51,790 nucleotides of DNA from the NCBI GenBank assembly GCA_000513055.1, contig AZYB01000005.1, forward strand, positions 1 to 51,790, written 5' to 3'. The notes beneath the pieces are model-generated. The model saw only the letters and a program-made list of their open reading frames with translations. It had not been told where the DNA came from and searched no databases. A program made the translations under genes and the position numbers. This DNA is from an alpha proteobacterium SCGC AAA288-N07 (lineage in GTDB: Bacteria; Pseudomonadota; Alphaproteobacteria; Pelagibacterales; Pelagibacteraceae). Every line of letters begins with the position of its first letter. The stretch's first letter is position 1. This document shows, piece after piece, positions 1 through 51,790 of this stretch.

Positions 1-43
1 CACTAGCCTACACTCAACTTAAGTTAAGTTATAAAGGAAATAA

Positions 44-1018
44 ATGAATACTAATTTAGATATTAAACCGGATATTAAAATTTCAGTTAATCAATACTTT
101 GGTATTGATACGGACATGTTGGTTGATGGATTTTCAAAAAAAAATGAACATGTTCCTGAAATTGATAAAGATTATAAGTTTGACAGGGATACCACACTTT
201 CTATCTTATCTGGTTTTGCATTCAACAAAAGAGTCTTAATACAAGGTTATCACGGAACAGGTAAATCTACTCATATTGAACAAGTAGCTGCAAGATTAAA
301 TTGGCCATGTATTAGAGTTAATTTAGATAGTCATATCAGTAGAATTGATTTAATTGGAAAAGACGCAATAAAAATAAAAGACAACAAGCAAGTTACTGAG
401 TTTAAAGAAGGTATGCTTCCTTGGTCAATACAAAATCCTGTTGCACTAGTCTTTGATGAATACGACGCAGGAAGACCAGATGTAATGTTTGTGATTCAAA
501 GAATTTTAGAATCTGATGGAAATTTTACATTATTAGATAAAAACAAAGTACTTAAACAAAATAAATATTTTAGACTCTTTGCAACTACTAATACTATAGG
601 GCTAGGTGATACAAGTGGTCTATATCCTGGCACTCAACAAATTAATCAAGGTCAGATGGACAGATGGAATATTGTTGCAACTTTAAATTATTTAGATTTC
701 GATAAAGAATTAGAGATTATTTTAGCAAAAAATAAGAATTTGAATACTACTAAAGGCAAAGAAAAAGTCTCGAATATGATAAAAGTAGCAAGTTTAACAA
801 GAAAGGGTTTTATTGCGGGAGATATTTCTAGTGTTATGAGCCCAAGAACTGTAATTCATTGGGCAGAAAATTCAGAAATTTTTAAAGATACAGGGTATGC
901 TTTTAGAGTAACATTTTTGAATAAATGTGACGACCTAGAAAAAACTATTATTGCTGAATACTATCAAAGATGTTTTGGTGAGGATCTTCCAGAATCTACT
1001 ATAAATATAAAAATATAA
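44..1018 (+). CDS. cobS: CobS-like AAA+/MoxR-type ATPase (cobaltochelatase small subunit family)
   Basis: Walker A GYHGTGKSTHIEQVAARL, Walker B ALVFDEYDAGRPDVMF; followed by CobT-like gene. Confidence 0.9.
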   Translation: MNTNLDIKPDIKISVNQYFGIDTDMLVDGFSKKNEHVPEIDKDYKFDRDTTLSILSGFAFNKRVLIQGYHGTGKSTHIEQVAARLNWPCIRVNLDSHISRIDLIGKDAIKIKDNKQVTEFKEGMLPWSIQNPVALVFDEYDAGRPDVMFVIQRILESDGNFTLLDKNKVLKQNKYFRLFATTNTIGLGDTSGLYPGTQQINQGQMDRWNIVATLNYLDFDKELEIILAKNKNLNTTKGKEKVSNMIKVASLTRKGFIAGDISSVMSPRTVIHWAENSEIFKDTGYAFRVTFLNKCDDLEKTIIAEYYQRCFGEDLPESTINIKI

Positions 1019-4936
<3,918 letters not shown>

Positions 4937-5065
4937 CTAAATAAAATAATCTAATTTTTTATACTTAAAATATGCTTGATAATCCTTGCCGATTTAAACT
5001 TTTTATAAAATTATTTCTTGCTTTTTAATTTATGCTTAAAAAAGTCATTTTTGACACAAAAAAGA

Positions 5066-5097
5066 GAGGGAACAAGGCATTTAGCGCTTGCTCCCTC
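5066..5097 (-). terminator. Rho-independent terminator downstream of the micropeptide array
   Basis: Minus strand GAGGGAGCAAG-(10 nt)-CTTGTTCCCTC (11 bp with one G-U) followed by TCTTTTTTG. Confidence 0.8.
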
Positions 5098-5158
5098 CAA
5101 ATGTAATATCTTTAGCTTTTAAATAAAAACAACTTAAATAATTGTAGTGATCTCTTAT

Positions 5159-5212
5159 CTACTGTTGTGACCAAACGTACCAAACTACTAATGCTACTAC
5201 TGCCCATTCCAT
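5159..5212 (-). CDS. Micropeptide A (17 aa) MEWAVVALVVWYVWSQQ
   Basis: ATG...TAG; SD AAAAGGAGAAAATT-ATG; coding sequence identical to copy B. Confidence 0.72.
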   Translation of the reverse strand: MEWAVVALVVWYVWSQQ

Positions 5213-5290
5213 AATTTTCTCCTTTTTGTTGTTACTTATTTTTTATTACTTACAAGTTTATAAAAAAATCTAATTGTAGTGATTTTTTAT

Positions 5291-5344
5291 CTACTGTTGT
5301 GACCAAACGTACCAAACTACTAATGCTACTACTGCCCATTCCAT
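5291..5344 (-). CDS. Micropeptide B (17 aa) MEWAVVALVVWYVWSQQ
   Basis: SD GGAGGAAATT-ATG; 54/54 nt identical to copy A while the flanks differ. Confidence 0.72.
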   Translation of the reverse strand: MEWAVVALVVWYVWSQQ

Positions 5345-5416
5345 AATTTCCTCCGTTTTGTTGTTACTTATTTTTTATTACTTAAAGTTTATAAAAAAAT
5401 CTAACGGTTACAATTT

Positions 5417-5479
5417 TTATTGGTTTGTCCAAAAATAGTAGACTATTCCAGCTACTATTACAATTTCCCAACCACTCAT
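5417..5479 (-). CDS. Micropeptide C (20 aa) MSGWEIVIVAGIVYYFWTNQ
   Basis: SD AAAAGGAGAAATT-ATG; same peptide architecture as A/B/D/E. Confidence 0.72.
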   Translation of the reverse strand: MSGWEIVIVAGIVYYFWTNQ

Positions 5480-5605
5480 AATTTCTCCTTTTATTATTTA
5501 TTAAACGAATCTTATCTAAAATATAGCTCAAGGTATTTTATATTAAAACTAATTACTTTGAAAACAGCTAATATTTGGCTATTTTGTCCATAAAAGACAC
5601 ATTTA

Positions 5606-5631
5606 ATGCACACCCAAGAACGGATGTGCAT
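5606..5631 (-). other. Hairpin between micropeptides D and C
   Basis: Minus strand (A)TGCACATCC-GTTCTT-GGGTGTGCA(T): about 10 bp with a G-U pair; possible terminator with a weak T tract. Confidence 0.5.
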
Positions 5632-5681
5632 CAAGAATTCTTTAAATATTTAGATACTATTTATATCAGAAAATCTATTGA

Positions 5682-5738
5682 TTACTGATTTTGAAAATAC
5701 CAAACTAAAGCACCTAATGCTAATATTGGAACCCACAT
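5682..5738 (-). CDS. Micropeptide D (18 aa) MWVPILALGALVWYFQNQ
   Basis: SD AAAGGAGAGACTT-ATG; same architecture, NQ C-terminus. Confidence 0.7.
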   Translation of the reverse strand: MWVPILALGALVWYFQNQ

Positions 5739-5830
5739 AAGTCTCTCCTTTATAAAATTTAACAAAATTAGAGCTTAACTTAAGAATTTTAACATTAAAG
5801 TCAATTGATTACTTACTGTTATATGATATT

Positions 5831-5883
5831 TGGTGCATAAAACTGCTGCCCACCACCCCTTTGGATGCTCAAAAGATACACCA
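5831..5883 (-). other. Candidate structured RNA or terminator between micropeptides E and D
   Basis: Minus strand UGGUGUAU...AUGCACCA outer 8-bp stem (one G-U) with inner CAUCC-AAAG-GGGUG hairpin. Confidence 0.4.
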
Positions 5884-5933
5884 CTCTTGCTGCTCCCTGC
5901 CAAGATTAAAGACTAAATTATGTTAGAAAATAT

Positions 5934-5990
5934 TTATTGATTTAAATAATATGCTAACCCTACTATACCAGCCAGTATAACCCATTCCAT
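5934..5990 (-). CDS. Micropeptide E (18 aa) MEWVILAGIVGLAYYLNQ
   Basis: SD AAAAGGAGTAGCAAGTC-ATG; MEW N-terminus as in A/B, NQ C-terminus. Confidence 0.7.
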   Translation of the reverse strand: MEWVILAGIVGLAYYLNQ

Positions 5991-6036
5991 GACTTGCTAC
6001 TCCTTTTAAATTTATTAAACAAAGTTCTATTTGAAA

Positions 6037-6066
6037 GATATTAAGAATTTTTTATATTAAAATCAA
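6037..6066 (-). promoter_or_regulatory. Promoter-like block upstream of micropeptide E
   Basis: Minus strand TTGATT-17 nt-TAATAT within TTGATTTTAATATAAAAAATTCTTAATATC; related blocks occur upstream of D (5779-5804), C (5526-5552), B (5381-5404) and A (5249-5273). Confidence 0.45.
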
Positions 6067-6081
6067 TAAAATTTTTTAAAA

Positions 6082-6171
6082 TGGCGGAGAGAGTGGGATT
6101 CGAACCCACGATACCTTTAACAGTATACACGCTTTCCAAGCGTGCGCCTTAAACCACTCGACCATCTCTCC
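6082..6171 (-). tRNA. tRNA-Ser (anticodon GGA)
   Basis: GGAGAGA acceptor stem, anticodon loop TTGGAAA between CACGC/GCGTG, T arm GTGGGTTCGAATCCCAC, 3' GCCA encoded. Confidence 0.93.
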
Positions 6172-6325
6172 ATAACATCGATATAATGTAGACAAATAAC
6201 TAAATCAGGAACGTAAATTAGTTGTTTTCATAAACATAGAGTATAGAACAAAAAAACTCAGACAAGAAGTGTTAATTGTTTGCAACAAGGCGTTGTGTTT
6301 TTTAATTTGTATAATGTTAAAAAAA

Positions 6326-7210
6326 TTATTTAATTTTTGCTCTGTACCAAGATTTTTTTCCAATAATAGAATTATAAAGTCCCAAAAATCTCATCAAGTA
6401 AATTTTTGCTTTGATAGAATTAAAAGTTAATTTGAAAAATAAAAATTTAATTATTGATGTTATTAGCCTTTTATATGTTTTTTTTAGAGCAAAAAAATAA
6501 CCATGGTGTTTTTTATTAAAATAAAATGTAGACCACATTAAGTGCCAATTTCTCGAAAATTCTACTTCATTGAAAAATATATCATTAACTGCTTTTGCGC
6601 CAAGATGTTCTATTTTAGCTTTTTTTGAAACGTAAATTTTTTTTCTCAAATTTTTAATTCTTTTACATAAATCAATATCATCAAAATACATAAAAATGTT
6701 TTCATCAAAAAAACCGATATCTTTTAATTCATTTTTATTCAACAAAAATGCACAACCCTGTATATAATCAACCTCAAAAAAATCTGAAGTTGTATTTAAA
6801 TTTTTTTTATATGACCCATAATTTTTTGTTAAGCCAAATCCTTTTTTCAATTCATCGCTTATTAAAGTCGGTGCTAATATTGAAAAATCTTTTATTTTAT
6901 TTGAAACCTGGTCCAACTCTTCTAAAGTATTATTTTGTAAACGAACGTCTGGATTTAAAATAAAAACTAATTTTGTTTTAGACATTTTGATCCCACAATT
7001 ATTTCCAAAAGAATAGCCCTCATTTTTTTCCATTATTTCGCACTTTACATTGGGATATTTTTTTTCTATTTTTTTTTGAAAATCTTTTTTTCCTGAATTT
7101 TCAATTATTATTATTGGATAGTCACTTGGAATTGAAGATAAACAATCTTCAATTATATGATCACTTTCGTAAGTAACTATAACAAATGTTAAATTATTTT
7201 TTATTCCCAC
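6326..7210 (-). CDS. Glycosyltransferase family 2
   Basis: LTFVIVTYESDHIIEDCLSSI; FILNPDVRL; GFFDENIFMYFDDIDLCKRI. Confidence 0.85.
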   Translation of the reverse strand: MGIKNNLTFVIVTYESDHIIEDCLSSIPSDYPIIIIENSGKKDFQKKIEKKYPNVKCEIMEKNEGYSFGNNCGIKMSKTKLVFILNPDVRLQNNTLEELDQVSNKIKDFSILAPTLISDELKKGFGLTKNYGSYKKNLNTTSDFFEVDYIQGCAFLLNKNELKDIGFFDENIFMYFDDIDLCKRIKNLRKKIYVSKKAKIEHLGAKAVNDIFFNEVEFSRNWHLMWSTFYFNKKHHGYFFALKKTYKRLITSIIKFLFFKLTFNSIKAKIYLMRFLGLYNSIIGKKSWYRAKIK

Positions 7211-7241
7211 CCTAATTTTTTAGTTTGTTTGTTTTTATCAA

Positions 7242-7979
7242 TTAATTTGTAATATTAATTATATTTTTCATTTCGTCTTTTAAAGAATTATCAATATAAA
7301 TACTCGAAACACCTATTCTTGAAAAAAGAAAATAATCATTAGAATTCATAAAATTTTGTATGTTGCCATTTATGATATCTTTAATATTATACTTATTTTC
7401 TTCTATACACACCATTTTTGGTCTAATTTTATTTAGATTAAGAGATGATAGAACTTTATAATCTGAACCCTCAACATCTATATTTAAGAAATCAATATGA
7501 TTGATATTTAATTTTTCCAAGAGTGTCTGTAATTTAAATGCTGATATTTTTATTTTTTTTAAATTAGCTCCACTATTTTCTAAAGTATTTTGTTGATTAA
7601 TTATGCCATTTTCAAAAAAATGAGTTTCTCCATCAAAATCTGTTACTGCTGCTTGGATATTGTAATCCTTTGGCCTAGCTAATTTAAATAGATCAATGGA
7701 AACTTTGCTTAAATCAACGTTTAAACCATTCCAACCATTTTTGTATAAATAATACGTTAGTGAACCTTTGGTCGGATGATAACATCCAATATCCACGTAA
7801 AATCCATTATTTTTTTTTCTAAAGAATCTATTAATAATTATATCTTCTCCAAATTCTCCAAAATAATTTCCTTTTTTTTTATTTTTTAAAAGTTTGATTA
7901 TTTTATAAAAATAGTAGCTTAATGAATGATTAATCAAAAATTTTTTGATTTTTTGTTCAATAATTTTATATTTGGACAT
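7242..7979 (-). CDS. FkbM-type methyltransferase
   Basis: YVDIGCYHPTKGSLTYYLYKNGWNGLNVDLS and IDFLNIDVEGSDYKVLSSL. Confidence 0.8.
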   Translation of the reverse strand: MSKYKIIEQKIKKFLINHSLSYYFYKIIKLLKNKKKGNYFGEFGEDIIINRFFRKKNNGFYVDIGCYHPTKGSLTYYLYKNGWNGLNVDLSKVSIDLFKLARPKDYNIQAAVTDFDGETHFFENGIINQQNTLENSGANLKKIKISAFKLQTLLEKLNINHIDFLNIDVEGSDYKVLSSLNLNKIRPKMVCIEENKYNIKDIINGNIQNFMNSNDYFLFSRIGVSSIYIDNSLKDEMKNIINITN

Positions 7980-8044
7980 TTATTACAACAATAAAAATCT
8001 TATTATAAATTGAATTAAATAATTACTCTATAACAAATAGATTA

Positions 8045-8857
8045 TTAAATTTTTTCAGTATCTATAAAAACCAGGGGCCAATCAATACTGTTTGTATATT
8101 TCTTAAACCAAAAAGACAAATATCTTTCAGCTAAATAAGCATATAATCTTTTCGTTTCATAGCCTTTAAGTTTTTTAAATCCAAAAATTTTCTCACAGTC
8201 TTCTAACCATTTAAAAAGATCAGAAAACCATCTATTAGCAATATTTGGCTTTGATATAAAAACTATATGTGGATTATAACTTATGGAATTATACATAAAT
8301 TTTTTAAAATCTTCTTTGTCTCTTGAGTGCATAACGTCCATCGCCAAATCAATATTACCATATCCATGACTCATATCAAAATGAAGTTTTATTGTTTGTT
8401 TTTTTTTATCAAAAATTATAGAAGGGTCTTTTAATAAATTTTTGAAACCATGCTTAAGTATTTTCATAAATTTAACACCGCTTACTCCAACAGGCTCACA
8501 AATTATTGCATCAAAATTTTTACATTCTTCTGGAATTTTATAAAGAAATTTATTTTTAATGTTTCCATTTATTTTCAAATTAATATCTTCTTTTTTTTGC
8601 AACCAAAATCTTCTTTTTTGACAGAATCCAATCCATGTTTCGTTAGAATAATTATTTAATAAATTTTTCCAGAACCAGTAATGAAAAGTTAATTCAGAAT
8701 AATATTCTTCTTTGAAGAAAATATTTTCACCTGTATTACAAGTTATATAATTGGATGGAAAATTGTTTTTCCCCACAGCAGCTAATTTATATTTAATATC
8801 ATTAAAAAAATTAAGATGTTTATCAGTAACACAAAATATTTCTAAATTTTTATCCAT
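8045..8857 (-). CDS. DUF4422-like putative glycosyltransferase
   Basis: YYSELTFHYWFWKN...WIGFCQKRRFW resembles the DUF4422 EL-x-YWxWKN...GxCxxRRF pattern. Confidence 0.5.
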   Translation of the reverse strand: MDKNLEIFCVTDKHLNFFNDIKYKLAAVGKNNFPSNYITCNTGENIFFKEEYYSELTFHYWFWKNLLNNYSNETWIGFCQKRRFWLQKKEDINLKINGNIKNKFLYKIPEECKNFDAIICEPVGVSGVKFMKILKHGFKNLLKDPSIIFDKKKQTIKLHFDMSHGYGNIDLAMDVMHSRDKEDFKKFMYNSISYNPHIVFISKPNIANRWFSDLFKWLEDCEKIFGFKKLKGYETKRLYAYLAERYLSFWFKKYTNSIDWPLVFIDTEKI

Positions 8858-8863
8858 AAAAAT

Positions 8864-9712
8864 TTATTTTTTTTTGATGAATGCAATTTCGTTTACATTA
8901 CCCTTAAATATTTCTATAAAAGCACAATTTTCCAATAAATATCTTTTATCATTTTCTGAGACATATTTTGAATTAAATTTCTTTTTTTTAATAATTGATA
9001 ATAAAATATTTTTTAATGTAGGTTTTTCATTATTTATATTCATATCTTTTCTGGTGTCAGGAAAATCTAACTCTTCCGTAATAAATAAGCCACCTGGATT
9101 TAATTTTTTAAATAACAAAAATAAACTTATTATTTGATCTTTGAAAAAATGACCCGCATCATCAATGATTATATCAAAACTTATATCTTTATTTAATAAG
9201 TTCTCTTTAATCGAATTCTCTGAACTAGTATCAATAAAAAAATTGCTTATTCTTTTTGATTTATATCTATACAAATCAGGATATATATCACCAGAATATA
9301 TTGTAGAATGTTTAAAGTAAAAAAAAAGACTGGCAGATTCATTCCCATAAAATGAGCCTAGCTCTAAAATATTACATTGTTTTTCTTTTTTATCAAAAAA
9401 AAATTTTTCATAGAATTTAGAATAGCCATGCGCTGATATTTTTTTATCATTTTTTTTTATAGGTTGTACATACTGATCTACAAAGAATTCTCCTTTATCA
9501 CTATTAAAATATTCAAAAAGAAAATTGATATTTTTGTTATATAGATTGAATGATGTGCGTTCTAGCAAATCTAAATCTATTTTTTTTGGGAAAAAAAAAA
9601 AATTTAAAAAAAATCTTATGGGAAAAACAATATACAAATATAATTTGTGCATAAAAGAAGCTTTTTTAAATCGATGCTTATAAAATAGTTTATAAAAAGT
9701 TTTAAAATTCAT
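8864..9712 (-). CDS. Class I SAM-dependent methyltransferase
   Basis: NILELGSFYGNESASLFFYF...FDIIIDDAGHFFKDQI...LNPGGLFITEEL. Confidence 0.7.
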   Translation of the reverse strand: MNFKTFYKLFYKHRFKKASFMHKLYLYIVFPIRFFLNFFFFPKKIDLDLLERTSFNLYNKNINFLFEYFNSDKGEFFVDQYVQPIKKNDKKISAHGYSKFYEKFFFDKKEKQCNILELGSFYGNESASLFFYFKHSTIYSGDIYPDLYRYKSKRISNFFIDTSSENSIKENLLNKDISFDIIIDDAGHFFKDQIISLFLLFKKLNPGGLFITEELDFPDTRKDMNINNEKPTLKNILLSIIKKKKFNSKYVSENDKRYLLENCAFIEIFKGNVNEIAFIKKK

Positions 9713-9824
9713 TTACGCAAGAGTTATAATCTAATAAATACAAATTTATTAATATTTTTTAATAAAGTAAAATAACTGTGGTTTATTCATTTTTTTTTTT
9801 ATATTTTAGAATCAATATATTTAT

Positions 9825-10937
9825 ATGACAATATTTAAAAAAAAGATTCAATTTTATTTCAAAAAAATTTTTCAATTAGTTTTTTTGCTAATTTATGGAA
9901 AAATAAAATATCAAAAAGACACTGTCTATTCTAATAATATTATTAAAAGAAAAATTGAAAACATAGTTTCGGATATTAAAGATTCTAAAAGCTATTTTTC
10001 TTACAAAATAAAAAATGGCAGGATTTATACAGATTATGTTGAACATGTTGCAATTATTGATGGTAACACCTTGGTAAACGAGGCGTCATATCAACAAGTT
10101 TTGGGGAAATTAAAAGATGCCAAGAAAAATATAGTTTTAAATAAAGGAACTCCAAGAATAAAAAAAAGAATAGAAGGAAGAGTCCTTTCTTTGGTTCAGG
10201 GAGCCAGCGGAAATAAAAATTATTTACATTGGGTATTAGATATTTTACCAAAAATAAAATTGTGTTCAGAACATTATCCATTAAGTGAAATAGATTTCTT
10301 TTATGCTCCAAGCTTGCAATATTTTCAAAAACAAACTCTTTCGATATTAAATATCGATGAAAGTAAAATTTTAAATAGCAATATAAATAGACACATCGAG
10401 GCAAGGGAACTTATTGTTGTTGACCATCCATGGTATCACAAAGGATTTATTCTTAATGAAGTAGAATTTTTACCTGCTTGGATTATTAACTGGCTAAGAG
10501 ATGTCTACCTAAAACATGCAAAGCAATTTGATAATAATGAAAAAATTTATATTGATAGAACAGAATCTGAATTTAAACATTGCCAGATTCAAAATGATAA
10601 AGAAGTTTTTGATTTTTTAAAACAAGAAGGTTTTTCAAAATATAAAACTGGAAAATTATCTTTCTTTGAGCAAATCTATCTTTTTAACAATGCAAAATTT
10701 ATTGTTGGGGCTCATGGTGCAGCATTTACAAATTTGACATTTTGTAAACCGAATACAAATATTATTGAAATTAAGCCTTCAGCACACCCAAATAATGTAA
10801 ATAAAAGAATAAGCCAGATCAATAAATTAAATTATAGGTTAATAAAAACAAAAGATCTGGAAGAAAGTCAAAAAAAATTTGGAGATATATATTTGCCTAT
10901 AAAGGAACTAGAACATTGTATAAAAAGTTTCGATTAA
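9825..10937 (+). CDS. Glycosyltransferase family 61 (DUF563-like)
   Basis: NYLHWVLDILPKIKL; IYIDRTESEFKHCQI; FIVGAHGAAFTNLTFCKPNTNIIEI. Confidence 0.8.
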   Translation: MTIFKKKIQFYFKKIFQLVFLLIYGKIKYQKDTVYSNNIIKRKIENIVSDIKDSKSYFSYKIKNGRIYTDYVEHVAIIDGNTLVNEASYQQVLGKLKDAKKNIVLNKGTPRIKKRIEGRVLSLVQGASGNKNYLHWVLDILPKIKLCSEHYPLSEIDFFYAPSLQYFQKQTLSILNIDESKILNSNINRHIEARELIVVDHPWYHKGFILNEVEFLPAWIINWLRDVYLKHAKQFDNNEKIYIDRTESEFKHCQIQNDKEVFDFLKQEGFSKYKTGKLSFFEQIYLFNNAKFIVGAHGAAFTNLTFCKPNTNIIEIKPSAHPNNVNKRISQINKLNYRLIKTKDLEESQKKFGDIYLPIKELEHCIKSFD

Positions 10938-11105
10938 TTTGATGTTTGTTAATTGCTTGATATATTTTCAAAATTATTTAATAAAAATAAGTGAAATAAT
11001 TTATTAGAACATTTAAAGATTGATAAATAGATGGTAAAATATTGGACTATCGTCAGAAATATAGAAAATTTAAATTTTTAATCTTTATAATGAAGTTTTG
11101 AAAAA

Positions 11106-11609
11106 ATGATAGTGGTACATAAACTTAATAAACCAAAACATTTAAAACAGATAATTCATAAAGATTCTAGAGGAAGTCTTACAGAAATTTTTTTGAAAAA
11201 AAAAATTAAATTTAATTTTTGTAAAAGCATTACTGTAACTTCTAAAAAAAATGTTATAAGGGGTTTACATTTCCAAAAAAAATTTGCCCAACATAAAATT
11301 ATTTTTGTTTTAAAAGGAATTATTAACGATTTTGTTGTTGATATAATAAAAAAAAGTAAAACTTTTGGTAAAGTTTACAAATATAAATTAACTGCCGGAG
11401 AAGGATTAATTGTTCCAAAAAAATTTGCTCATGGATATAGTACCTTAGCTAAGGAAAATATAGTGGTTTATTTTTTGTCAGAAGATTGGTATCCAAACCA
11501 AGAAAGTGGAATTATTTGGAATGATAAATTTTTAAATATAAATTGGGGAATTAGAAAGCCAATTATTTCTAAAAAAGACAAATTGTTAAAACCATTTTTA
11601 AAATATTAA
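11106..11609 (+). CDS. rfbC: dTDP-4-dehydrorhamnose 3,5-epimerase family protein
   Basis: DSRGSLTEIF; KNVIRGLHFQ; VVDIIKKSKTFGKV; FAHGYSTL. Confidence 0.85.
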   Translation: MIVVHKLNKPKHLKQIIHKDSRGSLTEIFLKKKIKFNFCKSITVTSKKNVIRGLHFQKKFAQHKIIFVLKGIINDFVVDIIKKSKTFGKVYKYKLTAGEGLIVPKKFAHGYSTLAKENIVVYFLSEDWYPNQESGIIWNDKFLNINWGIRKPIISKKDKLLKPFLKY

Positions 11610-11621
11610 AATAACATAATA

Positions 11622-12493
11622 ATGAATTTTCGCATTGATGAAATAACTATTATAATTTTACTTTACGAAGAAGATTTAAATCTCATATTGAAATGCATAG
11701 AAAACATTAAAAATTTTAAAATTATTATCGTAGATAATGCTGGAAATATTTCTCTTAAAAAGCAAGTTGAAGAAAAATTTAAAATATATAAGTATATTTT
11801 AAACAAAAAAAATTATGGTTGGTCAAAAGCAATCAATCAAGCAATCAAGCAATGCGATACGGAATATATTTTACTTTTGCAGGCTGATTGTTCTATTTCA
11901 AATAAAGATATATCAATATTGCTGAAATCACATAAAAAGTATGAAAACTGCTTTATGACATCTCCTACTTATTACGATGAAGAATCAAGATTAAGTTATA
12001 ATGGAGGATGTTTGCCAGAAAAAAAACTTAAAATGGATGTTTTGAATTTGGAAGGTGATGTGTGTGTAGATAGTGTTATAACAGCAGTCGTTTTATTCAA
12101 AAAAAGGATATTTTTGAAATTGGTTTATTCGATGAAAATCTTTTTTTATATTTTGGAGATTATGAACTAGGGAGAAGAATAATAAAAAGAAAAAAATCAA
12201 TTATTCAAATTTTTAATACAAAAGTTCAGCATGCTCATGGCAATATTAAAGTAAAAAATTTGCTAAAGAAGACTTTTATAATAAATTATAATTTTACTTT
12301 TGATGAACTTTATTATTTTTTTAAAATAAATAAGCATAATGAAATATTTAATAATCTTAGAAAAAAATTACCCAAATATATTATTAAGACATTAACCAAT
12401 CTTTTTTTACTAAGACTAACTCAAAGCGTATATTATTTTTCAAAAGTAGCTGCATTTTATAAATTTGATAAATTCTTAAATAAAAATAGATGA
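11622..12493 (+). pseudogene. Glycosyltransferase family 2, frameshifted at A7 run 12099-12105
   Basis: ORF 11622-12170 carries the GT2 N-terminus; one added A gives FKKKDIFEIGLFDENLFLYFGDYELGRRI..., continuing into ORF 12260-12493. Confidence 0.75.
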
Positions 12494-12556
12494 AATTATT
12501 TAAAATAAATTTAAATTGAACAAATATTCTTATACTGGAGAATTTAAAATCAATTA

Positions 12557-13387
12557 ATGAAAAATTCATATTCTATATTTGGCCAAGGATTTGTCGGAAC
12601 TAACTTTGTTAAATTTCTTAAGAAAAAAAAATATAAAGTTTTTATACCTAAAAAAGGTAAATATAAATTTAATAAAAATCTTCATAATGTGATTTATTGT
12701 ATAGGTGAAGATTTTTCTCCAAATGATAGTTATACCAAAAACCATGAAAGGTATTTTGCCGCAAACTTAGGAATAGTGCCAAAAATTATTTTTAATAATA
12801 AATTCAACAGTTTCACATTACTTTCAAGTACAAGAGTTTACTTGGGCAATTCTTCAAAAAAAACTAATGAAAATGACTTAATATATGTAAACACTAATAT
12901 TACTAATTTTCTTTTTAATTCATTAAAACTTGCAGCTGAAAATTTATGTTTATCATTACCAAACAAAAAAATTAAGGTTGCTAGAATGTCAAACTTATTT
13001 GGGAATAATTTTACAAACCAAACCTATTTATTACCCAGTCTGATTAGAAATTCGTTGGGTAAGAAAAAAATTAATATTTTAATAAACAAAAAATCTTCAA
13101 AAGATTTTCTCCATGTAAATGAAGCAATTGATGTATTACTTAAAATTATAAAAAATGGGAAACACAGATTATATAATATAGCTTCTGGAAAGAATATTGA
13201 ATTATTTAGAATTTCACAAAAAATAAAAGAAATAACCAATTGTAAAATTGGTTATAAGAACCAACATAAACTAATTAAAGAACCAATTATAGATATTAGT
13301 AGAGTCAAAAAAGAATTCAATTTCAAACCAAAAAAAGATTTGATTAAATCTTTAAATCAAATAATTATTAATTATAAAAATTATTAA
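12557..13387 (+). CDS. NAD-dependent epimerase/dehydratase (candidate sugar 4-ketoreductase)
   Basis: SIFGQGFVGTNFVKFL; LLSSTRVYLG; KVARMSNLFG; DFLHVNEAIDVLL. Confidence 0.75.
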   Translation: MKNSYSIFGQGFVGTNFVKFLKKKKYKVFIPKKGKYKFNKNLHNVIYCIGEDFSPNDSYTKNHERYFAANLGIVPKIIFNNKFNSFTLLSSTRVYLGNSSKKTNENDLIYVNTNITNFLFNSLKLAAENLCLSLPNKKIKVARMSNLFGNNFTNQTYLLPSLIRNSLGKKKINILINKKSSKDFLHVNEAIDVLLKIIKNGKHRLYNIASGKNIELFRISQKIKEITNCKIGYKNQHKLIKEPIIDISRVKKEFNFKPKKDLIKSLNQIIINYKNY

Positions 13388-13463
13388 TAACAAAACAACT
13401 CAGTGTTCGAATTTTCACAATAGGATATTATTAAATTTTATTAAATTTCTAAAGTACTCTAGT

Positions 13464-14588
13464 TTAAATTAATTTTTTCAGTTCTTGAATAACAGTTCCT
13501 TGTTCTTCATCAGTTAAAGTTGGATACATTGGAAGTGAAAAAATTTTTTTTGCTTGTTCTTCTGTTTTTTTAAGATGCGTACAATTTGAGCCAACAAAGT
13601 GTTTATAAGCGTCCATAATATGAATGGGCCATGGATAGCTTATATTTAAATGAATATTTTTTTTTACTAATTCAGCTAAAATATGATCTCTACTTTTATG
13701 ACCAACTACATATATATAATAAGCATGCTTATTATTTGGTGCCTCGAGAGGTAAACTAATTTCTGAATCTTTGAGTTCTTTATTGTATCTTTTGGCTATT
13801 ACTCTTCTTCTATCGATCCAAGTGTCTAGATATTCCAATTTCTTAAGTAAGATTGCTGCATGAACTTCATCTAACCTTGAATTCGTTCCATGTTCAATGG
13901 CATAATATTTTCCATTCCAGTGACCGGATGACATTTTCTTTTTTTCCATTCCTAAAAATCTAATTCTATGCATTTTATCATAAAGTTTATTATCATTAGT
14001 TGTTATAAAACCGCCATCACCATATGCTCCAAAAATTTTTGTGGGGTAAAATGAAAAACATCCCACATCACCCATAGATCCCGCTTTTTTGTTATAATAA
14101 GTTGCTCCGTGTGCCTGAGCACAATCTTCGATTACCTTTAAATCGTATTTCTTTGCTAATTCCATAATTTTGTTCATATCGCAAACTTGCCCAAATAGAT
14201 GAACAGGTATTATCGCTTTAGTTTTTTTTGTGATAGCCTGCTCAATTTTACCAACATCCATTAGGGAATATTTATCTATGTCAACAAATCTAACGTCAGC
14301 TCCTGCATTTACTATTGCTGTAACTGTGGGAACTGCTGTATTTGAAACTGTTATGACCTCATCATCTTTTCCGATTTTACATGCCTTCAAAGCAATATAA
14401 AGAGCATCTGTGCAATTACCAACTCCTATTCCAAATTTACATTCATTATATTTTGAAAATTTTTCCTCAAATTCTTCTAATTTAGGTCCAAAAATTAGAA
14501 TTCCACCCTTAAATACTTCATCAACAGCTTTGAGGATATCATCTCTTAAAAACTCATACTCTTTTAAATAATCCCAAACTTTTATCAT
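13464..14588 (-). CDS. DegT/DnrJ/EryC1/StrS sugar aminotransferase
   Basis: GVGNCTDALYIALKA; VIEDCAQAHGATY; FYPTKIFGAYGDGGFITTND; NSRLDEVHAAIL. Confidence 0.93.
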   Translation of the reverse strand: MIKVWDYLKEYEFLRDDILKAVDEVFKGGILIFGPKLEEFEEKFSKYNECKFGIGVGNCTDALYIALKACKIGKDDEVITVSNTAVPTVTAIVNAGADVRFVDIDKYSLMDVGKIEQAITKKTKAIIPVHLFGQVCDMNKIMELAKKYDLKVIEDCAQAHGATYYNKKAGSMGDVGCFSFYPTKIFGAYGDGGFITTNDNKLYDKMHRIRFLGMEKKKMSSGHWNGKYYAIEHGTNSRLDEVHAAILLKKLEYLDTWIDRRRVIAKRYNKELKDSEISLPLEAPNNKHAYYIYVVGHKSRDHILAELVKKNIHLNISYPWPIHIMDAYKHFVGSNCTHLKKTEEQAKKIFSLPMYPTLTDEEQGTVIQELKKLI

Positions 14589-15874
14589 AAAATATTTTTC
14601 ATATTAAAGCATGCAAACAACAATCTTGCATCAATGTTAAATATACCTTTTTTTATAAAATGTAAAACTTGGTTATGAGACATCCACATATAATTATTAT
14701 TTGTCTTTATTTTTTCATTTTTATCTATTTGCACCACTACATATTTGTTTTGAGAATGATAAAACCTTCCACCTTCATCTGAGTGAATTTTGTTATATTT
14801 TATTTTTCCACTTTTGTTGTTTATAAAATAGCGCTTTAGATAGTGTTTCATGAGATCAGCGTGATTATGATTCTTTAAAGAATCTTCTATATTAGAAGTA
14901 CGAACTGTACACGATAAACCTGGATATTTTAATCCAGCCTTAAGTGAAAAACTGACTAAATAGTGATATGTAGAATTTATCTCTTTCATTAGAAAACCAG
15001 ATAATCCAAGTCTTCTTTCATAAATAATAGGCTGTTCCCATTCTTTAACTTCTCGTGAATCTGTTTCTATTTTAATACCGATAACAGAAAAATGTTTTTT
15101 ATTTTTATGAAAAATACTTTTTTTATCAAATTTCCAATTCCTTATTTTTGATATAGGAATTATTTTTCTTTTAATAAAATATTTTTTTTTCACAGTATAA
15201 AACCAATCTTGTATTTTTTTTAAATTATTTTCTGGTAGATCATAAATATTTTTTTTAATGGCGCATGAAAGCACTGAAATACTATCCATATTTAGCAAAT
15301 TATTTTTTTTTATAAGTTTACTAATCTCTATTTTAGATAACCAAATATAATTTGGATCTGGTTTAATTTTTGTATTAACGTTAACAATCATATTTCTATT
15401 AAACTTAAACAAATATCTACTTCCTTGTTCTGATTGAATCGAATTAACTAATATTTGTTTTTTTTTTATATTTTTAAAGAAGTTTAGATATTTCACCTTT
15501 TTCCCACTATGAACTCGAGTAAAATTACTTTTTGTAGCTTGTACTGTTGGAGATAATTGCAATTTGTTTAAATTCCCAGGTTCCATTTTTGCTTGCATTA
15601 AATACTGGAAAATTCCTTTATTATTACGTCTTACTATACCAAGAATTCCTATTTCATTCTGGAAAATAAGCGGCTGATCCCAATTCTTATTTTTGTGAAA
15701 ATTTGATTTTAATCTTACTCCTATAACTTGAAAAAATTTTTTACTTGTATGATAAATTTTGTTAGAAGTTATATGCCATTTTTTCAGTTTAGATAATTTT
15801 TTTTTTTTAACTTTAAAAAAAAAATCCTTTTTGCGCGAAGTTATCCATTCATTTATATTTTTATAATTTTTCAT
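14585..15874 (-). CDS. NDP-hexose 2,3-dehydratase (EvaA-like, internally duplicated)
   Basis: Two repeated halves: WDQPLIFQNEIGILGIVRR...KLQLSPTVQATKSNF and WEQPIIYERRLGLSGFLMK...PGLSCTVRTSNIED. Confidence 0.85.
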   Translation of the reverse strand: MKNYKNINEWITSRKKDFFFKVKKKKLSKLKKWHITSNKIYHTSKKFFQVIGVRLKSNFHKNKNWDQPLIFQNEIGILGIVRRNNKGIFQYLMQAKMEPGNLNKLQLSPTVQATKSNFTRVHSGKKVKYLNFFKNIKKKQILVNSIQSEQGSRYLFKFNRNMIVNVNTKIKPDPNYIWLSKIEISKLIKKNNLLNMDSISVLSCAIKKNIYDLPENNLKKIQDWFYTVKKKYFIKRKIIPISKIRNWKFDKKSIFHKNKKHFSVIGIKIETDSREVKEWEQPIIYERRLGLSGFLMKEINSTYHYLVSFSLKAGLKYPGLSCTVRTSNIEDSLKNHNHADLMKHYLKRYFINNKSGKIKYNKIHSDEGGRFYHSQNKYVVVQIDKNEKIKTNNNYMWMSHNQVLHFIKKGIFNIDARLLFACFNMKNIL

Positions 15875-15887
15875 TATTTATAAAAGT

Positions 15888-17075
15888 TTAAATTATTCTC
15901 ACATTGGGCACATGCGTGATGAACTTTCCACCTCTCTTCAAAAAAAAATTTTCTTTAAGTTGTATTTCTTTTTTAAAATTCCAAGCTCCCAAAAAAGCAT
16001 AGTCTACAGCATCGTTTAATCCAACTTTGGGAGAAATTATTGGTATATGCTTACCCGGTGTAAACTTTCCTTGTTTATTTGAAGTTGTATCAATTACATA
16101 GTCAATAAAATTTGTTCCTATGTTGCAATAATTAAATACAGTTGTTGACTTATAGGTAGCTCCATAGCTAATAATTTTTTTATTATTTTTTTTAAGTTTT
16201 TTTAGAATATGAATAAGTTTTTTTTTTGATTTTTTTACTCTGTTAGAAAATTTTTTGAAAGTAATAAATTTATTTAAACCTTGTCGAATTTCTTTAGATA
16301 TTAAAAATTTCATATTTTTTGTTTTTTTGAACTTTGAATTTCTCCTACAAATATAAAACCTGATTGATCCACCATGAGTTTTGATAATTTCTACATCAAA
16401 TACTTTTAAATTGGTGTTGGATAATATTTTTGAAACTGATAACAAAGAAAATAGATGTGCATGTTCATCATAAAATTGATCATAAGAATTATTTTTAATT
16501 ACCGAACCAATATATGGATCTTCAAAAACAAATACTCCGTTTTTTGACAATCCAATTGAAGCGGCATCAAAAACCTCTTTAAAATCAGGAATATGTGAAA
16601 TTGTATTTGCTGAATAAATTAAATCTATCTTGTTATTTGATTTTACTATTTTTTTTGCAAGTCTTTTGTTCCAAAATTCGCTATAAGTTTTAAAACCAGC
16701 TGATTTTGTAATTTTCGCAAGATTTTTACAGGGTTCTACTGCTATTACCTCTCTTTTATCAAAGTTCTTAATAAATACCCCATCATTACTTCCTATTTCT
16801 AAACTTTTTTTTGGTTTAAACCTTTTTTTTAATTTAGAAGCAATTACTTTAAAAGATTTTCTCATTGTTTTAGATGATGAAGCTCTATGTGCATACTTAT
16901 CATTAAACATTTTTTTTGGATTTACATAATTCATCAGAGAAACGAGAAAATTTTTTTTATCAAAGCCTATTGATAAATTATAAAAAAACTCGTTTTTGGT
17001 AGTCTTCTTATCAATCTTGTTTAAAAATGAATTTGTTATGGGTTGCTTGCCTAAATTAAGAAATATTTTTTTCAT
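15888..17075 (-). CDS. Sugar C-methyltransferase-like SAM-dependent methyltransferase (EvaC/NovU-like)
   Basis: N-term LGKQPITNSFL; SLEIGSNDGVFIKNF; YDEHAHLFSL; C-term SYGATYKSTTVFNY...DTTSNKQGKFTPGKHIPI. Confidence 0.85.
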   Translation of the reverse strand: MKKIFLNLGKQPITNSFLNKIDKKTTKNEFFYNLSIGFDKKNFLVSLMNYVNPKKMFNDKYAHRASSSKTMRKSFKVIASKLKKRFKPKKSLEIGSNDGVFIKNFDKREVIAVEPCKNLAKITKSAGFKTYSEFWNKRLAKKIVKSNNKIDLIYSANTISHIPDFKEVFDAASIGLSKNGVFVFEDPYIGSVIKNNSYDQFYDEHAHLFSLLSVSKILSNTNLKVFDVEIIKTHGGSIRFYICRRNSKFKKTKNMKFLISKEIRQGLNKFITFKKFSNRVKKSKKKLIHILKKLKKNNKKIISYGATYKSTTVFNYCNIGTNFIDYVIDTTSNKQGKFTPGKHIPIISPKVGLNDAVDYAFLGAWNFKKEIQLKENFFLKRGGKFITHVPNVRII

Positions 17076-17102
17076 AAAAATAAATACATTTAAATTGAAA
17101 CT

Positions 17103-17915
17103 TTATTGTTCAATCCATTGATAAAATTCATTTCGTTTATTTAATATATAATCTGGGAATGTGTTGTCTAATTCAACTTTATAATATTTGTATCCTCTTT
17201 TAAATAAATCTCTCATTTCATGAATATTATTTTTGATTACACCTATATTAGTAAATGCATCCTTATTATATTCAGTATGAGCAAAAGTTTTTAATTTCTT
17301 TGATATCTTTTCAGGTTCCATTAAATAATTAAAGTGCCAGCCACCATTATCAATTAATTGTATACTTTTTTCTTTATCGATTCTCCAGAATGGGTAACGA
17401 GTATTTTTTTTTCGTATTTTTTGTCTAAGAAAATCAAATGATTTTAAATTTTTTTTAAGGCAAATTCTTGAGCCTTCCCATGGACTCTCATGAGGATTAT
17501 AAATGTTTAGCTTATAGCAAAACATTTTTTGAAGGAAAATTCCAAATTTTTTATTTAACTTTAAATTTATTAATATTTCTGGTCGTGGTATTTCATCAGG
17601 ATCTGAAAACATAATATAATCTTCCGGCTTTGCATTGTTTAAACCATTAAAAATAAATTCTCTTTGAAAAGCTTGGGATTTCCATGAATTAGAAATATCT
17701 GGAAATTGTTCATTAATAACCAAATGGGTAATTTTATTTTTAAATTCTTTATAATCATCTATATTAAAATTAACTCCTTTATAATGACCATTATGATCAA
17801 ATTTTGATTCACATACTACAAACCGCTCAACGCAATCATTTAGTATGTTAAATCTTAAGCTGGCTTGCAAACTTTCATCAAAAAAAGTTATGCAATCGTA
17901 AATTTTATTACTCAT
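17103..17915 (-). CDS. Glycosyltransferase family 17-like
   Basis: IYDCITFFDESLQASLRFNIL...VVCESKFDHNGHYK...YIMFSDPDEIPRPEIL. Confidence 0.75.
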   Translation of the reverse strand: MSNKIYDCITFFDESLQASLRFNILNDCVERFVVCESKFDHNGHYKGVNFNIDDYKEFKNKITHLVINEQFPDISNSWKSQAFQREFIFNGLNNAKPEDYIMFSDPDEIPRPEILINLKLNKKFGIFLQKMFCYKLNIYNPHESPWEGSRICLKKNLKSFDFLRQKIRKKNTRYPFWRIDKEKSIQLIDNGGWHFNYLMEPEKISKKLKTFAHTEYNKDAFTNIGVIKNNIHEMRDLFKRGYKYYKVELDNTFPDYILNKRNEFYQWIEQ

Positions 17916-17931
17916 AATTTAGGCTCATTTT

Positions 17932-18960
17932 TTAAATTAACCATTTATCCAAAATTCTCATATTTTCTAGAGTTTCATTAATGGTCATACCAGGAAATTC
18001 GGGTTCCTTTTTATTTTCTAATATACATTGACTCAAAATATCAATTTCATAGGAATAAATATTTTTATGACATTCAATTTTAATTGTTTTTTTATTTTTA
18101 CCATTAATTTGTATTGATGAAAGATTAATTGGAGACCAACTATCTTCTAAAACTAATTCTCCTTTAGTTCCAATGATTTTTGTTTTCTTTCCTAAATTTT
18201 GTGTCAGCGAAGCGCCGATTGTAGATTTAAAATTATTTTCAAAATTTAATTCTGCAAATGAATTCATATCTACTCCGGTTGCTCCAATCTCTTTTTTTTT
18301 ATTTAAAACTTTTGTTTTAATAAAATCAAATTTAGAAATTAATGAAGCAATAAGAATACTTAAAGAGACAGGATAACAACCTATATCAAGTATTGCTCCT
18401 CCACCCAATTCTTTATTGTATAATCTATAATTTCTGTTAGGTTTTTTTTTTAATTCTATACCAAGTATTTTTTTTCTACCTAAAACATCAATGCCAAAAA
18501 ATGATTCCATAGAAACTAGATCGCCTATCAATTTATTTTTTATTAAATCTATAACTTTTGCAATTTGAGGATGATATCTATACATAAATGCTTCGGAAAA
18601 GAAAATATTTTTGTCTTTCAAATTATTTTTTATATTTTCCATCTGTAAAAAATTTATCGTGGCGGGTTTTTCTACCAAGATATTTTTTCCTTTTTTAATA
18701 GATTTGATTACCCATTCATGATGAAGTGAGTGGGGTAAGGCTATATAAACTATATCTAAATCTTTACATGCCAATAGACTGTCATAATTTGTAAAGCAAT
18801 AATTATCATTAATTTGAAATCTATTTTTGAATGTCAAAAGTTTATTTTGACTTCTACTTGATATAGCAAATAATTTAGCATTTTTAGTATATTGAAAACC
18901 CTCAGCAAATTTCAGGGCAATATTTCCTAAGCCTATAATTCCCCATCTAACTTGTTTCAT
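17932..18960 (-). CDS. Gfo/Idh/MocA family oxidoreductase
   Basis: VRWGIIGLGNIALKFAEGF; VYIALPHSLHHEWV; KNILVEKPATIN; GGGAILDIGCYPV. Confidence 0.92.
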   Translation of the reverse strand: MKQVRWGIIGLGNIALKFAEGFQYTKNAKLFAISSRSQNKLLTFKNRFQINDNYCFTNYDSLLACKDLDIVYIALPHSLHHEWVIKSIKKGKNILVEKPATINFLQMENIKNNLKDKNIFFSEAFMYRYHPQIAKVIDLIKNKLIGDLVSMESFFGIDVLGRKKILGIELKKKPNRNYRLYNKELGGGAILDIGCYPVSLSILIASLISKFDFIKTKVLNKKKEIGATGVDMNSFAELNFENNFKSTIGASLTQNLGKKTKIIGTKGELVLEDSWSPINLSSIQINGKNKKTIKIECHKNIYSYEIDILSQCILENKKEPEFPGMTINETLENMRILDKWLI

Positions 18961-18981
18961 AAAATTAATTTTTGTTTATTT

Positions 18982-20769
18982 TTAATATTCCAATAAATGC
19001 TTCCTGTGGAATTTCAACTTGGCCAAATTGTTTTGATCTTTTTTTCCTTTTTTTTGTTTATCTAAAAGTTTTCTTTTTCTATCTCTGGCACCACCACCAT
19101 GTATCTTTGTTAAAACATCTTTCTTAAATCCTTTGATAGTTTCCCTTGCAATGATCTTTCCACCAATTGCTGCTTGAATAGGAATTTGAAAATTATGTCT
19201 TGGAATTAGTTCTTTAAGTTTTTCACATACGAGCCTTCCTTGTGACTGAGCAAAATCCTTGTGGATTATCATTGAGAGGGCATCAACAGGTTCTGTATTA
19301 ACTAATACCCCCATCTTAACTAGATTACCTTCTTTGTAATTTGTAATTTCGTAATCAAAACTTGCGTACCCACTAGAAATCGACTTGATACGGTCATAAA
19401 AATCAAAAACTACCTCGTTTAATGGCAATTCATACTTTAGTACTGCACGGTTTCCTGAATAAGTTAAGTTACTTTGGACTCCTCTTTTGTCCTGACAAAT
19501 TTTGATAACTGATCCCAAGTATTGATCTGGAGTAATTATTGTAGCTTTAATCCAAGGTTCCTCTATAGATAGAATTTGAGTTAGATCTGGCATATCTGTT
19601 GGATTTTGTAATTCTTGAACAGAACCATCCTTCTTATTAATCTTATATATTACGCCAGGTGTTGTGGTTATAAGATTAATATTAAATTCTCTTTCTAATC
19701 TTTGAGTGACGATTTCTAGATGAAGTAATCCTAAAAAACCACACCTAAAACCTAAACCTAATGCAGTTGAAGATTCTGCTTCATATGAAAAACTTGAATC
19801 ATTAAGTTTCAGTTTTGCTATACCATCTTTTAATTTTTGATGCTCTGAATTATCAACTGGAAACAAACCACAAAATACAACAGGTTTACTTGGTTTAAAT
19901 CCGGACAAAGGTTTATCGATAGGATTTAATGAATCGCATATTGTATCCCCCACTTTGGTATCAGATAAGCTTCTTATTCCTGTGATAATAAAACCAATCT
20001 CTCCGCAAGATATTTCTTCTACATCTTTTGGTTTTGGTGTAAAAACACCAACTTTTTCAATTATATGTTTGCTACTGTTAGACATCATTTTAATTTCCAT
20101 GCCTTTTTTCAAATTGCCATTTATCACTCTTACTAAAATAACAACTCCTAAATAACTATCATACCAACTATCTACCAATAAACATTTTAATGGCTTCTTT
20201 ATATCTCCCTTAGGTGAAGGCAAAATTTTAACTATAGTCTCTAATATGGTATCAACTCCCTCGCCTGTTTTTCCTGAACAATTAATGGAGTGATTGGTAT
20301 CTATTCCAATTACATCTTCTATTTGTTTTTTAACCTTTTCTGTATCCGCTGCTGGTAAATCAATTTTGTTTAGAACAGGTATAATCTCATGATTGTTATC
20401 GAGTGCTTGGTATACATTTGCCAAGGTTTGTGCTTCGACTCCTTGTGAACTATCAACAATTAAAATAGAACCTTCGCAAGCGGATAAAGATCGACTTACT
20501 TCATAACTAAAATCTACATGACCGGGGGTATCAATAATATTCAAAATATAATTTTTTCCATCTTTTGCTTTATAATTTAAACGAACTGTTTGGGCCTTTA
20601 TAGTAATTCCCCTTTCTCTTTCAATATCCATGGAATCAAGAACTTGTTCTTTCATTTCTCTGTCACTTAGGCCTCCGCATTTATGGATTAACCGATCAGC
20701 TAAAGTGGATTTACCGTGATCGATGTGCGCAATTATTGAAAAATTGCGTATAGACTCATTATTAGACAT
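18982..20769 (-). CDS. lepA: Elongation factor 4
   Basis: [39 protein letters not shown]-term [21 protein letters not shown]. Confidence 0.97.
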
Positions 20770-23171
20770 TAAGATCTTAACGTTGCACCTGTTGTTTCTT
20801 GAACTACAGATATAATTTTTTTGCTTATTTGATCAATATCATTATCGCTTAAAGTTTTATCTCTAGGTTCCAGTGTTACATTAAAAGCAATAGACTTTTT
20901 ACCACTATCAATATTATCTCCTTGATAAATATCAAAAATTTTTACAACTTTAATTAATTCATTATCAACTTTTTGAACTAAATTTATAATCTCACCAGAA
21001 CTATATTTTTCATCAATGACAAAGGCAAAATCTCTAAATACTTTTTGGTAATCAGAAACGATAAATTGAGGTTTAGCTTCTCTAATTTTTTTTCTCGATT
21101 CAGGTATGTTATCCAAGAAAATTTCAAATCCTAATACATTTTCAGTTCTCAAATCTAGTCTTTTAATAATTGATGGATGAATTTCTCCAAAGTAAGCTAA
21201 TTCGGGACCGCCTGTAGATCCCAATGATAACAAACCAGATCTTCCTGGATGGTACCATTTTTTTGTTTTATTGCTCACCACTATCTTGAGATTATTAATA
21301 CCAATTTCATTTAAAGTTTTCAAAGCATCATTTTTGATGTCAAAAACATCGAAGTTTCTTTCTTTTTCAATCCAATTTTTTCTAGAATATTTTCCAGTTT
21401 TAATAGCACTAATCATTGTAGATTGTTCACCAGGTTTGGTACCTTTAAAAACCGGTCCTATTTCAAACAGCATTAGATCTTCAAAATTTCTATGAATATT
21501 TTTTTTCGCACTAATAATTAAATTTGAATAAAGAGATGATCTTAAAACATCTAAATCAGATGAAATTGGATTAGATAATTTAATCTCACTTTTTAATTCT
21601 GAAAATAAAATATCTGTTTTTGAATCTGTAAATGACCAGGTTACAGCTTCTGTAAAACCTTTTGAAGAAACTGATCTTTGGACAAAATGAAAAAGTTTTT
21701 GTTTATGATTTAAGGTATCCTTAATATTTTCTTTTTCAGGATTTATTAGAGGTATTTTATCATAACCTTTAATTCTTGTTAACTCCTCTATAAGATCAAT
21801 ATCTTCCTTAATATCTGGTCTCCAAGTTGGTGGTAAAACTTTTATTTTTTTTCCACTCATTCTTAAAGAACATCCTAACGAGAATAAAATTTTTTTGATT
21901 TCTGCGCTTACAATTGGAAAACCAATAACTTTTGAAAACTTTTCTTGTTCTAAATCGATTATTTTTCTTTCATCTTTTATTTTTCCTACAATTGAAAACT
22001 TGCTTGCCTCGCCACCACATATGTCAAGTATCATACACATTCCAAGCTCTAAACCTAATTTTATAGAATCAGGATCTATACCTCTTTCAAACCTATATTT
22101 TGCGTCAGTATCAATATTTAATATTTTAGAAGTTTTTCTAATTAGTGATGGAAAAAAATATGCAGATTCCAATAAAATATTTTTGGTAGAAAACTCTGTG
22201 CCGGATCTTGTTCCTCCAATAATTCCTCCGAGACCTAAAACGCCCGATTTGTCACTTATTGCACACATATTGTTTTGAAGTGTATATTTTTTATTGTCTA
22301 ATGCTTTAAAAGACTCGCCTTTTTTTGAGTTTCTAACAATAATTTCTTGATCAATCTTATCAGCATCGTAAGCATGTAAGGGGCGATTTAAATCAAACAT
22401 TACATAGTTTGTAGCGTCTACAATAGCTGAAATAGGTTTTAAACCTAAAGATATAATTCTTTTTTTAAGCCAATTTGGACTTTCTTTATTTTGAACATTT
22501 TTTATATATACGCTTCCAAAAATACCACAACCTTGGTCTTTTTCTTTTTTTATTGAAACTTTAATTGGGCTTTTGAATTTTTGATTTATTTTAATACGAG
22601 GTTGTTTTTTTAACTTACCTAAACCAGAGGATGCCAAATCTCTAGCAATACCTAGAACGCCCAAACAATCAGGTCTATTAGGAGTAATGGCAATATCCAT
22701 AGTTTTTTCTCCAATGTTTTTAAAATATTTATCGCCAATATTTTTTTCTTTTTTATTTAATTCAATAATTCCTTCTTTATTTGAAGATTCATTAAGTTCG
22801 TAACCTGAACAAAGCATTCCATGAGATTCTATTCCTCTTATTTTTGCTATTTTCAATTTCATATTTGTTTTTGGAATAACTGCGCTAGGAGGAGCATAGA
22901 CTGAGAATAATCCATCTCTAGCATTTTGAGCTCCACAAACAACTTTGACTAAATTTCCAGAACCTGTATCAACGTCACAAAGCTTTAGTTTATCTGCGTT
23001 AGGATGTTTTTGAGATTTTATAATTTTACAAACAATAAAATTATCTAAATTATCATTTGATGATTTTATATTTTCTACCTCCAGCCCAATTTCTGTCAAT
23101 CGCTCTGCAATTTGATTTAAGTTTGCTTTAGTAGCTAGATGATTTTTTAACCATGATAAAGAAGTAATCAT
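20769..23171 (-). CDS. pheT: Phenylalanyl-tRNA synthetase beta subunit
   Basis: [56 protein letters not shown]. Confidence 0.97.
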
Positions 23172-24235
23172 CTACTTAAACCTCTATAATTTGTTGGAAC
23201 ATCGAGTGGATCAAATCCATAAAATTCTAACCATCGAATATCACTTTCAAAAAAAGCTCTTAAATCGTTTATTTCATATTTCAACATAGCTAATCGATCA
23301 ATTCCTACACCAAAAGCATACCCTTGGTATTGGTTTGGATTTACTTTTACGTTTTTTAGAACTTTGGGGTGTACCATTCCACAACCGAGAATTTCTAACC
23401 ATTTATCACCTTCACCAATCTTAATTTTTCCATTGTGAATTTTATATCCAATATCTACTTCTGCCGATGGTTCAGTAAAGGGAAAATGGCTTGGTCTAAA
23501 CCTTATTTTTACTTTTTCAACTTCAAAAAATTTCTTAACAAAATAATATAAACATCCCTTAAGATGACCCATGCTAATGTTTTTGTCTACATGTAGACCT
23601 TCCAATTGATGAAACATGGGTGAGTGTGTTTTATCACTGTCATGTCTATAAGTTCTTCCAGGAGCAATTATTTTGAATGGTGGTTTACTCTTCAGCATTG
23701 TTCTAATTTGAACTGGTGATGTATGTGTTCGCAAAAGTAAATCTTTGGAACGATCAAGATAAAAAGTATCATGCATATCTCTTGCTGGATGATTTTCGGG
23801 TGTGTTTAGTGCAGAAAAATTATAATACTCATTTTCAACATCAGGTCCATCCTCAACAGAAAAACCAATTTCAGAAAAAATAGAAGTTACTTCATCTATT
23901 ACTTGAGAAACTGGATGAATTTTTCCTGCAAAGTATGTTCGACCTGGTAAAGTTACATCTATCTTTTCATTTTCAAGTTTTTTATTAATTTCTGACTGAT
24001 TAAAATCGGTAAGTTTTTTTTCAAGAATTTCTGTTATTTTTGTTTTTAGAGAGTTAAGTTTTGATGCATATTCTTTTTTTTCACTTTGATTCAAACTTCC
24101 AATTTTTTTAAAAAGCTCGGTAATAATTCCTTTTTTACCAAAAATTTCGGTTTTAATTGAATCGTAAGAATTGCGATCATTTACGTTTTTTATTTTATTT
24201 AAAATATTAGATTCAATTTGATTAAAATTTTCCAT
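23168..24235 (-). CDS. pheS: Phenylalanyl-tRNA synthetase alpha subunit
   Basis: [57 protein letters not shown]. Confidence 0.97.
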
Positions 24236-24291
24236 ATCAAAATCTTTTCTAGCGATTCTCTACTTTATTGAAGATAATAGAAATAATCTTA

Positions 24292-24648
24292 TTAGTTAAG
24301 GGAGGATTGTACTTTTTTTACTATAGATTTGAATGCTTCTGGGTTGTTATAAGCAATATCTGCTAGTACTTTTCTATCTAACTTTATCCCCGACTTGTTG
24401 AGCCCATTAATAAATTTTGAATAAGTTATACCTTCGGCTCTCACACCTGCATTTATTCTTTGAATCCACAGCGACCTAAATTCTCTTTTTTTAGCTCTTC
24501 GATCTCTGTAGGCATATTGAAGAGCTTTTTCCATTGCTTGTTTAGCAACTCGAATAGTATTTTTTCTTCTGCCCCATTGACCTTTTACAGCTTTTAATAC
24601 TTTTTTATGTTTGGCATGACTTGTGACGCCTCTTTTAATTCGTGACAT
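24292..24648 (-). CDS. rplT: 50S ribosomal protein L20
   Basis: [67 protein letters not shown]. Confidence 0.97.
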
Positions 24649-24649
24649 T

Positions 24650-24856
24650 TTAGCCTCTTAAATTATAGGACATGAATAACTTTACAATTTTTGCATCCTG
24701 CTTGGACATAACAGTTGTGCCTCTTTGTTTTCTAATTTGAGAATTAGTTCTTTTAATCATACCATGTCTTTTACCTGATTGGGACATTATAACTTTACCT
24801 TTAGCACTTATTTTAAATCTTTTTTTTACTGAACTTTTAGTTTTTAATTTAGGCAT
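24650..24856 (-). CDS. rpmI: 50S ribosomal protein L35 (start likely at MPKLKTKS rather than the longer ORF start)
   Basis: [22 protein letters not shown]...; upstream of rplT. Confidence 0.93.
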
Positions 24857-24916
24857 AAAAATAGTTGGCAGTTTATACAAACAATATAATTAATTTACAA
24901 TAACTAATATTTATTA

Positions 24917-25462
24917 TTAAAGTGGCTGAATTATCATTGTCATCAACTTACCTTCAAATTTTGGGTTAAGCTCTAATTTGCCAATTTTTTTTAAATCTTC
25001 TTCAACTCTTTTCAATAATTCAGTTCCTAGATGGTGATGTTGCATTTCTCTTCCTTTAAATCTTACTGTAAATTTTACTTTATCTCCTTTCGAAAGAAAT
25101 CTTTGTGCATTTTTTATTTTAAAATTATAATCATGGGTTTCTGTATTTGGTCTAAGCTTAATTTCTTTTAGTTCTGATATTTTTTGTTTTTTCTTCGCTT
25201 TGTTTGCTTTTTTTTGTAAATCATATTTATATTTACCCATATCTATTATTTTACAAACTGGTGGTTTTGCATTGGGAGAAATTTCAATTAAATCTAATCC
25301 TTCTTGTTCAGCTAAAAATATTGCTTCTTTAGTAGATATAATTCCTAAATTTTGTCCTTCACTACTGATAACCTGAACTTCGAGTGAATTAATTCTATTA
25401 TTTGCTCTCGGACTTCTTGTTTTAGTCCTCCTTTGGAAATAGTTTTGTTTAAATAATGCCAC
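24917..25462 (-). CDS. infC: Translation initiation factor IF-3
   Basis: NNRINSLEVQVISSEGQNLGIIST...DLIEISPNAKPPVCKIIDMGKYKY. Confidence 0.96.
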   Translation of the reverse strand: MALFKQNYFQRRTKTRSPRANNRINSLEVQVISSEGQNLGIISTKEAIFLAEQEGLDLIEISPNAKPPVCKIIDMGKYKYDLQKKANKAKKKQKISELKEIKLRPNTETHDYNFKIKNAQRFLSKGDKVKFTVRFKGREMQHHHLGTELLKRVEEDLKKIGKLELNPKFEGKLMTMIIQPL

Positions 25463-27379
25463 TTAGTTTATAGGAGCTTTACTTTGAGAAGAAATATACT
25501 GAACAGATTTATCAAGTTTCATTGTTTCCTGCTTTTCAAAACCTAGTCTTCTAATAGTAATTGTTTTTGTATCAAGTTCTTTTTTTCCACAAATTAAAAG
25601 TATAGGTACTCTAGCAAGTGAATGCTCTCTAATCTTATAGTTTATCTTATGATTTTTTAAATCCACCTCACAATTTATACCTGCTTTCGTAAATTGTTCA
25701 AACACCTTTTTAGCATAATTATCAAAGTCTTGAGATATAGGCAATATAACTGCTTGAACTGGAGATAGCCATAACGGAAGTTTGCCAGCATAGTGTTCGA
25801 TTAATATTCCAATAAATCTCTCTAAGGAACCGAATAAAGCTCTATGTAACATAACAGGAACTTTTTTTGATCCATCTTTGTCGACAAAAGTTGCACCTAG
25901 TCTGCCGGGCAAATTAAAATCTACTTGAAGCGTGCCACACTGCCAATTTCTTTCAATCGCATCTCTTAATATAAAATCAATTTTTGGACCATAAAATGCT
26001 CCTTCTCCACTACTAATACTATATTCTAATTTTGATGTCTTAATTGCTTTTAATAATGCTGCTTCAGCCTTATCCCAAATTTTATCTTCACCTACTCTTA
26101 TTTTTGGTCTATCAGAAAATTTTAATATTACATTTTTAAATCCTAAATCTCTATAAATTTCTAAAATTAGATTTGTAACACTTAAACATTGCTGAGTGAT
26201 TTGATCTTCAGTACAAAATATATGAGCATCATCTTGTGTAAATGCTCTTACTCTTAATAAACCATGTAAAGCTCCTGATGGTTCATATCTATGAACTTTT
26301 CCAAATTCAGACATTTTTAATGGTAAATCTCTATAACTTTTTAAACCTTGATTAAAAATTTGCACACATCCAGGACAATTCATTGGCTTAATTGCAAATA
26401 CTTTTTTATCTGGAGTAGTTGAGGTAAACATGTGTTCACCAAATTTTTCCCAATGACCGGATTTTTCCCAAAGAGATTTATCAAGTAATTCTGGAGTATT
26501 AATTTCTTGATATCCATCCTTTTTTTGTTTGTTTCTCATATATTCAATTAGTTTAAGAAATAGATTCCATCCTTTACTATGCCAAAAAACCGACCCTGGG
26601 CTGTCTTCCCTAAAATGAAAAAGACGCATTTCTTTTCCTAATTTTCTGTGATCTCTTTTTTCAGCCTCATCTAATCTTTTCAAATAATTATTTAGATCTT
26701 TTTGATTAGTCCAACAGGTTCCGTAAATTCTTTGAAGCATTTCATTATTTGAATTTCCACGCCAATATGCTCCTGATACCTTAGTGAGTTTAAAAGCCTT
26801 TCCTATTTTTCCTGTTGAAGGTAGATGTGGTCCTCTACAAAGATCATGCCATTTGCCATGTCTGTAAATTGATATTTCTTCTTCTTTTGGAATATCTTTA
26901 ATTATTTCGGATTTATAATGTTCACCAATCTTTTTAAAATGATTAATTGCATCATTTCTTTTCCATACTTCTCGAATTGTTTTTTCATCTCGATCAATTA
27001 TTTCTTTCATTTTTTTTTCTATTTTTTTAAGATCATCTTCAGTAAATGGCTTTTTTCTTGAAAAATCATAGTAAAATCCATCTTCAATAACAGGACCAAT
27101 AGTTACTTGCGTTCCAGGAAACAATTCCTGTACGGCCATTGCTAAGACATGAGCAGCATCATGTCTTAGTACCTCCAAACCTTCTTTGTCCTTGGATGTA
27201 ATTATTTTTACAACTGAATTTTTTTTTAACTCATAGCTTAAATCTCTTAGTTCACCATCGACACTCATAATACAAGCTTCTTTAGCTAATGACTTACTAA
27301 TTTTTTTAACTAACTCAAATCCACTTATTTGATTTTTAAATTGAATTATTTTTCCATCTAGTAATTTTATGTCTAGCAT
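25463..27379 (-). CDS. thrS: Threonyl-tRNA synthetase
   Basis: RHDAAHVLAMAVQELFPGTQVTIGP; MNCPGCVQIF; TQDDAHIFC; HRALFGSLERFIGILIEHYAGKLPLWLSPVQ. Confidence 0.97.
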   Translation of the reverse strand: MLDIKLLDGKIIQFKNQISGFELVKKISKSLAKEACIMSVDGELRDLSYELKKNSVVKIITSKDKEGLEVLRHDAAHVLAMAVQELFPGTQVTIGPVIEDGFYYDFSRKKPFTEDDLKKIEKKMKEIIDRDEKTIREVWKRNDAINHFKKIGEHYKSEIIKDIPKEEEISIYRHGKWHDLCRGPHLPSTGKIGKAFKLTKVSGAYWRGNSNNEMLQRIYGTCWTNQKDLNNYLKRLDEAEKRDHRKLGKEMRLFHFREDSPGSVFWHSKGWNLFLKLIEYMRNKQKKDGYQEINTPELLDKSLWEKSGHWEKFGEHMFTSTTPDKKVFAIKPMNCPGCVQIFNQGLKSYRDLPLKMSEFGKVHRYEPSGALHGLLRVRAFTQDDAHIFCTEDQITQQCLSVTNLILEIYRDLGFKNVILKFSDRPKIRVGEDKIWDKAEAALLKAIKTSKLEYSISSGEGAFYGPKIDFILRDAIERNWQCGTLQVDFNLPGRLGATFVDKDGSKKVPVMLHRALFGSLERFIGILIEHYAGKLPLWLSPVQAVILPISQDFDNYAKKVFEQFTKAGINCEVDLKNHKINYKIREHSLARVPILLICGKKELDTKTITIRRLGFEKQETMKLDKSVQYISSQSKAPIN

Positions 27380-27387
27380 ATTAAATA

Positions 27388-28545
27388 TTATTTCATTAAT
27401 TTTTTATATTCCGCAATAGTAGAATTGCACATTTTTTCAATTTCAAATTTTTTTAAAACGTTTTTCCTACCTTCTATTCCCATTAATTTCAATGTACTAT
27501 TATCTGAGCTTAATATTTCTTTTAATTTCTCAGCTAAAGAAATAGGATCTCCAGATTCAAAAAATAATCCACTTTTATCTTTCAATATAGTTTCATTTGA
27601 TCCACCAATATTACTTGCTATAATTGGCTTTTCCATCGATTGAGCTTCAATAGACACTCGGCCGAATGCTTCCGGTTCAATTGACGCTGACACTACTACA
27701 TCAGCTAATTTATAAGCTAATGGCATTTCTTTACAAAAAGGAATAAATTTTATTTTTTGATTTAATCTGCATTTTTCAACTAATGATAAAAGTTTTTTAT
27801 AATAAACTTTTCTACCTTGATCGCTTCCTAAAATAATTGCTGAAAAAGGTTTAAGATCAGTTTGTTGATTTAATATATTTAAAGCTTCAATAAAAACAAT
27901 TTGACCTTTCCAATTTGTTAATCTACCTGGCAACAGAATAATAAAATTATTTCTATCAATCTGCCATTCTTTAATTAGTTTTTTTAATTTTGCATCAGAA
28001 ACATTATTTTGAGCAAAATATTCTGAATTTATTCCTCTAAAAATTACTAAAAGTTTTTTATTTTTATCTTTTAAATATTCTTCATAATCCTTATAAATAT
28101 GAGAAAAAATAAAATTTGATCCAGCAATGATAAGATCTGACTTGACCATTACAGAATTATAATATTTTTTTAATGAGTTATTATAATTATAAGTGCCATG
28201 AAATGTTGTTACAAATTTTCTACGTGTAAGTTTTGTAGCTAATAAGCATGACCAAGCAGGCGCCCTGCTTCTTGCATGAACAATTGAAATATTGAAAAAT
28301 AAAATGATTAAGATAATAAAAATAGAATTCAATATTATTAACAATGGATTTTTTGAATGTACTGGAAGTCTAAATAATTTTACTTTATCTTTTTTAATAT
28401 ATTTTAAAAGTGGACCACCGCTAGTAATTAGATAGGATTGACAGTCTTTTTCCGACAAATAGTGTGCTAGATCATAACAGCCTGTTTCAGCACCACCATA
28501 ACCAAGTTTTGGAATCACTTGCAAAACTTTCATTTTGGAATTCAT
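27388..28545 (-). CDS. Glycosyltransferase family 4
   Basis: VLQVIPKLGYGGAETGCYDLA; LPGRLTNWKGQIVFIEAL; ASIEPEAFGRVSIEAQSMEKPIIASNIGGSNET. Confidence 0.9.
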   Translation of the reverse strand: MNSKMKVLQVIPKLGYGGAETGCYDLAHYLSEKDCQSYLITSGGPLLKYIKKDKVKLFRLPVHSKNPLLIILNSIFIILIILFFNISIVHARSRAPAWSCLLATKLTRRKFVTTFHGTYNYNNSLKKYYNSVMVKSDLIIAGSNFIFSHIYKDYEEYLKDKNKKLLVIFRGINSEYFAQNNVSDAKLKKLIKEWQIDRNNFIILLPGRLTNWKGQIVFIEALNILNQQTDLKPFSAIILGSDQGRKVYYKKLLSLVEKCRLNQKIKFIPFCKEMPLAYKLADVVVSASIEPEAFGRVSIEAQSMEKPIIASNIGGSNETILKDKSGLFFESGDPISLAEKLKEILSSDNSTLKLMGIEGRKNVLKKFEIEKMCNSTIAEYKKLMK

Positions 28546-28572
28546 AAAAATTAAATTATATATTCAAGTTAA

Positions 28573-29317
28573 ATGACAAGCAAAAGATTTAAATTTTTTT
28601 TTTCTTCTAACAAAAAAAAAATAAGATATCAGATTCTTAATAAAGAAAAAGATTTATTCATTATATTTTTCCATGGTTTTATGTCAGACATTGCTGGAGA
28701 AAAGCCATTAACATTCAGAAAATATTGTAGAAAGAAAAAAGTTGGATTTTTAACATTTGAGTATTCCGGGCATGGTAAATCATCAGGAAAATTTATTGAT
28801 GGAAATATATCAAAATGGTCAAAGGATGCTGAACAAATAATTAAGGCAAAAGTAAAAAACAAAAAAAAATTAATATTTATTGGGTCAAGTATGGGAAGTT
28901 GGATCATTCTCAATTTGCTTCCAGTTTTTAAAAAACAAATTAAAGGCTTTATAGGAATATCTTCTGCTCCCGAATTTTTAGACAAATTAATGTGGAAAAA
29001 ATTCACTAAAAAAATTAAAAAAATTATTATGACTAATGAAATTTACCTTCTTAAAGAAGGTAAGTGGATTTACCCTATAACCAAACAGTTAATAATTAAT
29101 GGAAGAAAAAATAAGGTATTGAATAAAAAAATTAATTTAAATATTCCGATAACCTTATTTCATGGTTTAAAAGATAAAATTGTTCCTTTAGTGTTTTCAA
29201 AAAAAATTTTGAAAATATTTCCTAAAGCCAAAAAAAAATTGATTAAAATTAGTAAAGGAGATCACAGTTTATCAAAAAAAAATGATTTAAAAAAAATTTG
29301 TAAAGAATTAGATTATT

Positions 29318-29346
<29 letters not shown>
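28573..29346 (+). CDS. Alpha/beta hydrolase
   Basis: FFHGFMSDIAGEK; IGSSMGSWIILNL nucleophile elbow; HGLKDKIVPL; GDHSLSK. Confidence 0.85.
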
Positions 29347-33814
<4,468 letters not shown>

Positions 33815-33816
33815 GG

Positions 33817-35256
33817 TTATGCTACTTTTACAATTTTGCTCTGCTTGTGTTCTAAATACTTTTGAATTGATATAGTTGCATCTCTACCGTCTTTAATTGC
33901 CCAAACAACCAGAGAGGCTCCCCTAACAATGTCTCCTGCGGCAAAAACGCCGGAAAGATTTGTTTCCATGGTTTTTAAATTGATCTTTATAGTCCCCCAT
34001 TTAGAAATAGATAAATCTGGGGAGTTAAATAGTTTTGGTAAATCTTCAGGATCAAAACCCAAGGCATTAATTACCATATCCGCTTTCATTTCAAATTCAG
34101 AATTTTGGATAGGCTCAGGTTTTTTTCTTCCAGATGAATCCGCCCCACCAAGTTTCATCCTCTCTACTAACACTGAAGAAATTTTCGATGTACCAATAAA
34201 TTTTTTTGGGTTTGATAGCCATATAAACTCAACCTCTTCTTCTTCTGCATTATATACTTCTCTCGCAGAGCCTGGCATATTTTCTCTATCTCTTCTATAT
34301 AAACACTTTACTGATTTTGCGCCTTGTCTTACTGCAGTTCTAACGCAATCCATTCCGGTATCACCTCCACCAATTATAATAGCGTCTTTGCCTCTAGCAT
34401 TGAGTATTCCGTTATCAAAATTTTCTACTTTATCTCCCAGACCTTTTCGATTGGATGCCGTTAAAAATTCCATAGCTGGAAAAATATTTTTTAATTCAGA
34501 GCCTGGTAAATTAATTTCTCGTGGTTTATAAACGCCAGTTGCAATAAGTATTGCATCATGTTTTTTTCTTAATTCATCGAGAGATATATTTTTTTCAACC
34601 TCAAAATCTTGTTTAAACTTTATTCCACTCTCTTTTAAAAGATTGGTTCTCCTTTCAACAGTAAATTTTTCTAGTTTAAAGTTTGGTATTCCGTAAATCA
34701 AAAGTCCACCTGGTCGATCGTACCGATCGTAAATAACTATTTTATAACCTAATTTTCTTAACTCTTCCGCGCAAGCCAATCCCGCTGGTCCTGCACCTAT
34801 TATACCAACAGACTGGTTTATTTCTTTCAAAACTTTAATTGGTTTAATCCACCCCTTTTCCCACGCGGTATCTGTTATGTATTTTTCAACAGATCCGATT
34901 GTAACGGTTCCATGTCCTGCTCTTTCAATTACACAATTACCTTCGCACAAACGATCTTGGGGACAAATACTTCCACAAATCTCTGGCATATTATTTGTGC
35001 TGTGGGCTAATTCATGAGCCTCTTGAAGTCTGCCTTCGGCAGTTAGCTTTAACCAATCAGGAATATTGTTGTGTAAAGGACAATGAACTTGGCAAAAAGG
35101 AACCCCACATTGTGAACATCTGCTGGATTGTTCTTTTGCTTTCTCATGAATGAATGCATCATAGATTTCTTTAAAATCTTTAGTTCTTGCACCACCGGTT
35201 CTTTTGGCTGGCATTTGCATGCCTACGTTTACAAATTTAAGCATTTTATCTGGCAT
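33817..35256 (-). CDS. gltD: Glutamate synthase small subunit
   Basis: RCSQCGVPFCQVHCPLHNNIPDWL; ICPQDRLCEGNCV; GIIGAGPAGLACAEELRKLGY. Confidence 0.97.
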   Translation of the reverse strand: MPDKMLKFVNVGMQMPAKRTGGARTKDFKEIYDAFIHEKAKEQSSRCSQCGVPFCQVHCPLHNNIPDWLKLTAEGRLQEAHELAHSTNNMPEICGSICPQDRLCEGNCVIERAGHGTVTIGSVEKYITDTAWEKGWIKPIKVLKEINQSVGIIGAGPAGLACAEELRKLGYKIVIYDRYDRPGGLLIYGIPNFKLEKFTVERRTNLLKESGIKFKQDFEVEKNISLDELRKKHDAILIATGVYKPREINLPGSELKNIFPAMEFLTASNRKGLGDKVENFDNGILNARGKDAIIIGGGDTGMDCVRTAVRQGAKSVKCLYRRDRENMPGSAREVYNAEEEEVEFIWLSNPKKFIGTSKISSVLVERMKLGGADSSGRKKPEPIQNSEFEMKADMVINALGFDPEDLPKLFNSPDLSISKWGTIKINLKTMETNLSGVFAAGDIVRGASLVVWAIKDGRDATISIQKYLEHKQSKIVKVA

Positions 35257-35400
35257 AATATTTTTCTAATAAACGCTTACTTTTATACCAATAAAAATAA
35301 TGCTAAAAAGCTTTTTAGGACATAAAAACTGACCTATATTTTGAAAAACCCAGTAAATAAGTGATTTATTTTGCATATCTGCTATGCAATAATATTTTTA

Positions 35401-36168
35401 ATGCTTTCTTCAGTTGAAATATTAATTCTAGGAGCAATTCAAGGTATTTCAGAATTTTTGCCAGTTAGTTCTGCTGCTCATCTTGTATTATTTTCCAAGT
35501 ATTACGAATTTAACAATCAAAACTTATTAATAGATATTAGTTTACATCTTGGATCTTTAATTGCGATTATATTTTATTTTAGAAAAGATTTATTTAATTT
35601 CGTTCAAAATAAAAGTTTCTTAATCAAAATTGTATTAGGAACTATTCCAATAATTCCTGTTGGTTATATTCTTTACCAAACTGGATTAATTAATCATTTA
35701 AGAAGTTTAGAAGTTATTGGTTGGATGAGTTTAATATTTGGTATCTTATTATATATTAGTGATAAGTTCAAAATCACAAAAAAAATTGATACTGAATTTA
35801 CTAACAGCTCAGCGATCATCATTGGCTTATTTCAAGTTCTAGCTTTAGTACCCGGAGTTAGTAGATCGGGTATTACTATTACTTCAGGAAGACTCTTAGG
35901 TTTTAGTAGATTTGACTCGGCTAAAATCTCATTTTTCCTATCAATACCTACTTTGGGTGCTGCGAGTTTTTTAGGAATTTACAATATTTATAAAGAAGGT
36001 AGTACTGAGCTCAACTTCTTAGCAATCATTGCTGTTATATTTTCTTTTATTTTTTCTTATTTTACAATTTCGATTTTTCTAAATTTTATTAAAAAATTTA
36101 GCCTAAACATATTTATAATTTATAGAATATTACTATCTTTATTTATATTAGCTGTAGTTTATTTATAA
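35401..36168 (+). CDS. uppP: Undecaprenyl-diphosphate phosphatase
   Basis: GAIQGISEFLPVSSAAHLVL; ALVPGVSRSGITIT. Start set at MLSSVE. Confidence 0.95.
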   Translation: MLSSVEILILGAIQGISEFLPVSSAAHLVLFSKYYEFNNQNLLIDISLHLGSLIAIIFYFRKDLFNFVQNKSFLIKIVLGTIPIIPVGYILYQTGLINHLRSLEVIGWMSLIFGILLYISDKFKITKKIDTEFTNSSAIIIGLFQVLALVPGVSRSGITITSGRLLGFSRFDSAKISFFLSIPTLGAASFLGIYNIYKEGSTELNFLAIIAVIFSFIFSYFTISIFLNFIKKFSLNIFIIYRILLSLFILAVVYL

Positions 36169-37056
36169 CTTATCTTTTTCAACAATTGGTGCAAGTTGAG
36201 ACAACAAAATACCTCCAAGTATCAATGTGCAGCCTATAATATTATTTAAACCTAAAATCTGATTGAGAATTATCCATGCCGAGATTGCTGCAAAAACTCC
36301 TTCGAGTGACATTACAATAGCGGCAGGTGCTGCTGAAATATGTCTTTGACCAAAAAGTTGTAAAACGAATGCTGCTCCCCCTGATAGAATTCCAGCATAC
36401 AAAATCTCTAATGTTTCTAATTTGATTTTAGAAAAATCAAATTCTTCAAATAAAATTACTAGTAAGAAAGATAATATTGATACTAAGAGATTTTGTATAA
36501 AGGCAATAAAAAAAGGTAGATCAAATTTTCTTACCAGTTTTCCTATGTAAATAATGTGCAGTGCCCAAAATATAGCACCAATTAACACCAAGCTATCACC
36601 AAATCGAATGGAAGTGTCGCTCATATCACTTAAAAAATAGCCTCCAATAAAACACGCAAAAACGGAAGGCCATATAGACCAGTGTAATTTTTCAGAAAAC
36701 AAAAAATAAATAATTATTGGCACCATTGGTACGTAAAAAATTGTAAAAAAAGCAGAATTTGCTACATTTGTATAAAGCAATGAAACTTGTTGAAATACAG
36801 TTGCTAAAAATAAAAATACCCCAACGGGTATCATAAGCTTAATAAATTGACTTGGTTCAGCTTTTATTTGTGTAGGTACTTTTTTTTTTTCAAACAATAA
36901 AACAAAGGGAGCGACAGCTAAAAAACCCACAAAAAATCGAACAGAATTAAAAGTGAATGGACCTATATTATCCATACCTGTATCTTGAGCGATAAATGTC
37001 GTGCCCCAAATTAATGTGCAAATAACCAAACAGACAAACGATATTATCTTTTTCAT
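36163..37056 (-). CDS. EamA/DMT family transporter
   Basis: CTLIWGTTFIAQDTGM; paired multi-TM halves. Confidence 0.88.
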   Translation of the reverse strand: MKKIISFVCLVICTLIWGTTFIAQDTGMDNIGPFTFNSVRFFVGFLAVAPFVLLFEKKKVPTQIKAEPSQFIKLMIPVGVFLFLATVFQQVSLLYTNVANSAFFTIFYVPMVPIIIYFLFSEKLHWSIWPSVFACFIGGYFLSDMSDTSIRFGDSLVLIGAIFWALHIIYIGKLVRKFDLPFFIAFIQNLLVSILSFLLVILFEEFDFSKIKLETLEILYAGILSGGAAFVLQLFGQRHISAAPAAIVMSLEGVFAAISAWIILNQILGLNNIIGCTLILGGILLSQLAPIVEKDKL

Positions 37057-37065
37057 AGGGAGGTA

Positions 37066-38004
37066 TTATATTGCTAGTTTATAAGCGAAATCTTTTCCGA
37101 GACTTTCTCTTAAATGCTTACAAAATCTTGCTCCATCTGCGCCATCTATTATTCTGTGGTCATAGGATAAAGATAAGGGAAGCATAGTACGAGTTTCAAA
37201 TTTGCCACCAGTAAAAACTTGTTTAACTTCTGATCTTCCGACTCCAAGAATGGCAACTTCGGGCTGATTTATTATTGGTGTAAAAAAACTACCTCCGATT
37301 CCCCCTAAACTTGAAATGGTCATAGAGCCCCCGAAGAATTCTTTTTTATCAATTTTTAGATTCTTGCAAGCTTCGCTGACCTTTTTTAAGTCTGAGCTAA
37401 TAGTGGTTATATCCTTTTTGTCTGCATCTCTAATTTTTGGAACCATGAGTCCGTGGGGAGTATCTACTGCTATTCCAATATGAAAATATTTTTTTATAAT
37501 CATTTTATCACTTGCAATATCTAAAGAAGAATTAAAAATTGGAAAATTAATTAAAGCTTTTACTAAGGCTCTTATGATAAATGACAAAGGAGTAGTTTTA
37601 ATTTTTTCGCCAGTGTGAATATCTCTTAATGAATTTCTAAATTGTTCCATTTCAGTTATGTCTGCTTCATCATGTTGTGTAACATGAGGAATTTCAGTCC
37701 AAGATTTTACTAGGTGTGGACGCGCAATTTTTTTTATTCTAGGGATTGGTTGAATATCAACCTCTCCAAATTCAGAATGATCATATTTTTGAATTTCTTT
37801 AACTTCTTTTTTTGAAGTAATTTCTGACTCTTTCTTGATAATCACTTTGGTAAAAGATTCTTTAATAAAAGATTTAACATCATCTTCTGAAACTCTACCA
37901 GCTCTTTGGGAGCCTCTTATTTTTTCTATGTTTGCACCTAATTCACGAACAAATTTTCTTACTTTGGGACTGGCACTAATTATAGAAGATTTTTTTTCTG
38001 ACAT
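37066..38004 (-). CDS. aceF: Dihydrolipoamide acetyltransferase (E2) lacking a lipoyl domain
   Basis: Peripheral subunit-binding domain SPKVRKFVRELGANIEKIRGSQRAGRVSEDDVKSFI and catalytic domain with LSLSYDHRIIDGADGARF; no lipoyl motif. Confidence 0.9.
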   Translation of the reverse strand: MSEKKSSIISASPKVRKFVRELGANIEKIRGSQRAGRVSEDDVKSFIKESFTKVIIKKESEITSKKEVKEIQKYDHSEFGEVDIQPIPRIKKIARPHLVKSWTEIPHVTQHDEADITEMEQFRNSLRDIHTGEKIKTTPLSFIIRALVKALINFPIFNSSLDIASDKMIIKKYFHIGIAVDTPHGLMVPKIRDADKKDITTISSDLKKVSEACKNLKIDKKEFFGGSMTISSLGGIGGSFFTPIINQPEVAILGVGRSEVKQVFTGGKFETRTMLPLSLSYDHRIIDGADGARFCKHLRESLGKDFAYKLAI

Positions 38005-38005
38005 T

Positions 38006-41000
38006 TTACAATACCGTTGGTATAGGCTTGTCTTTATCTATCTTATATTTTTTCATCGCTCTAACTGCATCTTTCGATGCTATAAGTTGTTCTTTTGCTA
38101 AAGCGCTCAATGCATATGTTACAATATGTTCTTTATCAACTTCAAAAAATTCTCTTAATTTCTTTCTAGTATCGCTTCTACCATATCCATCAGTGCCAAA
38201 AGAATAAAATGCTTTTGAAATATATGGTCTGATTTGATCTGAATAACTTCTAATATAGTCTGATGCAGCTATAATTGGTCCTTCCCTTTTAGCTAAACAT
38301 TTTTCTATATAAGATTTTTCGGCTTTATTTCCTGGATTCAAAAGATTTTTTCGTTCTACCTCCATCCCATCTTTTCTCAACTCATTAAAACTTGTTACAC
38401 TCCAAACATCGCTATCAACATTGTATTCTTTGCTCAAAATTTCTGCGGCAGCTATCATCTCTCTTAAAATTGTTCCAGATCCTAATAATTGAATTTTTAT
38501 TTTTCCTTTGTTTCTAAATTCTTTAAATAAATACATTCCCTTAAGGATACCTTTTTCACAATCATATGGCATTTTAGGATGTTTATAATTTTCATTCATA
38601 ACGGTAATGTAATAGAAAATATTTTCTTGGTTATCGTGCATTCGCTTTAATCCTTCTCTTAAAATAATCGCTAATTCATAAGAAAATGTTGGATCATAGC
38701 TTACGCAGTTTGGAATTGTTGAAGCTAACAAATGACTATGTCCATCTTGATGCTGTAACCCTTCACCTGCAAGAGTAGTTCTACCTGAGGTAGCTCCAAT
38801 AAGAAATCCCCTCGTTTGTGCGTCTCCTGCTGCCCAAGCAAAATCCATTACTCTTTGAAAACCAAACATAGAGTAAAAAAGATATATTGGTATCATTTCT
38901 AAATCATGATTTGTGTATGCTGTTCCTGCTGCAATCCAAGAAGACATGGCACCTGCTTCGGTGATTCCTTCTTCCAAAACTTGACCTTTTTTATCTTCTC
39001 TATAGGAACTGAGCTGTTCGGAATCTACTGGCTCGTACTTTTGCCCTTCGTGAGCATAAATTCCAATTTTTTGGAAAAAACCTTCCATTCCAAAGGTTCT
39101 GGCTTCATCAGGAATAATAGGAACTAATCTTGGCGCAATGTTTTTGTCTCTCAATAAATTTGTTAACATTCGAACCAATGCCATAGTAGTTGACATTTCA
39201 CGACCTCCCGAAGATTTTAGCATATTTTCAAAAATATCTCTGGAAGGTTTCTTAATTGATTTTGCGTAAGAAGTTCGCTCAGGTAAATTTCCTCCTAACT
39301 TCATTCTTCTTTCTTTTATATATTTTATTTCATCTGACTTTTCATCGGGCTTATAAAATACAACATTTTTTACTTGTTTATCTGTAAGGGGAATATCGAA
39401 GCGATCTCTATAGTAAAGTAAATCTTCTTCATCTAATTTCTTCTGCTGATGGGTTGTGTTTATACTTTCTCCAGATTTTCCCATACCATATCCTTTAATA
39501 GTTTTTGCAAGAATAACGGTTGGTTTACCTTTTGTTTTCATTGCCGCATCATAAGCGGCATAAACTTTGTGGGGATCGTGACCTCCTCTGTTGAGTTTCC
39601 ATACATCATTGTCAGTCATTGTTGATACTAAGTCTTTTAATTTAGGATATTTTCCAAAAAATTTTTCTCTAACATAAGCTCCGCCTTTAGCTTTAAATGC
39701 TTGATATTCTCCATCAACACATTCGTCCATTCTTTTTATAAGTAAACCAGTTTTATCCTTAGTAAGTAAAGGATCCCAGTATGATCCCCAAATAACTTTT
39801 ATTACATTCCATCCAGCTCCCCTAAAGATGCCCTCGAGTTCTTGAATAATTTTTCCATTTCCTCTAACTGGACCATCCAATCTTTGTAAATTACAGTTAA
39901 TTACAAATATAAGATTGTCTAGTTTCTCCCTAGAAGCTAACCCAATTGCTCCTAAAGATTCTGGTTCGTCCATTTCTCCATCACCTAAAAATGTCCAAAT
40001 TTTTCTATTTTCTTCTTTTAATAAACCTCTATTAATTAAATATTTTGTAAACCTCGCTTGATATATTGACATGATAGAACCCAGGCCCATTGATACAATT
40101 GGGAACTGCCAAAATTTAGGCATTAACCATGGATGAGGATAAGATGAAAGTCCCTCACCATCAACTTCTTGTCTAAAATTACTTAATTGTTTTGCAGTCA
40201 GTCTTCCCTCTAAGAAGGCTCGTGCATACATGCCGGGAGCACTATGACCTTGAAAATAAATAAGATCACCTCTAAATTTATTATTTTTTGCTCTCCAAAA
40301 ATGGTTCATTCCAACATCATAAAGTGTAGCCGCAGAAGCAAATGTACCTATATGTCCACCAAGTTCAGGATTTTTTTTGTTTGCTTTTACAACCATAGCA
40401 GCTGCATTCCATCTAATTAAAGATCGTATCCTTCTTTCTATATTTTGATCACCCGGAGACTTCACTTCTGATTCTTGAGGTATGGTATTAATATACGGGG
40501 TAATCCTAGTTAAAGGTCGATTAGAACCTTCTTTATAAGCTTCATCAATTAATTTCTTAAGTAAATAATGAGCACGGTCAGTACCATCTTTTGCAACCAC
40601 TGCTGTTAGAGAATCTAGCCACTCTTGTGTTTCCGTTGGATCGATATCAGCACCATTTAGGCGTGCGTAAACTTTTTGTGGCAATTTTTCTTTTGGTTTC
40701 TGAAGTATGGTTGATTCTGCATCTTTAATAATTTTTTCCGTCTCTGGAAAAAGATCATCTTCTTTTAACACTAAAGGTTTAGTTTCCTCTTTTTCCTGTT
40801 TTGAAGATTGTTCTTCAACTTTCGTCTCTTTATCATCTATTAAAGCCAAAACACTTCCTTTTGAAACTTTGTCACCTATTTTAACTTTTAATGCAGAAAT
40901 TTTTCCTGTAAATGGTGATGGCACCTCAACGCTGGATTTGTCACTTTCTAGCGTAACAACTGGATCATTTTTGTTAATTGTATCTCCTGGTTTAATTAAA

Positions 41001-41062
41001 ATTTCTATGATTTCAACGCTTTCGAAATCACCAATATCAGGAACGGATATTTCTGTTGCCAT
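38006..41062 (-). CDS. aceE: Pyruvate dehydrogenase E1 (homodimeric AceE type) with N-terminal lipoyl domain
   Basis: N-term VVTLESDKSSVEVPSPFTGKI lipoyl motif; E1 motifs ERRIRSLIRWNAAAMV, GHIGTFASAATLYDVG, FLGDGEMDEPES. Confidence 0.95.
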   Translation of the reverse strand: MATEISVPDIGDFESVEIIEILIKPGDTINKNDPVVTLESDKSSVEVPSPFTGKISALKVKIGDKVSKGSVLALIDDKETKVEEQSSKQEKEETKPLVLKEDDLFPETEKIIKDAESTILQKPKEKLPQKVYARLNGADIDPTETQEWLDSLTAVVAKDGTDRAHYLLKKLIDEAYKEGSNRPLTRITPYINTIPQESEVKSPGDQNIERRIRSLIRWNAAAMVVKANKKNPELGGHIGTFASAATLYDVGMNHFWRAKNNKFRGDLIYFQGHSAPGMYARAFLEGRLTAKQLSNFRQEVDGEGLSSYPHPWLMPKFWQFPIVSMGLGSIMSIYQARFTKYLINRGLLKEENRKIWTFLGDGEMDEPESLGAIGLASREKLDNLIFVINCNLQRLDGPVRGNGKIIQELEGIFRGAGWNVIKVIWGSYWDPLLTKDKTGLLIKRMDECVDGEYQAFKAKGGAYVREKFFGKYPKLKDLVSTMTDNDVWKLNRGGHDPHKVYAAYDAAMKTKGKPTVILAKTIKGYGMGKSGESINTTHQQKKLDEEDLLYYRDRFDIPLTDKQVKNVVFYKPDEKSDEIKYIKERRMKLGGNLPERTSYAKSIKKPSRDIFENMLKSSGGREMSTTMALVRMLTNLLRDKNIAPRLVPIIPDEARTFGMEGFFQKIGIYAHEGQKYEPVDSEQLSSYREDKKGQVLEEGITEAGAMSSWIAAGTAYTNHDLEMIPIYLFYSMFGFQRVMDFAWAAGDAQTRGFLIGATSGRTTLAGEGLQHQDGHSHLLASTIPNCVSYDPTFSYELAIILREGLKRMHDNQENIFYYITVMNENYKHPKMPYDCEKGILKGMYLFKEFRNKGKIKIQLLGSGTILREMIAAAEILSKEYNVDSDVWSVTSFNELRKDGMEVERKNLLNPGNKAEKSYIEKCLAKREGPIIAASDYIRSYSDQIRPYISKAFYSFGTDGYGRSDTRKKLREFFEVDKEHIVTYALSALAKEQLIASKDAVRAMKKYKIDKDKPIPTVL

Positions 41063-41146
41063 TGCTAGTTAAATTACAGTTTTTGTTGATTTAATTCTAC
41101 CACAATTTAATCTTTTTTCAGCCATTCAAATATTGACACTACAGCA

Positions 41147-41287
41147 ATGACTTTAATTTTAAAAAACTTAGAAAAATTATTAGAACCTAAGCATAGTAAT
41201 TTAGATGCTAAATTTTGGGTTCAAAAACTAATTCTAAAAAAATATTTTAAAAAAAATAAAAAAATACTTTCTATACACGTGCATTAA
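41147..41287 (+). CDS. Possible small basic protein (46 aa)
   Basis: ATG-TAA ORF MTLILKNLEKLLEPKHSNLDAKFWVQKLILKKYFKKNKKILSIHVH; no clear SD. Confidence 0.3.
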   Translation: MTLILKNLEKLLEPKHSNLDAKFWVQKLILKKYFKKNKKILSIHVH

Positions 41288-41353
41288 TATTAATAACTAA
41301 TTTCGCATAAAGACTCTTTAAATAGGACAAATTTTTTGATAAAAAAACAATGG

Positions 41354-41430
41354 GCGCCTGTAGCTCAATTGGATAGAGCGCTTGGCTACGGACCAGGAGG
41401 TTCTGGGTTCAACTCCTAGCAGGCGCGCCA
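41354..41430 (+). tRNA. tRNA-Arg (anticodon ACG)
   Basis: GCGCCTG/CAGGCGC acceptor, anticodon loop CTACGGA between CTTGG/CCAGG, T arm CTGGGTTCAACTCCTAG, 3' GCCA. Confidence 0.93.
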
Positions 41431-41449
41431 AAAAATAAAGGTTTAGTAT

Positions 41450-41551
41450 ATGAATTTTAAATGGCTAACACATATTCCTTTGCAAAAAGCTGTCGTTTAT
41501 TTTTTTATCCTTATATTTCTTATTCTTTTATTTTTAGCGTTTATTTTTTAA
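41450..41551 (+). CDS. Small single-TM protein (33 aa)
   Basis: MNFKWLTHIPLQKAVVYFFILIFLILLFLAFIF, preceded by AAAGG. Confidence 0.5.
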   Translation: MNFKWLTHIPLQKAVVYFFILIFLILLFLAFIF

Positions 41552-41559
41552 ATTAGATT

Positions 41560-41958
41560 ATGAGTGAAGAATTTAAACAAATTAGTACCTCAAATGGTTT
41601 CATGAAACATAACGGTGGAGTTTTGTTCAGAACTATTTCTGAAAATGAATATGAATTTAAAACTAAAATTAATGAAAATCATCTAAATGCTGCAAAGATT
41701 ACTCATGGTGGTTTTATTGCAGCATTAACAGATGCTGGAGTTGGTACAGCAGCCCACAAGACAACAGGTGCAAACATATGCGTAACTATTTCTTTAGAAT
41801 TAAAGTTCATTTCTCAAGTTAAATTAGGCCAAGAATTAATAGGATTGGCTAAAGTTCAAAAAAAAACAAAATCATTAGTTTTTTTGACTTGTGAATTAAG
41901 GGCCGATGATAAAATTGTAGCAACTGCTTCGGGAGTTTGGAAAATAATCAAAAAATAG
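41560..41958 (+). CDS. PaaI-family hotdog thioesterase
   Basis: NAAKITHGGFIAALTDAGVGTAAHKTTG; VTISLELKFISQVKLG. Confidence 0.88.
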   Translation: MSEEFKQISTSNGFMKHNGGVLFRTISENEYEFKTKINENHLNAAKITHGGFIAALTDAGVGTAAHKTTGANICVTISLELKFISQVKLGQELIGLAKVQKKTKSLVFLTCELRADDKIVATASGVWKIIKK

Positions 41959-41965
41959 ATTATTT

Positions 41966-42361
41966 TTATATTTTAATTTCTAAGCCCTTATCCTGAATAT
42001 ATTTAAAATCATATTTTAAAGACAACTCTGCTTTGTGAAGTTCAATTCCCATATCAGCGGCATGCTGTAGTGTTGAAATAAATTTTTCTCTTATCAAAGT
42101 ATTGACAATTTCTATCGCCGTTTTACCTTTAATTTCTGCTATCATATCATTAACAGGTGAACTACCTAGCTTTGTAAATTTACAATATCCCACTCTTATA
42201 ATTTTATTTTTTTTATCGACAGCAATCAAAAAATATCCTTTTGGGTCCATTTTCCAATCTTTGATTCTGTGATACTTAGCAATTATTCTTTTTTTTATTT
42301 TTTTATTAATATTATACCACCTGCCTTTTATAATATTTTTATCTGTAAACTCTTTAGTCAT
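41966..42361 (-). CDS. Conserved hypothetical, possibly DUF4346-like
   Basis: DWKMDPKGYFLIAVDKKNKIIRVGYC; family assignment from memory only. Confidence 0.45.
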   Translation of the reverse strand: MTKEFTDKNIIKGRWYNINKKIKKRIIAKYHRIKDWKMDPKGYFLIAVDKKNKIIRVGYCKFTKLGSSPVNDMIAEIKGKTAIEIVNTLIREKFISTLQHAADMGIELHKAELSLKYDFKYIQDKGLEIKI

Positions 42362-42371
42362 TAGTCGTTGA

Positions 42372-44735
42372 TTATATTTTTTTATCTCTTTTATAATTTA
42401 AATAACCAAAACCAAACAAAATCAATAAAGAAAAAGGATGAACAATTGCTTTATTTGGTCTATCTAAAATTTCAGTTTTAAATTCACTAATTACATCGCC
42501 AGTTTCAACTCCTGATGTTTTTTCAAGACCATTCCATTTAAGTGTGTCTATGGTCATTCTTCCTTCTTTATCGACAAGATTAACCCCATATTCCTCTAAT
42601 GAGTAATTTTCCTTAAAGGTATCTTTGTTAATTACAAAAAGCTTATACCGGTCACCATATTCTGTTCGTCTCGTTACCCTTATATGAACATCTCTATCTG
42701 GCTTTAAATTAATAAATTGTAAATTATTTATTTGTAATTGAGCATATTCATAGTTTGGATAAAATTTATCAAGCACGTAGTCTGGCCTAAATAATGATAA
42801 TGATATTAAAATAAAAATTATTATTTCATACCATCGTAATTTATTTATAAACCAACCCTGTGTCGCAGCTGAAAAAACCAGTATAGCAATCAATGATGTT
42901 GTTATTACCATCAGACCGTGCCAAATACTTTTGATTCCGATAAGCAAAAGTTCACTGTTAAAAATAAAGACTATGGGAAGTATTCCTGTTCTTAGACTGT
43001 ACCAAAAAGCTTGAATACCTGTCTTGATAGGATCAGCTCTTGATATTGCTGCAGCTGCATAAGATGCTAAACCTACTGGTGGTGTAACATCAGCCATTAA
43101 GCCAAAATAGAAAACATATAAATGTACCGCTATTAAAGGAAAGACATAACCTGATGCAGCACCAACCTCAACAACAACATGTGCCATCAACGCTGCAACG
43201 ACAAGATAATTTGCCGTAGTTGGCAATCCCATTCCCAAAATAATACAAAGAACAGCAGTTAATGATAATAATATAATTACATTGTCCCCGGCAATTGCCT
43301 CAACAATTACAATTAAATTATTGCTTAATCCAGTGGAAGCTACCGCTCCAACAATGATCCCCGCTGTTGCAATGGCAATTGCAACATTAATCATATTAAT
43401 TGCTCCTTTTTCTAAACCTGCAATTATTTCATTGATACCAAGTTTTAATCCATTAAATCGGCTAAGATTATTTTTTTTTGCTGCCAATGCCTCTCTAACA
43501 AGAATAATAACCATTAAAGAAAGAATGGAGTAAAATACAGCCGATGCGGCTGTCCATCTTTCTATTAAAAGAAGATAAACCAAAATAAATATTGGAATTA
43601 AATAGTGAATTCCGCCTAAAAAAGTTTTTCCAAGTGGTGGAATTTCACTTTCAGGTAATCCTCTAATATTTAGTTTTACAGATTCAAGGTGTGAAATATA
43701 AAAAAGTGCAATGTAAGATATAACAGCCGGCAAGAATGCATGAGTAATGACTGTAAAATAAGAAATACCTAAAAGTTCTGCCATAACGAAAGCAGCTGCA
43801 CCCATAATGGGTGGCATTATTTGACCATTTACAGAAGCTGCAACTTCTATAGCACCTGCTTTAACTGCAGGAAGTCCAGATTTTTTCATAATGGGAATTG
43901 TAAAAGTTCCTGTGGTAACTGTATTGGCTACTGATGAACCTGAAATTAATCCTGTCAGTCCCGAAGCAAGAATAGCTGCTTTAGCAGGTCCTCCTCTCAT
44001 TTTTCCAACTAAGGCAAAAGCTAAATTTATAAAGTATTTACCTCCACCCGCTGTATCTAAAATTGCTCCAAATAAAACGAATAAAAAAATGAAACTAACT
44101 GAAACACTTATTGGAATTCCGAAAATTGCTTCTCCACCAAACCAATGATACCCAACTAATCTTGTGATCGATAAACCTTGATGCGAAATTAAATATGGCA
44201 TTGATTGACCAAAGATTGAAAAAAGTATGAAAATGAGCGCTATTGCTACCAAGGGAATTCCTATTGCTCTACGAGTGGCCTCTAATAATAAAATAATTCC
44301 GAGTGCTCCAATAATTAATTCATAGGGTATAACAAATGATCCAAATTCAATTTTTGCTAAAATTCCTTGACGATAAACCAAACCTTCATAATCAAAAAAA
44401 ATGTATAAGGTCACTAAAAGCGATATAAAAACCAAGACAAAATCTGAAGTTGATATTTTTGATTTTCTTTTTGATTTGAAAGTGGGATAAACCAAAAAAC
44501 ATAAAACCAATCCAAAAGCTAAATGTAATGATCTAGCAGGAACATCAATAATTTTACCAAAGTTTAAAATGTAGGGTAAAGGTGAAGCATACCATAGTTG
44601 AAATAGCGACCATGATATCGCAACAATGGCTACTAACTTTAAGTTCCAACTCTGAAGATTTCTTTTGGTACCGCTATTTTCGTCAAATTTATCTAGGTTA
44701 ACTGATTTGCTATCAATATCTTGATCAACACTCAT
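42372..44735 (-). CDS. TRAP transporter, fused 4TM/12TM permease (TAXI type)
   Basis: GQIMPPIMGAAAFVMAELLGISY; GMGLPTTANYLVVAALMAHVVV; adjacent to a TAXI receptor. Confidence 0.92.
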   Translation of the reverse strand: MSVDQDIDSKSVNLDKFDENSGTKRNLQSWNLKLVAIVAISWSLFQLWYASPLPYILNFGKIIDVPARSLHLAFGLVLCFLVYPTFKSKRKSKISTSDFVLVFISLLVTLYIFFDYEGLVYRQGILAKIEFGSFVIPYELIIGALGIILLLEATRRAIGIPLVAIALIFILFSIFGQSMPYLISHQGLSITRLVGYHWFGGEAIFGIPISVSVSFIFLFVLFGAILDTAGGGKYFINLAFALVGKMRGGPAKAAILASGLTGLISGSSVANTVTTGTFTIPIMKKSGLPAVKAGAIEVAASVNGQIMPPIMGAAAFVMAELLGISYFTVITHAFLPAVISYIALFYISHLESVKLNIRGLPESEIPPLGKTFLGGIHYLIPIFILVYLLLIERWTAASAVFYSILSLMVIILVREALAAKKNNLSRFNGLKLGINEIIAGLEKGAINMINVAIAIATAGIIVGAVASTGLSNNLIVIVEAIAGDNVIILLSLTAVLCIILGMGLPTTANYLVVAALMAHVVVEVGAASGYVFPLIAVHLYVFYFGLMADVTPPVGLASYAAAAISRADPIKTGIQAFWYSLRTGILPIVFIFNSELLLIGIKSIWHGLMVITTSLIAILVFSAATQGWFINKLRWYEIIIFILISLSLFRPDYVLDKFYPNYEYAQLQINNLQFINLKPDRDVHIRVTRRTEYGDRYKLFVINKDTFKENYSLEEYGVNLVDKEGRMTIDTLKWNGLEKTSGVETGDVISEFKTEILDRPNKAIVHPFSLLILFGFGYLNYKRDKKI

Positions 44736-44752
44736 TATAGGAGAATAAAAAA

Positions 44753-44780
44753 AAAGGCCCAGTTTATTAACTGGGCCTTT
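44753..44780 (-). terminator. Intercistronic terminator between TAXI receptor and permease
   Basis: Perfect 12-bp stem AAAGGCCCAGTT-TATT-AACTGGGCCTTT; T-run on the minus strand. Confidence 0.85.
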
Positions 44781-44793
44781 AAATTTCTAAGAC

Positions 44794-45793
44794 TTACATT
44801 AAGCCTGCTTCTTTATAGTATTTTATTGCTCCAGGATGTAATGGTGCAGATAAACCATCTACGATCATTTTCTTTGGATCAAGATTAGCGAATGCCGGAT
44901 GTTGTTTTCTAAAATCGTCTAAATTTTCAAAAACAGCTTTAACAACCGCATAAACTAGTTCGTCCGATACATCGGCGCTTGTTACAAATGAAGCCATAAC
45001 ACCAAAAGTTGTTACATCTTTTTTAGATGTTTTGTAAGTTCCTTTTGGAATTGTTGCCCATGCATAAAATGGATTGTCAGCAACTAATTTTTTTACAGCA
45101 TCTGTCTGTAAATCAATTATTTTTGCTCCACATCCATCTGTTGATTGTGCAACACCCGAGTTAGGTACACCAACTGTATATCCAAATGCATCTATTTTGC
45201 CGTCGCAAAGGGCACCTGATTGTTCTGATGAAGTTAGCTCAGATGTTCCTCCAAAAAAACTTGTGTCTACACCGTGGGCTTCCATTAAAACTTCGAAAGT
45301 TCCTCTTTGCCCTGAACCTGGATTTCCTATGTTGACTTTCTTGCCTTTCATAGAATTCCAATCTTTAATTTTAGATTTTTTTCCAACTATAATTTGAAAT
45401 GGTTCTGGATGAGCAGAAAATACAGCTCTTAAACCTTTGAAAGGTTTTACTTTGTCTGGTTTTGAACCATTGTACGCATGGTATTGCCAGTCGGACTGTG
45501 CTACACCAAATTGTAGTTCACCCTCCATAATTTGACCTATGTTGTAAGTAGATCCTCCTGTAGAAGGAGCTGAACATCTTAAAGCTTTGTCAGTTCCCTT
45601 TTTTTCTTCCATGTTCAGCGGATTGAATTTTTGCAACCATTTTACAAACGGCATTACCCACTTGAAAATACACTCCTGTCGGTCCACCCGTACCGATAGA
45701 AAAATACTCTGCTGATTTTGCAACGCTAGTTAAAGAAAACGATGCAACAAAAATCAGTAGAGAACTTGCTAAAGACGAAATTATTTTCTTCAT
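44794..45793 (-). pseudogene. TAXI-family TRAP solute-binding protein, frameshifted at A7 run (T7 on plus, 45599-45605)
   Basis: MKKIISSLASSLLIFVASFSLTSVAKSAEYFSIGTGGPTGVYFQVGNAVCKMV...HGRKKG then, after deleting one A, TDKALRCSAPSTGGSTYNIGQI... Confidence 0.88.
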
Positions 45794-45853
45794 ACTTTTT
45801 CCTCCATTAATGTTTTTTATGAAAATATCCTAACAATAAATTTAGAATGAGTC

Positions 45854-47527
45854 TTAAATATTTTCTGACCAATGTTTTAACTTTGAAACACCTTCAAGAA
45901 TATTTGGAGCAAATTTAGAGAGAATATCTTGATTTATTTCTTTACAACCTGAAGTATTATTTAGGAATTTTTCTCCGTCAAAATCGGTAAAACTCAATCT
46001 TGCTAGCATTTTATTTTCAGAAAATCCAAAATCACTGCCAGGCAGCAAAGCAACTCCAGTCTCATTTATGATATTTTTACACATTTCTGAAGAAGTTCGA
46101 AATTTATCATTAATAAATTCCGGCATTAAATAAAATCCTCCCTCGGGCTTGTTAATCAAAATTTTATTTGATTTTAGATTTTCATATACGTACATGCCTA
46201 CTTCTTTAAGAATTTTTTTAGTCCTATTAACATAATTGTCATGATCTTTGGCAAAGGCTGAAATAGCTGCATACTGAATAGGAGAACTTACAGAAGTAAA
46301 AGACTCACTAGCTAGTATTTTTAAAGAATTTTTTATATTATTTAAACTATCAGGAATGGCAAAAAAACCTAGGCGCCAGCCGCCAGCTCCACACCACTTA
46401 CTCAATCCAGTACTAATTATTGTTCCTTCAGGATTATACTTCGAAATTGAGTCACATTCATATATTTCTTCTGCATTTAAGAATTGATCAAAACTAAATA
46501 AAAATTTTCTATAAATATTAAATAATTCTTTTTTATTATATAAATTATTAGCGGCAGCCCATTCGTACAAGTTAAATTTAGTTTCATCATCTAAATCAAC
46601 AGAATCTGGATTTACAAGTAAATTGGAAGAGGATAAATATTGCCAAATATATTTGGTAGTTTTCATTGAAGGATCATATTGAAAATTACTATTAGTTATG
46701 TGGGATAAATAAAAGTTAAATAAATTTTTATCTGAAACTTCATCATCCGCTTCTTTAGAATATCCAAGTAAATAATTAATTTTTTTATTATAAAAATTAT
46801 CTATAGATATTTTTTCATTTAATAAATCATATTGTAATTGAGCTTCTGCAAGATTGTCATTCTTAATAAGACAATAAATTTTAAATTTTTGTAAATATTC
46901 ATCATTGGTTCCTTTATTAAAAAATTTAACTTTTGTGCAAGCATTGTTAATATCTGCTTCTGACAAATTTTCATTAATCAAATATTTTAATAGGTCTGTA
47001 TTATTTTCTAAATCAGGGTTTTTATGTAAAAACTCTTCCATGATATTAATTTTATCTTTTTTAATTAGCCATTCTACTTTGTAATCTAAAAAATCCGATG
47101 AGTTTATATTTTTTATAGGCAAATATGCATTTGTAAATAAAATTTTAATTAATAATTCTTCTGAATCTTTTGAAAGATTAATTTTTTCTATCTTTTTTAA
47201 TTGTTCCAATAATACTTTGCCATCTGATTCAGTCCAAATTTCTAAAGATAAGTCATTTTCTTCGGGATCAAAAAGACCATATACTTTTTTAAAATCTAAA
47301 TCTTCATTATTGCTTTGAAAAATTTCAGTTTCACCCATTGATGTTTGCTCAAATAAAGTTTTTTCTTCATCATCTAGATTCATTTGATTGGATTCAGTTG
47401 ATTCTATCTTTATTTCTGAATTGTCTTTCCAGATATCAACTGATTCTACTGCGATTGATTGTATTGAGAAGATTAATGTAAGTGGTAATTGAAATAATAT
47501 ACTATTTAATAACTTTGAAATTTTCAT
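45854..47527 (-). CDS. Chimeric ORF: secreted repeat-like protein N-terminal part plus C-terminal half of PLP aminotransferase
   Basis: Signal peptide MKISKLLNSILFQLPLTLIFSIQSIA...; from EEIYE onward NPEGTIISTGLSKWCGAGGWRLGFFAIP is class I aminotransferase PLP-lysine region; N-terminal half of the aminotransferase is missing. Confidence 0.75.
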   Translation of the reverse strand: MKISKLLNSILFQLPLTLIFSIQSIAVESVDIWKDNSEIKIESTESNQMNLDDEEKTLFEQTSMGETEIFQSNNEDLDFKKVYGLFDPEENDLSLEIWTESDGKVLLEQLKKIEKINLSKDSEELLIKILFTNAYLPIKNINSSDFLDYKVEWLIKKDKINIMEEFLHKNPDLENNTDLLKYLINENLSEADINNACTKVKFFNKGTNDEYLQKFKIYCLIKNDNLAEAQLQYDLLNEKISIDNFYNKKINYLLGYSKEADDEVSDKNLFNFYLSHITNSNFQYDPSMKTTKYIWQYLSSSNLLVNPDSVDLDDETKFNLYEWAAANNLYNKKELFNIYRKFLFSFDQFLNAEEIYECDSISKYNPEGTIISTGLSKWCGAGGWRLGFFAIPDSLNNIKNSLKILASESFTSVSSPIQYAAISAFAKDHDNYVNRTKKILKEVGMYVYENLKSNKILINKPEGGFYLMPEFINDKFRTSSEMCKNIINETGVALLPGSDFGFSENKMLARLSFTDFDGEKFLNNTSGCKEINQDILSKFAPNILEGVSKLKHWSENI

Positions 47528-47687
47528 TTGAAATTTTTTGCTTAATAATTTTATTTGGCGCTGGCAGATCTAAGTTACCAATTAAAAAAATAGTTATTAT
47601 TAATATTACAATGCAAATAAAAATTTTAACTAGTGGCTTTACTAGTTTTCCACCAAAGCCTCTTCTTGTTTTTCGATAAAATTGCAT
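47502..47687 (-). CDS. Small membrane protein (61 aa)
   Basis: MQFYRKTRRGFGGKLVKPLVKIFICIVILIITIFLIGNLDLPAPNKIIKQ...; overlaps the start of the next gene in operon-like fashion. Confidence 0.6.
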   Translation of the reverse strand: MQFYRKTRRGFGGKLVKPLVKIFICIVILIITIFLIGNLDLPAPNKIIKQKISNENFKVIK

Positions 47688-47766
47688 ATATTATTTTTAT
47701 TTGTATTTGTATTTGACAAAATAATTAAGACATAATTGTGAAAAATCAAACTTAAATTCTAAGAAA

Positions 47767-48282
47767 ATGAAGCTTAAGAAAAACCTGGTTTTACTGGGGA
47801 TGATGGGTGTTGGCAAAACTGGCATTGGAAAATATGTCGCTAAAAGATTAAAAACTAATTTTTTTGATATTGATAGACTTATTGAAAAAAAGAATGAAAT
47901 GAAAATTGCCGAAATATTTAAAGTAAAAGGAGAAGTCTTTTTCAGAAAGGAAGAAGAATTTGTAACAATAAAATATTTAAATAAAAAAAAAGGTTCTGTA
48001 ATATCCTTGGGCGGAGGAGGATTTATAAATGATAAAATTAGAAAAAAAGTTTTATCTGATTGTATTTCTATATGGTTGAATGTTAATTTAGAAATAATTC
48101 GCAAGAGATTAAAAAATAGCAAAAAAAGACCATTAATTAATAATAATAAACAGAACAATATAGATAAAATATTTATGGAAAGAAAAAAAATTTACTCCTT
48201 AGCTGATCACGAAATTAACTGTGACAATCTTAATTTAAATCAAATAAGTAATACAATTATCAAATTACATGAAAAGATTTAG
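47767..48282 (+). CDS. aroK: Shikimate kinase
   Basis: LVLLGMMGVGKTGIGKYVAKRL; VISLGGGGFIN; KRPLI. Confidence 0.95.
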   Translation: MKLKKNLVLLGMMGVGKTGIGKYVAKRLKTNFFDIDRLIEKKNEMKIAEIFKVKGEVFFRKEEEFVTIKYLNKKKGSVISLGGGGFINDKIRKKVLSDCISIWLNVNLEIIRKRLKNSKKRPLINNNKQNNIDKIFMERKKIYSLADHEINCDNLNLNQISNTIIKLHEKI

Positions 48283-49375
48283 AATTGTTATTAAGACTAA
48301 AAATAAAAATTATCCAATAATAATTGGTGAAAATATCTTAAACAAAACTGGAAATTTAATAAATACTCGAATTCCAAATTGTAAAAAAATTGCATTAATT
48401 TCAGATAGTAAGGTTCCAAAAAAAAATTTAATTCAAGTTAAGAATTCTATAAAAAATTTTGATAATTTTCATATTAAATTAAATACTAGTGAAAAAATAA
48501 AAAATTTTAAAACTGTCAATAAATTACTTAATAAAATATTGAAAAAAAATTTTCATAGAAACGATTGCATAATTGCATTAGGAGGTGGAATACTAGGAGA
48601 CATAACAGGTTTAACTGCAAGCTTGATTAAGAGAGGCATAAAATTTGTTAATATTCCAACAACCTTTTTATCTCAATTAGATTCATCTATAGGAGGTAAG
48701 ACAGGCATAAATTCAAAATATGGAAAAAATCTAATTGGTTCTTTTTACCAACCTGAAATGGTTATATCTGATATATCTACGTTAAATTCATTACCAAAAA
48801 GAGAAATTATTTGTGGATATGCAGAAATTTTAAAACATGCTTTAATTTTAGATAAAAAACTTTTTTTTTGGCTGCAAAAAAATGGAAAAAAAATATTAAA
48901 TTTAAACAACAAAATAGTTATTCAAAAGGCAATTTATCAAAGTTGTAAAATTAAAGCAAAAATAATTGAAAAAGATGAAAGAGAAAAAGGCTTGAGAATG
49001 ATTTTAAATTTTGGGCATACATTTGGTCATGCTTTTGAAGCCGCAACTAATTTTTCTAATAAAATAAATCATGGTGAATCAGTTCTATTGGGCATGATAT
49101 GTGCTGCTGAATTTTCTTTTAAAAATAAAATATTAAAAAATAAAGAATTAAACTTAATCAAACATCATTACTCTATGCTAAATTTACCAAATAAAGTTAA
49201 AGATTATTTTAAAAAAAAAGACGTTAAAAATATAATTCAATTTATGAAATCTGATAAAAAAAATACTGATTCAAAAATAAAATTAATATTGATTAGTAAA
49301 ATTGGAAAAACCTTAAAATCAAAAAGTGTTGGGGAATTTATTTTAAAAAATTATTTAAACTCAAAATTTCTTTAA
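48269..49375 (+). CDS. aroB: 3-dehydroquinate synthase
   Basis: IALGGGILGDITGLTASLIKRGIKFVNIPTTFLSQLDSSIGGKTGIN; NFGHTFGHAFEAAT. Confidence 0.96.
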   Translation: MKRFRIVIKTKNKNYPIIIGENILNKTGNLINTRIPNCKKIALISDSKVPKKNLIQVKNSIKNFDNFHIKLNTSEKIKNFKTVNKLLNKILKKNFHRNDCIIALGGGILGDITGLTASLIKRGIKFVNIPTTFLSQLDSSIGGKTGINSKYGKNLIGSFYQPEMVISDISTLNSLPKREIICGYAEILKHALILDKKLFFWLQKNGKKILNLNNKIVIQKAIYQSCKIKAKIIEKDEREKGLRMILNFGHTFGHAFEAATNFSNKINHGESVLLGMICAAEFSFKNKILKNKELNLIKHHYSMLNLPNKVKDYFKKKDVKNIIQFMKSDKKNTDSKIKLILISKIGKTLKSKSVGEFILKNYLNSKFL

Positions 49376-49378
49376 GAA

Positions 49379-49639
49379 TTAATTTATAATTATTTGCAAA
49401 GAATGAATATTTTCATATATTTCGTCTTTCAAAATATCGTGAATTTTCCTGTTTGCTTCAATAGAACTTGTTTTTTTTAATTCTGGTGAATCTATTGTTA
49501 ACTTTATATGAAATTTTTTTTTATCGAAATTTTTATGTTTTCTATGTAAGAAGGACCTGTCTTCTATTTTAATATTATTAATTTTAATTTTTTTTGTCAA
49601 TTTTTCTTTTAAAATTTTTATTAAGCCATTAATCTCCAT
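49379..49639 (-). CDS. bolA: BolA-family protein
   Basis: HFHIKLTIDSP-like region KKFHIKLTIDSPELKKTSSIEANRKIHDILKDEI..IHSLQI; start set at MEINGL. Confidence 0.75.
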   Translation of the reverse strand: MEINGLIKILKEKLTKKIKINNIKIEDRSFLHRKHKNFDKKKFHIKLTIDSPELKKTSSIEANRKIHDILKDEIYENIHSLQIIIN

Positions 49640-49660
49640 TAATGTTACAATGTATACAAA

Positions 49661-50182
49661 ATGGAAAATATTTGCGATCATAAAAATTGTAAAAAAATTG
49701 GCAAATACAAAGCTCCAATTGAAAAAGATAATAGCAAGAAATTTAAATGGTTATGTTTAGATCATGTAAAAGAATTTAATCATGGTTGGGATTACTTTAA
49801 AGGTATGTCAGATCAAGAAGTATGTGAATTTTTAAAATCTGACATAACATGGCATAAACCAACACAAAGTTTTAGCTCACCAAATAACTTTTTTAATATA
49901 TTGTGGAAAAATACTCTTAATGAAGAAGGGGTTGTTTTTAGAAATAGACATGAAAAAAAAATTAAAACTAAGATAAATTTCTCAGATAAAGATAAGGAGG
50001 CGTTTAATATTATTGAGTTATCAGTTGGCACAAAATGGGATAAAATCCAAAACCAATTTAAAAAACTTGTCAAAAAATATCATCCTGATATGAATGCTGG
50101 AAACAAAAAATTTGAGGAAAAGCTTAAAATAATCACACTAGCCTACACTCAACTTAAGTTAAGTTATAAAGGAAATAAATGA
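49661..50182 (+). CDS. J-domain protein (alphaproteobacterial dnaJ-cobS-cobT locus type)
   Basis: C-terminal J domain AFNIIELSVGTKWDKIQNQFKKLVKKYHPDMNAGNKKFEEKLKIITLAYTQL (HPD motif). Confidence 0.88.
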   Translation: MENICDHKNCKKIGKYKAPIEKDNSKKFKWLCLDHVKEFNHGWDYFKGMSDQEVCEFLKSDITWHKPTQSFSSPNNFFNILWKNTLNEEGVVFRNRHEKKIKTKINFSDKDKEAFNIIELSVGTKWDKIQNQFKKLVKKYHPDMNAGNKKFEEKLKIITLAYTQLKLSYKGNK

Positions 50183-51153
50183 ATACTAATTTAGATATTA
50201 AACCGGATATTAAAATTTCAGTTAATCAATACTTTGGTATTGATACGGACATGTTGGTTGATGGATTTTCAAAAAAAAATGAACATGTTCCTGAAATTGA
50301 TAAAGATTATAAGTTTGACAGGGATACCACACTTTCTATCTTATCTGGTTTTGCATTCAACAAAAGAGTCTTAATACAAGGTTATCACGGAACAGGTAAA
50401 TCTACTCATATTGAACAAGTAGCTGCAAGATTAAATTGGCCATGTATTAGAGTTAATTTAGATAGTCATATCAGTAGAATTGATTTAATTGGAAAAGACG
50501 CAATAAAAATAAAAGACAACAAGCAAGTTACTGAGTTTAAAGAAGGTATGCTTCCTTGGTCAATACAAAATCCTGTTGCACTAGTCTTTGATGAATACGA
50601 CGCAGGAAGACCAGATGTAATGTTTGTGATTCAAAGAATTTTAGAATCTGATGGAAATTTTACATTATTAGATAAAAACAAAGTACTTAAACAAAATAAA
50701 TATTTTAGACTCTTTGCAACTACTAATACTATAGGGCTAGGTGATACAAGTGGTCTATATCCTGGCACTCAACAAATTAATCAAGGTCAGATGGACAGAT
50801 GGAATATTGTTGCAACTTTAAATTATTTAGATTTCGATAAAGAATTAGAGATTATTTTAGCAAAAAATAAGAATTTGAATACTACTAAAGGCAAAGAAAA
50901 AGTCTCGAATATGATAAAAGTAGCAAGTTTAACAAGAAAGGGTTTTATTGCGGGAGATATTTCTAGTGTTATGAGCCCAAGAACTGTAATTCATTGGGCA
51001 GAAAATTCAGAAATTTTTAAAGATACAGGGTATGCTTTTAGAGTAACATTTTTGAATAAATGTGACGACCTAGAAAAAACTATTATTGCTGAATACTATC
51101 AAAGATGTTTTGGTGAGGATCTTCCAGAATCTACTATAAATATAAAAATATAA
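50179..51153 (+). CDS. cobS: CobS-like ATPase, second copy due to terminal repeat
   Basis: Protein identical to 44-1018. Confidence 0.9.
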   Translation: MNTNLDIKPDIKISVNQYFGIDTDMLVDGFSKKNEHVPEIDKDYKFDRDTTLSILSGFAFNKRVLIQGYHGTGKSTHIEQVAARLNWPCIRVNLDSHISRIDLIGKDAIKIKDNKQVTEFKEGMLPWSIQNPVALVFDEYDAGRPDVMFVIQRILESDGNFTLLDKNKVLKQNKYFRLFATTNTIGLGDTSGLYPGTQQINQGQMDRWNIVATLNYLDFDKELEIILAKNKNLNTTKGKEKVSNMIKVASLTRKGFIAGDISSVMSPRTVIHWAENSEIFKDTGYAFRVTFLNKCDDLEKTIIAEYYQRCFGEDLPESTINIKI

Positions 51154-51790
51154 ATGAACAAAGAGGAATTAATAAAAGAAAAATTTAAAATTGCATTAAC
51201 CTCAACTATAAAAGTAATTTCAGAAAAAGATAAGGTTCAAATTAATTTTGAAAATAAAAATTTAAGTTCTAAGAATTTCCTTTTTTTTGACCTAGATAAC
51301 TTAAAAAGCATTCATGATTATACCAAAGTTAGAGCAGAAACTGATTCTGAAGCATTAAAATTAAGATATTCAAACAAGGAAATTTATGAAAAAAATTTAC
51401 CAAAAACTTCTACTGCAAAATCTCTATATAGTTTAACAGAAAAAATTAGATATGAAAAAATAGGTTCCAATAATCTTAAAGGTATTAAACAAAATTTTTT
51501 AAAAAATTACGAATTTAGACAAAAATACAAAAGAAAAGATCAACTAAATACTAAAGAAGATGTGAGCGCAAAGGAAGCTTTTGAATTATATTTATTAAAA
51601 CATTTCCATAACGTTAAACTTACAAAATTATCTAAAGAGATATTAAGTTTTTGGGAAAAAAAATTTGATGAAAAGCTAAATAATAAAATAGATTTTTTTA
51701 AAAAAAACATTTATAGCCAAGAAATTTTTAATTCAACTTTTTCCGAAATAATTGAAAGTATGGATATTGTAGATAACTCTGAAGAAAAAA
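51154..51790 (+). CDS. cobT: CobT-like, 5' part, truncated by window end
   Basis: Identical to 1019-1655; window ends inside the A run. Confidence 0.85.
   Translation, partial: MNKEELIKEKFKIALTSTIKVISEKDKVQINFENKNLSSKNFLFFDLDNLKSIHDYTKVRAETDSEALKLRYSNKEIYEKNLPKTSTAKSLYSLTEKIRYEKIGSNNLKGIKQNFLKNYEFRQKYKRKDQLNTKEDVSAKEAFELYLLKHFHNVKLTKLSKEILSFWEKKFDEKLNNKIDFFKKNIYSQEIFNSTFSEIIESMDIVDNSEEK

Follow-up and report, generated by a model that had tools for sequence, protein, structure and literature searches.

Organization of the tRNA-Ser/gyrB intergenic region

The window, the whole 51,790-nt stretch of DNA that was analysed, is contig C5 of a SAR11 genome (G000; 955 kb, 66% complete). Few bacterial groups in the ocean are as abundant as SAR11, whose streamlined genomes hold very little spare DNA. 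In the 1,190-bp gap between tRNA-Ser(GGA) and gyrB, five unannotated micro-ORFs of 17–20 aa were identified on the minus strand, each with an ATG start and a GGAG-type Shine-Dalgarno (SD) sequence ahead of it, all present as the initial annotation had reported (Table 1). The encoded peptides have a hydrophobic run of 12–15 residues and a GRAVY of 0.8–1.1, which indicates small hydrophobic peptides with a predicted membrane helix.

Table 1. Features of the array and its borders, in window coordinates; dN/dS values are Nei-Gojobori ratios over the window and two congeners
Feature	Position	Strand	Remarks
tRNA-Ser(GGA)	6082-6171	-	one border of the array gap
TTGATTTTAAT box upstream of A	6056..6066	-	exact motif
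Type A micro-ORF MEWVILAGIVGLAYYLNQ, 18 aa	5934..5990	-	orthologues L005 and L089; dN/dS 0.10
TTGACTTTAAT box upstream of B	5794..5804	-	B upstream region strongly conserved in congeners
Type B micro-ORF MWVPILALGALVWYFQNQ, 18 aa	5682..5738	-	orthologues L005 and L089; dN/dS 0.53
14-bp hairpin after B, terminator-like	5603..5634	-	z -3.5; stem kept in congeners, bases changed
Putative promoter region and 5′ UTR of C-D1-D2, with GATTCGTTTAAT	5495..5550	-	limits approximate
Type C micro-ORF MSGWEIVIVAGIVYYFWTNQ, 20 aa	5417..5479	-	SAR11-wide MSGWEIL family; profile A7 E 3.9e-10
132-bp tandem repeat, two copies, with D1 and D2	5139..5404	-	Tandem Repeats Finder, 96% match
Type D1 micro-ORF MEWAVVALVVWYVWSQQ, 17 aa	5291..5344	-	type D orthologues L005 and L089; dN/dS 0.105
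Type D2 micro-ORF, 17 aa, peptide same as D1 (MEWAVVALVVWYVWSQQ)	5159..5212	-	tandem duplicate
GC-rich hairpin and T run after D2, terminator-like	5058..5098	-	z -3.1; stem kept in congeners, bases changed
gyrB	2822-4891	-	other border of the array gap

The contig, which bears the chromosomal gyrB, also carries an exact 1,655-bp direct terminal repeat (window 1–1655 = 50136–51790). The contig may be a circular product or include a tandem duplication, or its ends may overlap in the assembly.

Putative control elements

Many of the units followed one order: a TTGAYTTTAAT box or a TATAAT-like element, a putative 5′ UTR, the SD sequence, the ORF and, in many, a strong hairpin. The short putative 5′ UTRs often contained GATTCG or CGAATC. 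The exact box occurred in the window at A, at B and at one site within a longer gene; it was also found before B at L005 and L089 and before two units at L254, and at these three loci its sites lay only ahead of micropeptides. C, D1 and D2 are apparently transcribed as one unit, whose upstream region was homologous to those preceding A and D in congeners (z 11–15). Rfam scans returned tRNA and tmRNA only.

Small hydrophobic ORFs in such an array recall type I toxins of the Ibs, Ldr or TisB kind, which are short hydrophobic helices, tandem-duplicated and silenced by antisense RNAs, whose derepression depolarises the membrane. The SAR11 peptides resemble Ibs in length, in their uncharged hydrophobic core and in their tandem intergenic copies; E. 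coli IbsC has 19 aa and no charge at its C-terminus, and toxicity requires no more than 15 aa, 10 of them hydrophobic (PMC8309996). However, the antisense RNA of the Ibs-Sib pairs found no counterpart in the sequence here; one encoded in trans may exist. Promoter-like sites on either strand of the window were not in excess (10, against 7.3 ± 3.0 in shuffles), and the gap from the stop codon to the converging gene is only about 30 bp in genus g5, a tight fit for a cis antisense gene. With no sign of an antisense RNA, the toxin reading is possible but not favoured. We had also considered an exposed SD sequence as an argument against toxins; this was dropped, as the SD accessibility of the units predicted by folding was mixed (0.07–1.0).

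Orthologues and duplication within the genus

Four congeners were searched, and the two with gyrB, G001 (which matches record AZYC01000026.1, SCGC AAA288-G21) and G002, carry A, B and D upstream of it in the same order as the window. Alignment of the three intergenic regions showed that C and D1 are absent from the congeners as one block, so that the C promoter region now lies directly ahead of D. In a further congener, G004, a type C peptide (MSGWEILIVVAVIYYFFNQ) occurs at another place, followed by MGADILLISMGALIVLTWIWNNA. A, C and D have homologous upstream regions (z about 6–19), which shows that these units were duplicated together with their control DNA. The relation of B to these units is more weakly indicated. 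The array at gyrB is absent from most SAR11 genomes.

Selection on the encoded peptides

The possibility that the ORFs arose by chance was examined in two ways. A peptide-type detector, written after the peptides were known and tuned on them, so that its figures are supportive only, gave five hits in the intergenic region. It gave no further hit in the window, nor any in 1.17 Mb of sequence from 79 other SAR11 gyrB loci; over 2,000 shuffles of the region it averaged 0.0015 hits, with a maximum of 1. Since the detector postdates the peptides, the independent proof comes from conservation with synonymous bias.

Such bias was strong in four independent sets, namely A, D, the g3 slot peptides described below (dN/dS 0.11, eight 16-aa members) and type C (67 peptides; 0.25 for all pairs, 0.20 when close pairs alone are compared). 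For A and D, column shuffles matched the synonymous excess with P of about 0.001 or below; for B, whose bias is weak, P was 0.14. ORF frames were kept across the three aligned intergenic regions, and frame-disrupting changes of the kind that the initial annotation had named as refuting translation were seen nowhere that the array exists. As the congener orthologues differ mainly at synonymous sites, the ORFs are almost certainly translated. Chance ORFs were ruled out by the dN/dS bias together with the detector counts in shuffles, and an origin as repeat debris was considered and rejected.

The same data bear on a reading at the RNA level, in which the ORFs would serve transcription attenuation as leader peptides or be incidental to a structured RNA. 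The ORFs are very short and contain aromatic clusters, and strong hairpins follow some of them. Selection, however, acts on the amino acids, no aromatic amino-acid gene lies downstream and no Rfam family was matched, and we regard this explanation as highly improbable. The units are followed either by a terminator and then gyrB or by NlpC/P60 and transporter genes in converging orientation; amino-acid attenuator leaders were accordingly rejected for want of biosynthetic genes downstream.

Distribution across SAR11

The type C profile recovered a family with consensus MSGWEILIVVAVLYAIVN in about 70 of 332 SAR11 genomes, with E down to 2e-12. These genomes, mostly MAGs or single-cell genomes of partial completeness, belong to genera g1, g2, g3, g5 and g13 (labels of this analysis), and mostly carry one copy each, at several unrelated loci. 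Seventy type C places were read out; removal of one with an internal stop, one poor match and the G006 variant left 67 for statistics. M-S-G-x-E-I-L and Y14 were nearly fixed among these 67 peptides, a conservation that is due in part to the search itself, whereas the synonymous bias is not. The large genus g4 gave no convincing type C match, with a very short profile by which diverged members could be missed. Relatives were found in about 80 other SAR11 genomes.

Genome G042 of genus g3, reached by profile and pattern, has five relatives: MWWAIAAVAVAYWWYTNQ behind tRNA-Ser, then MWVELAVLVALVWYFQNQ, which is a relative of type B, MLVLAGLFLALYWLNQQ and MEWVIAVAVVAYLYWTTTQ, with MIWAVVAVAVVAIWWTQH on the other strand. 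In the same genus, relatives of 16–21 aa occur between a MORN-type gene and an NlpC/P60 gene in 12 of the 15 genomes in which this slot was readable; among these relatives, MVWVAAAVVVIWYMNK (16 aa) occurs in four genomes. In genus g2 the same NlpC slot contains a converging type C peptide. At 33 of the 70 type C places, in genera g1, g5 and g13, the gene is divergent to a protein of about 49 aa with a CxxCG motif; recurrence of this neighbour across the three genera looks like an old position.

The relatives also narrowed a feature that had been read from the array. The absence of Lys, Arg and His holds only locally, in the array itself; among relatives, tails such as NK, TQ, QH or VN occur, so that the lack of Lys and His is not a family trait.

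The family was restricted to SAR11 in the collections searched. When 289 genomes of the class were scanned with a profile, the hits were the own genome and false positives within longer frames only, and sampled alphaproteobacteria outside SAR11 gave no member, with very short profiles by which diverged members could be missed. No relative was found in phages by tblastn or on viral contigs with type C patterns; the M-E-W...Q pattern gave chance matches on viral contigs, and the detector found no family member among the matches listed. A phage origin was rejected on these grounds. Their absence from the phages and viral contigs searched also speaks against type I toxins, as does conservation of the peptide sequence between genera, since type I toxins lack sequence conservation (PMC8309996). 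Taken with the control elements above, we consider a toxin role unlikely.

Members of at least 20 aa, the minimum scannable length, gave no accepted match in Pfam, NCBIfam or PHROGs. No such small ORFs are described in the accessible portions of a paper on SAR11 structured RNAs and of one on Red Sea SAR11 promoters. The family is apparently undescribed so far, although an unnamed cluster may exist in metagenomic small-ORF catalogues. The proposal that these translated membrane micropeptides form a new family was thus borne out by congener orthologues, relatives in four other genera, synonymous bias and the lack of a curated-library match; on these comparisons, a new and translated SAR11 micropeptide family is very probable.

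Selection at the amino-acid level, persistence across genera and local duplication are all established by comparison of the sequences. SAR11 keeps, duplicates and diversifies genes of 16–20 codons despite streamlining, and standard annotation misses them. In size these genes come close to the minimum for conserved bacterial genes, and they could be sought in SAR11 transcriptome, Ribo-seq and peptide data that already exist. Their orthologues and paralogues provide a ready set with which to ask how little protein a specific membrane function needs.

Possible function

The composition of the peptides suggests a family of single-helix membrane peptides of 16–20 aa, the most widespread form being the single-copy MSGWEIL-type peptide (type C). 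In the genus of the window, such units were duplicated and diverged into A, B, C and D, as the shared upstream DNA shows for A, C and D and less strongly for B. Each would form a single short helix inserted in the inner membrane. The Glu near the N-terminus and the C-terminal Lys of many relatives point to a topology that is probably N-terminus outside, C-terminus inside. The peptide would then pack laterally against a larger membrane protein and serve it as a tiny subunit with an accessory or regulatory role.

We prefer this mechanism, an accessory or regulatory single-helix subunit of an inner-membrane partner, while holding it tentatively, at somewhat less than an even chance. The conserved N-terminal motif suggests a specific contact, and the constraint is sequence-specific, beyond mere hydrophobicity. 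Most genomes have one copy, at least five genera are represented, and the divergent neighbour is conserved in g1, g5 and g13. The units have their own upstream elements, an SD sequence and often a hairpin. Against a subunit role, no partner gene was consistently linked. A fixed subunit of a housekeeping complex would not be expected to have so patchy a distribution or such variable loci, and a copy number of 1–5 with rapid divergence of the array would also suit toxins or modulators.

AcrZ, CydX and KdpF are established examples of single helices that act in association with a larger membrane complex. The SAR11 peptides would share with them one short membrane helix and an expected action by helix contact. 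They are, however, half the length of CydX (37 aa) or less, and, unlike CydX and KdpF, are encoded by stand-alone units in varying neighbourhoods, in no operon with a large partner, with a patchy distribution and several copies in some genomes. Members of at least 20 aa gave no Pfam or NCBIfam match to CydX, KdpF or AcrZ. The N-terminal helix of TatA is likewise short and has both W and an acidic residue towards its N-terminal end; among PDB sequences TatA matched the type C profile best, at an E of 3.6 that is chance level, so that the resemblance is no more than a lead. The SAR11 peptides lack the hinge and the amphipathic helix of TatA, and type C family members gave no Pfam TatA match (TatA/TatE).

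Two further roles may be considered. Peptides of the YohP kind are non-lethal modulators, helices that are induced by stress or starvation, reduce the membrane potential and damp metabolism; YohP itself has 27 aa, lies N-out/C-in and lowers the potential without killing (PMC12719787). Like YohP, the SAR11 peptides are predicted single helices from stand-alone genes, in small units of their own, but no sequence relation to it is apparent and they are a third shorter, and a role of this kind seems improbable. Alternatively, the peptides may be interchangeable helices that self-assemble into an all-peptide membrane oligomer, a pore or potential-regulating patch with no large partner, expanded in particular SAR11 lineages; this we think quite unlikely.

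Other small elements near type C loci

The CxxCG protein of about 49 aa (MIKWLYLLFCKVGIHRYEKIDINYSFGPGGSTETIKCKDCGIKKIRRKN) shares a short divergent promoter region with type C (L383, L390, L258 and 30 other loci), and had no Pfam match. In several g5 genomes (L368, L381, L385, L405, L395), a repeated hairpin-forming element, GGGGCACCTGGCAACAGAACGCCCC, lies before and/or after the type C gene, with no Rfam family reported for it. A second microprotein of 22–23 aa, MHWILLGIAIGLIFYLGDKYIF, directly follows the NlpC/P60 stop codon in 17 g2 genomes (L305, L308, L324 and others), with a dN/dS of 0.08. Additional hydrophobic micro-ORFs of 15–16 aa with SD sequences, such as MDAIFIVLILLVIANS and MSIFAVAIIIYIFAAG, were observed near g5 type C genes (L401, L417, L418, L420, L382).
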